Made by a program: the position numbers and the translations under genes. A stretch of DNA of 64,000 nt from Bacillus sp. AFS059628 (GTDB lineage: Bacteria; Bacillota; Bacilli; Bacillales; Bacillaceae_G), in the NCBI RefSeq assembly GCF_002571225.1, contig NZ_NVEC01000008.1, positions 147,284 to 211,283 on the forward strand. Reading direction: 5' to 3'. Below are positions 1 through 64,000 of this stretch, one piece after another (the first letter of the stretch is position 1; every line of letters starts with the position of its first letter). The notes under the pieces were generated by a model. It was given only the letters and a program-made list of their open reading frames with translations, was not told where the DNA came from and did not search any database.

Positions 1-324
1 GCTCAAGCAGAAGCTAAGGCTCAAGAAGCAGCTAAAGCTCGTGAAGCAGCTAAAGCCGGGGCAGAAGCTAAGGCTCAGGCAGCAGCTGAAGCTCAAGCAG
101 AAGCTAAGGCTCAAGAAGCAGCTAAAGCTCGTGAAGCAGCTAAAGCTCAAGAAGCAGCTGAAGCTCAAGCAGCGGCTAAAGCCGAGGAGGCAGCTAAAGC
201 TCGTGAAGCAGCTAAAGCTCAAGCAGCGGCTGAAGCTCGTGAAGCAGCTAAAGCTCAAGAAGCAGCTGAAGCTCGTGAAGCAGCTAAAGCTCAAGAGGCA
301 ACTAAAGCTCGTGAAGCGGCTAAA
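1..324 (+). repeat. 18 tandem 18-bp units coding hexapeptides
   Basis: Eighteen consecutive in-frame 18-bp units encode variants of AKAREA / AKAQEA / AEAQAA. Codon use is very uniform (gct cgt gaa gca gct aaa). One unit carries GCC GGG instead of a Gln, Arg or Glu codon. The tract probably forms a long helical stalk between the cell-wall binding and 3D domains. It may begin before the window. Confidence 0.85.
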
Positions 325-696
325 GCTCAAAAACCTGCTACACAACAACCTGTTGCAAAAGAAACTGAAACAAGTGCACCTTCATCTTCTCGTGAACTAC
401 GCGTTGTAGCAACAGCTTACACAGCAGATCCACTTGAAAATGGTTATAAAGCAGGCGACCAAGTAAAATCAGCTTTAGGTCACAACTTAACAGCTAATCC
501 AAATATGAAACTTATTGCAGTTGACCCAAGTGTCATTCCATTAGGTTCAAAAGTATGGGTTGAAGGTTACGGAGTAGCAATCGCTGGTGATACTGGTGGA
601 GCTATTAAAGGAAATAAAATCGACGTTTTAATGCCAGATAAAGGCACATCTAGTAACTGGGGACGTAAAACAGTTACAGTTAAAGTATTAAACTAG
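1..696 (+). CDS. entC: EntC-like 3D-domain cell-wall protein (5' partial)
   Basis: Only the 3' part of the gene is present; it is open in frame 1 from the first base. It begins with 18 Ala/Lys/Glu-rich hexapeptides, has a short linker (about residues 109-130), and ends in a 3D domain. The three aspartates of that domain are visible in AVDPSVIPLGS, AGDTGGAIKG and NKIDVLMPD, after the opening ATAYTADP. The 3D fold is shared with MltA-like peptidoglycan lytic enzymes. B. cereus enterotoxin/cell-wall proteins of the EntA/EntC type join N-terminal SH3 domains to such a domain; here the SH3 part would lie outside the window. The EntC name rests on the repeat-plus-3D layout and the neighbouring loci, so the family is firmer than the symbol. 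Confidence 0.75.
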   Translation, partial: AQAEAKAQEAAKAREAAKAGAEAKAQAAAEAQAEAKAQEAAKAREAAKAQEAAEAQAAAKAEEAAKAREAAKAQAAAEAREAAKAQEAAEAREAAKAQEATKAREAAKAQKPATQQPVAKETETSAPSSSRELRVVATAYTADPLENGYKAGDQVKSALGHNLTANPNMKLIAVDPSVIPLGSKVWVEGYGVAIAGDTGGAIKGNKIDVLMPDKGTSSNWGRKTVTVKVLN

Positions 697-710
697 TTCG
701 TATAAAAAAG

Positions 711-742
711 AGTCAGTCTCATTATTGAGGCTGACCCTTTTT
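711..742 (+). terminator. Intrinsic terminator after entC
   Basis: The stem GTCAGTCTC / GAGGCTGAC with loop ATTATT (one G-U pair) is followed by CCTTTTTTA, 15 bases after the stop codon. Confidence 0.85.
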
Positions 743-810
743 TATGATTCTTACATTCTTTCTCCTTCACTCCCGTCCAATTCTATATACGATAGACTAC
801 CATTTCAAAA

Positions 811-840
811 GAAAAAAGAGGATGCCACAGCATCCTCTTC
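811..840 (-). terminator. Terminator of the PTS/MupG operon
   Basis: The stem AAGAGGATGC / GCATCCTCTT closes a CACA loop. The A-run on its left becomes the U-tract when read on the minus strand, just past the stop of the 851-1936 gene. Confidence 0.85.
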
Positions 841-850
841 TTGCACTTCT

Positions 851-1936
851 CTATTCCACGCAAGTAAACTGTGTCCAAGCTCCTACATAATCTAGTAAGA
901 ATAACTCTTCTTCTGCAATTGTGCCGACAATATTTTTCCGTTCATCTATCGGCATTTCTTTTAGAATGATTTGCAGTTCACCTTTATACTTACCAAATGA
1001 ATTGTTACCAATTACAACTTGCCCTCTTTCCTGTAATACACTTTCGCGCACTGGGAAGTCATAGTCTTTGTATTTTTTACGCACTTCTGTAGAACGTACC
1101 ATATATTCTGTTATGTCACCGCGTCTTACATGTAATTCTTGTAGCGTGGCTCTCTTTTCTACTTCAGTCGCTTCGTCTACAAAGTGTACCTTTAGCTGTA
1201 ACATGTAACGATTTAAGTTTCCTAGTTTCTCTAACTCTGCTTCACTCGCATAAGCATTTCCGATAATAACGTCATCAATAAGCCCTGTCGCCCATAAATG
1301 TTTCGCTTGTACTTCAATCGGTAAGTTACGATGCTCTTCTAACGTACATAATCCGTCATTAATATCCCACGGACCGATGTTAGCTGCATGTGACGTAATA
1401 AACGCTGCCGTGCGAATACCGTGTTTTTTAAAACGTTCACTACAGCGAATGAAATAATCATACGGAAGACCAGTGAATTTTTGCGGATAGAAGTTATGGC
1501 AACCAATTAAAGCTGGTTTATTTGCCTGATGCGAAAGAATATTTTCTAAGTATGCAATATCATTACTTACGTTTAGTTCAATTTTTAAGCCGTACGGATT
1601 ATTCGTCATTTTCGCTTCTGTTAATCCGTCAAAACCTAAATCTAAACGAATACCATCTGCACCTAACTCCGCAAAGAATGATAGATCGCTATAGCTAATA
1701 CCAAGTTGATCAAATACCGCCGGAGCTACATCTAAAATAACTTCCATATTATAATCTTTTGCATGATTAATAATTTCTTTAAATTCAGCTACAATTTCTT
1801 CTTTCGGACGATTCACGGATAAAAGACATGTGAATATTCTTGAAAAACCGTGGCGTGCCGCTGCCGAAATGTATGCCATATCTTGTTCTTTCGTTGAATG
1901 CTCTGGATAAAGTGAAATTCCTAATTTACGCTCCAT
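851..1936 (-). CDS. MupG/DUF871-family TIM-barrel protein (copy 1)
   Basis: This 361-residue protein opens with RKLGISLYPEHST and is a full-length DUF871 protein. The family includes MupG, the Staphylococcus aureus 6-phospho-N-acetylmuramidase that splits MurNAc-6P-GlcNAc imported by a PTS. It is the last gene of a minus-strand operon after EIIA, EIIB, EIIC and a small membrane protein, and its start overlaps the latter by 11 bases. The context supports hydrolysis of a phosphorylated disaccharide delivered by the neighbouring PTS. The actual sugar is not shown by sequence. A second copy lies at 6321-7409. Confidence 0.85.
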   Translation of the reverse strand: MERKLGISLYPEHSTKEQDMAYISAAARHGFSRIFTCLLSVNRPKEEIVAEFKEIINHAKDYNMEVILDVAPAVFDQLGISYSDLSFFAELGADGIRLDLGFDGLTEAKMTNNPYGLKIELNVSNDIAYLENILSHQANKPALIGCHNFYPQKFTGLPYDYFIRCSERFKKHGIRTAAFITSHAANIGPWDINDGLCTLEEHRNLPIEVQAKHLWATGLIDDVIIGNAYASEAELEKLGNLNRYMLQLKVHFVDEATEVEKRATLQELHVRRGDITEYMVRSTEVRKKYKDYDFPVRESVLQERGQVVIGNNSFGKYKGELQIILKEMPIDERKNIVGTIAEEELFLLDYVGAWTQFTCVE

Positions 1937-2204
1937 GCTTTTGCATCTCCTTCACACGTTGTATTAATGCCATGCTCGTAAATCTATATTTTGCAGATAA
2001 ACATGTTGCACATAAAATCGTTGGTACAATAATTACGTATGGTGATTGTAATCCTAACATTACATAAGCACCCATTGAACAACCGATAAATAAAATTGAT
2101 ACGAGTAGTAAAACCAATAAAGATTTACTTTGTACCCATTTTGAATAATGCGCAATACATTGCCCCGCTACGAATGTAATTAAGATGATAATTGCTCCGA
2201 GCAT
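1926..2204 (-). CDS. Small membrane protein in PTS operon, unknown
   Basis: The 92-residue product has about three hydrophobic segments (roughly residues 2-15, 28-50 and 55-70) and a basic C-terminus. I do not recognise its family. The ATG is preceded by GAGAGGAGAAAG. The gene overlaps the 3' end of the EIIC gene by 25 bases and the start of the MupG-like gene by 11, so it is translationally embedded in the operon. That coupling suggests it works with the sugar transporter or the hydrolase, but this is inference from position only. Confidence 0.7.
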   Translation of the reverse strand: MLGAIIILITFVAGQCIAHYSKWVQSKSLLVLLLVSILFIGCSMGAYVMLGLQSPYVIIVPTILCATCLSAKYRFTSMALIQRVKEMQKHGA

Positions 2205-3490
2205 TTTTCTTTCTCCTCTCCTGCTACTTGTTGTTTCTCATACATTTTGAAGAACGGATAATAAATAACGAATGAGATAACAAAGTTAACAAGTACAAGT
2301 ACACCAGCCATAATTGTCCAGTCCGTACTAATAACCGCTGCAATTGGTGCTAACATCGTAAATGGCAATTTCGCCATCATCAGCGGAATCATCCCTGAAA
2401 CAACTGCGAAATATGATACTGTCGTTGTCACTAACGGTGTAATAACGAATGGAATAATTAAGATTGGGTTCATTACAATTGGTGCCCCGAAAATAATCGG
2501 TTCGTTAATATTGAATAAGCCTGGCACAAATGATAATCTACCTAACTCTTTTAGGAACTTAGATTTAGAGAACATAAACATAATAACTAAAGCTAACGTT
2601 GAGCCTGATCCACCGATCCATACGAACCATTGAATAAATTGCTCTGTAAATAAGTTTGGTAATTGATGTGCATTTCCTGTAGCTGTGAATACTTCCATAT
2701 TTTCAAGAATTGCTGAATCCCACATCGGACGAATGATTGGTCCTAAAATCGCAGGGCCATGTATACCGAATGACCAGAAGAACACGATTAAGAATACTGT
2801 TAATAAACCGCCGAATAAATTATTTCCTACTAATACTGATTTTAGTGGTGCGATTAAATATGTGATTGTTGTATTTACATCAAATTTTAAACCGTAACGA
2901 ATACCCCAGAATAAAAGAATAACGACTAAAGTTGGAATTAATGCTGCAAACGAATTTGAAACTGCTGGTGGTACACTATCTGGTAATTTAATCGAGATAT
3001 TATGCTTAATCATAAAATGATAAATTTCTACTGCAATTAAGGCTGTAACAATTGCTCCGAATAAAGATGTTGCACTTAATGTTCCTACTGAAATATATCT
3101 ACCTGCATCAATAACACCTGGTACAGCTTTCGTAATTTGAATTGGTTCAACTGATGCTAGTAAAAAGGCGAGTACAGATAACAACCCTGCACTTAACTGA
3201 TTGAGCTGATAAAAGTTGGCGAGTGAAGCTCCTACCCCAAATGCTGCGTATAGCGCCATTAAACCTACTGTAAATCGGAATGGAATATCTAAAATATGAC
3301 GAAACGGTGCAATCCACTCCATATATGCATCAATTGGTAAATTTAAAAAGATAACGAAAAATGATCCGACAATCGTTAACGGCAATGTAGAAATAACTCC
3401 GTTTCGAATTGCTAATAAATGTCGTTGTCCTGCAATCTTTTGCGTTGTTGGCATAATCTTTTGTTCCATAAAACTCATAAAACCATTCAT
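2180..3490 (-). CDS. PTS EIIC, lactose/cellobiose family
   Basis: This 436-residue polytopic membrane protein has the CelB/LacE-type EIIC signature: the N-terminus with QRHLLAIRNGVISTLPL, and the FNINEPIIFGAPIVMNP motif of the substrate channel. It forms the membrane pore that moves a beta-disaccharide while EIIB phosphorylates it. I place the start at the ATG at 3490, seven bases after AGGAGG; the TTG one codon upstream is too close to that site. It follows the EIIB gene after 74 bases that hold a perfect palindrome, AACATTATAATGTT (3532-3545). Confidence 0.92.
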   Translation of the reverse strand: MNGFMSFMEQKIMPTTQKIAGQRHLLAIRNGVISTLPLTIVGSFFVIFLNLPIDAYMEWIAPFRHILDIPFRFTVGLMALYAAFGVGASLANFYQLNQLSAGLLSVLAFLLASVEPIQITKAVPGVIDAGRYISVGTLSATSLFGAIVTALIAVEIYHFMIKHNISIKLPDSVPPAVSNSFAALIPTLVVILLFWGIRYGLKFDVNTTITYLIAPLKSVLVGNNLFGGLLTVFLIVFFWSFGIHGPAILGPIIRPMWDSAILENMEVFTATGNAHQLPNLFTEQFIQWFVWIGGSGSTLALVIMFMFSKSKFLKELGRLSFVPGLFNINEPIIFGAPIVMNPILIIPFVITPLVTTTVSYFAVVSGMIPLMMAKLPFTMLAPIAAVISTDWTIMAGVLVLVNFVISFVIYYPFFKMYEKQQVAGEEKEKCSEQLSS

Positions 3491-3564
3491 CAATACCCCT
3501 CCTCTTTTTCCTTACTATGAAATAAAGTTATAACATTATAATGTTTATATTTAAAAAAATATAA

Positions 3565-3870
3565 TTATGCTAAAACTAATTGTTCTGCTTGTTTCAATAC
3601 TTTCAAACCGTCACACATGCCATAATCTCGTTGCTCTATAATTGCAACTGGTATATCGTATGACTTCGCAAGAAACTGTACCGCTGGAAGCAAATACTTC
3701 ACCTGTGGTCCGATTAAAACAACATCAGCATTTTTTATCTCCAGTTTCACAAGTTCTGAATCAACTGCTTTAATTTTATAATTCTTCCCTTGTTTCATTG
3801 CCTCTTCTTGCATTTTTCTTACAACCATACTCGTTGACATGCCTGCTGCGCAACATAATAAAATGTACAT
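3565..3870 (-). CDS. PTS EIIB, lactose/cellobiose family
   Basis: The 101-residue cytoplasmic EIIB carries the signature ILLCCAAGMSTS near its N-terminus. By alignment with chitobiose EIIB the phosphocysteine is Cys7 (Cys6 is adjacent). It receives phosphate from the histidine of the EIIA protein and passes it to the sugar in EIIC. The gene begins one base after the EIIA stop codon, which implies translational coupling. Length and motif are typical of the family. Confidence 0.93.
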   Translation of the reverse strand: MYILLCCAAGMSTSMVVRKMQEEAMKQGKNYKIKAVDSELVKLEIKNADVVLIGPQVKYLLPAVQFLAKSYDIPVAIIEQRDYGMCDGLKVLKQAEQLVLA

Positions 3871-3871
3871 C

Positions 3872-4192
3872 TTATACTGTCACTTTCTCTTCTATTCGTT
3901 TATGAAGAGTGATAAATTCTTCAGCAAGTTCTTTCACTGTAATTGCATTCATTAAATGATCTTGCGCATGCACTAACAGTAAACTGATTTCTGCATGATT
4001 TCCTCTTGCCTCTTCTTGAATTAAGTCTGTTTGAATGCGATGAGCTGCTGAAATTTCTTCACTAGCAAGTGTCATCTTTTCACTCGCATTCTCAAAATCT
4101 CCTTGTCTTGCAAAAGCAATTGCTTCAAGTGACGCGCTTCTCGCGTTGCCACCATGTAAAATTAACGCAAATGGAGTTTGCATATCAGTCAT
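3872..4192 (-). CDS. PTS EIIA, lactose/cellobiose family
   Basis: This is a 106-residue helical EIIA. The motif LLLVHAQDHLMNA places the phosphorylated histidine at residue 75 of the start chosen here. It takes phosphate from HPr and hands it to EIIB. The start is the ATG at 4192, six bases after GGGGGAA; an in-frame TTG five codons earlier overlaps that ribosome binding site and is unlikely. It is the first gene of the minus-strand PTS operon, with a candidate cre box upstream. Confidence 0.92.
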   Translation of the reverse strand: MTDMQTPFALILHGGNARSASLEAIAFARQGDFENASEKMTLASEEISAAHRIQTDLIQEEARGNHAEISLLLVHAQDHLMNAITVKELAEEFITLHKRIEEKVTV

Positions 4193-4237
4193 TTCAAATT
4201 CCCCCAAGCTATCTTTTTTCTATATGGTTATCTTATT

Positions 4238-4252
4238 ATGAAAACGCATACA
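4238..4252. promoter_or_regulatory. Candidate CcpA cre box before PTS operon
   Basis: ATGAAAACGCATACA fits the cre consensus WTGNAANCGNWNNCW at every fixed position. It lies 46 bases upstream of the EIIA start, as expected for carbon catabolite repression of a sugar operon. Binding is not shown. Confidence 0.55.
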
Positions 4253-4264
4253 ATTAAACATAAA

Positions 4265-4292
4265 AAACTTCCGTTGTGTAACGGAAGTTTTT
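4265..4292 (-). terminator. Terminator of the PRD regulator gene
   Basis: The stem AACTTCCGTT / AACGGAAGTT with a 4-base loop lies between the regulator stop and the PTS operon promoter. It has runs of A and T on both sides, so the regulator appears to be transcribed separately from the PTS genes. Confidence 0.8.
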
Positions 4293-4303
4293 ATATACTT
4301 CTC

Positions 4304-6244
4304 TTATAACGATAATAATATCTCTTGAAAATCTTCAACCACTTCAGCCTGAGCTAATTTCTCTATCGTATTTTGATTAGACATAATATCATATAAAAAA
4401 TCATAAAGCTTTTGTAAATCTTCATTATTATTGCGCTTTACACTAAATAAAATAATAACTTGTACTTTCTTATCTCCCCAGTCAACCGCTTTATTAAGTG
4501 TACAAAACATCAAAAATGTTTTCTCACTTAATAACTGCATTGGATGTGGAATCGCAACTAAATTCCCGACCGCTGTAGGAGATGTACTCTCTCTTTCCAT
4601 AACAGATTCATAAAAGTTTTCTGGTACATAGTTTTTCTCAGCAGCTTTCTCACATAAAAATCGAATAACCTCTTCCTTCGTAGAAGCGCTATGATTTAAG
4701 AAAATCAAATCTTCCTTCATATATTGCTGCACACTAGTATTCACATTCGTAAACAACTGCTGACCAATTGACTTAATCTCTTTATCATCAAATATTGAAT
4801 TTACTTTTATAACAGGTACAGGCAAACCACTTGGTATATGAATCGTACTAATAATACAATCTATCTTTTCTTTGTAGAGATCTTCTACTTTCAATTGATA
4901 ATAGCCTGTAATCCCTACAATCTCTAATTTATCTCGGAACTGTGATAGAATTTTATATTTCAATAGCTGGGCGCTTCCTTGACCAGTCGCACAAACTAAT
5001 AAACATCTTTTCTTTTGATTCTGTTCTTGTAAACGACTCATCGCTCCGCCGAAGTGAATCGCAATATAACCAATTTCACTTTCCGGAATCGATTCTCCCG
5101 TATATTCACCAATTATATCTCCAACGAGAACCGCAATTTCAAAAGCATACGGATAATTCTTTTTCACTTCTGCCAATAGAGGATTTCTCGTATTTAACTT
5201 ATACTTCAAACGGTTTAATAATGTTTTTAAATGAACACCAAATCCAAATAATAATTCCTCATCATAATAAAAAATAAGATTCCGTTCTTCCGCTACTTTA
5301 AAGAGAATATGTTGCATAAATGCATATAGATCTTTCCCTAATAATTCTTCTACATTTTCATAACGGTCTTTCGCTGTAACAGCAGTACTTAATAAATGCA
5401 TCGTTACATATAAAACTTCTTCTTCGGGAAATGAAAGATGCAACGCTTTCTCTAAATCCCCTAAAATCGCTTTCGCAATTGTATATTCTTTCTTTATGAT
5501 AAGTTCAGCTTGCTCTGCATTTAGTCCTTTCATATAATGTTGATCTTCACAACGCTTTAATGCAATTGCAATATGAATGACTAAATTATCAATTTCTATA
5601 TCTGATAAATATATCGTTCCTCCTTCAATATACTTTAATATAACCGAACGGATAAGCGGTATATGAGGTAACGATACATATGTATCACTCTGTTCAAATT
5701 GCTCATGAAACGGAGTATGATCATAACGTGGTAAACCATATTGTGATAAACAAGAACGAATACGAAACTCCTCTCCGACAACACGTATACCATAATACGG
5801 TCTCTTTTCAATTTGTAATTTATAGCGACCACATATATCTGTAACATCTTTCATAATTAAATTTACAGTCGATTTACTTACATAAATCTCCTCTGCTAAC
5901 TGCGAAAGCTTCACATACCCATCTGTCGTTAAAATACGTTGCAGAATGTACGCTATCCTTTCTTCATAAGAAGTTGGGATCTTTTCCGTCTGTTTTTGAA
6001 ATAGATTCACGCAAAACTCTTCAAACTTCTTCGTTTGTATAATTTCTAGTTCGTATCCAGTCCCTCTTTGCGATTCAATTTTTGCTCCGTTTTCTTCCAA
6101 TATATCATTCAATAACTTTATATCTTTTTGAATCGTCTTCGTTGATACATGTAAACGGCTCGCTAAAAAAGCTCGATTTAACATCGATTTCTCTTCTAAA
6201 AACTCCTCTAAAATAGAAACTAATCGCTGATGCACCTTTGTCAT
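4304..6244 (-). CDS. PRD-containing PTS-controlled transcription activator
   Basis: This 646-residue regulator has the LicR/ManR/MtlR layout. N-terminal helix-turn-helix segments (for example VSTKTIQKDIKLLND, residues about 33-47) are followed by a second HTH, two PRD domains (about 180-390), a GatB-like EIIB domain with VCATGQGSAQLL (Cys418) and a C-terminal fructose/mannitol-type EIIA with IPHPMQ (His567). Such proteins activate sugar PTS operons according to phosphorylation by HPr and the cognate EIIs. It lies directly upstream of the PTS genes in the same orientation, which makes them the likely target. It is not a BglG-type RNA-binding antiterminator, because it lacks the CAT domain. Confidence 0.88.
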   Translation of the reverse strand: MTKVHQRLVSILEEFLEEKSMLNRAFLASRLHVSTKTIQKDIKLLNDILEENGAKIESQRGTGYELEIIQTKKFEEFCVNLFQKQTEKIPTSYEERIAYILQRILTTDGYVKLSQLAEEIYVSKSTVNLIMKDVTDICGRYKLQIEKRPYYGIRVVGEEFRIRSCLSQYGLPRYDHTPFHEQFEQSDTYVSLPHIPLIRSVILKYIEGGTIYLSDIEIDNLVIHIAIALKRCEDQHYMKGLNAEQAELIIKKEYTIAKAILGDLEKALHLSFPEEEVLYVTMHLLSTAVTAKDRYENVEELLGKDLYAFMQHILFKVAEERNLIFYYDEELLFGFGVHLKTLLNRLKYKLNTRNPLLAEVKKNYPYAFEIAVLVGDIIGEYTGESIPESEIGYIAIHFGGAMSRLQEQNQKKRCLLVCATGQGSAQLLKYKILSQFRDKLEIVGITGYYQLKVEDLYKEKIDCIISTIHIPSGLPVPVIKVNSIFDDKEIKSIGQQLFTNVNTSVQQYMKEDLIFLNHSASTKEEVIRFLCEKAAEKNYVPENFYESVMERESTSPTAVGNLVAIPHPMQLLSEKTFLMFCTLNKAVDWGDKKVQVIILFSVKRNNNEDLQKLYDFLYDIMSNQNTIEKLAQAEVVEDFQEILLSL

Positions 6245-6270
6245 AGCTCTTCCTCTCGCAATTTATATAT

Positions 6271-6312
6271 AAAAAGGAAAAAGCTGCTGAGGTCAGTAGT
6301 TTTTTCCTTTTT
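6271..6312 (-). terminator. Terminator of second MupG-like gene
   Basis: A long hairpin, AAAAAGGAAAAA then GCTGCTGA / TCAGTAGT then TTTTTTCCTTTTT, lies just beyond the stop of the 6321-7409 gene. Confidence 0.75.
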
Positions 6313-6320
6313 CATTTTAT

Positions 6321-7409
6321 CTATTTCTTTAATGTAAATCCGAATTTATCCCATGCTTGTAAATAATCTAATAAGAAAATTTCTTCTTCCACAATTCGGC
6401 CAACTACATTTGTTTTTCCTGTGTTCACCATATCTTTTAAAGCAATTTGCAATTCACCTTTATACTGACCGTACTGTTCATTATCAATTAAAAGATCCCC
6501 GCGCTTAATTTCGCGTGTATTATGCGGTTTGAACTCTTCTTTCTTATATTTCACACGACTTTGTGTCGAACGAATCATATATTCAGATACATCTCCGCGA
6601 TAAAAATGCGGTTCCTCTAATACAATAATTTTTTCTAATTCTGTTGTCGTATCGTATAACTCTATATCAAAAGTTTGTTTTTCTTTATTTAATGCACCTA
6701 GTGCCTCTAATTCTTTTTCTGATGCATACGCATTCGCAATAATGACATCATCAATTAATTCTGTTGCAAATAAATGCTTCGCCTGTGTTGTCATCGGTAA
6801 TTCACGATGCTGCTCTAACGTACATAATCCTTCTGTTACTGGCCAAGGCCCATATGTTGCATCAAATGATGAAATAAAAGCAGCCGTTCTCATACCGTAA
6901 TCTTTAAATTGTTTCGAGCATGTAACAAAATGATCATATGATAATCCTGAATAACGATGCGGATAAAAATTATGGCAACCAATTAAATTTTCACGATTTG
7001 GTCTATGGCTCATAATATTATCAACATATTTCGTACCGTTACTCATATTAATTTCAATTTTTAAGCCGTATGGATTGTAAGTCATAATCGATTCTTCTAA
7101 ACCAGAGAATCCAACATCTAAACGAATACCGTACGCTCCTAACTCATGGAAGAACGATAAATCATCATATGAAATACCTAATTGTGTAAAGACAGAGGGA
7201 CTAATATCAACTAATACTTGGAACCCTAATGCATTTGCATGCGAGATCGTCTCTTTAAAGTCTTCTATAATTTTCTCTTTCTCTCCATCTACAGACAATA
7301 AGCATGTGAATACACGTGTAAATCCGTATTTACTTGCTAATGTTAAATATTCCTTATCTTTCTCTACTGTTGAATGTTCTGGATAAATAGAAATACCTAA
7401 TCGTCTCAT
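6321..7409 (-). CDS. MupG/DUF871-family TIM-barrel protein (copy 2)
   Basis: This is a 362-residue paralogue of the protein at 851-1936. It shares the opening LGISIYPEHST, the block GCHNFYPH, the TAAFISS segment and the ending EEIFLLDYLQAW. It has its own promoter region and terminator, so it is a separate unit upstream of the PRD regulator. Family knowledge (MupG) suggests cleavage of a 6-phosphorylated amino-sugar disaccharide. Two paralogues around one PTS suggest two related substrates or differing expression. Confidence 0.83.
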   Translation of the reverse strand: MRRLGISIYPEHSTVEKDKEYLTLASKYGFTRVFTCLLSVDGEKEKIIEDFKETISHANALGFQVLVDISPSVFTQLGISYDDLSFFHELGAYGIRLDVGFSGLEESIMTYNPYGLKIEINMSNGTKYVDNIMSHRPNRENLIGCHNFYPHRYSGLSYDHFVTCSKQFKDYGMRTAAFISSFDATYGPWPVTEGLCTLEQHRELPMTTQAKHLFATELIDDVIIANAYASEKELEALGALNKEKQTFDIELYDTTTELEKIIVLEEPHFYRGDVSEYMIRSTQSRVKYKKEEFKPHNTREIKRGDLLIDNEQYGQYKGELQIALKDMVNTGKTNVVGRIVEEEIFLLDYLQAWDKFGFTLKK

Positions 7410-7435
7410 ATGTACACGCCTCTTTCTTTATTGTT

Positions 7436-7450
7436 TTGTAAACCTTTTCA
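7436..7450. promoter_or_regulatory. Weak cre-like box before MupG copy 2
   Basis: TGTAAACCTTTTCA matches the 14-base cre consensus TGWAANCGNTNWCA except for one central base. It sits 28 bases upstream of the start codon. Confidence 0.35.
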
Positions 7451-7728
7451 AATATATGTAGTGAAAAAGCATATAATCCCCTTCTCATTCACTACGTTTT
7501 GAATCCGCTTTCTTTAAAGAAAAAACAATTTCTATCATTCATAACAACTACAAGTCTATACATCTATACTTTACAACTTTTTTTCATAGTTGTGTAGCTT
7601 TTACACAAATTTGTCAGTTTTTTCACCGCAAAAATTGTTATACGTTTTCAAGGCACCTTCCTTGACTGTTACATTGACCAATACATATACTCGAAAGAAC
7701 AGAGAAATTTTATATAGGGGATGAATAT
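7451..7728. other. Intergenic region with short palindromes
   Basis: This stretch separates the divergent MupG-like and MFS genes. It holds TTTCTTTAAAGAAA (7509-7522) and an ACAACT / AGTTGT inverted repeat (7573-7593). I see no convincing small gene or known riboswitch; the MFS ribosome binding site AGGGGATGA lies near 7717. Confidence 0.4.
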
Positions 7729-8931
7729 ATGGGAGAAGCAATACTCGTAAAACGAGAACCGTTATGGACGAAAGAGTTTGTTGCTTTAATTCTAGCAAAC
7801 TTATGTATGTTTTTAGGGTTTCAAATGTTAATTCCTACTTTACCTGTTTATGTGAAAGAAATTGGCGGCACAAGTTCTAATATCGGATTTGTTGTCGGCA
7901 TGTTTACTGTAGCGGCACTTTTTGTTAGACCACTAACGGGAAACGCCTTGCAAAAATTCAACAAAAAAATTATTTTAATGATTGGTACTGCAATTTGTTT
8001 ACTCGCTATGGGTAGTTATCTTTTCGCTTCAACTGTCTTCCTATTACTTGCCGTTCGAATTTTACACGGGGCTGGTTTTGGTATTACAACGACTACATAT
8101 GGAACTGTCGTTTCAGATTTAATTCCACAAGCTCGCCGCGGTGAAGGCATGGGATATTTCGGTCTTTCTGGAACAATTGCAATGGCGCTTGGTCCACTTA
8201 TCGGACTTTGGCTTATGCAAACATATAACTTCACAATTCTTTTTTTATGTGCACTTTCCTGTACAGTAGTTTCATTAATATTAACAAAAATACTTCAAAT
8301 CAAAAAATCGCCGCAACCACCTCAGCAAATATCTGGTACCTTCCTCGATGGATTTATCGAGCGCAAAGCTTTACTTCCTTCATTATTAATATTATGTATT
8401 ACATTAATGTACGGAGGAATCGGGAGCTTTATTACATTATTCGCTACCGAAGTCGGAATTGCTGATATTAGCCTCTTTTTCTTATTTAATGCACTGGCAA
8501 TCGCTGTCACTCGTCCGTTTTCTGGAAAGTTATACGATGCGAAAGGTCATACATTCGTTATCATTCCAGGAGTTATTATTACGTTTGTAGGTATTATTTT
8601 ATTGTCGTATACAACTACCATTCCGAGTTTAATTATTGCAGCGGCATGTTACGGAAGTGGTTTTGGAGCGATTCAACCTGCACTGCAAGCATGGATGATT
8701 GATCGAGTAGCACCGCACCGACGAGGCGTCGCAACCGCTACATTCTTCTCAGCATTCGACCTTGGAATTGGTGCTGGCGCAATTATATTTGGATTCATTG
8801 CACATTTTACAAACTATGCAACTGTATATCGCTATTCCTCTCTACTCCTTATTGCTTTCCTATTCATTTACATCACAAGTGTAAGGAAACAAAAGCATGG
8901 AGATAAAAACAGAGAAAAAGCTGCTGGATAA
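7729..8931 (+). CDS. MFS transporter, drug-efflux type
   Basis: The 400-residue protein has twelve predicted membrane segments and the DHA1-like pattern. PTLPVYVKEIGGTSSNIGFVVG is followed by a RPLTG motif after helix 2, GAGFGITTTTYGT in helix 4, and RRGEGMGYFG, which resembles drug exporters of Bacillus (YfkF/YwoG type). It probably exports a small hydrophobic compound by proton antiport. The start ATG follows AGGGGATGA. It stands alone with its own terminator, and the substrate is unknown. Confidence 0.8.
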   Translation: MGEAILVKREPLWTKEFVALILANLCMFLGFQMLIPTLPVYVKEIGGTSSNIGFVVGMFTVAALFVRPLTGNALQKFNKKIILMIGTAICLLAMGSYLFASTVFLLLAVRILHGAGFGITTTTYGTVVSDLIPQARRGEGMGYFGLSGTIAMALGPLIGLWLMQTYNFTILFLCALSCTVVSLILTKILQIKKSPQPPQQISGTFLDGFIERKALLPSLLILCITLMYGGIGSFITLFATEVGIADISLFFLFNALAIAVTRPFSGKLYDAKGHTFVIIPGVIITFVGIILLSYTTTIPSLIIAAACYGSGFGAIQPALQAWMIDRVAPHRRGVATATFFSAFDLGIGAGAIIFGFIAHFTNYATVYRYSSLLLIAFLFIYITSVRKQKHGDKNREKAAG

Positions 8932-8949
8932 TTTCAGTGGCTTTTTTAT
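8914..8949 (+). terminator. Terminator of MFS gene
   Basis: AAAAAGCTGCTG pairs imperfectly with CAGTGGCTTTTT, followed by TTTT. The left arm overlaps the last codons of the MFS gene. Confidence 0.6.
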
Positions 8950-9262
8950 CGTATTTTTGATGTTATAAAACTACATGCATTTCCCTACATATTTTTTTAA
9001 CTTTCGTCAAAAAATATACGATGAACTCGTAGACGCTTTCCTTCATATTCAAATGAACAACACTATTCTAAAAAATGTGATTTCTTTACAAAAACACTGT
9101 CTATATAGGGGTTAAACCAATTAAATCCAGCTGTTTCTTTAAAGAATTGTAAACTTTTCTTCCCTTTGTAAATTTAGTGTAAATTTTACTGACAAACCGT
9201 TTACAGTGCCTCAAGGTTTAGTTAATAATTACATCGTACATGAAATTTAAGGAGTGGAATGC
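8950..9262. promoter_or_regulatory. Upstream region of Na/Pi transporter with TGTAAA repeats
   Basis: There is no gene here. TGTAAA occurs at 9148, 9167 and 9178 (the last two 11 bases apart) and its inverse TTTACA at 9200. The 11-base phase recalls PhoP boxes (TT[ATC]ACA repeats), which would fit a phosphate transporter. The hexamers differ from the consensus, so this is only a candidate. AAGGAG at 9249-9254 serves the GTG start at 9263. Confidence 0.3.
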
Positions 9263-10918
9263 GTGGAATACAATATTCAAGATATGATCTTCCAGTTCAT
9301 TGGTGGATTAGGTATTTTCTTATTCGGGATTAAATACATGGGCGATGGACTGCAACAAGCTGCTGGAGATCGTCTTCGCGATATTTTAGATCGCTTTACA
9401 ACAAACCCACTTATGGGTGTACTAGCGGGTATGTTAGTTACTGTATTAATCCAATCAAGTTCAGGAACAACCGCTTTAACAGTTGGACTTGTAAGTGCCG
9501 GATTTATGACATTAAGACAAGCAATCGGTGTTATTATGGGTGCAAACATCGGAACGACAGTTACTGCATTTATTATCGGAATTAAAATCGGAGAATACGC
9601 ACTTCCAATTATGGCAGTTGGAGCTATCTTACTATTCTTCTTTAAAAATAAAAAAGTACATTCTTTCGGACAAGTTATATTCGGTTTTGGTATGTTATTC
9701 TTCGGTTTAGAATTAATGAGCACAGGTATGAAGCCTCTTCGCTCTTTAGAATCATTCCAAGAATTAATGATTAGCATGAGTGATAATCCAATTTTAGGTA
9801 TTGTGGTCGGTACAGTTTTTACTTTAATTGTACAAAGTTCAAGCGCAACAATCGGTATTTTACAAGAACTATTCGGTCAAGGCGCAATCGATTTAAAAGC
9901 TTCGCTTCCTGTATTGTTCGGTGATAACATAGGTACAACAATTACAGCTGTATTAGCTGCAATCGGTACTTCAATTGCCGCAAGACGTGCTGCATTAGTT
10001 CACGTTATCTTTAATATCGTTGGTACAATTATCTTTACGATTTTATTAGTACCTTTTACAAGTTTAATTCAGTATTTCCAAACGTCATTAAACTTAAATC
10101 CAGAAATGACAATTGCATTTGCACACGGAACGTTTAACGTAACGAATACAATCATTCAGTTCCCATTCATTGCAGTATTAGCCTGGATTGTAACAAAAAT
10201 CATCCGTGGTGAAGATTCATCTATTAACTTCAAACCGCAACATTTAAATCCAATCTTTATTGAACAATCTCCAGCCATTGCTTTAACAGAAGCTCAAAAA
10301 GAAATCATCCGTATGGCTGAGTTTTCATTAGATGGACTAAAAGAAGCAAATCAATTTTTAAACACACAAGATAAAAAACATGCTGATATGGCTACTCAAT
10401 TAGAAGGAGCTATTAACAATTTAGATAAAAAAATTACCGAGTATTTAGTTTTACTATCAGAAAAGCCACTTTCACCTACGGATTCTGAAAAACATTCCGT
10501 TTTAGCAGGTGTTGTCGGAGATATTGAACGTGTCGGTGATCATGTAGAAAATCTTGTAGAACTTGTAGATTTTCAAATTTCAAACCGCGTTTCACTATCA
10601 GGCGAAGCACTAGCTGAACTAAATGAAATGCTTGAGTTAACAATTTCAACATTACAAGATGCAATCAATGCTTTAACTAACTTCGACACTGAACTAGCTC
10701 AAACAGTTATTGCAAAAGAACGTAAAATCGACCAAATGGAACGTGTTCTCCGGAAACGTCACGTATTACGTCTAAACGAACGTAGCTGTTCAGGTGATGC
10801 AAGTATCATCTTCGTTGATATGGTAAGTAACTTAGAGCGTATCGGTGATCACGCTGTAAATATTGCTGATGGTGTTTTAGGTGAACAAGGTAAAGTCAAT
10901 TTAAAACAATCATTATAA
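9263..10918 (+). CDS. Na/Pi cotransporter family protein with PhoU-like tail
   Basis: This is a 551-residue protein. Its membrane part has two inverted Na/Pi-cotransporter repeats with the diagnostic QSSSGTTALT and QSSSATIGIL motifs. A cytoplasmic PhoU-like helical part follows (about residues 340-545, with ERVGDH and ERIGDH). It is of the YjbB/NptA type and probably moves phosphate across the membrane. The start is GTG at 9263, eight bases after AAGGAG; a GTG three codons upstream overlaps that site. It is a single-gene unit with a bidirectional terminator. Confidence 0.9.
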   Translation: MEYNIQDMIFQFIGGLGIFLFGIKYMGDGLQQAAGDRLRDILDRFTTNPLMGVLAGMLVTVLIQSSSGTTALTVGLVSAGFMTLRQAIGVIMGANIGTTVTAFIIGIKIGEYALPIMAVGAILLFFFKNKKVHSFGQVIFGFGMLFFGLELMSTGMKPLRSLESFQELMISMSDNPILGIVVGTVFTLIVQSSSATIGILQELFGQGAIDLKASLPVLFGDNIGTTITAVLAAIGTSIAARRAALVHVIFNIVGTIIFTILLVPFTSLIQYFQTSLNLNPEMTIAFAHGTFNVTNTIIQFPFIAVLAWIVTKIIRGEDSSINFKPQHLNPIFIEQSPAIALTEAQKEIIRMAEFSLDGLKEANQFLNTQDKKHADMATQLEGAINNLDKKITEYLVLLSEKPLSPTDSEKHSVLAGVVGDIERVGDHVENLVELVDFQISNRVSLSGEALAELNEMLELTISTLQDAINALTNFDTELAQTVIAKERKIDQMERVLRKRHVLRLNERSCSGDASIIFVDMVSNLERIGDHAVNIADGVLGEQGKVNLKQSL

Positions 10919-10919
10919 T

Positions 10920-10957
10920 AAGAAAAGAGACGCTAATGTAAGCGTCTCTTTTCTTAT
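10920..10957. terminator. Bidirectional terminator
   Basis: The perfect 15-bp stem AAGAAAAGAGACGCT / AGCGTCTCTTTTCTT with loop AATGTA lies between convergent genes. Confidence 0.9.
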
Positions 10958-11952
10958 TTCATATTTACAACAGTTCTTCCCTTTAACTTTCCTTGCAATA
11001 TAAGTGTAAACTTCTCCTCTACTTCTTCTAATGTACATTCTTCTGTATACGTTTGTAACTCTTTATTTCCCCATTCATTTGCTAAGAGCGTCCACACATC
11101 ACTTCTCACATCTACTGGGCATTGCACAGAATCTACCCCTAAAAGGCTTATGCCTCGCAAAATAAACGGATATACCGTTGTTTGTAATTCCTGGCCTGCC
11201 ACATTACCGCATGTCGTTACACAACCACCATACTTCACTATTTTTAAAGCTGTTTCTAACATAGTTCCACCTACAGTATCAATAACTCCGGCGTATATCC
11301 CTTTTAACATCGGTCTTCCTGATTCATCATTCAATTCTGCGCGATGAATCACTTTTTTCGCTCCTAGACGTAGTAGCATCTGTTCCTCTTCCATTTTCCC
11401 TGTCGCTCCTACTACGTTAAACCCTAACTTACTTAAAATGCTTACAGCTACACTCCCTACGCCGCCTGTAGCACCCGTTACTAAAACATCTCCCATACTA
11501 GGAGTTATACCTGCTCTCATAAACTTATATACTGATAAAGCCGCTGTAAAACCTGCTGTCCCGTACATCATACTTTCCTTTAATGACATTCCCTCTGGTA
11601 AAGGGACAATCCAAGATGCCGGCACGCGAATATATTCTCCGAAACCACCAGAAGTGTTCATCCCTAAATCATATCCCGTTACAATGACTTGATCTCCTAC
11701 CTTAATAGTAGCATCTTCACTACTCACAACTTCCCCTGCTGCATCAATGCCTGGCGTATGAGGATATGTTCTCGTAACACCTTTATTACCAGTAGCTGAA
11801 AGCGCATCTTTATAATTTAATGAAGAATAATGAACCTGTATTAATACGTCCCCCTCAGGTAAACTACTTACTTCTCTCTCGACAACGTTTCTTACAAACT
11901 GCTTATTTTCTGTTTCGTTCACAACGATTGCTCGGAATGATGTATGATTCAT
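10954..11952 (-). CDS. YhdH/YhfP-family quinone oxidoreductase
   Basis: The 332-residue protein is a zinc-independent medium-chain dehydrogenase/reductase of the YhdH/YhfP (AcuI-like acrylyl-CoA reductase) group. Visible marks are SSLNYKDALSATGNKG, PHTPGIDAAGEV and the NADPH loop VTGATGGVGSVAV. It probably reduces a conjugated carbonyl using NADPH. A longer reading frame exists, but ATG 11952 follows AAAGGAGAGG and begins the conserved domain; the extra 30 upstream codons have no family match. It is monocistronic, and its physiological substrate is unknown. Confidence 0.88.
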   Translation of the reverse strand: MNHTSFRAIVVNETENKQFVRNVVEREVSSLPEGDVLIQVHYSSLNYKDALSATGNKGVTRTYPHTPGIDAAGEVVSSEDATIKVGDQVIVTGYDLGMNTSGGFGEYIRVPASWIVPLPEGMSLKESMMYGTAGFTAALSVYKFMRAGITPSMGDVLVTGATGGVGSVAVSILSKLGFNVVGATGKMEEEQMLLRLGAKKVIHRAELNDESGRPMLKGIYAGVIDTVGGTMLETALKIVKYGGCVTTCGNVAGQELQTTVYPFILRGISLLGVDSVQCPVDVRSDVWTLLANEWGNKELQTYTEECTLEEVEEKFTLILQGKLKGRTVVNMK

Positions 11953-12189
11953 TATGACCTCTCCTTTATCCGTCAAATTCTTCTTTATTATATAGAAGAA
12001 ACTAGTAAACCTACTCTTTTCTTCTTGGCTATATTTCAACAAATCTTACTTCTCTATTACTTTCTCATAATATATATTTTCATTTCTACTAAAAAACCTT
12101 ATACTTATTCTACATCTGAAAAATAAAATATATAAAATCTGACTTTTTATAAATAAATTGAATTTTTACGAAATGTAAATGATTTGTAA

Positions 12190-12218
12190 TGTTTTTTTTC
12201 GCTAAATTTCATTATAAT
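12190..12218 (+). promoter_or_regulatory. Candidate sigma-A promoter of LCP gene
   Basis: TTTTTT (12190-12195), a 17-base spacer and TATAAT (12213-12218). Transcription would begin near 12225, leaving too little leader for the GTG at 12231, which supports the ATG at 12267 as the start. Confidence 0.5.
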
Positions 12219-12266
12219 AAGTGGATATGAGTGTCGTATTTCAATCCAAATGAAGGAGTACAGGAA

Positions 12267-13469
12267 ATGGAGCAAAACCCATCTTTGCAAGAAAATACAC
12301 GCAGTAAACCGAAAAAAAGTAAGAAAAAAATAAAAATTATTATAAGCGTTATACTATTCTTTTTAATAGTAGGTGGCGGTTATACTTGGTTTTTAGTAAA
12401 TAAAGCATCTTCTGCTGTTCGAAATGCCGCACATGATTTAGCGCGCGGTGATAAATCTGATTTACGGGATAAAGCTGTAAAACCTATTACAAACAATGTC
12501 TCTGTTTTAATAATGGGTGTTGATGAAAGTGATGTCCGGGGAAAAGAATATGGTGGCGCTATAAGAACAGATGCGCTTTTACTTGCAACTTTTAATAAAG
12601 ATAGCAAAACTGTAAAACTATTAAGTATCCCACGTGACACATATACTTATATTCCAATAGAAAAGAAAAAAGATAAAATTACACACGCTCATGCATTCGG
12701 TTCTGCTAAAAACGGAAAAAATGGTGGACCACAAGCAAGCATTGATGCAGTTGAAAAATTAATGAATGTTCCTGTCGATTATTTTGTGAAATTTAACTTT
12801 AAATCATTTATAAAAATCGTCGATGACTTGGGCGGTATTGAAGTTGATGTACCAGTTGAATTTACTGAGCAAGATAGCAATGATAATGCAGAGGCAATTC
12901 ACCTAGAAAAAGGTGTTCAAAAGTTAAATGGCGAAGAAGCTCTTGCTCTTGCTAGAACAAGACACATCGATAGTGATGCAATGCGTGGACAACGTCAACA
13001 ACTCGTTATCGAGGCTATTTTAAAGAAACTAACAAGTGTTGGTTCTGTAACAAAAGTTGGCAACATCATTGATGATATTAACGGACAATTCGTTACAAAC
13101 TTAACATTTGATGATATGCTTTCATTCTATAAGTACGGATCGGATTCAGAAATCGAGAAATTACAAATTCAAGGTGACGACTGCTATATGGAAAAAGGTG
13201 ACGATACATGTAGCAAATCCGCTGGTGGCGGCCGAACGTATTACTACAATCCAGATAAAAAAGAATTAGCAAAAGTTACAAACGATCTTCGTGCTCATCT
13301 CGGGTTACCTGCATATACAAAAACAGACTCTGATTCGAAGAAAACAAATACAGAGAAAACAAAAGAATCTAAATCTGAAAATTCAAGTGAACGCGAATCA
13401 AGTAACAATGAAGTAAAAAATAAAAATAGCAATGAAGACACAGAAACATCGTCTAACGACAATGAATAA
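12267..13469 (+). CDS. LytR-CpsA-Psr (LCP) family cell-wall ligase
   Basis: This is a 400-residue type II membrane protein. It has a basic N-terminus, one membrane helix (about residues 25-45), the LCP catalytic domain (about 75-235) and a Ser/Asn/Glu-rich hydrophilic tail. The conserved arginine and aspartate motifs are present: GGAIRTDALLLATFN, LLSIPRDTYTYIP and ALARTRH. LCP enzymes transfer undecaprenyl-linked glycopolymers such as teichoic or secondary wall polymers to peptidoglycan outside the membrane. The start ATG follows AAGGAG with eight bases between; an in-frame GTG at 12231 has no good ribosome binding site. B. cereus group genomes carry several LCP paralogues and I cannot assign which this is. 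Confidence 0.9.
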   Translation: MEQNPSLQENTRSKPKKSKKKIKIIISVILFFLIVGGGYTWFLVNKASSAVRNAAHDLARGDKSDLRDKAVKPITNNVSVLIMGVDESDVRGKEYGGAIRTDALLLATFNKDSKTVKLLSIPRDTYTYIPIEKKKDKITHAHAFGSAKNGKNGGPQASIDAVEKLMNVPVDYFVKFNFKSFIKIVDDLGGIEVDVPVEFTEQDSNDNAEAIHLEKGVQKLNGEEALALARTRHIDSDAMRGQRQQLVIEAILKKLTSVGSVTKVGNIIDDINGQFVTNLTFDDMLSFYKYGSDSEIEKLQIQGDDCYMEKGDDTCSKSAGGGRTYYYNPDKKELAKVTNDLRAHLGLPAYTKTDSDSKKTNTEKTKESKSENSSERESSNNEVKNKNSNEDTETSSNDNE

Positions 13470-13512
13470 AAAAGAAGCAGTTCTCTATGGAGGTAGAGTA
13501 CTGCTTCTTTTT
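13469..13512 (+). terminator. Terminator of LCP gene
   Basis: AAAAGAAGCAGT pairs with ACTGCTTCTTTT around an inner TCTCTA / TAGAG stem, and a T-run follows. Confidence 0.85.
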
Positions 13513-13617
13513 ATTGCTTCATAATTAAAAATCAGAACTTTCTAACTATCTTTTTTAATATTTTTAAATTATAATAAATAGTAGCAATCTATTCCAATTA
13601 TCAGGGGGCTCATACAT

Positions 13618-14058
13618 ATGAAAGCTGCAGTAAAACATAACATCTCAGATTTTAAAGACTACTTAAAATCAAACGATATATACATGGAAGAAAATATAGA
13701 TGAAAATGATGGCTCTGTTCACTTTTCAGTAGGATTAGAGACAGAAGCTGGCGCAAAAATTCAACTGATCGCTGCTTTCCAAAACGAACATCCTACTGTA
13801 GATATATACTGCTTCAATGTTGCTCACGTACCGGATGCAACAGCAACAAATGACATTTTGCACGTTATCAATGAATTAAACACATCTTACCGATTTGCAA
13901 AATTCACATTAAACAAGCAAAATGCAATTGACATTTCAACATCTCTTGCATTCTCAGAACCAAACTTTAATCCAGCACTTGTATTTGAACATACGAGAAT
14001 GCTATATAAATTAGCTAATGACGAATATAAAAATTTAATGAAAGTTATTTGGGCATAA
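13618..14058 (+). CDS. YbjN-domain-like protein
   Basis: This 146-residue cytoplasmic protein resembles the YbjN/type III chaperone-like fold. An alternating helix-strand pattern with VHFSVGLETEAGAKIQLIAAF and ILHVINELNTSYRFAKFTL is typical of the YbjN-like family. The function of such Bacillus proteins is not established. ATG 13618 is preceded by CAGGGGGCT. It stands alone between two terminators. The family assignment is by pattern only and moderately sure. Confidence 0.65.
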   Translation: MKAAVKHNISDFKDYLKSNDIYMEENIDENDGSVHFSVGLETEAGAKIQLIAAFQNEHPTVDIYCFNVAHVPDATATNDILHVINELNTSYRFAKFTLNKQNAIDISTSLAFSEPNFNPALVFEHTRMLYKLANDEYKNLMKVIWA

Positions 14059-14096
14059 ATAAAAGGATGGGCTGCAAGCAGCGCCATCCTTTTATT
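14059..14096. terminator. Bidirectional terminator
   Basis: AAAAGGATGG-GCTGC pairs with GCAGC-GCCATCCTTTT. It separates the convergent YbjN-like and TauE genes. Confidence 0.88.
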
Positions 14097-14856
14097 TCGA
14101 TATCATATCAATCCACATCTTAATAGCTGTACCTACAATCAAAATCGATAACATATATTGCAGCGCTTTTTGATTGATTTTCTTCCCAACTCGCGCTCCA
14201 AGCGGCGCAGCAAAGATACTTGCAATCGCAATAATAAGAGCTGGAATTACAACTACTTGTCCAGTTATTACTTTTCCAGTCGTAATCCCTACTGAGGAAA
14301 TAAACGTAATAGCGATAGATGTTGCTATCGTTGTACGTATCGGCAATTTTAAAATAACTAGCATAATCGGAACTAACAGGAACGAACCTCCAGCACCTAT
14401 AATACCTGATGCGCCTCCTACAATAAATGCTAACAAACTTGCTAACCATTTATTATATTTTACTTCATCACCATTATTTCGTTTCGGTACGAACATCATA
14501 ATAGCAGCTATTGTTGCTAACGCTGCATAAACAACATTGACCGTATGTTCCGCTAATACGTTAGCACCAAAACTCCCTATGAAACTTCCTATTAATATAC
14601 TAGCTCCCATATATACAACTAGCGTTTTATCCATATCATTACTTTTCCGATAGGCCCATGCCCCTGCAAAAGTTGCAAAGAATACTTGCACCGCTGTAAT
14701 ACCACTCACTTCATGTGACGTATAGCCAGTAAATCCTAGCAATACCGGAATGTATAAGATCATCGGATAATTAATGATCGCACCGCCAATTCCAACCATT
14801 CCTGATATAAACGATCCTATAAATCCAATTATAAAAAGTAATACAACTAAGCTCAT
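14092..14856 (-). CDS. tauE: TauE/SafE family sulfite/sulfur-anion exporter
   Basis: The 254-residue membrane protein has eight predicted helices with the two TauE/SafE half-repeats (GSFISGMVGIGGAIINYPMIL and SGIIGAGGSFLLVPIML). The family exports sulfite, sulfoacetate or related anions. Here it lies 33 bases downstream of the DsrE-like gene, behind a CstR-type operator, matching the tauE of the S. aureus cst operon. That context implies export of sulfite or thiosulfate formed by persulfide oxidation. The start ATG follows GGCGGGGGAT; a small CCTTC/GAAGG hairpin precedes this site. Confidence 0.85.
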   Translation of the reverse strand: MSLVVLLFIIGFIGSFISGMVGIGGAIINYPMILYIPVLLGFTGYTSHEVSGITAVQVFFATFAGAWAYRKSNDMDKTLVVYMGASILIGSFIGSFGANVLAEHTVNVVYAALATIAAIMMFVPKRNNGDEVKYNKWLASLLAFIVGGASGIIGAGGSFLLVPIMLVILKLPIRTTIATSIAITFISSVGITTGKVITGQVVVIPALIIAIASIFAAPLGARVGKKINQKALQYMLSILIVGTAIKMWIDMISK

Positions 14857-14889
14857 CTTATATCCCCCGCCTTCTAAAAAGAAGGTGAT

Positions 14890-15369
14890 TTAAATGAATA
14901 AGTTCACATTCCCATCCGAAGCATCTGCTAAATAAGCTCCTACTCCTGCAAACTCTACCCCTTCCATAATCTCTTCCTCTTTTAACCCTAATAAATCTAC
15001 TGTCATTTGACAAGCGACAAGTTTAATCCCTTGTTCTTTCGCCAAATCGATTAAATCTGGTAAAGGCATCGCATTATGTTTTTTCATAATACCTTTAATC
15101 ATCTTTGGTCCCATACCGGCAAAATTCATTTTCGATAATCCCATCTTGTCAGCACCACGCGGCATCATCTTTCCAAATACTTTTTCGATGAAAGTTTTCT
15201 TTACCTTCACATGCTCATCTTTCCTTAAAGCATTTAATCCCCAAAAAGTATGAAAAATAGTTACCTCTTGATCGTATGCCGCTGCACCATTTGCAATAAT
15301 ATAAGCAGCCATCGCTTTATCATAATCTCCGCTAAATAAAACGATTGTTGTTTTCTTCTGTTGTTCCAT
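14890..15369 (-). CDS. DsrE/DsrF-like sulfur-carrier protein
   Basis: This 159-residue DsrE/F/H-like protein has an N-terminal Rossmann-like strand (TTIVLFSGDYDKAMAAYIIAN), a Met/Lys-rich middle, and the conserved cysteine in KLVACQMTVDLLGL. Such proteins relay persulfide sulfur. In S. aureus CstA the DsrE domain is fused between TusA and rhodanese; here it is a separate gene. It is first in a two-gene unit with tauE, behind the operator at 15387-15400. The partner is probably one of the TusA proteins nearby, by inference. Confidence 0.85.
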   Translation of the reverse strand: MEQQKKTTIVLFSGDYDKAMAAYIIANGAAAYDQEVTIFHTFWGLNALRKDEHVKVKKTFIEKVFGKMMPRGADKMGLSKMNFAGMGPKMIKGIMKKHNAMPLPDLIDLAKEQGIKLVACQMTVDLLGLKEEEIMEGVEFAGVGAYLADASDGNVNLFI

Positions 15370-15386
15370 GTTGTTCTCCCTCCAAT

Positions 15387-15400
15387 TACCTATAGGGGTA
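15387..15400. promoter_or_regulatory. CstR-type operator 1 (DsrE-tauE)
   Basis: TACCTATAGGGGTA fits TACCC-N4-GGGTA with one mismatch, 18 bases upstream of the DsrE start. It is one of five such sites in this cluster. Confidence 0.75.
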
Positions 15401-15410
15401 TTTTATTGTT

Positions 15411-15429
15411 TATAAAAAGGCGTTTCGCC
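15411..15429 (-). terminator. Short terminator after rhodanese operon
   Basis: On the minus strand GGCG-AAA-CGCC is followed by TTTTT, directly after the stop of the 15430 gene. It separates that operon from the DsrE-tauE unit. Confidence 0.6.
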
Positions 15430-15726
15430 CTATTCTCCTTTACCTTCCCAAGCTAACATACCACCTACCATATTAATCGCTTGAAAACCGTAGCTCTCTA
15501 AAAACTGAACTGCTCTTGCACTTCTTCCGCCAGAGCGACAAACGATAATATACTCTTTCTTTTTATCCAACTCATGCATACGAAATTCTAACAGTCCTAG
15601 TGGAATGTTACACGCTTCTGCGATTTTCCCTTCAGCCACTTCTTCTACTTCACGTACGTCTACGATATTTACTGCTTCTTTACGTAACAATTTTTCTTCT
15701 AATTCTTTTACTGTCATTTCTTTCAT
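15430..15726 (-). CDS. Single-domain rhodanese sulfurtransferase
   Basis: This 98-residue rhodanese has the CH2A-type start IVDVREVEEVAEGKI and the active loop VCRSGGRS with catalytic Cys63. It transfers sulfane sulfur from persulfide or thiosulfate to a thiol acceptor. ATG 15726 lies eight bases after AGGAGGG; the in-frame GTG upstream is inside the ribosome binding site. The gene is the last of the operon starting at 17938 and lies 14 bases after the upstream membrane-anchored rhodanese gene. Confidence 0.88.
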   Translation of the reverse strand: MKEMTVKELEEKLLRKEAVNIVDVREVEEVAEGKIAEACNIPLGLLEFRMHELDKKKEYIIVCRSGGRSARAVQFLESYGFQAINMVGGMLAWEGKGE

Positions 15727-15740
15727 TTTAAATTCCCTCC

Positions 15741-16106
15741 TCACAAACCATTCATTCCGCCTGAAACATTAATAACTTGCTGAAACCCTAATTTCTTTAA
15801 TACTTTTGCTGCTTGCTTACTTCTCATCCCGCTCTGACAAATAACGATTACTTCCTTATTTTTATCTAACTGATTTGCTTTACTAGCTAACTCATTTAAC
15901 GGGATATTTTGAAATCCTTTCATATGATTTCCTCTATACTCACCTACTGTACGCACATCGATAAATTGTTTATTCCTTTGCCCCATCATACGTTTTAAAT
16001 CTTTTCCTGAAATACTTTTTACTCCTCTAACTGGTAAGAAGCGAGAAATAATAAACCACGATACAAGTACAATTAAGATTACATTCAATATTGTCTTTAC
16101 ATCCAT
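15741..16106 (-). CDS. Membrane-anchored rhodanese
   Basis: The 121-residue protein has one N-terminal membrane helix (residues about 5-23) and a rhodanese domain with FIDVRTVGEYRGNHM and the active loop VICQSGMRSK (Cys90). Its length and layout match Bacillus YqhL-type proteins. The domain probably faces the cytoplasm at the membrane surface, near sulfur-anion transport. It is cotranscribed with the other sulfur-transfer genes of this cluster. Confidence 0.87.
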   Translation of the reverse strand: MDVKTILNVILIVLVSWFIISRFLPVRGVKSISGKDLKRMMGQRNKQFIDVRTVGEYRGNHMKGFQNIPLNELASKANQLDKNKEVIVICQSGMRSKQAAKVLKKLGFQQVINVSGGMNGL

Positions 16107-16154
16107 AAAACTATTTAAACTCCTTCTGTGCTTTTTTTCCCGTCCAAATATATA

Positions 16155-16442
16155 CTATAGCTTTGAATATGGAACCCTTTCTTTCTTTCTTAAAAAACGA
16201 ACACTTAAATTCCGATCCACTTTATTATGAACAATAAGATGCAAAGGCTTATTTGGTATTTCATGATAATACCGTTTTAAATACACATACGGTATACACA
16301 TAATTCTAGAAGTGTTATCACTGTGACTCTCTGTATAATTACGTACATCTACAACAACACTTTCCATTTCCCTTACTTGTTCTAACGAAATATATACAAC
16401 ATTTAAAACCGGAATGTAACGTTTTACTAAACTTCCTAGCAT
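16155..16442 (-). CDS. Degenerate rhodanese-like protein without catalytic cysteine
   Basis: This 95-residue protein keeps the rhodanese skeleton (VVVDVRNYTESHSDN, a central strand, then a loop). Where an active rhodanese has C-x-x-G-x-R it reads VHNKVDRNLS, with no cysteine. It is therefore unlikely to be a sulfurtransferase; a binding or regulatory role, or decay, is possible. ATG 16442 is used, although no clear ribosome binding site precedes it and an in-frame TTG lies just before. It sits inside the CstR-regulated operon. Confidence 0.6.
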   Translation of the reverse strand: MLGSLVKRYIPVLNVVYISLEQVREMESVVVDVRNYTESHSDNTSRIMCIPYVYLKRYYHEIPNKPLHLIVHNKVDRNLSVRFLRKKERVPYSKL

Positions 16443-16494
16443 CAATACTATTAGAGATATAACTATATAAGACGTATATGATTATCCTCTTTAC

Positions 16495-16539
16495 TTTCAA
16501 TAATAAGCAGAGGATGTAATCTTCCACTTATTATTGAAA
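16495..16539. repeat. 13-bp inverted repeat between TusA and rhodanese-like genes
   Basis: TTTCAATAATAAG (16495-16507) and CTTATTATTGAAA (16527-16539) are perfect inverted copies 19 bases apart. No U-tract follows on the minus strand, so a processing or stability hairpin is more likely than a terminator. Confidence 0.6.
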
Positions 16540-16541
16540 TG

Positions 16542-16769
16542 CTATGCTTTCTTGATCCAGAACTTTAATTCACCAGATTCTTCCGTGTGCTTTAACACTT
16601 CATGACCGCCTTTTTGTGACCATGCTGGAATATCTTTAATCGCACCTTTATCTGTTAAGTGTACTTCTAACACTTCTCCTGATTGTAATGCTTCCATTGC
16701 CTTCTTTGTTTTCACAATTGGCATTGGACATGCTAATCCTTTTACATCTAATACTTCTTTCACTTTCAT
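16542..16769 (-). CDS. TusA-like sulfur carrier
   Basis: The 75-residue TusA-family protein has the signature DVKGLACPMPIVKTKKAM, where Cys14 carries the persulfide. It shuttles sulfur between rhodanese-type donors and acceptors in the cytoplasm. The gene lies 38 bases downstream of the MBL-rhodanese gene and is preceded by AGGAGGTATATAAG. Together with the adjacent rhodaneses it makes a persulfide relay. Confidence 0.9.
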   Translation of the reverse strand: MKVKEVLDVKGLACPMPIVKTKKAMEALQSGEVLEVHLTDKGAIKDIPAWSQKGGHEVLKHTEESGELKFWIKKA

Positions 16770-16807
16770 CTTATATACCTCCTGTTTTCATTTCATTTGA
16801 AACCGAA

Positions 16808-17938
16808 TTAATTATGAACAGCACAACGGTTTGGACCAATCTCCATTTCACGTTCTTCGTCTTGACTTGGATTTAATCGCCCCATATTTGTTTGACGAAT
16901 TTCTTGATATGCATTTGGTTGAGGTGGTAAATTCTCTGTTACAACTTTACGAAACTCTCCCTCATCCTCAATATTTAATCCTGCATTATACGCAAATAAA
17001 TCTTTTAATTTAGCACTAACAATACCATTCTCGTCCATTTCACTTATTTTTGAATAATGGGCCGGTAACACAACTAAGTTTTGAGATAGTTCTTTATATC
17101 GTCTATACAAAGTAGTACGTAAATCACTTACCCAATCTTCAGCTTTCCCAGCAAGGTCTGGACGCCCAATTGAATCTACAAATAAAATATCGCCTGATAA
17201 TAAATAGGAATCATCTACAATAAATGACGTACTTCCAATCGTATGCCCCGGTGAGTATAATGCGTCAATTTCAATTTTAGTACCCCCCACCGTAATAACA
17301 GATCCTTCAACAAGTGGTTTATATGAGAACACAACTTCCTCTGCGTCTTTTGGCGGTAACCAATACGTACCACCTACTTTTTCCGCTAACTTACGTCCGC
17401 CAGAAATATGGTCTGCATGTAAATGTGTATCCATTACATTCGTAATCGTAACGCCATGCTCTTTCGCAAACTCTTCGTACGCTTCAACTGTTCTTACTGC
17501 ATCAATAACTGCTGCTTCACCGTTTGAAATAACCATATATGATAAGCAACCTTTTCCAAGGCGGTTAAACTGATACATACTTCCGCCATCTTTTAAATCT
17601 CCCACTTTTATAGGCTTTACATCTTCACTCCAAGCCTTCATACCACCAGATAAATAATAAATATTTTCTAATCCAGCCTCTGTTAATTGCTCTGCCACAA
17701 ATATAGAAGACCCTTCTTTTGCACATATTACTAAAACATCTTTATCTTTAGGTAGTTCACTGACAATATGATCTACACCCTCTAATAAATCAAAGTACGG
17801 CACATTCATTGAAGTAACTTCTTTTCCTTCAATTTTCCAACCTTCATAATCCGCCTCATTACGAACATCTAAAATAAACAACTCTCCGAATAAAACTTTC
17901 TCTGCAACATCTTTTGCTTGTAATGCTTTAACATTCAT
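16808..17938 (-). CDS. Rhodanese / metallo-beta-lactamase persulfide dioxygenase-like protein
   Basis: This 376-residue protein has an N-terminal rhodanese domain (about residues 8-108, loop VICAKEGSS with Cys72) and an ETHE1-like metallo-beta-lactamase domain. The metal motif is HLHADH (His172, His174, Asp176, His177), followed by [11 protein letters not shown] and [15 protein letters not shown]. Persulfide dioxygenases oxidise glutathione or CoA persulfide to sulfite; CstB of S. aureus couples this to a rhodanese and makes thiosulfate. Domain order differs from CstB, which has the MBL domain first and rhodanese domains after. It heads an operon behind operator 2. Confidence 0.87.
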
Positions 17939-17943
17939 TTTAT

Positions 17944-17957
17944 TACCCCCGTAGGTA
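17944..17957. promoter_or_regulatory. CstR-type operator 2 (MBL-rhodanese operon)
   Basis: TACCCCCGTAGGTA fits TACCC-N4-GGGTA with one mismatch. It lies six bases upstream of the start codon, overlapping the ribosome binding region. Confidence 0.72.
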
Positions 17958-17976
17958 TATTTTCATTTAAAAAATT

Positions 17977-18537
17977 TTATTTTTCCACATTCCCTTGCCA
18001 CTCTAACATGCCTGGAATGACATTTTTCACATTTGTATAACCTTTCTCTTTCAACATGTGACAAGCTACATCACTACGGTTACCAGTTCGACAAACAACG
18101 TAAATTTGCTTCGTCTGATCTAATTCCGCACTACCAAGTTCGCCTAATGGAACTGAAATAGCCGATGGAATATGACCAAAAGCGAATTCCACCGCTTCAC
18201 GAACATCTACTATAATACACTCTTCACCACTTAATACTATCTCTTCCAATTCCGAATTCGTAATTGTATGAGGATATTTCACTATTTCATTCATTTCATG
18301 CTCATTTGCTTTTCTAACGTAATGCATCAATACATCACTTTCTTGTTTCGTACCAATATATTGATGACCTACTTTACTCGCCCAACTTTGTATATCTACA
18401 GTAGACCCTTTATCTGTTGCCTGAACCTCAATCACTTGCCCTGACGTCAATCCTTCCATCGCCTTCTTCGTCTTTACAATCGGCATCGGGCAAGCCAAAC
18501 CTTTACAATCTAGATTCATATCCACTTTTATACTCAT
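17977..18537 (-). CDS. TusA-rhodanese fusion (CstA-like)
   Basis: The 186-residue protein joins a TusA domain (residues 5-75, LDCKGLACPMPIV with Cys16) to a rhodanese domain (about 88-184, IIVDVREAVEFAFGH and VCRTGNRSD with Cys149). S. aureus CstA has TusA, DsrE and rhodanese in one chain; here the DsrE part is missing and exists as a separate gene at 14890. The start ATG 18537 follows GGAGGA; an in-frame GTG lies inside that site. It has its own operator at 18567-18580. It probably passes persulfide sulfur to or from the MBL-rhodanese protein. Confidence 0.87.
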   Translation of the reverse strand: MSIKVDMNLDCKGLACPMPIVKTKKAMEGLTSGQVIEVQATDKGSTVDIQSWASKVGHQYIGTKQESDVLMHYVRKANEHEMNEIVKYPHTITNSELEEIVLSGEECIIVDVREAVEFAFGHIPSAISVPLGELGSAELDQTKQIYVVCRTGNRSDVACHMLKEKGYTNVKNVIPGMLEWQGNVEK

Positions 18538-18566
18538 AGTCGATTCCTCCACAATTTACATACATA

Positions 18567-18580
18567 TACCTGTAGGGGTA
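18567..18580. promoter_or_regulatory. CstR-type operator 3 (TusA-rhodanese)
   Basis: TACCTGTAGGGGTA fits TACCC-N4-GGGTA with one mismatch and has matching flanks (A before, T after), 30 bases upstream of the start. Confidence 0.75.
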
Positions 18581-18625
18581 TGTTAAAATGTTTTTGAAAA
18601 TCTGTCAACAATTATGTCTGACAGA

Positions 18626-18889
18626 TTATCGGCTTTTTACAAGTAATTGAACAGCTTCTTTTATTAACTCTTCATTTGAACCATTACCGCTTTCAAACTG
18701 CTCACGCAAACATTGCTCTAAATTTGTCCCAACAACAAGTCCAATTGTACGATCTAGTGCAGAACGAGATGCCGTTAACTGTGTAATAACCTCTCGGCAA
18801 TCTTTTCCTTCTTCCATCATACGAAGTACACCACGAACTTGCCCTTCAATACGTTTTAATCTATTTTTCATATCTTGATTATATTCCAT
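18626..18889 (-). CDS. cstR: CstR persulfide-sensing repressor (CsoR family)
   Basis: This 87-residue all-helical protein is of the CsoR/RcnR family. The two sensing cysteines are Cys31 (GKDCREVITQL) and Cys60 (NLEQCLREQF), the numbering known for S. aureus CstR. The histidine that completes the copper site in CsoR is replaced by Asn56, so copper sensing is unlikely. CstR forms di- to tetrasulfide bridges with persulfides and then releases DNA. A perfect operator lies upstream of its own start, implying autoregulation, and four more copies precede the neighbouring sulfur genes. Confidence 0.92.
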   Translation of the reverse strand: MEYNQDMKNRLKRIEGQVRGVLRMMEEGKDCREVITQLTASRSALDRTIGLVVGTNLEQCLREQFESGNGSNEELIKEAVQLLVKSR

Positions 18890-18944
18890 TCTATAATCAC
18901 CTCATTACCATTATGTCACTATTTATAGCTTATGACAATATATT

Positions 18945-18960
18945 ATACCCTATAGGGTAT
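18945..18960. promoter_or_regulatory. CstR operator 4 (cstR promoter)
   Basis: ATACCCTATAGGGTAT is a perfect 16-base palindrome 56 bases upstream of cstR, the best of the five sites. Confidence 0.85.
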
Positions 18961-19032
18961 TTTGTAACCCCCTATTTTTAATATTTATCTTATATGTTCA
19001 CAAAAAAAGAAGTGAAACCTTACTATATAGGC

Positions 19033-19069
19033 TTTCATCTTCCACCAAATTTTGAAGTGGAAGATGAAA
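19033..19069 (-). terminator. Hairpin after cdr
   Basis: TTTCATCTTCCAC and GTGGAAGATGAAA are perfect 13-bp arms just past the stop codon. A U-rich run, CTTCTTTTTTT on the minus strand, comes about 20 bases later, so this may be a compound terminator. Confidence 0.5.
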
Positions 19070-19074
19070 AAATA

Positions 19075-20739
19075 TTAATATACAACACGTTCTGGTACTA
19101 CTGTTCCGTATAATTTAAAGCCACCATCTACGTTCTTTACCTTATATCCTTTTTCCATTAACATGCGCGCTGCAACATACCCTCTCATACCAAGTTGGCA
19201 AGTAATATATATTTCTTTATCTACCGGCACTTCATCCAAGCGATCACGTAACTCATCTAAGGGGATATGAATAGAACCTTTAATCATTCCTTGTTTGAGT
19301 TCATTAGGCTCTCGAACATCAATAAGATATCCACCATTTTCAACAATACGATCTATTTCATGCCATTGTACTGTGTCCACGAAACCATCTACTATATTAC
19401 TTGCTGCATACCCCACCATGTTTACTGGGTCTTTTGCAGAAGAATATGGCGGGGCATATGATAATTCTAAATCCGGCAAATCGATTACAGTTAAGTTTGC
19501 CTTCATTGCCGTTGCGATAACATCAATACGCTTATCTACACCGTCACGCCCTAACGCCTGCGCCCCATACATTTTTCCGCTTTCTTTATTAAAGATTAAT
19601 TTTATTAGCACTGGCGTAGCATTCGGATAATATCCCGCATGTGAATTCGCCTGTACATGTACTACCTCATAGGGTATATTTAATCGTTTTAATATTTTCT
19701 CATTTACGCCCGTCGCAGCAACTGTTAAATCAAAAACTTTAGCTACAGAAGTTCCCATCGTACCTTTATATAAAGAATCTGTATGGCCATGAATAATATC
19801 TGCTAACATGCGACCTTGACGATTAGCTGGCCATGCTAAAGGGATCATTGTCTCTGTTTCTGTAACAAAATCTTTCACTTCAATCGCATCACCAATTGCA
19901 TATATGTGCGGGTCCGACGTTTGAAAACTCTCATCTACCTTTATCGTTCCTCTAACTCCTAGTGCTAACCCTGCATCCTTCGCTAAACTACTCTCTGGTT
20001 GCACACCAATTGCTAAAATAATCATATCTGTCTTTATAATTGAACCACTTTTTAAACGTACAACAGTCCCGTGCTCTTCTAATGTATCTACACCATCTTC
20101 TAAAACAAGCTCAACATTGTGCTTCTTCATATGCTCATGCACATATGCTGCCATTTCATAATCAATTGGTGGCATTATTTGATTTGCCATCTCTACAAGA
20201 GTAACATCAATTCCTCGTTCTCTTAAGTTTTCAACCATTTCCACTCCAATAAATCCACCACCAACAACTGTCGCATGACGTGGTTTCTTCTCATCAATAT
20301 ACGCTTTAATACGATCTGTATCAGGTACATTTCGTAACGTAAACATCGCCTTCGCTTCTTCAATACCTGGAATAGGTGGAACGATTGGTTTTGCCCCTGG
20401 TGAAAGAATTAAAATATCATATTCCTCGTTATATGTTTCATTTGTAGTTACATTCTTTATCGTAATTGTTTTCTCTTCTTTATTAATCTTTACCACTTCA
20501 CTCAATACACGTATATCTAAATTAAAACGCTTTGACATCCTTTCAACAGTTTGTACTAATAACTTTTGTCTTTCTGTAATAACCCCGCCAATGTAGTATG
20601 GTAAGCCACAATTTGCAAATGAAATATATTCACCGTGCTCCACCATAATAATTTCATCTTCTTCACTTAAACGACGAAGCCTTGCAGCTACTGATGCCCC
20701 GCCGGCAACTCCACCTACTACTACAATTTTTCTAGACAT
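19075..20739 (-). CDS. cdr: CoA-disulfide reductase with rhodanese domain
   Basis: The 554-residue flavoprotein starts with an FAD-binding motif (VVVGGVAGGASVAARLRRL) and has the single active cysteine in SFANCGLPYYIGG (Cys44), a second Rossmann motif (TVVGGGFIGVEM), and the YAPPYSSAKDP segment. A C-terminal rhodanese domain (about 460-554) carries Cys514 in ITCQLGMRG. This is the CoADR-RHD type known from B. anthracis, which reduces CoA disulfide or persulfide with NAD(P)H; CoA is a main thiol in bacilli. Operator 5 upstream puts it in the CstR regulon. Confidence 0.92.
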   Translation of the reverse strand: MSRKIVVVGGVAGGASVAARLRRLSEEDEIIMVEHGEYISFANCGLPYYIGGVITERQKLLVQTVERMSKRFNLDIRVLSEVVKINKEEKTITIKNVTTNETYNEEYDILILSPGAKPIVPPIPGIEEAKAMFTLRNVPDTDRIKAYIDEKKPRHATVVGGGFIGVEMVENLRERGIDVTLVEMANQIMPPIDYEMAAYVHEHMKKHNVELVLEDGVDTLEEHGTVVRLKSGSIIKTDMIILAIGVQPESSLAKDAGLALGVRGTIKVDESFQTSDPHIYAIGDAIEVKDFVTETETMIPLAWPANRQGRMLADIIHGHTDSLYKGTMGTSVAKVFDLTVAATGVNEKILKRLNIPYEVVHVQANSHAGYYPNATPVLIKLIFNKESGKMYGAQALGRDGVDKRIDVIATAMKANLTVIDLPDLELSYAPPYSSAKDPVNMVGYAASNIVDGFVDTVQWHEIDRIVENGGYLIDVREPNELKQGMIKGSIHIPLDELRDRLDEVPVDKEIYITCQLGMRGYVAARMLMEKGYKVKNVDGGFKLYGTVVPERVVY

Positions 20740-20790
20740 ATTTCAAACCTCCATCTTATTTATTTTCTCAATGTATCAAAAATAAAACTT

Positions 20791-20806
20791 ATACCCGTAT
20801 GGGTAT
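20791..20806. promoter_or_regulatory. CstR operator 5 (cdr)
   Basis: ATACCCGTATGGGTAT has perfect six-base arms and lies 52 bases upstream of cdr. Confidence 0.82.
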
Positions 20807-20868
20807 ATAATAAAGTGTACAAAAAGCATTTTCAATATATATGTCTTTTGTTCACAAATTCGAAACAA

Positions 20869-20898
20869 AAAAGAACTTAGATATTTCCAAGTTCCTTT
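20869..20898 (-). terminator. Terminator of ceramidase-like gene
   Basis: On the minus strand GAACTT-GGAAATATCT-AAGTTC is followed by TTTTTTG; the stem overlaps the stop codon. Confidence 0.7.
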
Positions 20899-22154
20899 TC
20901 GTATAGTTCTATAACTTTCTGTACGATTACATCTGCTGTATTTTCCTCCGGTGGCATCAACAAGTTTGTAACCGGTCCATATACAACCGGACTTAACTCC
21001 ACTTCATATCCACCATATGCAAATTCTTCCTTTGTCGGTAAGTAACCAATATATCCATTCGTATATCCGCCAAAGAAAGCTAGTTCATTTTGAAGACGTT
21101 CTTTCATTTCTAAAGCAGTTTCTGAAAAAGGTTCCATCGGTATACCCAAAAACATGCCCTCATTAACTTGAAATAGTTGAACTTCTAAATCAATACGTAA
21201 CTGCCGAATACCTTGCTTATATTTCTCTAAAACGATAGTAAGCCATTCATCCGTATTCACACCCCACTGCTTCTCCGCTAATTGAGCCATGCTTCGTATC
21301 TCATTTATTTCAGGAATACCTTTCAACTTCATTTGCATCGTACTCGAAATTGTTCTTACATTTACAATTGGGCTATATGTAACTGTTGGCAACATCGTTA
21401 ACACATGCCCACTAAGTGTATAAGCCATTTGTTTTAAAGCTTCCCTTGAACCGCGATACTTTGCATTTACATTACCAGCAGCACCTTGCACAATAATAAC
21501 AGGACAGTTTACGATTTTCTCTAGAATCTCTCTCGTCATTCCTGGATAATCTGCTGATAATACATCGCTATCACCTTTTAACACATTCGGATGCGCAGTA
21601 CAAAATACTATAATCCCAGATAGCTCCTTCGTTTCAGCATTTCTTATTGCCAACATGCCAATACGTTTATCTACAACACCCTCTATATTTGTTCCCATCT
21701 TTGCTCTTCCATCAGATGTTCTCTCTCTTCGATTTATCCCAATATCCCCTGTCGTAACACCCCAGCCAACTTCACATCGCTTCAAGTTGTTATTCGCAGT
21801 AGCCGCACCGTGCACTACATTATTTACTAAAATCGTTTTATACGACTGCACTAGCGGATCATCACCGACCGTCTCTGGACCAGAATGCGTATGAGTATAA
21901 ACAACCGTTATTCGCTCAAATGGTATATGGAGCCTACTAGCTACTCGCTCCCGAATCAAATTCGTATCTTCTACTAACATCCCGATATTATCAATACTTA
22001 TAAACACAGTTTTCATTTCATCTTTTTCAAATACAAAAACTGTCCCATAAATACGCTCTTCAATATTATTTATTCCTGTCTCTCTATGATATCCGACAAA
22101 ATCAATACCGACAGGCGGCGTAATATCCACCTTGCATACCCCTATTTTGCTCAT
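20877..22154 (-). CDS. Neutral/alkaline ceramidase-like protein
   Basis: The 425-residue protein matches the N-terminal catalytic region of neutral/alkaline non-lysosomal ceramidases. It opens with VCKVDITPPVGIDFVGY and contains VVYTHTHSGPET (a metal-ligand histidine region), TAHPNVLKGDSDVLSADYPG and QGAAGNVNAKYRG. Unlike secreted ceramidases it has no signal peptide and lacks the C-terminal domain, so it is probably cytoplasmic and may hydrolyse another amide. It is a single gene with its own terminator. Confidence 0.8.
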   Translation of the reverse strand: MSKIGVCKVDITPPVGIDFVGYHRETGINNIEERIYGTVFVFEKDEMKTVFISIDNIGMLVEDTNLIRERVASRLHIPFERITVVYTHTHSGPETVGDDPLVQSYKTILVNNVVHGAATANNNLKRCEVGWGVTTGDIGINRRERTSDGRAKMGTNIEGVVDKRIGMLAIRNAETKELSGIIVFCTAHPNVLKGDSDVLSADYPGMTREILEKIVNCPVIIVQGAAGNVNAKYRGSREALKQMAYTLSGHVLTMLPTVTYSPIVNVRTISSTMQMKLKGIPEINEIRSMAQLAEKQWGVNTDEWLTIVLEKYKQGIRQLRIDLEVQLFQVNEGMFLGIPMEPFSETALEMKERLQNELAFFGGYTNGYIGYLPTKEEFAYGGYEVELSPVVYGPVTNLLMPPEENTADVIVQKVIELYEKELGNI

Positions 22155-22223
22155 TTGAATCGCTCCACTTCTCTATGTAACTCCCTTTTTTCAAGAATAG
22201 CATATTTGAACTTGTTTCAAATA

Positions 22224-22262
22224 AAAAAGAACAGACATAGCATTCTATGTCCGTTCTTTTCA
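22224..22262 (-). terminator. Terminator of spoVR
   Basis: AAAGAACAGACATAG pairs with CTATGTCCGTTCTTT (one G-U) around CATT, with A/T runs on both sides. Confidence 0.85.
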
Positions 22263-23678
22263 TCACACATACTTCCGATGCACCATCTTCCCATCATAAG
22301 AAAACACAACGCCCTTACTCTCCACAATCGACTCCATATGCACCGTCCTTCCCCATAATTGATGAAGGTATGGCAATACTTTTTCTAAGTATTTTAAATC
22401 GAGCTCAATTCCTTCGTAACTATGTTTAATGTACAATTCTCCGTTCTTTAAGTAGTCTCCGTCTTCTACTACTAAGTACGGGAAACCGCCATTTGTTCGC
22501 ATATTTACGAGCTGATCACGTACATGTTCCCACTCTTTATCTATTACTTTATATTCTTTTCCTTGGCGCTGGAATAAGTACATATCTTCTCTCATTACGA
22601 GATCTTTATTTAAATAGTTTCTTAAGAACGAGACATCCCATTCGATTTCGCGTACTTCAAAGATTTTGTCACGACCAGATCCTGGTTTGACGCCTCTTCG
22701 TTTCATTTCTTCTGTTGGATTGTTGTAGCGTTCTTCAATATCTTCAAACATTTTAATACCGAGGTAGTATGGGTTAATGCTCGTTTTTGATGGCTGAACG
22801 ACACCTGCATTTAATTTCGCAAATTCTATTGCTTCATCAGATGTTAAGTCCATTTCGCGGAGGATGCGTTGATGCCAGTATGATGCCCAGCCTTCGTTCA
22901 TAATCTTCGTTTCAAGCTGCGGCCAGAAATACAGCATTTCCTCACGCATCATCGTTAATATATCTCGTTGCCACTCTTCTAGTTCACGGCTATATTCTTC
23001 AATAAAGAGAAGTAAATCTTTCTCTGGTTGCGGCGGAATTTTCTTCTTTTTATGCATATTAGGTCGTTCTCTCTTTTTGTTTCGATCATCTAAATTCCAT
23101 AAATCATCGTACTGTGATATCTTTTTCTTTTCCACATCCTCTTCTAAATCTTCAATACTCCACGCGAGTTTCGGGCGCATAAGCGACGGGTCAATATGCT
23201 CTTGAATAGCAAGTACGGCATCCAAAAATGTTTCTACTTCTGCCTTTCCGTACTTATGCTCATACGCTTTCACCCGTTCAGCTGTTGCTGACATACTTTC
23301 TACCATATCTCGCTTCGTATTTGAAAAACGAATATTATTTTTAAAGAAATCGCAGTGTGCTAAAACGTGCGCTACAATCAATTTATTTTGAATTAACGAG
23401 TTTGTATCTAATAAAAAGGCATAACATGGATCAGAGTTAATAACGAGTTCGTATATTTTACTAAGGCCTAAATCATATTGTAATTTCATTCTGAAAAACT
23501 GTTTTCCAAAACTCCAATGTGAAAATCTCGTCGGCATCCCATATGCACCAAATGTATAAATAATTTCCGCTGGACATATTTCATAACGCATCGGATAAAA
23601 ATCAAGCCCAAATCCAGTCGCAATTTCTGTAATTTCCGCAATCGCATATTGCAGTGCTTTATCGTCACTTACTCTCAT
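22263..23678 (-). CDS. spoVR: Stage V sporulation protein R
   Basis: The 471-residue product is a full-length SpoVR family protein. Conserved blocks include [44 protein letters not shown] and [17 protein letters not shown]. In B. subtilis spoVR is expressed in sporulation and affects spore cortex formation; the biochemical activity is unclear. ATG 23678 is preceded by GGAGGGAAAATA. It is monocistronic. Confidence 0.95.
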
Positions 23679-23891
23679 TATTTTCCCTCCTTACACTTTC
23701 CCTTAAGAAAGTGTATGATTGAGAACAAGCTTTCATGAGGATTGATTGCATAATAAACAGCATTGTTCATTCATTTTATAAATAAACTTAATCTTCATTA
23801 AATACCATTTATTCACAGAACACTAGTATTTTAGATATCCTAAAGTTATACTATTAAGGTATTAAAATGTTATACAACAAGGAGTTACATC

Positions 23892-24560
23892 ATGAAGAAA
23901 TGTTATATTTTATTTCTTACTTGTTTCCTTATTCTCTTAACAGCATGTGAAGGAAACGCAAAAGAAACAACACAAAAAACAAATGAAACAAAAAAACAAG
24001 AAGAAACAACACAAAATTCTTCTGAAGCTAAGGCAACTACAACTGCTGATACAGCAAAGCCCGAACCAAAAAAAGATGAAAGTATTAAATCTGGTATGTA
24101 TAAAGTTGGTACAGATTTACCTTCTGGTGAATATTTCATCTTAGCTGATTAAGGACAAAGTGCTTATTTTGCAGTTCTAAAAGATAGTACCGGATCATCT
24201 AACAATATTTTACAGAATGATAATTTTGCAACTTTTAGATTTCTTACTGTAGAAGATGGACAATATTTACAACTAAAGCGTGCTAAAATGTTACCAGCAA
24301 CTAAAGTAGAAAAAATCCCATTAGACGGTAAAGAGCTAATTCCAGGCATGTACCGCGTAGGAATTGATGTTCCTGCTGGTGAGTATAAGTTGGTCCCAAA
24401 TGATGGAGCAACAGGATACTACTCCCTACATGCAAATAGTACTGTAAATGGCTTAAAAAACATCATTAGCAATGATAACTTTAAAGAAGAGCGCTATTTA
24501 ACGATTCAAGAAGGACAATATTTAAAATTAAACCGTGCTTCTCTATTACTATCAAACTAA
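23892..24560 (+). pseudogene. Lipoprotein gene interrupted by one in-frame TAA
   Basis: The gene starts at ATG 23892 after AAGGAG and encodes a lipoprotein signal (LLTAC, Cys19), a Lys/Glu/Thr-rich linker and two tandem modules of about 75 residues. These begin GMYKVGTDLPSGEY and GMYRVGIDVPAGEY. TAA at 24150-24152 stops translation 14 residues into the first module, after YFILAD. The same frame then stays open through the rest of module 1 and all of module 2 to 24560, and the residue after the stop aligns with module 2 (YKLVPNDGATGYY). The original product would be about 222 residues. The stop is a nonsense mutation, a sequencing error or a readthrough site; the modules are of unknown function. 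Confidence 0.8.
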
Positions 24561-24577
24561 TACATTCCAATAAAATA

Positions 24578-24621
24578 TAAAAAGAAGCACATTCCTAAAA
24601 TTAAGAATGTGCTTCTTTTAC
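24578..24621. terminator. Bidirectional terminator
   Basis: AAAAGAAGCACATTC and GAATGTGCTTCTTTT form a perfect 15-bp stem between convergent genes. Confidence 0.9.
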
Positions 24622-24635
24622 GAACAAATATTAAA

Positions 24636-25196
24636 TTAACCTTCAATAATCTCCATCTTCTCCGTAATCGGCGTACGAGCTTTTCCTTCTGGTGCTTTAT
24701 CGAAATAGCCAAGGTGAAGAATTCCAACGATGCGTTGACCTCTTGTTAAACCAAGTCCTTCTATAAATAATGGATTGTAGTTTAATCCGCCTGATTTCCA
24801 AACACAACCTAATCCACGTTCCCAAGCAAGAAGTTGGAAGTTTTGCATAAATGCGCATGTTGCAGCGTAATCTTCGTCACGTTGAATTTGACGAGGATCT
24901 TCATTTATATACACAACGATTTGTGCAGGTGTGCTTAAGAAACGATCTGATAAAATTTTACCGCGTTTCGCTCTTTCTTCTTCTGTGAAAGAGTTTAATA
25001 CTGCGTCCACTAATTTCTGACGACCTTCTCCAATGTATAATTTACAATTCCATGGTTCACGATGTTTATGATTCGGTGCCCACGTTGCGTCGTTTAATAG
25101 TTCAATTAATAACTCTTTGTCTACTGCTTTATCTGTAAATGTACGAACAGAACGTCTTTCTTTAATCACATTTGCGATGGAAGTATATGTAGTCAT
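24636..25196 (-). CDS. Nitroreductase family flavoprotein
   Basis: This 186-residue FMN-dependent nitroreductase has IKERRSVRTFTDKAVD near the N-terminus, NHKHREPWNCKLY, and a C-terminal GILHLGYFDKAPEGKARTPI. It resembles YdjA/YodC-type enzymes that reduce nitro compounds or quinones with NAD(P)H. ATG 25196 follows GGGAGAG with suitable spacing; the upstream 20 codons have no family match. A Fur-box-like sequence lies 45 bases upstream. The native substrate is unknown. Confidence 0.88.
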   Translation of the reverse strand: MTTYTSIANVIKERRSVRTFTDKAVDKELLIELLNDATWAPNHKHREPWNCKLYIGEGRQKLVDAVLNSFTEEERAKRGKILSDRFLSTPAQIVVYINEDPRQIQRDEDYAATCAFMQNFQLLAWERGLGCVWKSGGLNYNPLFIEGLGLTRGQRIVGILHLGYFDKAPEGKARTPITEKMEIIEG

Positions 25197-25240
25197 ATTT
25201 TTCTCTCCCTTATTTTTATCTATATGTATACGTTTATTAT

Positions 25241-25255
25241 TGATATTGATTTTCA
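25241..25255. promoter_or_regulatory. Fur-box-like sequence before nitroreductase
   Basis: TGATATTGATTTTCA differs from the Bacillus Fur 7-1-7 box TGATAATNATTATCA at two bases. Iron control of this gene would be a guess. Confidence 0.35.
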
Positions 25256-25428
25256 ATTTCGATTATACCTTAGTTTTTTACTATTAATCAATGTTTTATG
25301 TTGGAAAACTTCCAAAAACTTCAGTTCATACTGTGAATAAAAAAACTTGATTTGTTCACAAGTATTTCACATTTTATGGAAATGATATGTATACAGTTTT
25401 CCACATTATCCATCTAGGAGGAGTTTAT

Positions 25429-26025
25429 ATGTACAAAAAAATTGCATTAAGTATGACTATGGCAGCATTATTATTCGGGGCAACCATCCTCCCTACTTAC
25501 GCTGCCACGCCAAAAGAAGTAACATTCCATCATCATAAAGCAATTTCAGAAGAAGAAATGCAGTCACTCGAAAAACTCGGCTATAACAAACATGAAATTT
25601 GGAAAGCTGCTCACATTGCAAGAATGAGTAAAAAAGAAATTAAAGACGTTTTAGCTTACTATAAACAAAATAAATCGTGGGAGAAAACAGCCGAGCATTT
25701 CGGTGTAGATCCAAGTAAATTGAAAAAGCATCATATGAATAAAGAAACGAAAAAAGCACTACTGCAAGAATTAGCAAATATGCAAAAATCTACACCAGAC
25801 AGACTCAAACAAAAGATGAAAGAATACAATATCGGATTACGTCAGTTCACAGTATTAACAATCATCTCTCAAAAAAGTAATACCCCTCTTGACGATGTAC
25901 TAAAAATGAAAAAAGACGGAATGGATATGAAACAGATTGCCGAAAAATTAAATGTAAAAAAAGAAGATATACGAGCAGAAATGATTAAATTAGTAAAGTC
26001 AATTAAGGAAAAAAAAACAAATTAA
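25429..26025 (+). CDS. Secreted Lys-rich protein, unknown
   Basis: The 198-residue product starts at ATG 25429 after AGGAGGAG. It has a signal peptide (MYKKIALSMTMAALLFGATI, likely cleaved after TYA). The mature part is helical and rich in Lys and Met, with two or three repeats of a helix-turn-helix-like module (WEKTAEHFGVDPSKLKKH and MKQIAEKLNVKKEDIRAEM). I do not recognise the family. The repeats look like small helical bundles, and the role outside the cell is unknown. Confidence 0.7.
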   Translation: MYKKIALSMTMAALLFGATILPTYAATPKEVTFHHHKAISEEEMQSLEKLGYNKHEIWKAAHIARMSKKEIKDVLAYYKQNKSWEKTAEHFGVDPSKLKKHHMNKETKKALLQELANMQKSTPDRLKQKMKEYNIGLRQFTVLTIISQKSNTPLDDVLKMKKDGMDMKQIAEKLNVKKEDIRAEMIKLVKSIKEKKTN

Positions 26026-26031
26026 TACACC

Positions 26032-26066
26032 AAAAAGGAAGAGATTTTCAATACTCTTCCTTTTCT
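26032..26066 (+). terminator. Terminator
   Basis: AAAAGGAAGAG / CTCTTCCTTTT with a 10-base loop, 8 bases after the secreted protein gene. Confidence 0.85.
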
Positions 26067-26150
26067 TTATGAACTTTCAATTTTCAAGTATAAATTCCCG
26101 TCTTTCCCAAAAACTAACACAAAGAAATGATATATGTTAGGGGTGAGAAA

Positions 26151-27668
26151 ATGTTCGGTTTATCATCTAAGAAATCAAAAAAGACTAATCCAAAAACACT
26201 TTGTTCTATTCCAGAATTTATACAAAGCATGACAGAATCTAGCGATTTTGTCTCTTATAACGTACTTGAAAATGAAACATTATGCTTGTTTTATTATAAA
26301 TCTGTCGTGGAAGCACTTATTATTAAACAATTTATTTTAACTCCTCTAAAAAAAGAATCGGATCGAATCCAAAACATCTCTGATTTATGTAATATCGTCT
26401 CTATTGAAGATATTATTACCTCCCCTTCTATTGATGATATTCGTGAGAAATTATTAGGTGGATATATTTTATTACGCTTAAAAAACAATTCGAATCCCGA
26501 TCAATATGCTTTAATTCGTGCCGAAAGTACTGTTTTAGGAATACGATTAAATAACGATACAGAAAATGAATATAGCGTAATCGGGCCTAAAATCGGTTTC
26601 GTTGAAAACCTTGATACAAATATACACTTATTACGCCGAAATATTGTCACGGAGCAACTCATATTTAAAGAAGTAACCGTCGGAACTATGTCAAAAACAA
26701 AAGTAGCAGTTGCTTATATAGAAGGAGTTACAAATGAACAATTTATCAACACCGCCATACAACGGCTAGAAGACATTGACTTTGATGTCCCATTTGACGC
26801 AACTATGATTGAGCAATTTATTAGTGATAATAGTAATTCACCTTTTCCTGTTCTATTACCTACAGAACGATTAGACCGAGCAGTATTTGCATTAATTAAT
26901 GGGGAAGTTTTAATTTTAACAGATGGCTCTCCATATGCTTTATCAGGACCGACAACGTTACTAGATTTTTTCATTTCACCAGAAGATTATTATTTACCGT
27001 GGATGATTGGATCGTTCTTTCGCGTTATTCGCTTTTTCGGAGCTATATTTTCTCTTTTTTCCTCCGCTATTTATACAGCGGCTTTAACGTATCACTATCA
27101 AATGATTCCTGCTGATTTACTAGGACCCATTATTTTCTCAAGAGCGAACGTACCTTTCCCGCCTATTCTAGAAGCACTCTTTTTAGAAATTACAATCGAA
27201 TTACTTCGTGAAGCGGGAGCACGTTTACCGACGAAAGTAGGACAAACAATTGGTATTGTTGGCGGGATTGTAATTGGGCAAGCATCTGTTGAAGCCGCTT
27301 TAACAAGTACAATTTTATTAATTGCAGTTGCTTTATCCGCTCTTGCATCTTTCACAACACCGACTGTAAAAATGTCTTCTACTATCCGGTTGTTACGATT
27401 TCCGCTTATTCTTTTAGCTGGTGCATTTGGTGGATTAGGTCTTATTGTCGGGTTTGTATTTATTTTAGCTCATTTAATTAAATTAAAATCACTTGGATCA
27501 CCTTATTTATTACCTTTATATCCATTTCGTGGTTTAGGTACAGCGGAAGGCTTTCTCCGTTTACCGTTTAGCCAAACTGCACAAAGGCCTTCTTTCCTTA
27601 GACCAAGATCTAAATGGCGCTATAACTCAAACAAAGCAAAACGAAAACGTGATGGTGATAATGAATGA
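26151..27668 (+). CDS. GerA-family spore germination receptor subunit A
   Basis: This 505-residue protein has a large N-terminal cytoplasmic region (about residues 1-240) and a C-terminal membrane part with roughly five helices (LPWMIGSFFRVIRFFGAIFS, GLGLIVGFVFILAHLIKL), as in GerAA. The motif DGSPYALSGPTTLLDFFISPEDYY is typical. GerA-type A, B and C subunits form the nutrient-sensing receptor in the spore inner membrane. ATG 26151 follows AGGGGTGAG. Gene order here is A-C-B with a 4-base overlap into the C gene. Locus context resembles the gerR operon of B. cereus as I remember it, but I leave the symbol open. Confidence 0.92.
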   Translation: MFGLSSKKSKKTNPKTLCSIPEFIQSMTESSDFVSYNVLENETLCLFYYKSVVEALIIKQFILTPLKKESDRIQNISDLCNIVSIEDIITSPSIDDIREKLLGGYILLRLKNNSNPDQYALIRAESTVLGIRLNNDTENEYSVIGPKIGFVENLDTNIHLLRRNIVTEQLIFKEVTVGTMSKTKVAVAYIEGVTNEQFINTAIQRLEDIDFDVPFDATMIEQFISDNSNSPFPVLLPTERLDRAVFALINGEVLILTDGSPYALSGPTTLLDFFISPEDYYLPWMIGSFFRVIRFFGAIFSLFSSAIYTAALTYHYQMIPADLLGPIIFSRANVPFPPILEALFLEITIELLREAGARLPTKVGQTIGIVGGIVIGQASVEAALTSTILLIAVALSALASFTTPTVKMSSTIRLLRFPLILLAGAFGGLGLIVGFVFILAHLIKLKSLGSPYLLPLYPFRGLGTAEGFLRLPFSQTAQRPSFLRPRSKWRYNSNKAKRKRDGDNE

Positions 27669-28747
27669 AAAAACTCTTATTGTACCTTATTATCATCTTT
27701 TTTGTTCTACAAACTGGCTGTACACAAACGTATGTAGTGGATACGCAGCGTATTATCCATATTGCTGGATTTGACATAAAAAAAAACAAAAACTTCCAAG
27801 GAACGATCTTATTTCCAGAGTATACACACGGTGTAAAGTCTAAACCAGAAACTCAATCTACATCTGCTCGTTCACTTGAAACAATCGCTTCACGATTAAA
27901 TGCGAAATCCCCTCACAATGTTGTTGTAGGTCAAATGCGTGTCGTTCTATTTGGAAAAGATTTAGGAGAACAAGGAATGGGGGAAATTATTACTAACTTA
28001 CAACGTGATCCAAATATCGGCCGTGATGTACAACTAGCAATTGTAGATGGATCAGCTGAAGAACTTTTAAATTATGGCAAACAAAATGGATCATTATATA
28101 TTGCTGATTTACTCGAGCAAAATATAAGAAATGAGAACATTCCACAAACCTCATTAAACATTTTTTTATATAATTACTACTCTTCGGTATGTGATGCCTA
28201 TGTCCCTTATATTAAAATGGGGGATAATCATTCCGTCGCTGTCAAAGGGCTTGCTTTTTTAAGAGGTGATAAAGTTGTTATGTATACCGATAAAAGACAT
28301 TCTGTTTTAGCAAAACTACTAATTAATCCTACAAAAAATGGGCGTTACGAAGCAGCGATAAAAAAGAATAAACATAAAGGTATGGTGGTCATACAAAACT
28401 TAGCTGGGGAAAGTAAGTATGATATTGATCATACTGGTGACATACCAAAAGTAAAAATCCATTTAAAATTAAATGGATTAATTAAAAATTCCCCTACTTG
28501 GATTGATTTAAGAAAGAAAACCAATATCACTTATATAAAAAAACAAATTGAACGAAATGTTGAAAACGACTGTAAAGAGTTAATAAAACAATTTCAAGAA
28601 AAGAGAATTGATCCATTAGGAGTACGCGATGAAATTAGAAGCCATACGAGAAAATGGAATATAAACCAAATTCGAAATATGTATCCGAATGTAGCTGTGG
28701 ATATAGATTTAGATATTAACATTGTACAATCTGGAATCGGTGAATAG
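27665..28747 (+). CDS. Ger(x)C-family spore germination lipoprotein (C subunit)
   Basis: The 360-residue lipoprotein has signal MKKLLLYLIIIFFVLQTGC with the lipid-modified Cys19. It has the GerAC three-domain pattern, including VVDTQRIIHIAGFDIKKNK, the HNVVVGQMRVVLFGKDLGEQGM block, and a C-terminal WNINQIRNMYPNVAVDIDLDI. It is the peripheral subunit of the receptor on the outer face of the spore inner membrane. Its start overlaps the A gene's stop by 4 bases. Confidence 0.92.
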   Translation: MKKLLLYLIIIFFVLQTGCTQTYVVDTQRIIHIAGFDIKKNKNFQGTILFPEYTHGVKSKPETQSTSARSLETIASRLNAKSPHNVVVGQMRVVLFGKDLGEQGMGEIITNLQRDPNIGRDVQLAIVDGSAEELLNYGKQNGSLYIADLLEQNIRNENIPQTSLNIFLYNYYSSVCDAYVPYIKMGDNHSVAVKGLAFLRGDKVVMYTDKRHSVLAKLLINPTKNGRYEAAIKKNKHKGMVVIQNLAGESKYDIDHTGDIPKVKIHLKLNGLIKNSPTWIDLRKKTNITYIKKQIERNVENDCKELIKQFQEKRIDPLGVRDEIRSHTRKWNINQIRNMYPNVAVDIDLDINIVQSGIGE

Positions 28748-28763
28748 TGAGGTGAAATAACCA

Positions 28764-29873
28764 ATGCATACAATGAATAAAACAAAAACCGTCTCTCCAT
28801 ATTTTGCATTTGTATTATTACATTCTCTTCAAGTCGGAATAGGAATTTTAGGGTATCAACGTGTAATTTTAAAAAATGCTGGTTATGATGCTTGGATTTC
28901 TCTAATCATAGCAGGCATGGCAACTCATATTGTACTGTTTTGCATGCTACAAATGTTAGAAAAAGATGGAGATTTAATTAGCATTCATACAACGAGCTTT
29001 GGAAAATGGATTGGTTCTATCTTTTCCATCATTTTCACCCTATATTGCTTATTATTTTGCCTTACTGTTCTTCGTACATATATGGAAGTAATACAAGTTT
29101 GGATTTTTCCTACCATTAAGTTATGGAAACTAACCTTTATGTTTTTATTAGTGACTTGCTATATTATAAAGGGTGGATTTCGCTCTGTAACCGGAATATG
29201 TTTTTGGGGAGTCGTTCTTCCTATTTTCGTTGTATTCTTTTTAATTTATCCAATGAAATATGCACATCCTAGTAATATTTTACCAGTTTTTACACACTCG
29301 CCTTTTGACATGCTTATATCTGCAAAACACTCTGCGTTAGAGTTTCTTGGTTTTGAGACAATCTTAATCTTTTATCCATTTATTGAAAAAGGAAAATCCT
29401 TAAAAAGATGGGCTCATGCAGGTATTGCTTTTAGTACATTAATTTATGTAGTTTTAGCCATCGTATCTTTTATGTATTATAGCGAAGGGCAATTAAATCA
29501 TACAATTTGGCCTACTTTAACAATGTTAAAAATTATTAAAGTTCCTTTCATTCAACGCTTTGAATATATTATTATTTTCGTTTGGTTTTTAATTATTTTG
29601 CCAAATCTTTGTTTAACCATTTGGTCATCATGTCAAACGATGAAGCGTTCATTTCATATTCCTTTTAAATTCACATTACCATTTTTGACTTTCATGGTCT
29701 TTACAGCTTCCTTATTTTTCACAAATCGTGAAAGTATCAACACATTAAATACAGTACTATCTCAAGCAGGCTTATATATTGTATACGCTTATATCCCAAT
29801 TTTATTTCTATTTCATTCACTGCGATGGCGCTTCAAAAATCCGTCGAAAAAATCTTCGACCGATACACCATAA
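28764..29873 (+). CDS. GerB-family spore germination permease (B subunit)
   Basis: The 369-residue protein has ten predicted helices and belongs to the GerAB/APC-like amino-acid permease group. It starts with SPYFAFVLLHSLQVGIGILGYQ and carries AGYDAWISLIIAGMATHIVL in helix 2. In the receptor the B subunit binds the nutrient germinant. It ends the ger operon; ATG 28764 is eight bases after GAGGTGA. The particular germinant cannot be told from sequence. Confidence 0.92.
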   Translation: MHTMNKTKTVSPYFAFVLLHSLQVGIGILGYQRVILKNAGYDAWISLIIAGMATHIVLFCMLQMLEKDGDLISIHTTSFGKWIGSIFSIIFTLYCLLFCLTVLRTYMEVIQVWIFPTIKLWKLTFMFLLVTCYIIKGGFRSVTGICFWGVVLPIFVVFFLIYPMKYAHPSNILPVFTHSPFDMLISAKHSALEFLGFETILIFYPFIEKGKSLKRWAHAGIAFSTLIYVVLAIVSFMYYSEGQLNHTIWPTLTMLKIIKVPFIQRFEYIIIFVWFLIILPNLCLTIWSSCQTMKRSFHIPFKFTLPFLTFMVFTASLFFTNRESINTLNTVLSQAGLYIVYAYIPILFLFHSLRWRFKNPSKKSSTDTP

Positions 29874-29918
29874 TCTCTGCTACAATTTGAGTAATACATT
29901 TGTAAAGGGGACAAGCGT

Positions 29919-30428
29919 ATGAAGAAATATGTATTTTCTTTACTTGCAGTACTAAGTTTAATTCTTGCTGGTTGCGGAGCTACTAGTACAAACGAAAAAA
30001 AATCATCTGAATCAAAAGAAGAGCATGACCACGCGTCACACACTCAGCAAGCTGACATTCAAGAAAAAACAAAAGGAGTAGACACACTTCCTACCTTCCT
30101 AGACAAGCTTGATCCACAAATGAAAGATATTTACACTGTCGCTGGACAAAACGCAGAGCTATTAGATTGGATTCCATGTTACTGTGGTTGCGGTGAGAGT
30201 GTGGGACATAAAAATAATAAAAACTGCTTTATTCGTGAAATGAAAAAGAATGGTGAAGTTGTTTGGGACTCCCATGCAACAACTTGTGTCAATTGCCTAG
30301 AAATTGCAGTTGAATCTGCTTCCATGAAACAAAAAGGAAAATCAACACTCGAAATTCGTAATTATATCGACAATAAATATAAAGAAGGCTATGGCAAACC
30401 AACACCTACGCCAATGCCAAAAGCTTAA
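29919..30428 (+). CDS. PCYCGC-motif lipoprotein
   Basis: This 169-residue lipoprotein (LILAGCG, Cys19) has a His/Asp/Glu-rich spacer and a domain with the signature WIPCYCGCGESVGHKNNKNC followed by CVNC. The cysteine-rich PCYCGC family is widespread in bacilli and is suspected to bind metal or a cofactor; its function is unproven. It starts 45 bases after the ger operon but has its own ribosome binding site (AAAGGGGACAAG) and terminator. Confidence 0.88.
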   Translation: MKKYVFSLLAVLSLILAGCGATSTNEKKSSESKEEHDHASHTQQADIQEKTKGVDTLPTFLDKLDPQMKDIYTVAGQNAELLDWIPCYCGCGESVGHKNNKNCFIREMKKNGEVVWDSHATTCVNCLEIAVESASMKQKGKSTLEIRNYIDNKYKEGYGKPTPTPMPKA

Positions 30429-30453
30429 AAACGAGGAAATTCCTCGTTTTTTC
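30427..30453 (+). terminator. Terminator of PCYCGC gene
   Basis: AAAACGAGGAA / TTCCTCGTTTT followed by TT; the left arm overlaps the stop codon. Confidence 0.85.
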
Positions 30454-30548
30454 TTTTCATTCGCTTTTTTTCTTAACAAATTCTTTCAAGTGTATTTCTC
30501 CTTGCTTGTCACACACTATATATAACTCCTCAGTAAGGAGGGTACACA

Positions 30549-30797
30549 GTGCAAACATATAACGACTATGATAAAGCTCTCTATTACACGTATTGCTGTA
30601 ATTGGGATAAATTACTCGTTCTTATGGTTCAAACGAACGATCAATTATTTTCTAAGCGTATTGAACATTTTTTACACGCTTATCAATACAGTAAAGAACT
30701 ACCGGAAGTTGATAAACAATTGCAGCTCCTATTTCAATATATTGACCATGCATCACAAAAGTCACATATAGATGAAGTAGAGCAAATTCAAATGTAA
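30549..30797 (+). CDS. YhdB-like small protein
   Basis: The 82-residue soluble protein has the core DYDKALYYTYCCNWDKLLVLMVQT followed by KRIEHFLHAYQY, which recalls the Bacillus YhdB family of unknown function. It uses a GTG start preceded by AAGGAGGG. It is monocistronic, with a terminator six bases after the stop. The family assignment is from memory of the pattern. Confidence 0.65.
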   Translation: MQTYNDYDKALYYTYCCNWDKLLVLMVQTNDQLFSKRIEHFLHAYQYSKELPEVDKQLQLLFQYIDHASQKSHIDEVEQIQM

Positions 30798-30802
30798 AAT
30801 AT

Positions 30803-30836
30803 AGCGCTATTCTCTTCTGGAGAATGGCGCTTTTTT
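30803..30836 (+). terminator. Terminator of YhdB-like gene
   Basis: AGCGCTATTCTC pairs with GAGAATGGCGCT (one G-U), followed by TTTTT. Confidence 0.85.
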
Positions 30837-30846
30837 AAAATATTTA

Positions 30847-30885
30847 TATCAATAAAAGTTTCCTCTTATAAAACTTTTATTGATA
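30847..30885. repeat. Perfect 15-bp inverted repeat upstream of bdbC
   Basis: TATCAATAAAAGTTT (30847-30861) and AAACTTTTATTGATA (30871-30885) are perfect arms around a 9-base loop. It follows an existing terminator and precedes the bdbC promoter area (TATAAT near 30932). A T-run starts 7 bases downstream. It may be an operator or a second terminator. Confidence 0.6.
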
Positions 30886-30962
30886 AACATATTTTTTCTT
30901 TCTTTTCTGTACCACTTCATACTATAATTTAGTATGTAACTATTATAAGAGAGGTATAAAAT

Positions 30963-31382
30963 ATGGGACGAGAAAAAAAGCAAGAATATGCTTTATTTAC
31001 CGCGTGGGGAGCTTCTTTTATTGCTACACTAGGAAGTCTATACTTTTCCGAAATCATGAAATTTGAGCCTTGTGTCCTTTGTTGGTATCAACGTATTTTT
31101 ATGTATCCATTCGTTTTATGGCTCGGTATCGCTGTAGTAAAAAAAGACTATCGCATCGCAAGTTATTCATTACCAATTGCAAGTATTGGTGCTTGTATTT
31201 CTTTATATCACTATGCAATTCAAAAAATCGCAGCATTTTCAGCTGCTGGGGCAGCTTGCGGCCGTGTACCATGTACGGGAGAATACATAAACTGGTTCGG
31301 CTTTGTGACAATCCCGTTTTTAGCACTTATCGGCTTTATTACAATCGCTGTTTGTAGCTTTATTGTCATTAAAAACAAATAA
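30963..31382 (+). CDS. bdbC: Disulfide bond formation protein, DsbB/BdbC family
   Basis: This 139-residue protein has four membrane helices and the two cysteine pairs of DsbB-type quinone reductases: Cys37-Cys40 in FEPCVLCWYQR and Cys99-Cys104 in ACGRVPC. It reoxidises an extracytoplasmic thiol oxidase by passing electrons to quinone. It is followed 12 bases later by a thioredoxin-like gene that may be its partner. The partner is not a BdbD-type DsbA, so the pair looks more like BdbA-BdbB. Confidence 0.88.
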   Translation: MGREKKQEYALFTAWGASFIATLGSLYFSEIMKFEPCVLCWYQRIFMYPFVLWLGIAVVKKDYRIASYSLPIASIGACISLYHYAIQKIAAFSAAGAACGRVPCTGEYINWFGFVTIPFLALIGFITIAVCSFIVIKNK

Positions 31383-31394
31383 GGAGATGAAAGA

Positions 31395-31814
31395 ATGAAA
31401 AAAATACTTATATTTGGCGGTATTATTATCGTTTTATTTGTGGCAATGTTTGCTGTAACACAAATGGAAAAGAAAAATGCATCGACAAATGAAAAAGATT
31501 ACTACTCAAATAAAATTTCTCTTGAGGATCTCAATAAAAATATAGAAGATAAAAAAGAACAAACGATTTACTTTTATCAAACCTCTTGCGTTCATTGCCA
31601 AAAGATCTCTCCTATTGTCGTACCTTTAGCGAAAGACTTAAATGTTGATATGAAAGTAATTGATATTGAAAATTTAAACGAGCCTTGGGATAAGTATGAT
31701 ATTAAAGGCACACCTACAATTATTCATTTTAAAGATGGTAAAGAAGTAAGCCGTATTAGCGGAGAACAGTCAAAAGAAAAGTTCAAAGAATGGTTTGAAC
31801 AAACGAAAAAATAA
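31395..31814 (+). CDS. Membrane-anchored thioredoxin-like protein
   Basis: The 139-residue protein has an N-terminal membrane anchor (residues about 4-22) and a thioredoxin fold with the active pair Cys65-Cys68 in YFYQTSCVHCQKISP and the cis-proline loop KGTPTIIHF. The catalytic domain should face outside. It lies in an operon with bdbC, so it is probably the thiol oxidase or relay served by BdbC. It is shorter than DsbA/BdbD and closest in layout to BdbA. Confidence 0.85.
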   Translation: MKKILIFGGIIIVLFVAMFAVTQMEKKNASTNEKDYYSNKISLEDLNKNIEDKKEQTIYFYQTSCVHCQKISPIVVPLAKDLNVDMKVIDIENLNEPWDKYDIKGTPTIIHFKDGKEVSRISGEQSKEKFKEWFEQTKK

Positions 31815-31886
31815 CGAGAAAAGGAAACTCCTTCTACACATGAAATGGGCATAAAGTCCCAAACTAATGTATAAGGAGGGGGTTTT

Positions 31887-32102
31887 ATGCCAGAAGTAAG
31901 ATGCTCTGTTTCCAATTGTTCATTTTGGGGACAAGGTAACTTTTGTCAAGCAAGTGCGATTATCGTTCAGCCAGATGCAGATGAAACAGGTCAAACTGAA
32001 AATGAATCGTATACAAGTGCAGTTTTAACAAACGAGACGCTAGAAAGTTCTGTGGCAACGAGTGTAGAAACTTGTTGTCATACATTTAAGCCAAAATATT
32101 AA
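31887..32102 (+). CDS. DUF1540 small cysteine-rich protein
   Basis: This 71-residue protein starts VRCSVSNCSFWGQGNFCQASAI, the DUF1540 pattern of spaced cysteines (C-x4-C-x8-C), and ends with a CC pair near HTFKPKY. Such proteins are common in spore formers and may bind a metal; function is unknown. ATG 31887 follows AAGGAGGGGG. The short upstream region has small inverted repeats only. Confidence 0.82.
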   Translation: MPEVRCSVSNCSFWGQGNFCQASAIIVQPDADETGQTENESYTSAVLTNETLESSVATSVETCCHTFKPKY

Positions 32103-32110
32103 CACATATT

Positions 32111-32138
32111 CCACCTCATATACGTGAGGTGGTTTTTT
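32111..32138 (+). terminator. Terminator of DUF1540 gene
   Basis: CCACCTCA / TGAGGTGG with loop TATACG, followed by TTTTTT. Confidence 0.88.
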
Positions 32139-32219
32139 CTTTTCCTCTTCTTGTTTACGTCCTCCCCAATTCTCCCTATAATAAAATTAACATTTTTTAT
32201 GAATACGAAGGTGAAATAT

Positions 32220-33206
32220 ATGACTAAAACAATTGCAGATATCGCCAAATTGGCTGGAGTTGCAAAAAGCACAGTTTCTCGTTACTTAAACGGTGGATAC
32301 GTAAGTGATAAAACAAAATTTAAAATCGAAAGTATTATTCAGGAAACAAATTTCTCTCCCAATACATTTGCTCAAAGCTTAAAAGCAAAAACAACAAATT
32401 TAATTGGTGTTATTATCCCCCGATTAGACTCCTTCGCTACAATGAAAACTCTTATCGGGATTGATAATACGTTACAGGAAAATAACTATCAAATGCTTGT
32501 AGCAAATGCAAATCAAACAATTGAAACTGAAATACAAGCAATGGAAAACTTTATAAAACAAAGGGTAGCTGGCATTATTTTATTAACAAAAACTTTAACA
32601 AATAAGCATCAACAAATTATTGCTAATTCAAATATTCCTATTTTATTCGTTGGGCAAGAATATAAAGATCAATATTGCCTCGTTCATGATGATTATGATG
32701 CAGCTTATGAGTTAGGAGCATACGTGTTATCACAAGGGCATAGAAATATCGCCTATTTAGGGGTAGAAAGAGATGATATTTCTGTTGGTATAAATCGAAA
32801 AAACGGTTTTCAAAAAGCAATTGAAAATTTAGAGCCGACTTGCAGTGTTTGTTATTACGAAACATCTTTCCAAATAGAAGATGCCATGAAACAAGTACAA
32901 CATATTTTAAGTAATAACCGTCCAACGCTTATCGTATGTGCTACAGATAACATCGCACTTGGGGCAATGAAAGTCATTCACTCCCATTCTCTTTCTGTAC
33001 CAAATGATATTTCTGTAACAGGATTCGGGGGATATGATATTTCAGAAATGGTACACCCTAGCTTAACGACAATTGCGTTTGACTATGAGTATGCTGGAAA
33101 GCTTGCTGCCACTTCTCTTTCACAGCTTGTCCAAAACAAAACTATACCAAAAATATTACACTCTCGTTATACATTGAAAATTCAAGAAAGCGTTGACAAA
33201 ATTTAA
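32220..33206 (+). CDS. scrR: Sucrose operon repressor, LacI family
   Basis: The 328-residue regulator has a LacI-type helix-turn-helix (IADIAKLAGVAKSTVSRYLNGG) at the N-terminus and a periplasmic-binding-protein-like ligand domain (NLIGVIIPRLDSFATMKTL, GHRNIAYLG, VPNDISVTGFGGYDI). It stands directly before scrA-scrB-scrK and two palindromic operators flank the intergenic region, so it is the operon's repressor, probably released by a sucrose-derived sugar phosphate or fructose. ATG 32220 follows GAAGGTG; a longer frame begins inside the preceding terminator and is not real. Confidence 0.9.
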   Translation: MTKTIADIAKLAGVAKSTVSRYLNGGYVSDKTKFKIESIIQETNFSPNTFAQSLKAKTTNLIGVIIPRLDSFATMKTLIGIDNTLQENNYQMLVANANQTIETEIQAMENFIKQRVAGIILLTKTLTNKHQQIIANSNIPILFVGQEYKDQYCLVHDDYDAAYELGAYVLSQGHRNIAYLGVERDDISVGINRKNGFQKAIENLEPTCSVCYYETSFQIEDAMKQVQHILSNNRPTLIVCATDNIALGAMKVIHSHSLSVPNDISVTGFGGYDISEMVHPSLTTIAFDYEYAGKLAATSLSQLVQNKTIPKILHSRYTLKIQESVDKI

Positions 33207-33220
33207 AGGCACTCTATAAT
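33193..33220 (+). promoter_or_regulatory. Strong sigma-A promoter at the 3' end of scrR
   Basis: TTGACA (33193-33198), a 16-base spacer and TATAAT (33215-33220). The -35 box lies within the last codons of scrR. It drives towards scrA and is followed by operator 1. Confidence 0.75.
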
Positions 33221-33227
33221 AAAAATA

Positions 33228-33239
33228 AAACCGGTTCCA
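33228..33239. promoter_or_regulatory. ScrR operator 1
   Basis: AAAACCGGTTCC carries the ACCGGTTCC half of the perfect site downstream. It lies at the likely transcription start of the scr promoter. Confidence 0.7.
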
Positions 33240-33243
33240 TATT

Positions 33244-33282
33244 AAAAAACAGGATTCTTCACATCAATTCCCTGTTTTTTAT
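33244..33282 (+). terminator. Terminator between the two scr operators
   Basis: AAAAAACAGG and CCTGTTTTTT form a stem with a 17-base loop and a T-tract. It could end scrR, or attenuate transcripts starting at 33226. Confidence 0.7.
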
Positions 33283-33295
33283 TTTAATTATTTAC

Positions 33296-33307
33296 GGAAC
33301 CGGTTCC
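33296..33307. promoter_or_regulatory. ScrR operator 2
   Basis: GGAACCGGTTCC is a perfect 12-base palindrome 26 bases upstream of scrA. Its reverse strand also fits the cre consensus with one end mismatch, so CcpA might bind too. Confidence 0.8.
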
Positions 33308-33333
33308 ATAAAATATCGTAAGGGGGCATTTTT

Positions 33334-34713
33334 ATGAATATGAAACAAATCGCAACACAAGTATTACAAAATATCGGCGGAAAGGAAAACATTGTTCGCG
33401 CTACACATTGCGCTACTCGCCTTCGTCTTGTACTAAAAGATGAAACAAAAATAAACGCTTCCGAAATTGAAAACATCGATGAAGTGAAAGGTGCTTTTGC
33501 AACGACTGAACAATACCAAATTATTTTTGGAACTGGCATAGTAAACAAAGTATATGATGAGTTTTCAAAACTAATTGGAATAGCTGAATTGGATTCTACA
33601 ACATCAAATGATATATCTAAGAAAAAAATGAATCCCATCGCTCGCCTAGCAAAGACATTATCTAATATTTTCGTTCCAATTATTCCAGCTATCGTCGCAA
33701 GCGGTTTACTTATGGGACTACTCGGAATGTTGAAAGCGTTTAAATTAGTTTCTGGAGATCACTCACTTATCCAATTACTTGATATGTTCTCAAGTGCAGC
33801 TTTCATTATTTTACCTATTTTAATCGGGGTTAGTGCCGCTAAAGAATTTGGTGGAAATATTTTCTTAGGTGCAGTTGTTGGTGGTATATTAACTCACCCA
33901 AGCTTAACGAATCCTTGGACTCTTTCAAATGCAAAACCAACTGTTTTACATTTTCTTGGTATGAATATTGATATGATTGGCTATCAAGGCACTGTTTTAC
34001 CTATTCTGTTATGCGTATATGTCATGAGTACAATTGAAAAAGAACTTCGAAAACGCGTTCCAAACTCTTTAGATTTATTAGTTACACCATTCTTAACGAT
34101 TATTATAACTGGCTTTTTATCACTTATTATTATCGGACCGATTGGATATAAAATCGGTGACGGCATTACGTACCTTTTAAATACAATTTATCAATTTGCA
34201 GGGCCAGTAGCTGGTCTTATATTCGGTGGGCTATATTCAACAATTGTTCTTACTGGCTTACATCATAGCTTCCATGCTATTGAAGCAGGCTTACTCGCAA
34301 ATAAAGATATCGGTGTCAATTTCTTACTCCCTATTTGGTCAATGGCGAACGTTGCTCAAGGTGGGGCTACTTTAGCAGTTTATTTCAAAACAAAAAACAA
34401 AAAAACGAAAGAAATTGCAATTCCAGCAGCAGCTTCAGCATTTTTAGGAATTACAGAACCAGCTATTTTTGGTGTCAATTTAAAACTTGGTAAACCATTT
34501 ATTGCAGCAGCTATTGGTGGCGCTATTGGTGGCGCTTACGTTGTTTGGATGCAAGTAGCGGCTAATGCATACGGTTTAACAGGTATTCCAATGCTTACAA
34601 TTGTTGCACCTCTTGGCATAATGAATATGATTCACTATATAATTGGATTCGCTATTGCAGTTATCACTGCTTTTGTTGCCACATTCATTTTATATAAAGA
34701 AAGTAAACAATAA
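33334..34713 (+). CDS. scrA: PTS sucrose-specific EIIBC
   Basis: The 459-residue protein has an EIIB domain of the glucose/sucrose type (residues 1-80, RATHCATRLRLVL with phospho-Cys26) and an EIIC membrane domain (LLMGLLGMLKAF, TGLHHSFHAIEAGL, GITEPAIFGVNLKLGKPF). No EIIA domain is present, so a glucose-type EIIA must act in trans. It imports sucrose as sucrose-6-phosphate. The start follows TAAGGGGGC. The downstream scrB and scrK confirm the substrate. Confidence 0.93.
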   Translation: MNMKQIATQVLQNIGGKENIVRATHCATRLRLVLKDETKINASEIENIDEVKGAFATTEQYQIIFGTGIVNKVYDEFSKLIGIAELDSTTSNDISKKKMNPIARLAKTLSNIFVPIIPAIVASGLLMGLLGMLKAFKLVSGDHSLIQLLDMFSSAAFIILPILIGVSAAKEFGGNIFLGAVVGGILTHPSLTNPWTLSNAKPTVLHFLGMNIDMIGYQGTVLPILLCVYVMSTIEKELRKRVPNSLDLLVTPFLTIIITGFLSLIIIGPIGYKIGDGITYLLNTIYQFAGPVAGLIFGGLYSTIVLTGLHHSFHAIEAGLLANKDIGVNFLLPIWSMANVAQGGATLAVYFKTKNKKTKEIAIPAAASAFLGITEPAIFGVNLKLGKPFIAAAIGGAIGGAYVVWMQVAANAYGLTGIPMLTIVAPLGIMNMIHYIIGFAIAVITAFVATFILYKESKQ

Positions 34714-34727
34714 CGAGGTGAAAACCT

Positions 34728-36203
34728 ATGTCAAAATATAAAACAATATTGCAATCTGATAAAGACGAATTACATTCTTTATATGAAATTGCAAACCAAG
34801 ATTCATGGAAACCAATTTATCATATCCATCCATCCTTTGGATTAATGAATGATCCTAACGGTGTATCATACTACAATGATGAATATCATGTTTTTTATCA
34901 GTGGTATCCATTCGGTCCCACTCACGGAATGAAGCATTGGGGACATGTGAAATCAAAAGATCTTATTAACTGGGAGCGTATGCCTGTAGCTATCATACCT
35001 ACTGAAAGCTATGAATCGCACGGTGCATATTCTGGTAGCGCTATCGTAAAAGACGAACTTCTTCACTTACTGTATACAGGAAATATAAAAAAAGCTGATG
35101 ATTCCCGTGATGCAAAGCAATGTATGGTAATAATGGATTCTCAATATAAGATGACGAAATATAGTAATAATCCTGTTATTGATGTAATTCCTAACGGATA
35201 TACAAAACATGTGCGTGATCCAAAAGTATGGAAACATAACGATATATACTATATGTTACTCGGTGCACAACGCAAAAATAAAACTGGAACTCTTTTACTA
35301 TATAGGTCACAAGACCTATACAATTGGCATTTCCAAGGTGAAATTACAACAAACTTAAAAGAATTTGGATTCATGTGGGAATGCCCCGATTACTTCCAAT
35401 TATCAGGGAAAGATGTACTTCTCTTTTCACCTCAAGGAATTGAAAAAGAAGAAGAAAATTTTCAAAATGTATACAATGTTGTTTATGCTATAGGACATTT
35501 CGATATTGAAAATTCACATTTCCATGTTGATTCATATTACGAGGTTGATAAAGGGTTCGATTTTTATGCCCCTCAAACTCTAAAAGACTCTACTAGTCGC
35601 CGCCTATTGTTTGCTTGGGCAGGATCAAGTGAAATCACATACCCTTCTGATGATTATATGTGGGCTCATTGTTTAACACTTCCACGTGAATTAACATTAG
35701 AGGACAACATATTAAAACAAAAACCAGTTTCAGAATTAGCAAAACTACGAACAACAAAAAAAGAAATTTCAGGAGATATAAAAGCTGGATTAAATATATT
35801 ATCAACACTTGATCACAAAGACTCCTATGAATTAATTGTTACTCTCAAAACAGAGAATGCAAACCTATTCGGACTTTCTCTTTTCCATAATGAAGAGGAA
35901 TGTTTTCCAATTACATTTAATCGGAAAGAAGGCACTGTTTCTATAGACAGGAGCAACTTCTGCCATCAATTTGGCGGAGAATATGGTTATGAACGCTATA
36001 AAAAAATTAATATTCAAGATACGATAGAACTACAAATATTTGTAGATGCAAGCATCGTGGAAATTTTCTTATACGATGGTTCAACAGTCTTTACGTCCCG
36101 AGTGTTTCCTCGAAAAGACTTGAAACATCATATAGCAATCTTTTCAGATGCAAAACTAAACTTTATCATTACACAATATAAGCTGAAAAGAGGAATTGTA
36201 TGA
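34728..36203 (+). CDS. scrB: Sucrose-6-phosphate hydrolase (GH32)
   Basis: This 491-residue cytoplasmic invertase of glycoside hydrolase family 32 has the nucleophile motif HPSFGLMNDPNG (Asp42), RDPKVW, and the acid/base motif WECPDYF (Glu218), then a C-terminal beta-sandwich. It splits sucrose-6-phosphate into glucose-6-phosphate and fructose. It lies 14 bases after scrA and overlaps scrK by 4 bases. Confidence 0.95.
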   Translation: MSKYKTILQSDKDELHSLYEIANQDSWKPIYHIHPSFGLMNDPNGVSYYNDEYHVFYQWYPFGPTHGMKHWGHVKSKDLINWERMPVAIIPTESYESHGAYSGSAIVKDELLHLLYTGNIKKADDSRDAKQCMVIMDSQYKMTKYSNNPVIDVIPNGYTKHVRDPKVWKHNDIYYMLLGAQRKNKTGTLLLYRSQDLYNWHFQGEITTNLKEFGFMWECPDYFQLSGKDVLLFSPQGIEKEEENFQNVYNVVYAIGHFDIENSHFHVDSYYEVDKGFDFYAPQTLKDSTSRRLLFAWAGSSEITYPSDDYMWAHCLTLPRELTLEDNILKQKPVSELAKLRTTKKEISGDIKAGLNILSTLDHKDSYELIVTLKTENANLFGLSLFHNEEECFPITFNRKEGTVSIDRSNFCHQFGGEYGYERYKKINIQDTIELQIFVDASIVEIFLYDGSTVFTSRVFPRKDLKHHIAIFSDAKLNFIITQYKLKRGIV

Positions 36204-37141
36204 GAAATGTCTTTTGTATCGGTGAACTATTAATTGATTTCGTTTGCCGAAATACCAATGTTTCTTTAGTAAACGGTTCAGATTTCGAAAAAAAAGCTGG
36301 TGGAGCACCCGCTAACGTTGCTGCTACTATTACAAAATTAGGTGGACACGCTACATTTATGGGACAAGTAGGAAACGATCCATTTGGTGAATTTCTTGAA
36401 CAAACTTTACAACATGCACATGTGGACACTTCCATGCTCATAAAGGATAAACAAACCACACTTGCATTCGTATCTATCGATCAAAATGGTGAGCGTGATT
36501 TTACCTTTATGCGTGGCGCAGACGGTGAATATCATTTCAATAGCATTGATTTATCAAAAATAAAAACGAATGATTTAATCCATTTTGGTTCAGCGACAGC
36601 TTTATTGTCCAGCCCGTTAAAAGACACATATTTTCAACTTCTACAACATGCAAGAGAAAGTGACCAGTTTATTTCTTTTGATCCAAATTACCGAAATGCG
36701 CTCATTACAAATACCGAACAATTTATTCAAGACTGCTTAACCTTTATAAAACATGCTCATTTTGTAAAAGTAAGTCAAGAAGAAGCGATTATGCTTTCTA
36801 AAGAGAGTGATTTACAACAATCTGCACTCAAATTATTAAATCATGGTGCGAAAGCCGTAGCTATTACACTCGGAAAAGACGGTACTCTTCTTGCAACAAA
36901 AGATAAGCAAACTATTGTACCTTCTATCTCCATTCAACAAGTTGATACTACTGGCGCTGGTGATGCTTTCGTTGGAGCGATGTTATACCAAATCGCTAAA
37001 AGCGAACAAACGTTTCCTCATAATTTCGAAGATTTAACAACGTTTATCTCCTTTGCAAATAAAGTAGGTGCTCTCACATGTAAAAATTACGGAGCCATTG
37101 CCTCTCTTCCATCATTAACAGATGTAAAAGCATACGATTAA
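36200..37141 (+). CDS. scrK: Fructokinase, PfkB family
   Basis: The 313-residue PfkB kinase carries both family signatures: KAGGAPANVAATITKLGG near the N-terminus and DTTGAGDAFVGAML with the catalytic aspartate near residue 252. It phosphorylates the fructose released by ScrB. Its ATG overlaps the scrB stop (ATGA). It is the last scr gene. Confidence 0.93.
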   Translation: MRNVFCIGELLIDFVCRNTNVSLVNGSDFEKKAGGAPANVAATITKLGGHATFMGQVGNDPFGEFLEQTLQHAHVDTSMLIKDKQTTLAFVSIDQNGERDFTFMRGADGEYHFNSIDLSKIKTNDLIHFGSATALLSSPLKDTYFQLLQHARESDQFISFDPNYRNALITNTEQFIQDCLTFIKHAHFVKVSQEEAIMLSKESDLQQSALKLLNHGAKAVAITLGKDGTLLATKDKQTIVPSISIQQVDTTGAGDAFVGAMLYQIAKSEQTFPHNFEDLTTFISFANKVGALTCKNYGAIASLPSLTDVKAYD

Positions 37142-37154
37142 TCGTATGCTTTTT
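37126..37154 (+). terminator. Terminator of scr operon
   Basis: AAAAGCATACGAT-TA-ATCGTATGCTTTTT is a near-perfect palindrome spanning the scrK stop codon. It can also work for the convergent gene. Confidence 0.88.
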
Positions 37155-37404
37155 ACATTCCTCTCCAAAAATCATGCATCATAAAAAAGTACAAAATAAC
37201 GAGAATAGCTGTCCCGCATAAGGTAATGCGCCGATATATACTCTTCTCACCTTCTCTTGCTTTCACAAATGCCAAAATAAATCCGAAGAACAATATTAAA
37301 TCAACATATGGAACATAAAAAGAAAAAACGAGAAACGAATACAAATACACGATAAATAAACAGGTCGTTACTAAGAAAACTTTAAAGGCAAATTCACTTT
37401 TCAT
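37153..37404 (-). CDS. Small membrane protein, unknown
   Basis: The 83-residue product has three hydrophobic segments (about residues 6-24, 26-44 and 60-76) with a basic loop (KAREGEKSIYRR). I do not recognise the family. ATG 37404 is preceded by AGGGGGCGG; a longer frame lacks such a site. It is monocistronic and convergent with scrK. Confidence 0.65.
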   Translation of the reverse strand: MKSEFAFKVFLVTTCLFIVYLYSFLVFSFYVPYVDLILFFGFILAFVKAREGEKSIYRRITLCGTAILVILYFFMMHDFWRGM

Positions 37405-37481
37405 AATGTAACCGCCCCCTATCTGTACTGTATTATATTCAGCAAAATCCAATAGTTGCAGTTAAACTCGAAGTAGAAATA

Positions 37482-37506
37482 AGCTACCGTCTATAATACG
37501 GTAGCC
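37482..37506 (-). terminator. Hairpin after L,D-transpeptidase gene
   Basis: On the minus strand GCTACCG-TATTATAGA-CGGTAGC is followed by TTATTTCT, a weak terminator. Confidence 0.55.
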
Positions 37507-37508
37507 TA

Positions 37509-38270
37509 TTACGGAACATTATATTTTCGTTTATATATATTACTTAAAACCGAAGAAGGAATTTGCTCGTAACGAATTTTCTCTCCAGTTTCATCCACAA
37601 TATACAAATTGTTTCCTATATAATATATTCCATCTTTTCGCTTTGAATACACTTTATATCTTTCATTCGGCAATACCGTTTTCACTTTCGTTAACTGCCC
37701 ATTTGGTTCTTGCCAATATATATCGGCACGGTCTACTAACGTAAGCACGCCAATTTGCTCTTCCTCTACTTTACGACCATTCCAGCTCACGACGCGGTAG
37801 CCAAGCTTATTCGCCTCATATTCGGGGCTCGTATGAAAACGGGAAATGATTACTTTTGTTTGTAATTGGACTCGGTCATATAGCCACTGTATATCTCTGT
37901 CATGCATACGAATGCAACCATTTGATTCCCTACTTCCAATTGTCCATTCCCGATTTGTCCCGTGAATCGCATATTCATTTTTATCTAGTCCAAGCCATCT
38001 CGTACCAAGAGGGTTATTCGGTGCACCACCAGCTATTTTTTTCCGATGGTATTCTTTATTTTTATATTTAGTTATAATACAAAAATTACCTTCAGGCGTA
38101 GGTGTACGATCTCTTCCAGTTGTTACGGGGAATGTTTTTGTATAATTTCCATTTTCAAAAAAAGATAATTGGTTTGTCGTAAGATTCACTAATATTAGAT
38201 GATCTGTATCAGCAAAGGCACTAACTGGTAGGATGAAAAATAATAGTATGACGAAACATAATTTTTTCAC
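37509..38270 (-). CDS. L,D-transpeptidase with signal peptide
   Basis: The 253-residue exported protein has a signal peptide (cleaved after about residue 20, AFA-DTD) and a YkuD catalytic domain (about 24-145) with His103 and the active loop SRESNGCIRM (Cys119). A C-terminal domain of about 100 residues may bind the wall. YkuD enzymes make L,D-crosslinks in peptidoglycan; Bacillus examples act in the spore or cell envelope. It is monocistronic. Confidence 0.9.
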   Translation of the reverse strand: MKKLCFVILLFFILPVSAFADTDHLILVNLTTNQLSFFENGNYTKTFPVTTGRDRTPTPEGNFCIITKYKNKEYHRKKIAGGAPNNPLGTRWLGLDKNEYAIHGTNREWTIGSRESNGCIRMHDRDIQWLYDRVQLQTKVIISRFHTSPEYEANKLGYRVVSWNGRKVEEEQIGVLTLVDRADIYWQEPNGQLTKVKTVLPNERYKVYSKRKDGIYYIGNNLYIVDETGEKIRYEQIPSSVLSNIYKRKYNVP

Positions 38271-38337
38271 CTATATCCCTCCCCTAGCGCCACTATAATA
38301 AGTGGAATTAACTTTACTTTGCTCTTATAAATGAAAA

Positions 38338-39204
38338 CTATCCATTTACAATAACGCCCCCATTTACATGTATCATTTGTCCGGTAACATAAGATGAATC
38401 GCTAGACGCTAAATATACGTATGCTGGCGCTAATTCATACGGTTGACCAGGCCTTTGCATCGGAACATTGCTCCCGAACTGAGCAACCTTCTTCTCATCA
38501 AAGCTTGATGGAATAAGTGGTGTCCAAATTGGCCCAGGCGCAACACCATTTACACGAATCCCTTTTTGCACTAACGATTGGGAAAGTGACCTTGTAAAAG
38601 CAACGATTGCTCCTTTCGTTGCCGAGTAATCAATTAAAGTTTCATTTCCTTCATACGCAACGATAGACGCCGTATTTATAATGACATCCCCTTGCTTTAA
38701 ATGAGAAAGTGCTGCTTTCGTAACGTGAAAATAAGAAAAAATATTAATACGAAAAGTCTTTTCTAACTGTTCTGCTGTAATATACTCTAGCCCTTGCTGT
38801 GGATATTGCTGCGCGACATTATTTACTAAAACATTTACACTACCTAGCTGCTTGACGGTCTCTTCTACAATATCTTTACAGTGCTGTTCATCACTTAAAT
38901 CACCTGGTAACAACACACACTTTACACCTTCTTGTTCTACACGTTGCTTCGTCTCATTTGCATCTCCATCTTCATCTAAATACGCAATCGCAATATTCGC
39001 TCCCTCTTTCGCAAAAGCGATGGAAACAGCTCGTCCAATCCCGCTATCCCCTCCTGTAATTAATACATTCTTTCCTTTTAACTTTTCGCTTCCTTTATAG
39101 TTTGGATCTTCAAACTGGGGAAGTGGATTCATTAATGATTCAACACCGGGCTGTTTATTTTGATGTTGGGCAGGCATTGTTACAAAGTTTTTTTGCTGTG
39201 GCAT
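38338..39204 (-). CDS. SDR-family oxidoreductase (YhdF/general-stress type)
   Basis: This 288-residue short-chain dehydrogenase has an N-terminal extension (QPGVESLMNPLPQFEDPNYKG) typical of the YhdF/YdaD general-stress group. It carries the NADP loop LITGGDSGIGRAV, catalytic YSATKGA, and a C-terminal YVTGQMIHVNGG. ATG 39204 is chosen because it starts the conserved extension; AAGGAG lies 12 bases upstream. The substrate is unknown. I see no clear sigma-B promoter. Confidence 0.88.
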   Translation of the reverse strand: MPQQKNFVTMPAQHQNKQPGVESLMNPLPQFEDPNYKGSEKLKGKNVLITGGDSGIGRAVSIAFAKEGANIAIAYLDEDGDANETKQRVEQEGVKCVLLPGDLSDEQHCKDIVEETVKQLGSVNVLVNNVAQQYPQQGLEYITAEQLEKTFRINIFSYFHVTKAALSHLKQGDVIINTASIVAYEGNETLIDYSATKGAIVAFTRSLSQSLVQKGIRVNGVAPGPIWTPLIPSSFDEKKVAQFGSNVPMQRPGQPYELAPAYVYLASSDSSYVTGQMIHVNGGVIVNG

Positions 39205-39351
39205 AGCTTCTTTCAACTCCTTTTCCTTATAATATGCGCACAATAAAAACTGAAATTCACACATCGATTTACGATTAATATTCGAATTTACGACACAAAA
39301 TATGAATTGTTGTAAACTTTTTATGCAAAACTATTGCAAAATAGTTAAAAA

Positions 39352-39388
39352 ACGAATATTATATATAACTGTTGTGAAAATTATTCGT
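39352..39388. promoter_or_regulatory. ACGAATA / TATTCGT inverted repeat before purine permease
   Basis: ACGAATA (39352-39358) and TATTCGT (39382-39388) lie 20 bases before the permease gene. They resemble PurR boxes (CGAA cores inverted), but the spacing is 2-3 bases more than usual. Confidence 0.4.
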
Positions 39389-39407
39389 AAACAGAAAGGA
39401 TGTTTAT

Positions 39408-40709
39408 ATGTTTAACCTTTCAAAACATAAAACTTCTATTAAAACTGAAATTATGGCAGGTATTATTACCTTCTTAACAATGGCATATATCATTGTCGTA
39501 AACCCTGTCATCCTTGGGGATGCAGGTGTTCCATTTGAACAAGCATTTACAGCAACAATTATCGCTGCTGTTGTCGGAACATTATTTATGGCGATCTTTA
39601 CAAACTTACCAATCGCAATTGCACCAGGTATGGGATTAAATGCTTACTTCTCTTACTCTGTTGTAAAAGCTCATGAAGGCATGACTTTCGCAATTGCATT
39701 CTCTGCTGTATTCGTAGCAGGTATGATTTTAATTTTGTTATCATTCACATCTTTCCGTACAAAATTAATGGAAGCAATTCCTGAAAACTTAAAACATGCA
39801 ATTACTGCTGGTATCGGTCTTTTCATCGCCTTTATCGGTTTACGTTTAACAGGTATCGTTACAAAAAATGAAGCAAACTTAGTTGGACTTGGTGATCTTC
39901 ACTCTGCTCCAGTACTACTAGCATTAGCTGGACTTGGAATTACAATCATCCTTATGTCTTTAAATGTAAATGGTGCACTATTTATCGGGATGCTATTAAC
40001 TGGTATTATCGCTTTCTTCACAGGACAATTAACATTCTCAAACGGTGTTACATCAATGCCTGGATTACCAGAAGGAATTATCGTTTCAAATCCAATTACT
40101 GCTGTATCTGATGTAATTAACTACGGATTATACGGCGTTGTATTTTCATTCTTCCTTGTTACATTATTCGATACAACAGGTACATTACTTGGTGTAGCTC
40201 AACAAGGTGGATTTATGAAAGACGGAAAACTTCCAAAAGCTGGACGAGCTCTTCTATCTGATTCATTCTCAGCAACAATCGGTTCTATGTTCGGAACAAC
40301 ACCATCAACAGCTTACATCGAATCATCTGCTGGTGTTGCAGCTGGTGGTCGTACTGGTTTAACAACTGTTACAGTAGCCGTTCTATTCGCACTAGCAGCA
40401 TTCTTCGGACCATTAGTAAGTGCCGTTTCTGGTGTATCAGCTATTACTGCACCATCATTAATTATCGTTGGTAGTCTTATGATGGGATCAGTTCGCCACA
40501 TCGATTGGGACGCATTTGATGAAGCATTCCCAGCATTCTTAGTAATCTTAAGCATGCCACTTACATCAAGTATCGCAACAGGTATCGCACTTGGATTTAT
40601 TTCATACCCACTTATGAAAGTGGCAAAAGGTAAATTCCGTGCTGTTCACCCACTTGTGTATGTATTTGGAATCTTGTTCGCTTATCAATTGATTTTCTTA
40701 CCACATTAA
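39408..40709 (+). CDS. pbuG: NCS2-type guanine/hypoxanthine permease (PbuG-like)
   Basis: The 433-residue permease of the AzgA/PbuG/PbuO branch has about 13 helices with the signatures GIITFLTMAYIIVVNP, APGMGLNAYFSY, LFDTTGTLLGVAQQ and SSAGVAAGGRTGLT. It imports hypoxanthine and guanine (or adenine in some paralogues) with protons. No purine riboswitch is visible upstream, unlike B. subtilis pbuG, so PbuO-type specificity remains possible. The start follows AGAAAGGATG. Confidence 0.85.
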   Translation: MFNLSKHKTSIKTEIMAGIITFLTMAYIIVVNPVILGDAGVPFEQAFTATIIAAVVGTLFMAIFTNLPIAIAPGMGLNAYFSYSVVKAHEGMTFAIAFSAVFVAGMILILLSFTSFRTKLMEAIPENLKHAITAGIGLFIAFIGLRLTGIVTKNEANLVGLGDLHSAPVLLALAGLGITIILMSLNVNGALFIGMLLTGIIAFFTGQLTFSNGVTSMPGLPEGIIVSNPITAVSDVINYGLYGVVFSFFLVTLFDTTGTLLGVAQQGGFMKDGKLPKAGRALLSDSFSATIGSMFGTTPSTAYIESSAGVAAGGRTGLTTVTVAVLFALAAFFGPLVSAVSGVSAITAPSLIIVGSLMMGSVRHIDWDAFDEAFPAFLVILSMPLTSSIATGIALGFISYPLMKVAKGKFRAVHPLVYVFGILFAYQLIFLPH

Positions 40710-40736
40710 AATCCCTCATAAAGAGGGATTTTTTTA
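40708..40736 (+). terminator. Terminator of pbuG
   Basis: AAATCCCTC / GAGGGATTT with loop ATAAA, followed by TTTT. Confidence 0.88.
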
Positions 40737-40741
40737 TACAT

Positions 40742-40780
40742 AAAAAAGTAGCGCATCAAATTTCGATGCGCCACTTTCCT
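40742..40780 (-). terminator. Terminator of the small membrane protein gene
   Basis: AAGTAGCGCATC pairs with GATGCGCCACTT; the minus strand continues with TTTTTTA. Confidence 0.8.
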
Positions 40781-40805
40781 TTTGCAACAATCAAACGAAC
40801 TACTT

Positions 40806-41009
40806 TTAACATTTCTCATTTACTTGTAATTCTTTACTGTACTTTTGAATGAAAATTGACGAAATAACCAGTATCATCCCTATACTAAAACCAATAAGCT
40901 GATCTAGTAGCATTTCATCATGAATGAACCAGCGCAATAAAAATACGCCACAAAAAATAAACATCATAGTAAATCCAGTATGCCTAAGACCTTTATATAC
41001 ATTTTCCAT
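40806..41009 (-). CDS. Small two-helix membrane protein, unknown
   Basis: This 67-residue protein has two membrane helices (about residues 12-27 and 35-55) and short charged ends. I do not recognise it. ATG 41009 follows GAAGAGGTGATAC; the longer frame reads back into the ABC relic upstream and is unlikely. Confidence 0.65.
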   Translation of the reverse strand: MENVYKGLRHTGFTMMFIFCGVFLLRWFIHDEMLLDQLIGFSIGMILVISSIFIQKYSKELQVNEKC

Positions 41010-41041
41010 ATGTATCACCTCTTCACATACTTTTATCCATA

Positions 41042-41131
41042 TTATACCATACATCCATCAAGCAAACGTATTGTCCTCTGGCAGCATGCAGCTACCTTTT
41101 GATCGTGTGTTACAACTAGCGTTTTACAAAC
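41042..41131 (-). pseudogene. Relic of an ABC transporter ATPase C-terminus
   Basis: On the minus strand a short frame reads KTLVVTHDQKVA followed by CQRTIRLLDG and a stop at 41042-41044. This is the H-loop (VTHD) and the closing strand of a LolD/MacB-type ABC ATPase. Upstream in the same frame a TAA occurs within about five codons, and no Walker or signature motif can be found. It is therefore a decayed gene fragment. Confidence 0.65.
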
Positions 41132-41191
41132 TCTTTAAACATTTAAACATTCATACATTTTTAAAAAGTAACGGATAAGCAAGCAATACAA

Positions 41192-41224
41192 AAAAGGCTG
41201 CGGAGAAACTCTTCTCCACAGCCT
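41192..41224 (-). terminator. Terminator of patatin gene
   Basis: AGGCTGCGGAGAA pairs with TTCTCCACAGCCT; the minus strand continues with TTTTTTG. Confidence 0.88.
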
Positions 41225-41229
41225 AATCA

Positions 41230-42084
41230 TTATTTTTGTAAAAACGCCTGTAAATCTGCAAACTGTCTCTTTGCATCTTCATAGCCTTGCTCATATAGAT
41301 TTTGTAGTTTTGCTGTATCTTTTTCCATACGATCTACTTGAAGCGGCACTTCTGGACGAATAACAAATAAATTCCCAGCTTGTTCTTCTTTTTCAATATA
41401 GTGCAGTGTTTCATTATATACTTCATAACGATTCAACATCGTCTTCACAAGGTTCGGATACTTTTTATATGCTTTCGCTGCCACCCATCCAAACTTTGAC
41501 TTTTTCTTCGCATAACCATGATTTCTCGTTAAAATTACGACTGATTTTTTAAATCCATCTTCCTGTGCTTTACGAACTGGAATCGGATCCGAAATCCCGC
41601 CATCTAACAATTGCTTACCACGGTAATTTACTACTGGTGCAATGAAAGGTAATGAACTAGATGCTTGTAATAAATTTAGTGCATCATCATTCGTTCCTTC
41701 TTTTTCAAAATAAACAGACTGTCCTGTTTCACAATCTGTTGTCCCTACAAGGAAACGCTCTGGGCTATTAAAGTATGTTTCAAAATCAAACGGAACATGC
41801 TTTTCTGGAATCTCATGAAAAATGAACTCCATATCAAATAACTGGCGTTTTCTCCATAAGTTTTTATACGATAAATATTTCGGATGTGATGCATAATCAA
41901 TATTTACTGTTTTATTTCTATTTCTTTGTCTGGAAAGATACGACGCTGCATGACAAGCACCAGCAGATACACCAATTACATATGGAAAATATAAATCTTG
42001 TTCCATAAAGTATTCTAATATCCCGCCCGTATATACACCACGCATACCGCCGCCTTCTAATACTAACCCCGTATTTTCAAGCAT
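41230..42084 (-). CDS. Patatin-like phospholipase
   Basis: The 284-residue protein has the patatin catalytic dyad: the oxyanion loop EGGGMRGVYTGG, the nucleophile in GVSAG (Ser40) and Asp161 in LLDGGISDP. It resembles Bacillus YjjU-like esterases. No signal peptide is seen, so it acts in the cytoplasm on phospholipid or another ester. It is monocistronic. Confidence 0.9.
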   Translation of the reverse strand: MLENTGLVLEGGGMRGVYTGGILEYFMEQDLYFPYVIGVSAGACHAASYLSRQRNRNKTVNIDYASHPKYLSYKNLWRKRQLFDMEFIFHEIPEKHVPFDFETYFNSPERFLVGTTDCETGQSVYFEKEGTNDDALNLLQASSSLPFIAPVVNYRGKQLLDGGISDPIPVRKAQEDGFKKSVVILTRNHGYAKKKSKFGWVAAKAYKKYPNLVKTMLNRYEVYNETLHYIEKEEQAGNLFVIRPEVPLQVDRMEKDTAKLQNLYEQGYEDAKRQFADLQAFLQK

Positions 42085-42212
42085 GTTATTCTCTCCTCTT
42101 TATATATTGACTCTTTAATTATTCACTATGTTAAGTATCTGTTTCTATTATATATGAGTTCTTTTAGAAATTATATTCAAAAGACTTGAAATGAAGGAGT
42201 TTTTTCTTCCAA

Positions 42213-42674
42213 TTATATTTCCAAATGATCGGAGACATCCTTTATAAATCTTTGAATAAAATCTTGCTCTTCTTTCGTATATCTATCTAAAAGTAACAGC
42301 CACTTTTCTTCAGCTTGTTTATGCAATGTATCATGAGCTTTATATATTTCATTTCCGCTTTCCGTTAAACGAAAGAATATTTCTTTTTGATTATCTAACA
42401 TTTGCATCTTCTCAACGAATTGCTTTTGAAACAACTTTGTACAAATTTTAGAGATTGCCCCCTTCGTCATTCCCATTTCTGTCGTAATAGCAGTTACATT
42501 CATCAAACCATTTTTCCCGATACACTCGATCACATGTAATTCAGATAAAGACATACCACTTATACCTGTCTCACGAAGAAACTTCTCATTTTGCAATTTC
42601 AAATGTTCTTCTTTTTTATGTAAAAGCGTACGAATGCCCGAAAGTATTTCCATTTGTTTCGTTGTATAATCCAA
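42213..42674 (-). CDS. MarR-family repressor of the divergent MFS gene
   Basis: The 153-residue MarR protein has a winged helix (MNVTAITTEMGMTKGAISKICTKLFQKQFVEK) followed by QKEIFFRLTESGNEIY. It uses a TTG start seven bases after AGGGGGC. It is divergent from an MFS exporter, and a GTTTCC-AA-GGAAAC type palindrome lies near each start. That supports repression of both genes, released by a drug-like ligand. Confidence 0.88.
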   Translation of the reverse strand: MDYTTKQMEILSGIRTLLHKKEEHLKLQNEKFLRETGISGMSLSELHVIECIGKNGLMNVTAITTEMGMTKGAISKICTKLFQKQFVEKMQMLDNQKEIFFRLTESGNEIYKAHDTLHKQAEEKWLLLLDRYTKEEQDFIQRFIKDVSDHLEI

Positions 42675-42690
42675 TCCATTCGCCCCCTAA

Positions 42691-42704
42691 GTTTCCAAAG
42701 AAAC
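42691..42704. promoter_or_regulatory. MarR operator, regulator side
   Basis: GTTTCCAAAGAAAC is a palindrome with one mismatch compared with the site at 42778, 17 bases upstream of the marR-type start. Confidence 0.7.
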
Positions 42705-42777
42705 AATTTAACTATATACCATTTTAAAATCATTTTTTCATATTTACAAGTGAGAAAATCATGTTAAAATAAATTTA

Positions 42778-42791
42778 GTTTCCAAGGAAAC
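42778..42791. promoter_or_regulatory. MarR operator, MFS side
   Basis: GTTTCCAAGGAAAC has perfect six-base arms around AA and lies 24 bases upstream of the MFS start. Confidence 0.75.
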
Positions 42792-42814
42792 CAAATGACA
42801 AGGAGGTTAACATA

Positions 42815-43996
42815 ATGAAAAAATCCAAGCTACATTTCATTTTATATGTTGTCTGTATGAGTGCCTTACTCGGTTCCTTCGCTCAAAATATTTACACGCC
42901 TATCTTGCCCATGATTCAAGATTCTTTTCACACTTCTCTTTATCTTGTAAATGTAACAGTTTCCCTTTTCACATTCGTTCTTGCGATTATGCAGCTCATA
43001 TATGGACCTTTCATTGATACAAAAGGGAGAAAATCTGTCCTTATTCCTAGTTTGATCATTAGTACAATCGGTTCAATCGGATGCGCTCTTTCGGCGAACG
43101 TTTATTTATTTCTGTTTTTTAGGACAGTTCAAGCTATAGGAATAGCGGCTATACCTGTAGTCGCAGCAACGATTATTGGCGATTTATTTGAAGGAAAAGA
43201 ACGAGGAGAAGCAATGAGCCTTTATCAAATGTTACTTGCTCTCGCACCTGCGATTGGTCCCCTCATTGGTGGTTATCTCGGCAGTATAAACGGCCATGTA
43301 TCCGTATTTCTCTTTTTATCTATACTTGGCATTCTCTTATTAACGATAAACATTTCACTACTTCCAGAAACAAAACCAACTGTAAGTAAGCAACCGCAAT
43401 CAAAAAAGAATCACTGGTTTATCTTAAAAAATAAAACTGGATTTTCTATTACTCTTATTGGCTTTATTCAATTTTGTATTTACTTTTGTTTCCTCGTTTT
43501 CTTACCGAGTATTTTAACGAATTTATTTCACTTAACTGCAAGTGCAATTGGTCTTATGTTTGTACCGATGTCCCTTTCTATTATGTTAGGAAGTTATTAC
43601 TTCAAGCTTTTACAAAAGCACCTCACAACAAAACAAGCTTTATTCATTACTAGTTTCTTCAATATTATATGTGTCACTTTATTCTCTTTCACATATAGCA
43701 TCAATATCCCATTCATTATTATCGTTACATCTTTGTACGGTTTTAGTATGGGACTTTCTATGCCAACACACACTACTTTATTAACAGAAGAATTCGTACA
43801 AGAACGCGCAACTGCTATCGGTATGTACAACTTTATGCGCTATCTCGGTATGGGCACAGGGCCACTTATAGGTGGATTTCTTGTATTTAATCAAAATTAC
43901 TTTTGGATTTTCTTCCTAGGTGCAATTATGTTTCTACTCATAATCTTATATGCGATGAGAATGCTACGCTTCCCTGCCACACAAAAGGCAAAATAG
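42815..43996 (+). CDS. MFS multidrug transporter
   Basis: This 393-residue, twelve-helix transporter of the DHA1 (Bcr/CmlA-like) type opens with SFAQNIYTPILPMIQDSFHTSLYLVNVTVS. It contains the motif GPFIDTKGRKSVLIPSL between helices 2 and 3 and the helix-5 motif APAIGPLIGGYLG, characteristic of antiporters. It probably exports a toxic compound recognised by the adjacent MarR protein. ATG 42815 follows AAGGAGG. Confidence 0.87.
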   Translation: MKKSKLHFILYVVCMSALLGSFAQNIYTPILPMIQDSFHTSLYLVNVTVSLFTFVLAIMQLIYGPFIDTKGRKSVLIPSLIISTIGSIGCALSANVYLFLFFRTVQAIGIAAIPVVAATIIGDLFEGKERGEAMSLYQMLLALAPAIGPLIGGYLGSINGHVSVFLFLSILGILLLTINISLLPETKPTVSKQPQSKKNHWFILKNKTGFSITLIGFIQFCIYFCFLVFLPSILTNLFHLTASAIGLMFVPMSLSIMLGSYYFKLLQKHLTTKQALFITSFFNIICVTLFSFTYSINIPFIIIVTSLYGFSMGLSMPTHTTLLTEEFVQERATAIGMYNFMRYLGMGTGPLIGGFLVFNQNYFWIFFLGAIMFLLIILYAMRMLRFPATQKAK

Positions 43997-44022
43997 AGAC
44001 CTGCAGATGGTCTCTATTTTAA
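43989..44022. terminator. Bidirectional terminator
   Basis: AAAATAGAGACC / GGTCTCTATTTT with loop TGCAGAT overlaps the ends of both convergent genes. Confidence 0.88.
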
Positions 44023-45173
44023 ACCCGTTGATCCGCAACGATATGAATATCAATATACTTCGTTTGCCTCATAATTTCATTTACAATTGAACCTTTTCGA
44101 ATTTCTTCCCAACGTGTTCTCGCCGATTGTCCAAGTAAAATTTGCGTTACTTGTAATCTTTTCGCGACTTCAATAATAACATCCGCTGGCTTCCTTCCTT
44201 TGGCCTCTTCTAAAACAAAACTCGCATCAAATTGATTCGTTAGCGACTTCCACTCTTCAATTGTTTGCTTTTTCCCTGCTGAAAGAGAATCTATATTTTC
44301 CCTTTCAACGTTTAATACATATAATTCAGCGTTTAACCGATCAGCCATGCGCCATCCCCGTCTTATTAATTTCTCCGCTGTTGAACTGTATTGTACACAA
44401 ACGAGAATTTTTTCTTTTACGCCAATCGGTTCTATTACTGTTTGGCTAATTTTCTCGTCCATATCATCTGCAACTTCTCGAAGTGATAATTCCCTAAGCG
44501 CTCCTAAATTATTAAGTGTAAAGAAGTTATGTAAGCTTTGCTGAATTTTTTCTTCTTTATATATCTTTCCGTCTATTAGTCTCTTCCTTAATACCTCAGG
44601 CGTTGCATCAACGAGCTGAATTTCATTTGCTTTTTGTAAAATAAAATCCGGAATACGTTCTCTTACTTTTACATTCGTAATTTGAGCTACAATATCATGA
44701 ACACTTTCTAAATGTTGAATATTAAACGCTGATAATACGGATATACCGGCATCTAACAATTCCTGTACATCCATATAACGTTTCTTATTTTTAGATCCAG
44801 GAATATTACTATGCGCGAGTTCATCCACAACAACGACCTCGGGGGCACGTTTTATAATTCCTTCCACGTCTAGTTCATAAAATACTTTCCCTTTATAATC
44901 TATTTCTTTTAAAGGAACTTGTTCTAAATCAGCAATTGCATCTTCTGTCTCTTTTCTCCCGTGCGTTTCAATTAAACCAATTACAATATCCGTACCATCC
45001 TTTTTCATCTCTCTAGCATCATAGAGCATTTTATAACTTTTCCCTACCCCTGGAGCCGCTCCTACATATAGCTTTAACTTCCCGCGATTTTGCTGCCGGA
45101 TATATTCTAAATATTCCTCTGGCGTTCGCCTTTGAAAAGTTGGTTTATAGTCATCCGCATACAAAACACTCAC
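44019..45173 (-). CDS. kdpD: Truncated KdpD: sensor and USP domains without kinase
   Basis: The 384-residue protein carries only the N-terminal KdpD domain (Walker A GAAPGVGKS, residues 38-46; IIVDELAHSN-like VVVDELAHSNIPGS) and a universal-stress-protein domain (about 245-380). The transmembrane, GAF and histidine-kinase parts of a normal KdpD (about 900 residues) are absent and no kdpE lies beside it. It cannot act as a sensor kinase; it may bind c-di-AMP or ATP through the USP domain, as KdpD does in S. aureus. The start is GTG at 45173, but TTG 45164 is possible. A hairpin separates it from kdpC. Confidence 0.88.
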   Translation of the reverse strand: MSVLYADDYKPTFQRRTPEEYLEYIRQQNRGKLKLYVGAAPGVGKSYKMLYDAREMKKDGTDIVIGLIETHGRKETEDAIADLEQVPLKEIDYKGKVFYELDVEGIIKRAPEVVVVDELAHSNIPGSKNKKRYMDVQELLDAGISVLSAFNIQHLESVHDIVAQITNVKVRERIPDFILQKANEIQLVDATPEVLRKRLIDGKIYKEEKIQQSLHNFFTLNNLGALRELSLREVADDMDEKISQTVIEPIGVKEKILVCVQYSSTAEKLIRRGWRMADRLNAELYVLNVERENIDSLSAGKKQTIEEWKSLTNQFDASFVLEEAKGRKPADVIIEVAKRLQVTQILLGQSARTRWEEIRKGSIVNEIMRQTKYIDIHIVADQRV

Positions 45174-45193
45174 AACCTTTCTTTTGAAACAAC

Positions 45194-45222
45194 GCTACCT
45201 CAATCCGTTAGATTGAGGTAGC
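45194..45222 (-). terminator. Hairpin between kdpC and kdpD
   Basis: GCTACCTCAATC / GATTGAGGTAGC form a perfect 12-bp stem. On the minus strand the tail is GTTGTTTC, only partly U-rich, so partial termination or mRNA processing is likely. Confidence 0.6.
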
Positions 45223-45229
45223 ACTGTTA

Positions 45230-45811
45230 CTATTTCATTAATTTCTGTAATTCTAAATTTAACTTTAAGACGTTCACGCGGTTCTCTCCAAATAAGCCAA
45301 GTGCCGCACCTTCCGTTTGATCCTTAATCAATTGATCTAGCATTTCTTTCGGAATTTTCGTTAATTTTGAGATGCGATCCACCTGTACAGAAGCGGCCTG
45401 TGGGCTAATGTCAGGATCAAGCCCTGAACCTGAATTCGTCACTAAATCAATTGGTACTTCTGTCACTGGAAAAGCCCGGTTTTGTTTCTTCCATTCTTCA
45501 ATACTTTTCTCTACTCGTTTCTCTAAATCTGGATTAGACGGTGCATAGTTATTGGAACCAGATGCTTCTGCCTTATATTCAATACTAGAAACACGCCCAT
45601 GAAAATAACGTGGGTCTGTGAAATTTTGACCAATTAATTTAGAACCAATCACTTCATTTTTATCATTATATATTAGACTTCCATCCGCATTATCCTTCAT
45701 TACCGCTTGTGCAATACCAGTTACAATAAGTGGGTATACAAGGCCACACAACACTAAAAATGTAAAAGTAATCCGGATGATTGGTGATAGTATACTTTGT
45801 TTCTTCGCCAT
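45230..45811 (-). CDS. kdpC: K+-transporting ATPase subunit C
   Basis: The 193-residue KdpC has one N-terminal membrane helix ([23 protein letters not shown]) and the periplasmic-type domain with [35 protein letters not shown] and the terminal [17 protein letters not shown]. It stabilises the KdpFABC complex. ATG 45811 follows GAGGGGAAAAAG. It lies 16 bases after kdpB. Confidence 0.96.
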
Positions 45812-45827
45812 CTTTTTCCCCTCTTCC

Positions 45828-47921
45828 TTATATAAACAAGCCGACAATTATATCAATTACTTTAATTCCAATGAACGGTACAATCACTCCGCCAAGTCCA
45901 TAAATAAGTAAGTTTCGGCCAAGTAGTGCATTCGAACTCATCGGTTTATATGCGATACCTTTCATCGCCAATGGAATAAGTAACGGAATAATAACAGCGT
46001 TAAATATTAATGCTGATAAAATCGCTGACAGTGGTGATGTTAGTTTCATAATGTTTAATTCTTCCATTTGCGGAATCGCAAGTGTAAACATTGCTGGAAT
46101 GATTGCAAAATATTTTGCGATATCATTCGCAATACTAAACGTCGTTAACGCACCACGCGTCATTAATAATTGCTTACCGATTCCTACAACCTCAATAATC
46201 TTTGTCGGATTCGAATCTAAATCAATCATATTCGCTGCTTCTTTTGCAGCTGTCGTCCCACTATTCATTGCTAATCCAACGTCAGCTTGCGCTAGTGCCG
46301 GAGCATCATTTGTACCATCACCTGTCATCGCTACAAGTTTCCCTTTATCTTGCTCTGCTTTAATAACTGCAATTTTATCTTCTGGCTTACACTCAGCAAC
46401 AAATTCATCTACTCCAGCTTCTTTTGCAATGGTTGCTGCTGTTAATGGATTATCACCCGTACACATAACCGTTTTAATCCCCATTTGACGCAATTGTTCA
46501 AAACGTTCACGCATACCAGGTTTTACTGTATCTTTTAAATAGATTAAACCGTAAATACGATTATCCACTGCAACTACAAGTGGTGTCCCACCCTCTTTTG
46601 AAATGAGATCTGCTTTTTGATTTACATCTTTCGGAATCGTTCCGCCTTGTGACCTAACCCATTCAATCACGCTACCTACAGCACCTTTTCTCACTTTCGT
46701 TCCGTCTTGTAAATCGACACCACTCATTCTCGTTTCTGCTTTAAACGGAACAAACTCACCTTGTTCTGCAATTTCTCGATTATATGATATAGACTTCGTT
46801 TTTACATATTCGATAACTGATCGACCTTCTGGTGTTTCATCTAAAACTGAGCTAATAGCTGCCCATTTCCCTACTTGCTCAATCGTTTCATTTCCTACAG
46901 GTAATAATGTATGAGCCATGCGGTTCCCGAAAGTAATTGTACCTGTTTTATCTAAAATAATTGTATTAATATCTCCCGCAGCTTCTACTGCTTTCCCTGA
47001 CATCGCTAACACATTAAACTTCGTCACCCGGTCCATCCCAGCAATACCAATCGCTGATAATAACCCACCAATTGTCGTTGGAATTAAACAAACTAACAAC
47101 GCAACAAGTACAGCTGTATCAATTTGAAATCCTAAATAGTTTGTAAAAATCGGTAACGTCACAACAACAATTAAGAAAATAAGAGTTAAGCTTGTTAATA
47201 CTGTATTTAAAGCAATCTCATTCGGCGTTTTTTGGCGAGCAGCGCCTTCTACTAACGAAATCATTTTATCAATAAATGATTCACCAGGATTACTCGTAAT
47301 AACAATCGTAATCTCATCACTGACGACCATCGTACCACCTGTTACGGAACAAAAATCACCGCCCGCTTCTTTTATAACAGGAGCCGATTCCCCTGTAATC
47401 GCAGATTCATCAACAGACGCTAACCCTTTTATAACTTCCCCATCACTTGGAATCATTTCTCCTTGTTTTACAATAACAACGTCACCTTTTCTCAAATCAG
47501 TTGCTGAAACTTGAACAATATCCCCATTTTCTTTTACAACATTTGCAAACACATCTTTCTTCGATTGTTTTAAAGAATCAGCTTGCGCTTTCCCCCGCCC
47601 TTCCGCTAACGCTTCTGCAAAGTTAGCAAATAAAACTGTAAATAAGAGAATGAGAGAAACTGTTATATTAAACCATCCTGGTACACTACTAGAATGACTT
47701 GGAAGAAACGATAAAATGAACGTAATGACAAACCCAATTTCTACAACGAACATAATTGGATTCTTTATCATAACTTTCGGATTCAATTTCGCAAAGGATT
47801 GTTTCATCGCATGTGTCACGATATCACGATCCATCGTTTTCGCTTGTCTAACTTCATCTTCTACCGCATGTATATGTGACTCATTTACTCTTTTTTCTTT
47901 TACTACTACCGGTCTCATCAT
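45828..47921 (-). CDS. kdpB: K+-transporting ATPase subunit B (P-type ATPase)
   Basis: This 697-residue P1A-type ATPase has the phosphorylation motif [13 protein letters not shown] (Asp324), TGES in the actuator domain ([12 protein letters not shown]) and [12 protein letters not shown] in the hinge. It hydrolyses ATP to drive K+ uptake through KdpA. Two adjacent ATG codons follow GGAGGG; the second (47918) has slightly better spacing. It lies 10 bases after kdpA. Confidence 0.97.
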
Positions 47922-47931
47922 TTACCCTCCA

Positions 47932-49599
47932 TTACTTCAATGTAAGAAATTCTGCAATTGGGCCGAGTACTAACATTGGAAAGAATGTTAATGCACCGAC
48001 AATTACAATTGTTCCGATGAAAATGCCGCCAAATAAACTATTGTCCGTACGGAACGTTCCGACTGTTTCTGGCACAACCGTCTTTTCTTTCAAAGAAGCT
48101 GCAACAGCTAGCATCGTAATTAAACTGAAATAGCGCCCTAAAAACATAACTAAACCAGTTGTAATATTCCAAAACGGTGTATTATCCGCTAATCCTTCAA
48201 ATCCAGATCCATTATTCGCAGCTGACGATGTATATTCATATACTACTTGCGTTAAACCGTGGAAACCGGAATGAGAAATGGCATCCGTTCCTAAACTTGT
48301 TGAAAGAGCTAATGCTGAAAATCCTAAAATAAGCAGTGGATGAAATAGTATTGTTACCGCAATTAATTTCATTTCCTTACCTTCAATTTTCTTACCTAAA
48401 AACTCTGGTGTCCGTCCAACCATCAATCCAGATATAAAGACTGCGATAATCGCATACATAATAATGTTCACAAAGCCTGCTCCAACGCCGCCGTATACTG
48501 TATTTAACATCATATTTACGAGCGGTACTAACCCGCCAATTGGTGTTAACGTATCATGCATCGTATTCACGGCTCCGGTTTCAGCTGCTGTCGTCACTGT
48601 TGCGTATAGGGAAGAAAATACTGTTCCAAATCGTACTTCTTTTCCTTCCATACTTCCTTGTACATGCTGTATACCCAGTCCATTTAACGCTGGATTCCCA
48701 TGTAATTCAGATGTCGTAATCGTTATAAACCCTAGTAAAAACACCATAAATAGTGAAACGAAAAGGATACGCCCTTGCTTTTTATTGCCTACCATTCGTC
48801 CGTACGTAAACGGAAGTGCTGTTGGCAACAACATCATAAGCATCATTTGCAAAATATTACTCATTTGCCCTGGATTTTCGAAAGGATGTGTAGAGTTTGC
48901 TCCGAAAAATCCACCGCCGTTATTTCCAAGTTCCTTAATAGCTACGAATGATGCAACAGGCCCGCGTAAAATACTTTGTTTTGCGCCATCAATCGTTTGT
49001 GCCGTAACGGCACCTTCTAACGTTTGTGGTACACCAAGTGCGACAAAGACTAGTGCTGCAATACATGCGATAGGAAGAAATACTCTCGTTAATGCTCTCG
49101 TAAAATCAACGAAAAAGTTACCAAGTTCTTTTCCAGCAAGCCCTCTTATAAATGCCATAACGAGTGCTAACGTCGTTGCCGGTGCTGCAAACATTAAAAA
49201 TGTAATTCCAATTGATTGTGATAAATAAGATAAACCATTTTCACCGCTATAATGCTGTAAGTTTGTATCAGCCATAAAACTAATTGCTGTATTAAAAGCG
49301 AGCGTAGGCTCCATTCCTTCAATGTGTGCTGGATTTAATGGCAATACTCCTTGCAGTCTGAAAATGAAATATACGACAACAATCATAAATCCATTTAATA
49401 AAACTAATGATAGTGCGTACTGTTTCCACGTTTGATTGTATTCTTTTACACCCGTAATTTTAAAAATAAGTTTTTCAAAAGGCCCGAATACTTTATCTAG
49501 CTTTTTACTACCTTGAAAAGCTTTCTCTAAATAAATTCCCGTTGGCTTTGCCACAAGAATAAACAACAGCATTGTAATAACAACTGCGACCCAGATCAT
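47932..49599 (-). CDS. kdpA: K+-transporting ATPase subunit A
   Basis: The 555-residue channel-like subunit has ten helices. It carries selectivity-filter loops typical of KdpA, such as TNLQHYSGENGLSYLSQ, ELGNNGGGFFGANSTHPFENP, TETGAVN-like AAETGAVNTMHD and TSSAANNGSGFEG. It binds and conducts K+ at high affinity. The start is preceded by AGGGGGAGTC. It follows kdpF by 19 bases. Confidence 0.97.
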   Translation of the reverse strand: MIWVAVVITMLLFILVAKPTGIYLEKAFQGSKKLDKVFGPFEKLIFKITGVKEYNQTWKQYALSLVLLNGFMIVVVYFIFRLQGVLPLNPAHIEGMEPTLAFNTAISFMADTNLQHYSGENGLSYLSQSIGITFLMFAAPATTLALVMAFIRGLAGKELGNFFVDFTRALTRVFLPIACIAALVFVALGVPQTLEGAVTAQTIDGAKQSILRGPVASFVAIKELGNNGGGFFGANSTHPFENPGQMSNILQMMLMMLLPTALPFTYGRMVGNKKQGRILFVSLFMVFLLGFITITTSELHGNPALNGLGIQHVQGSMEGKEVRFGTVFSSLYATVTTAAETGAVNTMHDTLTPIGGLVPLVNMMLNTVYGGVGAGFVNIIMYAIIAVFISGLMVGRTPEFLGKKIEGKEMKLIAVTILFHPLLILGFSALALSTSLGTDAISHSGFHGLTQVVYEYTSSAANNGSGFEGLADNTPFWNITTGLVMFLGRYFSLITMLAVAASLKEKTVVPETVGTFRTDNSLFGGIFIGTIVIVGALTFFPMLVLGPIAEFLTLK

Positions 49600-49618
49600 A
49601 ATGAATGACTCCCCCTAA

Positions 49619-49699
49619 TTAAAACTTTTCCGGATTTAATAATGCATAGACTAAGTACACCGTAATTGCTGCAACAATAACCGATAAGACAATCATCAT
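49619..49699 (-). CDS. kdpF: KdpF small subunit
   Basis: This 26-residue hydrophobic peptide starts MMIVLSVIVAAITVYLVYAL and ends NPEKF, the usual KdpF pattern of one membrane helix followed by a Pro-Glu-(K/R)-F tail. It stabilises the KdpFABC complex. Its ATG overlaps the stop codon of a 34-residue frame upstream. A ribosome binding site (AAGAAGGGAAG) precedes it. Confidence 0.88.
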   Translation of the reverse strand: MMIVLSVIVAAITVYLVYALLNPEKF

Positions 49700-49800
49700 G
49701 ATTGCTTCCCTTCTTTCACAACTTTATCTGACCAACTTGCAAGACTTGCCATTGATGCGACTAACACAACAAAAATTCCGATCATTACAACATCTAACAT
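49696..49800 (-). CDS. 34-residue membrane peptide ahead of kdpF
   Basis: The start is ATG 49800, preceded by GAGGGGTAGCT at proper spacing. The peptide has one hydrophobic helix (residues 4-21, VVMIGIFVVLVASMASLA) and a charged tail (SDKVVKEGKQS). Its stop overlaps the kdpF start (ATGA), so it is translationally coupled. It lies just after the riboswitch terminator and is the first coding frame of the kdp transcript. I know no named family. A second small Kdp subunit or a leader peptide are both possible. Confidence 0.7.
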   Translation of the reverse strand: MLDVVMIGIFVVLVASMASLASWSDKVVKEGKQS

Positions 49801-49844
49801 AGCTACCCCTCACTCCCTTTTGTTAAAATTTACCACTAAAATAT

Positions 49845-49876
49845 TAAAAAAGAACACTGAGCTCTACTCAGTGTTC
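49845..49876 (-). terminator. Expression-platform terminator of the kdp riboswitch
   Basis: On the minus strand GAACACTGAG-TAGAG-CTCAGTGTTC is followed by TTTTTTAATATTTT. It lies between the c-di-AMP aptamer and the first kdp frame, as expected for ligand-induced termination. Confidence 0.88.
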
Positions 49877-49901
49877 AAAAAATGAACAACAAAAAGTAAA
49901 C

Positions 49902-50040
49902 CTCCTCTCTAAACGCTTACGAGGTTAGCTGTCGGATTCGGGCCTAAAGAGTAGCCCTACTTTCAAAACTGAAAGATTCACCCCAAGTGACGATGCACAA
50001 AATTGGTTCCCCCGCTCCATTTCTGGAACTCAGCGATTTT
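49902..50040 (-). ncRNA. c-di-AMP (ydaO/yuaA) riboswitch 1, kdp operon
   Basis: The minus strand has the conserved ydaO aptamer blocks in order: ATCGCTGAG, AATGGAGCGGGGGAACCAAT, TTGGGGTGAATC, GTAGGGCTACTC, CCGAATCCGACAGCTAACC and GTAAGCG. The terminator at 49845-49876 follows directly. High c-di-AMP should switch off kdp. A kdp-linked ydaO riboswitch is known in the B. cereus group, so the assignment is firm. Confidence 0.93.
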
Positions 50041-50079
50041 AGGTTTTTTTGGAAATTTTATGAATGATTTATGAGAGTA

Positions 50080-50108
50080 AATATACTCCTCTATATTTCA
50101 CTTGTAAA
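50080..50108 (-). promoter_or_regulatory. Promoter of the kdp riboswitch transcript
   Basis: On the minus strand TTTACA (50108-50103), 17 bases, TATATT (50085-50080). The start would be about 30 bases before the aptamer. Confidence 0.6.
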
Positions 50109-50237
50109 GAGGCAAATTACTAAAAATAAGAATATATATATCTGTTTAAACGCTTACATCATGTATTATTAATACTCTTTCATCTCTTTTCTCGTCTTTT
50201 CTTTCTTTTTCATAGAAATGATCTTTTAAATACGAAA

Positions 50238-50298
50238 TAAAAAGAGCGAATGATATGAAGTGCATAGCTTGTTGCACTTCGCATTCGCTCTTTTTTCA
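50238..50298 (-). terminator. Terminator of the second c-di-AMP unit
   Basis: AAAGAGCGAATG pairs with CATTCGCTCTTT around an inner GAAGTGCA / TGCACTTC stem, with T-runs both sides. It separates the two-gene unit from the kdp promoter. Confidence 0.9.
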
Positions 50299-50306
50299 CT
50301 CCCTAT

Positions 50307-50537
50307 TTATTCTCCTCGTAAAAAAGCACGTAAATTTCTCCCACGAATATAAACTTGTGACAATTCTGCATGTAGTTGCTCATATTCGATAACATCTGTT
50401 TTTAAATATAAAGCGTCTTTCGATGGCAATATGATATAGGGCCTTGGAAAAATAGGATCGAGCACCACCAATTCTTGAACTCGCTCTACCGATACCGCCC
50501 AACGATTCGCTATATCTCCTAGTAACAACACCTTCAT
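50307..50537 (-). CDS. 76-residue protein of the second c-di-AMP unit, HTH-like
   Basis: ATG 50537 follows GTGGGGGAAAAGAAG. The N-terminus LLLGDIANRWAVSVERVQEL looks like a helix-turn-helix of excisionase/MerR type, followed by PIFPRPYIILPSKDALYLKTDVIEYEQ, in which the same family places a wing. It may bind DNA. I do not recognise a named family. It lies 16 bases after the 128-residue gene and both share the second ydaO riboswitch leader. Confidence 0.7.
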   Translation of the reverse strand: MKVLLLGDIANRWAVSVERVQELVVLDPIFPRPYIILPSKDALYLKTDVIEYEQLHAELSQVYIRGRNLRAFLRGE

Positions 50538-50553
50538 CTTCTTTTCCCCCACC

Positions 50554-50940
50554 CTATTCAAAAAATAAAAAAGAAATATTATCACAATTCGTAAACACGA
50601 CAAATGTAGCTCCAATTGTTTCATAGAGCCTCGCTGGATATCGTTTATTTCTTGTAACAACAGTAATAGGTGCTTGAAAAGAAAAGCGAATATGTTCTGT
50701 AAAGAAGCTAACGATTGGAAGCTCATCACCTAGTAAAATCACCTTCTTAATACACTCACAAATACTAGTAAAATCCTGCTCCTGACTACAACTATACGTC
50801 CAATCAAATCCACAATTCCTAACTTCAGCCGCTATCTCTTCATTTGCTGTAAAAATAATTAACTCATGTTGAAATGCTACTAAATCTATTAGACTATTTA
50901 CCTTACTTTCTTCTCCAACACAAATAAGTGTTAATTCCAT
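50554..50940 (-). CDS. 128-residue protein behind c-di-AMP riboswitch 2, RCK-like
   Basis: ATG 50940 is preceded by AAGGAGGATGAGG. The product opens with a hydrophobic strand (ELTLICVGEESKVNSLIDL) and alternates strands and helices. It ends with ITVVTRNKRYPARLYETIGATFVVFT, a pattern weakly like the TrkA-N/RCK Rossmann domain of potassium channels, but without a clear GxGxxG loop. The family is unrecognised. Control by a c-di-AMP riboswitch next to kdp suggests a role in potassium or osmolyte balance; that part is inference. Confidence 0.7.
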   Translation of the reverse strand: MELTLICVGEESKVNSLIDLVAFQHELIIFTANEEIAAEVRNCGFDWTYSCSQEQDFTSICECIKKVILLGDELPIVSFFTEHIRFSFQAPITVVTRNKRYPARLYETIGATFVVFTNCDNISFLFFE

Positions 50941-51037
50941 GTACCTCATCCTCCTTAGCATAAAAGAAATCAAACATAGATTGATATTCCCCTATACTAA
51001 TCAGATCGATGAAGTGATGTATCCATCATGGCACCGT

Positions 51038-51176
51038 CCTCTCTCAAGACGCTTACGAAGTTAGCTGTCGGATTCGGACTTTGAGAGTAGCCCTACTTTC
51101 AAAATTGAAAGATTCACCCCTAGTGACACTTCACAAATTGGTTCCTCCGCTCCATATAATTGGACTCAGCGTATTA
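51038..51176 (-). ncRNA. c-di-AMP (ydaO/yuaA) riboswitch 2
   Basis: The minus strand carries the same aptamer blocks as riboswitch 1 in the same order: TATGGAGCGGAGGAACCAAT, TAGGGGTGAATC, GTAGGGCTACTC, CCGAATCCGACAGCTAAC and GTAAGCG. It lies about 100 bases before the 128-residue gene. No strong terminator follows; only a short ATCAA/TTGAT stem with TTCTTTT is seen, so the output mechanism is unclear. Confidence 0.92.
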
Positions 51177-51198
51177 CAAAAAATATATTCTGGCTGAT

Positions 51199-51227
51199 AT
51201 ATTACTCTTGTATTTGGAAAAAGTAAA
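51199..51227 (-). promoter_or_regulatory. Promoter of riboswitch 2 transcript
   Basis: On the minus strand TTTACT (51227-51222), 17 bases, TAATAT (51204-51199), starting near 51192, about 16 bases before the aptamer. Confidence 0.55.
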
Positions 51228-51231
51228 CAGA

Positions 51232-51262
51232 AAAAAAGTCAGTTATACAACTGACTTTTTTC
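51232..51262 (-). terminator. Terminator of the thiamine operon
   Basis: AAAAAGTCAGTT / AACTGACTTTTT with loop ATAC; near-symmetrical. A bcr1-type element lies between it and thiD. Confidence 0.88.
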
Positions 51263-51287
51263 CTACTTATACATGCGCTTTATTCAA

Positions 51288-51439
51288 TTTATCCCGTATT
51301 AACGGGCAGTAAGACCCCCACCTCAAAATTCAGTGGAAGCAAAGGAGTCAGGTGGGGATCGGGCTGCTCGTAAAAGCCCGATTGGTGAGGGCTGATAATC
51401 AGTGGGGGATGCCCCCCACTGATTAAAGCTTCACTTTAT
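51288..51439. repeat. bcr1-type repeat element
   Basis: The 152-bp segment is bounded by TTTAT at 51288-51292 and 51435-51439, the five-base duplication known for bcr1 of the B. cereus group. It folds into several stems: CCCG/CGGG at 51293-51306, CCCCACCT/AGGTGGGG, ATCGGGCT/AGCCCGAT, and the perfect AATCAGTGGGGG / CCCCCACTGATT at 51397-51424. The right end overlaps the last codons of thiD. Identification is by size, flanks and remembered sequence. Confidence 0.8.
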
Positions 51440-52226
51440 ACGCAAAATGATTCGTCGGTCCATGACCACTTCCAATATGCAGCGGCTCTTCAATTGCTAT
51501 ACTAATAAATTGTTTTGCTTCTTGAACTGCCTCTTCAATTGAGTATCCTTTCGCAAGCCCTGCTGTAACCGCTGAAGCAAATGTACACCCACTTCCGTGC
51601 GTTTGCTTTGAAGGAATTCGTTCACTCTTAAATTCGATAAACTGCTCACCATCAAAGAGTAAATCAACTACTTCATTACCTTGATATTCTGCATGTCCGC
51701 CCTTCATAAGTACATATTTCGCACCTAGTTCATGCAGTACTTTCGCAGCTTCCTTACTATCTTCAACATTATGAATCTCCATTCCAGTTAACACTTCTGC
51801 CTCAGGAACATTCGGCGTTACAACTGTTGCTACTGGTAATAAATATTCTTTTAATGCTTGAACTGCTTCTTGCTGTAATAATGATGCACCGCCCTTCGCA
51901 ATCATAACGGGATCTAGCACAATATTATTCCAGCCAAACTTCTTAATCTGTTCTGCTACAATTTGAATAATTTCACTGCTAAATAACATTCCTAGTTTCA
52001 CAGCATCTGGTGTTAAATCCGTACCAATTGAATTCAACTGTTCCGTAATACCTTCTAATGGAACTGGATATACCCCTTGAACGCCAAGCGTATTTTGAGC
52101 AGTAATTGCCGTAATAGCCGTCATTCCGTACACACCAAGCTCTTGGAATGTTTTTAAATCTGCTTGGATTCCAGCACCGCCTCCGCTATCAGAACCTGCA
52201 ATTGTTAAAGCTTTATTTACTTTCAT
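51423..52226 (-). CDS. thiD: Hydroxymethylpyrimidine (phosphate) kinase
   Basis: The 267-residue kinase of the ThiD/PdxK family has the N-terminal motif [31 protein letters not shown] and [19 protein letters not shown] near the C-terminus. It phosphorylates HMP to HMP-PP (or pyridoxine in paralogues). ATG 52226 is nine bases after AAAGGA; the ATG three codons earlier touches that site. The last three codons and TAA appear to come from the bcr1 element. It ends the thiamine operon. Confidence 0.92.
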
Positions 52227-52241
52227 CCCACTCATCCTTTT

Positions 52242-53261
52242 CTATCCAAAATATCGATGATAAATTGTTTTTGCTTCGCTTATATCTTTCGTTCCATGTA
52301 CAAGTACACGACCATCTTTAAAAGCAACTAATCTCTTTTCTTCCACAGAAAATGATAATAAATATGGATTTACATTTAAATCATTCACACGATCATTCAG
52401 CAGCCCTTTGTATCGTTCAAAATCCATTTCCTCTTTATGAGGTGGTCTAATTTGAACTGTATTTCTCCCGCATAACACTGCTGTTTTCGATGTATTATCT
52501 TTATTTAAATACGGATACAACGCATTCTCTCCGCACGAAGGACAATTATGCTTACGAAGCTTTTGCACATTCATACATGAATATTCATTCTTCCATACAT
52601 CAAACGACACAAGTCCATCTCGAAGCGATTCGTAATCTTCTACTAACAGTTTAAGAGCTTCCGTTACTTGATGAGAAACGACGAGAGATACAGCAGGCGA
52701 TATAATCCCCGCTGTATCACATGTCGCCCCGCCAAGCGGAATCGATTGTAATAAACAAGATAAACATGGCGTTTTACTAGGAAGAATTGTGTAAGAAAGG
52801 CCGTAACTCCCTACACATGCTCCGTAAATCCATGGAATAGAATGTTTTTGCGCTATATCATTTACAATGAAACGCGTTTCGAAATTATCAGTTGCATCAA
52901 TAATTACATTAACGTTTGTAACGAGTTCTTCTAATTCCTCAGCCGTTACGTCTTGAACGCGAGCTTCTACTCTTACTTCACGATTAATCTCTTCTAGACG
53001 TTTCTTTGCCGCTACAGCCTTCGGAAGATTATTTTCCACATCACTCTCTGCGTACAATTGCTGCCTTTGTAAATTACTCCAATCGACATAATCCCGGTCA
53101 ACAATCGTTACTGTGCCTACACCAGCTCTTACAAACAGCTCTGCATTTGCACTACCTAATGCACCTGCACCGATAATAAGTACATGTTTTTCTCTTATTT
53201 TTCGTTGCCCTTCTTCTCCAATTGGAGAAAATAGTTCTTGGCGAGAATATCGATTATTCAA
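52242..53261 (-). CDS. thiF: ThiF/MoeB-type sulfur-carrier adenylyltransferase
   Basis: This 339-residue E1-like enzyme has the nucleotide loop [41 protein letters not shown], the zinc cysteines CLSC and CPSCG, and a short C-terminal extension. It adenylates the C-terminal glycine of ThiS. The start overlaps thiG by 8 bases. It sits in the correct operon position between thiG and thiD. Confidence 0.94.
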
Positions 53262-54024
53262 CTACACTCATTCCTTCTAAAGGACTACTTGCTGTTGCAC
53301 AACGTTTACGTGCAATACGACCTGCCTCAAATCCTAAACGTCCTGCTTCAATACCTAATTTCATTGCCTGCGCCATTTTAATAGGATCTTTTGCTCCTGA
53401 CACAGCAGTATTTAATAACACACCATCCGCTCCTAATTCCATCGCAAATGCTGCATCAGCTGGGCTACCAATACCAGCATCAACGATAACTGGTACTGTC
53501 GCTTGTTCAATAATGAAGCTCAAATTCAATGGATTTACAATACCAAGTCCTGATCCAATTGGAGATGCTCCTGGCATAATCGCATGCACGCCAAGTTCTT
53601 GTAATTTACGTGCTAATACAACATCATCAGATGTGTACGGAAGTACGATAAATCCTTCTTTCAGTAACATTTCAGATGCCTTTAACGTCTCTACCGGATC
53701 AGGTAATAACGTTCTATCATCACCAATAACTTCTACCTTTATCATGTCACAAAGCCCAGAAGCTTTTGCTAATTTTGCAATACGAACAGCCTCTTCAGCA
53801 TTTTTTGCTCCGGCTGTATTCGGTAATAACTTATATTTTTTCACATCAAGTTTCTCTAATAAATTTGGCTGCTTTGCATCAAATATATCCATACGACGTA
53901 CTGCGAACGTTAAAATCTCAGCCTCAGATACATCAATTGCCTTTTGCTGCACATCAAAATCAGGGAATTTTCCTGTTCCTAATAAAAGTCTAGAATGAAA
54001 TGAAAATGGTCCAATGTTTAACAT
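53254..54024 (-). CDS. thiG: Thiazole synthase
   Basis: The 256-residue TIM-barrel protein has [11 protein letters not shown] at the start, [25 protein letters not shown] and [23 protein letters not shown]. It condenses dehydroglycine (from ThiO), DXP and sulfur from ThiS thiocarboxylate. ATG 24 bases... the start at 54024 lies eight bases after GGAGGCGG, which also encodes the ThiS tail; the upstream TTG is not preferred. Confidence 0.95.
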
Positions 54025-54026
54025 AA

Positions 54027-54230
54027 TCAACCGCCTCCTACGAAAGTTACAATCTCAATTTGGTCTCCATCAAAAACAGATGTATCTGTATGATCATCTT
54101 TTTGTAAAATATCTTTATTACGCTCTACTACAACAATTCTGTTATCTAACTCTAAATGTGTAAGTAGCTCAGCTACTGTTTTCACACTCTCTGGCACTTC
54201 AATTTGATTACCATTAATTTTTAAATTCAA
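54027..54230 (-). CDS. thiS: ThiS sulfur carrier
   Basis: The 67-residue ubiquitin-like protein ends in VTFVGGG, the C-terminal glycine that becomes a thiocarboxylate. It starts with [21 protein letters not shown]. It gives sulfur to ThiG. The stop is two bases from the thiG start codon. Confidence 0.94.
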
Positions 54231-54245
54231 ACTTCCATCCCCTTT

Positions 54246-55355
54246 CTAAACTGTTTTAGAAAGCAATGATTCTAGCAAATGATTCTCCTGCTTTCCTTCT
54301 ATTAAATCAGCCATATATTGACCAGAAACAGGACTTAATAAAATGCCGTTTCGATAATGGCCCGTGCAAGCATATAAACCTTTTATTTCTTCATGCTCTC
54401 CTATATAAGGAGCTTCATGATTTGATTGTGGTCTTAATCCTGCCCATGCACTTTCCCATTCCGCTTCTTTTAATGCTGGCAATATTGTGCACGCGCGCTC
54501 TAATATAGAAGTAATACTTTCTGGTTGCACAGTTTTATTGAACGTACGGGGCTTCATCGTTGCTCCAATTACATAACGCCCGCCGCGCTTTGGTGCAATG
54601 TAAAATCTTTCTTGGAAAATAGGCGCCTTTAAAAGTGGTTTTCTACTTCTGACCGCTACTACTTCTCCTTTAACTGGATATGTACCCCATTCGCGGTGAA
54701 AATAACCTAGTAACTTCGTGCTCCATGAGCCACCCGCAATAACAACTTTTTCGCATGTGATCATACCTTCGCTTGTCACAATTCCAGTCACTTTATTATT
54801 TTCAATACGGATATCAAATACTTCTGTTTGCTCATATATATCAGCACCCGAGAATGATGCGGAATGTGCAAATGCTTTCGTAAGCTCCGGTGCAATAACA
54901 TGACCATCTTTTGGATAATATACAGCCCCTATAATTGAATCAGATAGATACGGCTCTTTCTCTCGCAAACGATCTCCCGCTAGAAAGTAAGAATCTTCAC
55001 CGGTTTTCTGCTGCCAATCCATAATGTGAAGAATTCTTTCCTTCTCCTCTTCATTTTGAGCAATGCGATAAATCCCTTTCTCTTCATACCCAATATCAAT
55101 GCCTGTTTTTTCACGTAAAACTTCTGCAAGTTGTGGAAATATAGCACGGCTTTCTCTAGCAAGGTCAAATAGCGGGTCATATTCATCCCATTCTGCCTGC
55201 ACCCCAAGTAAACCAGCAGCTGCTTTCGAGGCTTCAGATGCAATCTGTTGCTTCTCTACAATCGCTACTTTATGGCCTCTTTCTGCTAGAAAATGTGCAA
55301 CTGAACTACCAATTACACCACCGCCAATTATCGCTACATCATACTTCTTACACAT
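54246..55355 (-). CDS. thiO: Glycine oxidase
   Basis: The 369-residue FAD enzyme has the dinucleotide loop VAIIGGGVIGSSVAHFLAERG and the DAO-type C-terminal WAGLRPQSNHEAPYIG, GLYACTGHYRNGILLSP. It oxidises glycine to dehydroglycine for thiazole formation. The start overlaps tenI by 8 bases. The length matches B. subtilis ThiO. Confidence 0.94.
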   Translation of the reverse strand: MCKKYDVAIIGGGVIGSSVAHFLAERGHKVAIVEKQQIASEASKAAAGLLGVQAEWDEYDPLFDLARESRAIFPQLAEVLREKTGIDIGYEEKGIYRIAQNEEEKERILHIMDWQQKTGEDSYFLAGDRLREKEPYLSDSIIGAVYYPKDGHVIAPELTKAFAHSASFSGADIYEQTEVFDIRIENNKVTGIVTSEGMITCEKVVIAGGSWSTKLLGYFHREWGTYPVKGEVVAVRSRKPLLKAPIFQERFYIAPKRGGRYVIGATMKPRTFNKTVQPESITSILERACTILPALKEAEWESAWAGLRPQSNHEAPYIGEHEEIKGLYACTGHYRNGILLSPVSGQYMADLIEGKQENHLLESLLSKTV

Positions 55356-55974
55356 GTTTTTCCGCCCACTTTCTTATTGATTCCTTATAAGATTTCGCTT
55401 TGCTATACGGGTTACTACTACTTATAATCCCAGACATAACAGCAATACCACTGACGCCGTTAGTAAGAACATCCCCAGTGTTTTCCGTGGTGATTCCTCC
55501 AATCGCTATAATCGGTATGGATAAACACTTTGCAATGTCTGAAATTTCTTCAAGCCCTCTCGCTGGCACACCTTTTTTACAATCTGTCGGAAATACATGA
55601 CCATAGACAAGTGAATCCGCCCCATTCTTAAATGCATCGATCGCCTCTTCTAAAGAATGCACAGAATAACCGACATGCAAATAAGAAAACTTTTCTTTCA
55701 CTGACCTTACATCTGCGCTTCGATATCCTAGCTGCACGCGCGGAATGTTTAATAAAATAGCAATATCAATTCGGTCATTTATCACTATTTTCGATGCTGG
55801 AAAGCCTTTCCTCAAAAGACTTTCCACACCTTCATACAATTCCTTCGTACTTTTCTCACGCTCACGAATATGCAAATAATCAATTTCACTTTCAATTTGC
55901 ATCGCTACATTCACTAACTCTTCGAATGACATGTGACCATTTGAGATTACATGAAGCTCATTTTTCATATTCAT
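55348..55974 (-). CDS. tenI: Thiazole tautomerase TenI
   Basis: This 208-residue ThiE-like TIM barrel has IDYLHIREREKST, IVINDRIDIAILL, VQLGYRSADV, SVHSLEEA and IIAIGGITTENTGDVL. The TenI group aromatises the thiazole product of ThiG rather than acting as thiamine phosphate synthase; the operon position between thiY and thiO is that of tenI. Two ATGs (55974 and 55968) are close; the first is kept. Confidence 0.88.
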   Translation of the reverse strand: MNMKNELHVISNGHMSFEELVNVAMQIESEIDYLHIREREKSTKELYEGVESLLRKGFPASKIVINDRIDIAILLNIPRVQLGYRSADVRSVKEKFSYLHVGYSVHSLEEAIDAFKNGADSLVYGHVFPTDCKKGVPARGLEEISDIAKCLSIPIIAIGGITTENTGDVLTNGVSGIAVMSGIISSSNPYSKAKSYKESIRKWAEKHV

Positions 55975-55978
55975 TCGC

Positions 55979-56980
55979 CTACTTTAAAATGTTTTCGAAT
56001 AAATCATCGGCCGGAACGATTTCTTTCGTCATTCCTTTATCTTTCAGCCATTTATTTTGTTTCTCCCATGATTCTTTTGAATCTGATAAAAATGGCTCAT
56101 CTTTCGTTTCCATCTTCTCTAATAAAATTTTCATACTTTCTTTTTCAACTTCTGGTACAAGCGGGAAGTTTTCTTTTTCTTGATGATTTAATAAAATATT
56201 TAATGCTTCATCTGGATTTTTCTTCATGAAATCATAGCCTTTTTTCGTACCACGTAAGAAGGCTTGCAACGCTTCTTTATCTTTCTTCAACGTTTTATCA
56301 CCTGTTACAAATACAAGCTCATGATAATTCGGTACACCATAGTCTGCTGGATTAAAGTATGCTGGCTCATGACCTTCATGACGCATAACAGGTACTTCAT
56401 GGTTAATGTATGCCCCTGTTACCGCATCCACTTTTTTCGTAATTAATGCTGGTACTAAATCAAAGCCAACATCAACTACTTTCACTGTATCTGGATTACC
56501 ACCAGCCTCTTTTACCATCGTTTTTAAATACATCTCACTTAAAGGTGTTCCAGAATATCCAACTGTTTTCCCCTCTAAATCTTTTGGAGATTGAATGCCT
56601 GCTGACTTCAGTGATACAACATGATTTAATGGTGAACGTACGACAGCCCCAATTGATTTCACAGGAATTTGTTCATTTGCTTTTGCCATGACAACATCTG
56701 GCTGATAATATAAACCAACCGTTACTTTTCCTGCAGCTGCTAAAGTTAATGGGTCAGTCGGATTAGAAGGGAATTTAATATTTACCTTTACTCCTTCTTC
56801 TTTAAAATAGCCTTTCTCAATTGCTGCATAAATAAAGCTATGTACCGCATTTGGGTACCAATCAAGCATGACCGTTATTTCCTTTTCTTTTTTACTCTTA
56901 TCTGATGCTGAATTACTAGAACATCCAGCAATCATTGCAACTAGTAATGTAAACACAAAGATGCGTTTTAATAATTTCAT
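55979..56980 (-). CDS. thiY: ABC transporter substrate-binding lipoprotein for HMP precursor
   Basis: The 333-residue lipoprotein (AMIAGC, Cys20) belongs to the NMT1/ThiY family. It contains VMLDWYPNAVHSFIYAAIEKGYF, SNPTDPLTLAAAGKVTVG and AVTGAYINHEVPVMRHEG. It binds formylaminopyrimidine-type thiamine fragments outside the membrane. ATG 56980 follows GGAGGAA. It is cotranscribed with the permease and ATPase and with tenA, which is the salvage hydrolase. Confidence 0.9.
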   Translation of the reverse strand: MKLLKRIFVFTLLVAMIAGCSSNSASDKSKKEKEITVMLDWYPNAVHSFIYAAIEKGYFKEEGVKVNIKFPSNPTDPLTLAAAGKVTVGLYYQPDVVMAKANEQIPVKSIGAVVRSPLNHVVSLKSAGIQSPKDLEGKTVGYSGTPLSEMYLKTMVKEAGGNPDTVKVVDVGFDLVPALITKKVDAVTGAYINHEVPVMRHEGHEPAYFNPADYGVPNYHELVFVTGDKTLKKDKEALQAFLRGTKKGYDFMKKNPDEALNILLNHQEKENFPLVPEVEKESMKILLEKMETKDEPFLSDSKESWEKQNKWLKDKGMTKEIVPADDLFENILK

Positions 56981-57732
56981 GAATGCTTCCTCCAACTAAT
57001 GAATTTCTTTTCTAATATCGAAATAAGTATGACGAAGAAAATAGCTAGTAATGATAACAATACAATGGGTGCAAATACACCTGCTCCGTCTAACTGCGTC
57101 ATCATTCTTTTACTGAAATATCCTAACCCAGCTTGTGCACCGAGCCATTCGCCAATTGCTGCCCCAATTACACTAAGCGGAACTGCAATTTTTAAAGCTG
57201 AGAAAAAATAAGGAAGAGCAGACGGCAATTTTAATTTAAGAAAAACATCTTTTTTCGTTGCCCCGTACGTAACTAAAAGCTCTTCCCATTCTTTTTTCGT
57301 ACTGCGTAGTCCATCATACGTATTGACCGCAATTGGGAAAAACGTAATTAAAACCGTAACAACGACTTTACTCCAAATCGTATATCCAAACCATAAAACG
57401 AAGAGCGGAGCAAGCGCTGTAATAGGAATCGTTTGTGAAGCCACTAATAATGGATAAAATGCTCTCTCCATCCAATTACTCGCGTTCATTAACATCGCTA
57501 GCCCTACCCCAAGTACGATAGAAATTGCTACACCTATTAAAACGACATATAATGTTGCCGGCAAATGAACCGTAAATAATATATCTTTTAGTTTCCATAT
57601 CTTCATTACAATCGCAGACGGTGACGGTAAAATGTACATTTCATCTACAATTCTTGCGCCAATTTCCCACATGACAAGTAAAATACTAGAAAGTGTAAGC
57701 GCAGGTAATAACTCCTTCAACCGGTTCATCAT
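56977..57732 (-). CDS. thiX: ABC transporter permease (thiamine precursor)
   Basis: The 251-residue permease has six helices and the EAA-type loop YGATKKDVFLKLKLPSALPYFFSALKIAVPLSVIGA, typical of the NitT/TauT/ThiX family. It is the channel for the ThiXYZ importer. Its start overlaps the ATPase stop by 4 bases and its end overlaps thiY by 4. Confidence 0.9.
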   Translation of the reverse strand: MMNRLKELLPALTLSSILLVMWEIGARIVDEMYILPSPSAIVMKIWKLKDILFTVHLPATLYVVLIGVAISIVLGVGLAMLMNASNWMERAFYPLLVASQTIPITALAPLFVLWFGYTIWSKVVVTVLITFFPIAVNTYDGLRSTKKEWEELLVTYGATKKDVFLKLKLPSALPYFFSALKIAVPLSVIGAAIGEWLGAQAGLGYFSKRMMTQLDGAGVFAPIVLLSLLAIFFVILISILEKKFISWRKHS

Positions 57733-58478
57733 ACAAGTACCTGCCTTTGTAACATACTAAGAAGCTCATCTTTAAGTGCTAACACTTCAGGCTTATATAA
57801 ATCTTTTCTTGTTCGATTACGATCAAGCGGTACAATCCTCTCGGTTAAAGTAGTTATCGGTTGCTGCTCAACTACTAAAATTCGATTAGAAAGAAACAAT
57901 GCTTCTTCCACATCATGAGTGATAAACAAAATTGTTTTTTCCCACTCTTTCCATTGTTCAAACAACCATTCTTGCAAAGATGCCTTCGTTAAAGCATCCA
58001 ACGCGCTAAACGGTTCATCTAACAGCAATATCTCCCCGCCTGTTAATAAAGTTCGAATAAAGGATACACGTTGTCTCATACCACCAGATAAATCTTTCGG
58101 ATATTTTGTCTCGTACCCTTGTAAGCCAAATTTATGTAGCAGTTCCTTCGCTTTTATTTGTGCTTCTTTCTTCTGTACACCTTGGCACTCTAACGGCAGG
58201 GCAGCATTCTCAATAATCGTTCTCCACGGCAGGAGCATATCTTTTTGGGGCATATACCCTACAGGATGGCTCTTTGTTTCTGTCAGCTCTATCTGTCCCG
58301 TACTTGCTTCTTCTAAACCTGTAATAAGGCGAAATAAAGTACTTTTCCCGCATCCACTCGGTCCGATAATACTTACAAACTCTTTATCTTGTATAGAAGC
58401 ATTTAATTCCTTGATGATTGGTTTCTCATCATAATGAAAAGAAACATTATGAAACTGTAGTATGTTCTTGCTCCTCAA
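57729..58478 (-). CDS. thiZ: ABC transporter ATPase (thiamine precursor)
   Basis: The ATPase has Walker A GPSGCGKSTLF, Q-loop YMPQKDMLLPW, signature LSGGMRQRVSFIR, Walker B ILLLDEPFSALDA and H-loop ITHDVEEA. It powers the ThiXY importer. The start is uncertain: TTG 58478, ten bases after AAGGAG, gives 249 residues. An ATA codon at 58463, seven bases after a perfect GAGGAG, aligns exactly with the usual family start (ILQFHNVSFHY). No ATG fits. The gene overlaps tenA by about 30 bases. Confidence 0.88.
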   Translation of the reverse strand: MRSKNILQFHNVSFHYDEKPIIKELNASIQDKEFVSIIGPSGCGKSTLFRLITGLEEASTGQIELTETKSHPVGYMPQKDMLLPWRTIIENAALPLECQGVQKKEAQIKAKELLHKFGLQGYETKYPKDLSGGMRQRVSFIRTLLTGGEILLLDEPFSALDALTKASLQEWLFEQWKEWEKTILFITHDVEEALFLSNRILVVEQQPITTLTERIVPLDRNRTRKDLYKPEVLALKDELLSMLQRQVLV

Positions 58479-59142
58479 ATCCCCACATCTCCTTACGGTA
58501 GGACATATCCCAGAATAAATATTCAAATCGACTGGAATATAGGAAAATCTCCTCTAATCGATCTAGCTCTTTTTCAGACTTTCCAACTGCCATTTCATTT
58601 AATAAATCGATTAACCAAACACAAAGGTTGCCATATTCTTCAGAACTATAGCCTTGAATCCACTCACCAAAGAACTCATGATCCCTTGCTCCAGGAATAT
58701 CATTTAAACGCTTTCCAATTTCCCAGTAGCTCCACATACATGGCAGAAGTGCTGCTATTAATTCCGCAAGTGTGCCATTTTGAGATACAGACATCATGTA
58801 ATTTGTATAAGCTAAATTTTTAGCAGATGGTTTTGCAGACTCTATCTCCTCTATAGAAATCCCAAGTCTTTTTGCATATTGTTTATGAATTGTCATTTCT
58901 CCATTTAATATCCCATCAATTTGTTCAGCAAATTTCCCCATTACTTGTGGATTCGTTGCCTTTACAACACCGATGGCATATAGCTTTGCATAATCTAACA
59001 AATATAAATAATCTTGAATAATGTAATACTGAAACTTATCTTTTTCTAACGTGCCATCGCCCATACCTACAACAAATGGATGATTATGACTCATCTCCCA
59101 AACTGGTTGTACAGTTTCTAATAATCTATCGCAAAATTTCAT
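58447..59142 (-). CDS. tenA: Aminopyrimidine aminohydrolase / thiaminase II
   Basis: This 231-residue helical enzyme has Cys135 in ALLPCMWSYWEIG, the same residue number as the B. subtilis TenA nucleophile, with WIQGYSSEEYGNLC nearby. It hydrolyses amino-HMP from degraded thiamine to HMP. It is first in the operon, controlled by two TPP riboswitches, and is coupled to the ThiXYZ importer that brings in its substrate. Confidence 0.95.
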   Translation of the reverse strand: MKFCDRLLETVQPVWEMSHNHPFVVGMGDGTLEKDKFQYYIIQDYLYLLDYAKLYAIGVVKATNPQVMGKFAEQIDGILNGEMTIHKQYAKRLGISIEEIESAKPSAKNLAYTNYMMSVSQNGTLAELIAALLPCMWSYWEIGKRLNDIPGARDHEFFGEWIQGYSSEEYGNLCVWLIDLLNEMAVGKSEKELDRLEEIFLYSSRFEYLFWDMSYRKEMWGFEEQEHTTVS

Positions 59143-59174
59143 TTCCCTATCCCCTTCCGGTATGTGTATATAAA

Positions 59175-59204
59175 TAAAAAACCACTTCTAAATAAGAAGT
59201 GGTT
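59175..59204 (-). terminator. Terminator of TPP riboswitch B
   Basis: On the minus strand AACCACTTCT-TATTT-AGAAGTGGTT is followed by TTTTATTTA, about 30 bases before the tenA ribosome binding site. Confidence 0.88.
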
Positions 59205-59233
59205 ACAGCAAATAAAATTATAATTTATTCGTT

Positions 59234-59326
59234 GTTCCACTTCCCTTCGCTAGTATTACCTAGATCAGGTGTTATAAGGGTTAAGGATTATTCCTCTCTC
59301 AGCACAACAAGCACCCCTAGTGGTTT
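59234..59326 (-). ncRNA. TPP riboswitch B (proximal to tenA)
   Basis: The minus strand has a THI element: ACCACTAGGGGTGC, GCTGAGAG, ACCCTTA, ACCTGATCTAGGTAATACTAGCG and AAGGGAAGTGG closing P1. It precedes terminator 59175-59204. Confidence 0.94.
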
Positions 59327-59346
59327 CAATATGAAATTTTTAAACA

Positions 59347-59384
59347 AAAAAGCCCCGTTTCTATACGCAAAGAAACGGGGACTT
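59347..59384 (-). terminator. Terminator of TPP riboswitch A
   Basis: On the minus strand CCCCGTTTCT-TTGCGTAT-AGAAACGGGG is followed by CTTTTTTG, between the two aptamers. Confidence 0.92.
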
Positions 59385-59400
59385 ATTATTAATGTCCGAA

Positions 59401-59497
59401 TTGCTTCCCTACGCTAGCATAATCTAGATCAGGTAATAAAAAGGATCAAAGACTTAAGGTCTTACTCTCAGCTGGCAACACCAGCTCTCCTAGCAAA
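59401..59497 (-). ncRNA. TPP riboswitch A (distal)
   Basis: The minus strand has TTGCTAGGAGAGC, GCTGAGAG, ACCTGATCTAGATTATGCTAGCG and AGGGAAGCAA closing P1. It carries its own terminator, so the transcript must pass two independent TPP-controlled stops. Confidence 0.92.
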
Positions 59498-59516
59498 CTA
59501 TAAAATTATCACTGTC

Positions 59517-59545
59517 AGTATAACACCGTAATAAGACATCATCAA
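59517..59545 (-). promoter_or_regulatory. Promoter of the thiamine operon
   Basis: On the minus strand TTGATG (59545-59540), 17 bases, TATACT (59522-59517). Initiation near 59510 is about 13 bases before riboswitch A. Confidence 0.7.
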
Positions 59546-59770
59546 CTGTTTTAATTTTCTCAATTGTCAACAAAATACCAAAGCCATATAATACTTATAT
59601 TCTATCTTAGAAATTATTATCCTAATGAATTGGATAAAAAGGAATCATTATCCTCAAAAAATTTATTTTTATATTGATTTCATATTACATTTATGTGAAT
59701 AAACCCACTATATTATATCTTTATACTATAATAAAATTACAACTATACAACTAGAGGAGGTCTCTATTAT

Positions 59771-60931
59771 ATGAATATGAAAGCTACTGCTTTAACAGCA
59801 ACTACTGTCGCAATTGCTTCTTTACTTCCTTCTATGGGAGAAACAAATGTACAAACAGCCAACGCTGAACAATTATCTAATGGGAAAACTGGATATGTAA
59901 AAGTTGATCAAGTAGCCTTACATACAAAAGATAACGCAAATAGCTCATCAATTGATACAATTCGCTTTAATACGAAAGTGAACATACTTGGAACAACTAA
60001 TGGTTGGTATAAAGTATCTGTTAATAATAAAGTAGGTTACGTACAAAAAGATTCTATTCTACTAAAAAACAAACTTCAATCTAATAATCAATATATCGTT
60101 AATGCCAATGCATTAAACGTTCGTTCTGAACCTAATTTAGAATCTTCAATTTTAGATGTATTACCAAATGGGAAATTCGTTACCATTGAAGAAGAACAAG
60201 GCGAGTGGTATAAAATTTTACATAATGGCAAAACAGGTTATGTACAAAAAGCATTCGTTTCTAATGGTTCACAGGCTTTAGTGAAAGGCATCACAGTTCA
60301 AAATAATACGAAATACACAGTTGCAACACCTAAACTTAATGTACGTAGCAATGCTAGTACAAGTAGTGCACTACTTGGTTCATTACAAAATGGTACACAA
60401 TTACAAGTAGTAGAAACTGTAGGAACTTGGTATAAAATTCGTTTTGGCACAGGATACGGATATGTCGCAAAACATTATGTGGTGCAAAACCAAACGCAAT
60501 CACAAGCTCAAACAGCTCAACCTACTTCCATTCCAGCAGTTTTCAAATTCCCTACACAAGGAAAAATTAGCTCAACCTTTGATATGCGCTGGGAACAAAT
60601 GCATTATGGTATAGATATTGCAGCTCCAGGTAACGTCTCTATCCAAGCGGCGGCGGCAGGTAAAGTTGTGAAATCATATTATTCAGCTAGCTATGGCAAT
60701 GTTGTGTTCATCGCCCATCAAATAAATGGGAAATTATATACAACGGTCTATGCTCACATGAAAGATCGCACTGTACAAGCTGGTGATCAAGTACAAGCTG
60801 GACAATTAGTAGGTCATATGGGAAACACAGGTCATTCATACGGGCAACATCTTCATTTTGAATTACACAATGGAGAATGGAATTTTGAAAAAACAAATGC
60901 AGTAAACCCACTGCCATATTTAGTTAGGTAA
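59771..60931 (+). CDS. Secreted M23 endopeptidase with three SH3b domains
   Basis: The 386-residue protein has a signal peptide (cleaved around TANA-EQ, residue 32), three bacterial SH3 modules (about residues 37-98, 105-165 and 178-242, each with ...WYKV/I...GYV) and a LytM/M23 zinc peptidase domain (about 260-380). Metal residues His278 and Asp282 (MHYGIDIAAP) and His360/His362 (HLHFE) are present, so it should be active. It cleaves peptidoglycan cross-bridges or stem peptides. It is first in an operon with two small membrane proteins. Confidence 0.92.
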   Translation: MNMKATALTATTVAIASLLPSMGETNVQTANAEQLSNGKTGYVKVDQVALHTKDNANSSSIDTIRFNTKVNILGTTNGWYKVSVNNKVGYVQKDSILLKNKLQSNNQYIVNANALNVRSEPNLESSILDVLPNGKFVTIEEEQGEWYKILHNGKTGYVQKAFVSNGSQALVKGITVQNNTKYTVATPKLNVRSNASTSSALLGSLQNGTQLQVVETVGTWYKIRFGTGYGYVAKHYVVQNQTQSQAQTAQPTSIPAVFKFPTQGKISSTFDMRWEQMHYGIDIAAPGNVSIQAAAAGKVVKSYYSASYGNVVFIAHQINGKLYTTVYAHMKDRTVQAGDQVQAGQLVGHMGNTGHSYGQHLHFELHNGEWNFEKTNAVNPLPYLVR

Positions 60932-60936
60932 ATTGT

Positions 60937-61275
60937 ATGCCACGCAATATCAATATACCTCTCTTAATTGAATACTTAGCCTTTTTAGGTTTAATCTGTT
61001 GTTTAATCATTTACAATACAAATACTGTATTTTTATCTATTATCATTGCTTTTGTTGCTTTAGAAATTATGATGGAATCTTTTCAAGTTCAACTAAAACA
61101 AAAAATTGCCCATATTTATAATACCATCTTTCTATTAAGTGCCCTAATAGCAAATATTATTAGTAATGGTTTTTATTTATCTACCGTATTTCCTGTATTT
61201 TTTATGGCTGTTTTATTATTCATAGCTAGATACATTCATGTTCCTAATAACAAAAAACACGAACAAGACGCTTAG
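60937..61275 (+). CDS. Four-helix membrane protein, unknown
   Basis: This 112-residue protein has four predicted helices (residues about 8-27, 29-46, 62-78 and 80-101), with a hydrophilic Lys-rich C-terminus. I do not recognise it. It starts 5 bases after the M23 peptidase stop and lacks a strong ribosome binding site, so translation may be coupled. A helper or immunity-like role toward the peptidase is a guess. Confidence 0.7.
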   Translation: MPRNINIPLLIEYLAFLGLICCLIIYNTNTVFLSIIIAFVALEIMMESFQVQLKQKIAHIYNTIFLLSALIANIISNGFYLSTVFPVFFMAVLLFIARYIHVPNNKKHEQDA

Positions 61276-61289
61276 AAAGAGGAGACACT

Positions 61290-61445
61290 GTGTATCAATC
61301 TTTCAAAGATAATCTGCTAAAATATATATTGAATTTATACAAAAAAACAAATACCTTTTTTGGTATACAAGGAAGCTATACGGCACAATTTCTCCTTTAT
61401 GGAATGTTATTTCTCGTCTTAATTACATTCTCCTTGCTTTACTAA
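61290..61445 (+). CDS. 51-residue membrane protein
   Basis: The start is GTG 61290, preceded by AAAGAGGAG. The peptide has an amphipathic N-terminus (YQSFKDNLLKYILNLYKKTN), FFGIQGSYTAQ and one membrane helix at the C-terminus. The pattern is reminiscent of the small DUF3961 proteins of the B. cereus group, but I am unsure. It lies 14 bases after the four-helix protein and before the operon terminator. Confidence 0.6.
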   Translation: MYQSFKDNLLKYILNLYKKTNTFFGIQGSYTAQFLLYGMLFLVLITFSLLY

Positions 61446-61446
61446 T

Positions 61447-61479
61447 AAAAAAAGGATCTCACAATTGAGATCCTTTTTA
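61447..61479. terminator. Bidirectional terminator
   Basis: AAAAGGATCTCA / TGAGATCCTTTT with loop CAAT, T-run following, between convergent units. Confidence 0.9.
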
Positions 61480-61499
61480 ATTTATATAGAAAATGCTCT

Positions 61500-62651
61500 T
61501 TATCCGCAAGCATATTTTTCATAAATAAAGCTAAGATTATATTTTTTCTCTAAGCTCATTCTTTGTTCATCATCACACCAATAGAACAGAATGTCATGAA
61601 TCGTTGCATAACGCTTATTTTTAAGAAACAGTTTAAAGAATGATGGTAAACAATCATGTAATTGTATAAATATATAATTGCGTAATATTTCTTCTTTATA
61701 TTCAATGCCCTTACAAATATACAATAATTCTTCACAATAATACGCATGTTGTGGAACTTGAATCATTTCGAAAAATGGCACATATGATAATAGTTTTCCT
61801 ATGAAATGATCATATCGATCCATTATTCCTATCGTCATGTGCTCCATCATATCTTTCATTACATATAAATAATCATCAACATGAGTAGTCTTGAGTGGAT
61901 CTAATCGATCTGAAATTTGAGAAAGAACAGCTCTTTGACACGCTAACACCGCTTGACTAGGTCCATAGTACGATAGGAAGTCTGTACACTTACGATATTT
62001 TCGTAATAAGTCATGTGTATATAAGTCATATACAAAAGTATTACAATACATTGCTAGACTCATCATATCACTATTTAATTGCTCTTTTGATAGAGATTTA
62101 GCTCTCTTACACATATAAAAGAATGTAAATTCTAATACTTCTTTATGGGATAATAGATGTTTACAGTCCGTTATACATTTCTCATTAAATTTAACTCTAT
62201 CCCAAATTTCTACATCCTCATCAGTTAATTCACCAATACGATATTTAATAATTAAATAGTTTAAAGCAACCGCTTGTGTCAAAAGATCCCACGTTTCATA
62301 TTCCAATGAAGTGTGAACAAACTCAGCTAGGCCTTGATTTACCATAAAAGTATTCGCTTCTTCATACCAGCCAATCTCTTGGCATAAACGAAGAATACGT
62401 ACTAAAGTTGGAATTTCATCTTTATGAAACTGTGGTAAATTTTTTGCTTTATCCATTCCATATACGATAAATGCCGCTAAATTTTCTTCTTTATAAAATT
62501 CTTTTTCTTTCCACACTAATATAGTTCTTTCTTTCCCTTCACCTTTTGGATGACAAGGTACAAGTAAAGAAAATAATTCAGCGAAATTATTTGGTTCTAT
62601 ATATGTATCTGTAACCAAATTCCAATTTGGATCGCGCTGTATAGCCCTCAT
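61500..62651 (-). CDS. 383-residue protein, unknown, helical
   Basis: This is a helix-rich cytoplasmic protein without signal peptide or membrane segment. It has many Tyr, Leu and Cys (for example LLYICKGIEYKEEILRNYIF and HDILFYWCDDEQRMSLEKKY). A block-wise pattern of helices suggests a TPR-like or HEAT-like array. I do not recognise a family. ATG 62651 follows AAGGGGAAT. It is monocistronic, between the peptidase operon and a CBS protein. Confidence 0.7.
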   Translation of the reverse strand: MRAIQRDPNWNLVTDTYIEPNNFAELFSLLVPCHPKGEGKERTILVWKEKEFYKEENLAAFIVYGMDKAKNLPQFHKDEIPTLVRILRLCQEIGWYEEANTFMVNQGLAEFVHTSLEYETWDLLTQAVALNYLIIKYRIGELTDEDVEIWDRVKFNEKCITDCKHLLSHKEVLEFTFFYMCKRAKSLSKEQLNSDMMSLAMYCNTFVYDLYTHDLLRKYRKCTDFLSYYGPSQAVLACQRAVLSQISDRLDPLKTTHVDDYLYVMKDMMEHMTIGIMDRYDHFIGKLLSYVPFFEMIQVPQHAYYCEELLYICKGIEYKEEILRNYIFIQLHDCLPSFFKLFLKNKRYATIHDILFYWCDDEQRMSLEKKYNLSFIYEKYACG

Positions 62652-62839
62652 ATAATTCCCCTTCCCTTTTGTCTACATAGGAAATATTAATCCATTATTA
62701 CATCATTAATAATAAATATTGTTATATTCGAAATCCCTCATAATACTTATATCTATCAGTATATCATTTTTTCTCTTATTTAAAATTAGGAATGACAAAT
62801 TTAAATAAACTGTTGAAATTGCTAACTGTATACTTATTA

Positions 62840-62912
62840 TATAATGGCTCAGATACATCATGCTAACATATTAGCTTAACCCTATATACTAGAATAATGT
62901 ATCTGATTTTTA
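62840..62912 (+). ncRNA. Candidate small RNA: TATAAT box, hairpin and T-tract
   Basis: TATAAT (62840-62845) is followed at once by CAGATACAT (62850-62858), a 38-base loop region, ATGTATCTG (62897-62905) and ATTTTTAT. No gene on the plus strand ends here, so the hairpin is an orphan terminator or the 3' end of a transcript of about 60 bases. The -35 region is weak (TTGCTA at 15 bases). Confidence 0.35.
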
Positions 62913-62945
62913 TACGTAACATATTCCACTAATTAAAGTCTCACT

Positions 62946-63365
62946 TCATTCCGTATGCTCTGATATTTCACTTAAAGCAAATCCCGCTTGATTATCTGCC
63001 GATTCTTTTATAGCTAAATCTCCTAGCGCTAACATCCCAACGAGTTGACCACTCTCAACTACTGGCAATCGTCTAATTTGATACTGTGCCATTAACTCTG
63101 TAGCTTTTTCAATAGGATCATCTGGAGAAACTGAAACAATGTTTGTTGTCATTACATTTGTAATTTTATTAGATCCAGGATGTTTTTCAGCAATTCCTCG
63201 AACAACTAAATCTCGATCCGTAACAAGACCAACAACTTGCTCATTTTCAACAACCGGAATCAATCCAATCGATTCTTCTTTCATCTTTACAGCGGCTTCA
63301 TATACATTATCTAACGGTGTACACTGTACAATATGAGTGCTCATCAAGTCTCTCACTCGTGTCAT
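62946..63365 (-). CDS. CBS-domain pair protein (YhcV-like)
   Basis: The 139-residue protein consists of two CBS domains (about residues 5-60 and 68-125), including PVVENEQVVGLVTDRDLVVRGIAEKHPG and the RRLPVVESGQLVGMLALGDLA segment. CBS pairs bind adenine nucleotides and act as sensors; B. subtilis YhcV has the same size. ATG 63365 follows AAAGGAGGAGA. The partner is unknown and the gene is monocistronic. Confidence 0.87.
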   Translation of the reverse strand: MTRVRDLMSTHIVQCTPLDNVYEAAVKMKEESIGLIPVVENEQVVGLVTDRDLVVRGIAEKHPGSNKITNVMTTNIVSVSPDDPIEKATELMAQYQIRRLPVVESGQLVGMLALGDLAIKESADNQAGFALSEISEHTE

Positions 63366-63460
63366 TTGTATCTCCTCCTTTTTATACATACCATAGTTTT
63401 TCCTAAATCCCTTTATTTATTTCAGGAAAATCAGTTGCTAAAGGAGAATGAACGCACAAT

Positions 63461-63494
63461 AAAAAAGAGTCAGCAATATGCTGACTCTTTTTTT
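63461..63494 (-). terminator. Terminator of the tRNA operon
   Basis: AAAAGAGTCAGCA / TGCTGACTCTTTT with a 3-base loop; A/T runs on both sides. It follows tRNA-Glu on the minus strand. Confidence 0.88.
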
Positions 63495-63495
63495 A

Positions 63496-63567
63496 TGACC
63501 CGTACGGGATTCGAACCCGTGTTACCGCCGTGAAAGGGCGGTGTCTTAACCACTTGACCAACGGGCC
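63496..63567 (-). tRNA. tRNA-Glu (TTC)
   Basis: A 72-base cloverleaf on the minus strand, 5' GGCCCGT, anticodon loop CTTTCAC with TTC, T-loop GGTTCGAATCC. CCA is not encoded. Confidence 0.95.
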
Positions 63568-63568
63568 A

Positions 63569-63643
63569 TGGCTCCGCAGGTAGGACTCGAACCTACGACC
63601 GATCGGTTAACAGCCGATAGCTCTACCACTGAGCTACTGCGGA
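63569..63643 (-). tRNA. tRNA-Asn (GTT)
   Basis: Minus strand, 5' TCCGCAGTAGCTCAG, anticodon loop CTGTTAA with GTT, T-loop GGTTCGAGTCC, encoded 3' GCCA. Confidence 0.95.
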
Positions 63644-63653
63644 ATAATATATA

Positions 63654-63730
<77 letters not shown>

Positions 63731-63740
63731 ATATACTTTA

Positions 63741-63811
63741 CAGGGGCAGTAGGAATCGAACCCACACTGGAGGTTTTGGAGACCTCAGTTCTACCTTTAA
63801 ACTATGCCCCT
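63741..63811 (-). tRNA. tRNA-Trp (CCA)
   Basis: Minus strand, 5' AGGGGCATAG, anticodon loop CTCCAAA with CCA, T-loop GGTTCGATTCC. The 3' terminal CCA is not encoded. Confidence 0.94.
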
Positions 63812-63817
63812 AAAGGA

Positions 63818-63890
<73 letters not shown>

Positions 63891-63899
63891 ATAAAAAAA

Positions 63900-63975
<76 letters not shown>

Positions 63976-63983
63976 AACATAAA

Positions 63984-64000
63984 TGGCGGTCCCGACCGGG
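63984..64000 (-). tRNA. Partial tRNA, probably tRNA-Asp
   Basis: Only the 3' end is in the window: acceptor CGGGACC, discriminator G and encoded CCA. The Asp-Phe-Thr order of Bacillus tRNA operons and the G discriminator favour tRNA-Asp. The anticodon is outside. Confidence 0.55.

Follow-up and report, generated by a model that had tools for sequence, protein, structure and literature searches.

According to the parts of the published accounts available for this comparison, the level of c-di-AMP increases with K+, and its binding to ydaO RNAs shuts off the genes behind them, a relation described for the riboswitch class as a whole. KtrA and KtrC form gating rings that are composed of RCK_N and RCK_C domains, and similar extracts report that the RCK_C domain of KtrA binds c-di-AMP. 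Extracts of two studies place ktrAB of B. subtilis and of the B. cereus group under a c-di-AMP riboswitch too (PMC6488665, PMC5575661). One of these sources also describes a kdpFABC switch of B. thuringiensis, with a terminator after the aptamer and a truncated kdpD beside kdp, and counts riboswitch-regulated kdp in 12 species as of 2019; the extracts concerned make no mention of an RCK-like gene beside kdp (PMC6488665).

In this study, a stretch of 64,000 nucleotides from Bacillus sp. AFS059628 (hereafter the window) was analysed. It shares with the B. thuringiensis switch the aptamer class, the truncated kdpD beside kdp and the terminator after the aptamer, but differs from it in having a second aptamer, which governs two small genes, ORF1 and ORF2 (Table 1). 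Read along the minus strand, the region consists of thiD, the second aptamer (aptamer 2), ORF1, ORF2, hairpin, kdp aptamer (aptamer 1), terminator, kdpA-kdpB-kdpC and truncated kdpD, where the names thiD, kdpB and kdpC are those that we presume from recognition of the ORFs. The preliminary description of this DNA had proposed a full ydaO aptamer at 51038-51176, preceding a unit of two genes (128 and 76 residues) closed by a strong terminator, with kdp and a further ydaO aptamer as the next unit downstream. These points were borne out by the present analysis. The proposed aptamer is contained in the Rfam match at 51034-51181(-), and the covariance model gave 109.4 bits for it and 115 bits for the kdp aptamer at 49900-50045(-), both well above the gathering cut-off of RF00379 (38 bits). 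Both genes are present at the expected lengths (ORF1, 50557-50940(-); ORF2, 50310-50537(-)), the hairpin with a U run 3' of ORF2 folds at -37.4 kcal/mol (for 86 nt), and kdpA (47932-49599) follows downstream.

Table 1 Features of the ORF1-ORF2 and kdp region, in coordinates of the window
Feature	Position	Strand	Remarks
Promoter-like TTTACT-N17-TAATAT	51199-51227	(-)	5' of the second aptamer
c-di-AMP (ydaO) aptamer of the ORF1-ORF2 unit	51034-51181	(-)	RF00379, 109.4 bits, E 3.7e-25, full model 1-134
ORF1 leader hairpin	50943-51015	(-)	3' arm contains the Shine-Dalgarno sequence AGGAGG (50955-50950) and a U-rich run
ORF1	50557-50940 (stop 50554-50556)	(-)	128 aa, RCK_N-like, without RCK_C
ORF2	50310-50537 (stop 50307-50309)	(-)	76 aa, HTH-like small protein
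Terminator-like hairpin and U run after ORF2	50237-50296 (about)	(-)	RNA fold, sequence
kdp promoter-like TTTACA-N17-TATATT	50080-50108	(-)	5' of the kdp aptamer; also in the generic promoter scan
c-di-AMP (ydaO) aptamer of kdp	49900-50045	(-)	RF00379, 115 bits
Intrinsic terminator of the kdp riboswitch	49852-49876	(-)	11-pair stem and TTTTTT
kdpA	47932-49599	(-)	First large gene of the downstream kdp operon
kdpB	45828-47921	(-)	Recognised ORF
kdpC	45230-45847	(-)	Recognised ORF
Truncated kdpD	44019-45173	(-)	KdpD and Usp domains by Pfam

Two further elements were seen in the window. Two short hydrophobic ORFs (34 and 26 aa, by eye) lie at 49800-49619(-), 5' of kdpA, and the second of them resembles KdpF, while a tandem pair of TPP riboswitches is located at 59225-59328(-) and 59389-59501(-) (72.6 and 67.1 bits, respectively).

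The comparison was based on a kdp set of 80 loci, kept from 412 KdpA relatives as those nearest to the window KdpA, with one genome per species. The top matches of this set are E. antri (L001) and E. panaciterrae (L002), to which the window KdpA is 79% identical, and by this similarity the source organism is near Ectobacillus. Another locus, assigned to Ectobacillus through a genus search that started from genome G002 (L084, genome G004), repeats the layout of the window, i.e. an aptamer (695-833), ORF1, ORF2, an aptamer (1877-2020) and kdpA, and two of the three RF00379 matches of the whole genome are located there. The window ORF1 protein is 49% identical to its counterpart in L084 and 38–39% identical to that in L002, and the respective values for ORF2 are 38% and 45–49%. 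Between the window and L084, differences at the three codon positions number 43/38/72 in ORF1 and 35/23/50 in ORF2, the third position changing most in each gene. Both frames that the preliminary description had proposed are thus kept as proteins in L002 and L084.

At the E. antri locus (L001) a transposase-like ORF (8497-9444(-)) occupies the ORF1-ORF2 site, ORF2 is reduced to its 3' half beside it, and iterated HMM searches of all frames found no ORF1-family member in the locus. In E. panaciterrae (L002 8632-8820) the aptamer before ORF1 is absent, the promoter-like element and a terminator-like hairpin are still there, and the first ORF1 codons are out of frame in that assembly.

The second aptamer had also been credited with a promoter of its own. 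The hexamers TTTACT/TAATAT of the element in front of it recur before ORF1 in L084 (spacer 17) and L002 (spacer 16), and the TTTACA-N17-TATATT element of kdp is likewise found before the kdp aptamer in L084, L002 and L001, these patterns having been written after inspection of the same sequences. A generic scan for the promoter consensus was not above shuffles (5 found vs 5.7 expected), and therefore the case for the promoter is its conservation; the claim holds for a conserved promoter-like element, but draws no help from the generic scan.

In the ORF1 leader, the RNA of positions 50930-51060 folds at -41.0 kcal/mol, compared with a shuffle mean of -27.7 (z -3.8), and 5 of the 6 Shine-Dalgarno bases are mostly paired in the fold. 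Terminator scans of this leader in the window revealed no canonical terminator. A strict script, which discards bulged stems, found a terminator before ORF1 in 11 of 42 leaders (the window being negative), and when the leaders of 8 relatives were folded, a terminator was recognised by eye in 7, the eighth (L110) being ambiguous. According to the predicted folds, the place taken by a terminator in several relatives is occupied in the window by a hairpin that sequesters the Shine-Dalgarno site. Given the U-rich run in its 3' arm, both translational control and a degenerate terminator are possible. Just 3' of the aptamer tail GAGAGGA, tiny start-to-stop frames of 10 and 8 codons are present in the window (51029-50997(-)) and in L084 (841-867(+)), respectively; such a frame is possibly a leader peptide, or possibly a product of chance.

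ORF1 alone, searched in a short form of 125 aa against genome contigs, gave no relatives. These were reached through KdpA loci, by iterated HMM searches in all frames of the fetched sequences. The resulting family comprises 48 members in 45 sources (44 of the 80 kdp loci and the window), including two fragments (L048 and L055) and one broken frame (L004). Most ORF1 genes of the kdp set lie directly 5' of kdpA. Two copies each, every copy behind its own aptamer, are carried by Peribacillus frigoritolerans (L027) and Metabacillus indicus (L028). Near the C-terminal end, a Tyr (43/44) and a Gly (44/44) are conserved and serve as marks of the family.

Single-protein scans of the window ORF1 and ORF2 gave no match in Pfam or NCBIfam. 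Across 44 ORF1 members, the best NCBIfam E-value was 0.0093, and Pfam returned GlnR_1st in one (E 8e-4, the best overall), TrkA_N in 4 (best E 0.008) and ADH_zinc_N in 3 (0.0026). The family is, by these scans, unnamed in Pfam and NCBIfam. The papers found give no description of the genes named kdpZ, kdpY and kdpX in Clostridium, with which ORF1 might be identical. No description of the ORF1 family was found in the literature searched, which covered few subscription journals and, in extracts, PMC6488665, PMC5401905, PMC5670726, PMC5575661, PMC3766115 and PMC6957272. Searches of plasmids with tblastn yielded one weak match (E 0.5) for the window ORF1 and none for the ORF1 of locus L124.

The faint RCK character ascribed to ORF1 in the preliminary description became firmer when the family was compared as a profile. 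The alignment used (A3) consists of 44 of the 48 members, with L004 (broken frame), L048 and L055 (fragments) and L043 (a near-copy of L042) omitted, and contains no Ktr row. Against the PDB, its top match was KtrA (5but, E 8.9e-7), and 14 of the 23 listed sequences were Ktr or TrkA, the rest including three designed proteins and response regulators. Comparison of the ORF1 profile with seven Ktr proteins by hhalign gave a probability of 92.9 and an E-value of 3.6e-7 over 116 columns, and the RCK_N part of KtrA/KtrC can be aligned to ORF1 over nearly its full length. Run on 397 genomes of the order, A3 gave 26 strong matches in 23 genomes (E < 1e-10) and, after a gap, only weaker matches (E 1e-7 to 1e-3) in 250 more; among the matches listed, nearly all the weaker ones lie in frames of about 215–265 aa. 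Ten of the A3 regions were fetched, of which 8 hold a second-tier ORF of this kind, always with both TrkA_N and TrkA_C and hence Ktr-type; in the remaining two (L104 and L105), short frames resembling ORF1 are found near kdpA. At the profile level only, ORF1 is a distant relative of RCK_N (TrkA_N, PF02254). A receiver domain, also considered for ORF1, gave a weaker but not negligible similarity (hhalign probability 55, E 1.2e-4, 87 columns) and was rejected.

In contrast to KtrA and KtrC, ORF1 is devoid of RCK_C and of most of the nucleotide and cation-cofactor residues. The protein ends after the RCK_N-like part, at 128 aa, whereas all 8 Ktr controls carry both domains. Nucleotide binding by RCK_N involves a GxGxxG motif, whose place was also read from the Ktr alignment; its glycines are rare in the ORF1 family (Gly8 in 9/44, Gly10 in 10/44), and the window has V8 and E10. 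None of the 44 members has an acid at the end of beta-2 (T31 in the window) or a Glu at the position of E125 of KtrA, a residue of the PE motif that, in the extracts of the source, is required for full activation of KtrAB with Mg2+ (PMC6957272).

That the riboswitch is ORF1's steadiest partner is well supported by the loci compared. In the kdp set and the window, an aptamer lies no more than 900 nt upstream of 31 of the 48 ORF1 genes. The other 17 have no aptamer within that distance. Across all the loci surveyed, ORF1 copies devoid of an aptamer include those placed after kdp (L007 and L037), the Brevibacillus copies, second copies such as that of L152, and five kdp-adjacent copies (L014, L025, L031, L032 and L060). 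A class-wide search of 398 genomes identified 54 ORF1 carriers at E<=1e-9, and the best 30 loci, fetched with their flanks, all have a ydaO aptamer 68–221 nt upstream of the aligned part of ORF1, although these are not 30 independent events because close relatives are among them. The class-level aptamers were found with a model built for this work (R1); the Rfam model, run on 14 genomes, confirmed the aptamer in all four of these class-level genomes to which it was applied (G621, G642, G690 and G652).

By coordinates, 7 of the best 30 class-level loci are beside kdpA and 23 are elsewhere; in L124, for instance, the aptamer and ORF1 are situated between two non-kdp genes, which we take to be glutathione-peroxidase-like and HAD-like. 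Within the order, 23 of the 26 strong ORF1 matches are located <=4.5 kb from kdpA on the same contig. The other three are L110 and L111, where ORF1 stands behind two tandem aptamers (Rfam agrees), and L109, with no aptamer within 900 nt of ORF1. In a tree of 73 ORF1 rows, riboswitch-keeping copies away from kdp fall into four separate groups, in a poorly resolved topology (135 columns, 28 of 75 inner branches open, and near copies among the 30 loci). The label "away" in this tree also covers copies at a distance of some 1.8 to 8 kb from kdpA; each of the 11 "away" copies that have a riboswitch, however, is on another contig than kdpA or >1 Mb off. As far as these genomes can be compared, the riboswitch with ORF1 recurs as a unit in distant genera, sometimes far from kdp.

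Within the order, kdpA is present in every one of the 23 genomes that gave a strong ORF1 match, compared with 59 of 397 genomes overall, and it is also present in 47 of the 50 further class-level carriers (both comparisons are uncorrected for relatedness). In the remaining three (G470, G589 and G652) kdpA was not found and there are just 31–33% matches to part of KdpB, so that these genomes are apparently without kdp; each of them has two or three Ktr relatives. Five ORF1 carrier genomes, among them the three just named, were tested for Ktr relatives, and all 5 have them. Since kdpA accompanies ORF1 in most carriers and is absent in three, ORF1 appears tied to kdp-bearing lineages with Kdp itself not needed, and KdpFABC cannot be its sole partner.

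A ydaO aptamer precedes kdpA on the same strand, within 2.5 kb, in 66 of the 80 loci of the kdp set, a proportion that points to riboswitch-controlled kdp in more species than the 12 of the 2019 count. Four kdp loci (L013, L021, L025 and L041) have a close KdpE relative (>500 bits) and no ydaO aptamer upstream of kdpA. Three of these four were seeds of the KdpE model; from these loci, control of kdp by KdpE and by ydaO look mutually exclusive.

Our preferred explanation, held tentatively and with slightly more doubt than confidence, is that a c-di-AMP riboswitch governs a solitary, degenerate RCK_N-like protein (ORF1) that tunes K+ uptake, ORF2 being a genus-level extra. By analogy with other ydaO switches, bound c-di-AMP would keep ORF1 off, and at low K+ and low c-di-AMP it would be made together with Kdp. 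The absence of RCK_C and the near-complete loss of nucleotide and cation-cofactor residues suggest a non-sensing, structural or competitive role, in which ORF1 itself would respond to neither ATP nor c-di-AMP and would act through contact with another protein, the likeliest modes being that it joins or caps the RCK ring of Ktr or that it binds KdpFABC; in consequence, K+ uptake would be tuned during starvation. The kdp-less genomes are best reconciled with Ktr as the proposed partner, and the gene neighbourhood would agree with KdpFABC. A broader version, which we regard as rather unlikely, would make the solitary RCK_N-derived family a core ydaO target of the Bacilli, i.e. a starvation-induced, non-sensing subunit that re-gates K+ uptake (Ktr, and the KdpA branch). 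If true, ORF1 would be, in kdp-linked lineages, the first RCK-type partner of the KdpA branch. A recurrent riboswitch target without a name or a model would fill a gap in the c-di-AMP regulon, and ORF1 would connect the gating fold of RCK proteins with the circumstances in which Kdp is switched on, as a candidate for how cells re-tune K+ uptake as c-di-AMP drops.

Several other readings of the locus were weighed. ORF1 may be a dedicated regulatory subunit of KdpFABC, which we consider unlikely. KdpA is related to KtrB/TrkH, which RCK rings gate, so that the KdpA branch would find in ORF1 the RCK partner it otherwise lacks; its usual place directly before kdpA in the kdp set and the presence of kdpA in 23/23 order carriers and 47/50 further class-level ones fit this well, but not the 23 of the best 30 class-level copies that are not beside kdpA, nor the three carriers with no kdpA and partial KdpB matches of 31–33%. 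Given that Ktr/TrkA chains come first in the profile searches and that the canonical nucleotide-binding residues are mostly lost, it is quite unlikely that ORF1 is a Rossmann-like enzyme or ligand binder of osmotic adaptation unrelated to transport gating, in spite of weak matches of single members to ADH_zinc_N and other families and of the occurrence of glutamine synthetase among other ydaO targets here. The notion that the second aptamer arose by duplication of the kdp riboswitch and has since decayed, with ORF1 and ORF2 as passengers, draws on the failure to find a terminator in the window leader and on the unit being broken in L001 and altered in L002; it is highly improbable in view of the 109-bit aptamer over the full model, the conserved promoter-like element and the recurrence of the arrangement in distant genera and away from kdp.

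The remaining reading depends on ORF2. BusR is a c-di-AMP-binding repressor composed of an HTH and RCK_C, and ORF1 with ORF2 might be its two-chain analogue, a split transcription regulator (RCK-like sensor and HTH) acting on kdp or its neighbours. The likeness lies in the pairing of an HTH and an RCK-type domain for osmotic control; unlike in BusR, ORF1 and ORF2 are separate chains, and an RCK_N-like domain stands in place of RCK_C. In the window, L002 and L084, ORF1 and ORF2 are neighbours, and 4 of the 6 ORF2 relatives scanned have weak Pfam HTH matches. The HTH-like nature of ORF2 claimed earlier is accordingly in part sustained by its relatives, but all their matches are below the curated cut-off and ORF2 itself has no Pfam match; a DNA-binding role is likely on sequence grounds, and the label AlpA/MerR-like is our assumption. 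Strong ORF2 matches were found in the window, L002 and L084, and close relatives in Ectobacillus genomes only. Outside the genus, 397 genomes gave seven matches with E-values of 2e-11 to 1.1e-5 and three weaker ones, and in none of six regions around the weaker relatives outside Ectobacillus was an ORF1 match detected. With strong ORF2 matches limited to Ectobacillus among the ORF1 carriers searched, and with ORF1 lacking RCK_C, which in KtrA is the c-di-AMP-binding domain according to the extracts cited at the outset, a split regulator is very unlikely. Because close ORF2 relatives were found in Ectobacillus only and the six regions elsewhere gave no ORF1 match, the conserved module is the riboswitch with ORF1. 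The two-gene unit finds no support as a conserved module, and the candidate new potassium or c-di-AMP responsive module of the preliminary description survives as a recurring riboswitch and ORF1, with ORF2 no longer part of it.

Other genes behind ydaO aptamers were observed in the surveyed loci. A second unnamed family, with a KWASFL-like motif, follows the aptamers of L015 (9252-9398(-)), L025 (4823-4975(-)) and L067 (6447-6642(+)), and two members scanned (L015 and L067) had no Pfam match; KWASFL-like ORFs were also seen by eye in L118 (2628-3104) and L152 (4357-4812), divergent beside ORF1. A glutamine synthetase gene, assigned by Pfam in L003, is preceded by ydaO aptamers in L003 (7673-7997(-)), L069 (1013-1313(-)) and L028 (7018-7151(-)), in tandem in L003 and L069. 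Small stand-alone Usp-like proteins are led by ydaO aptamers in L007 (8107-8248(-)), L037 (8397-8548(-)), L030 (8308-8466(-)), L038 (8308-8464(-)) and L020 (5911-6069(-) and 20249-20404(-)). Two of these proteins were compared with Pfam Usp (L030, 2.2e-12; L007, 3.4e-4, below the cut-off). They resemble the Usp domain of KdpD, which in S. aureus, according to extracts of the published work, is the c-di-AMP-binding part of the protein.
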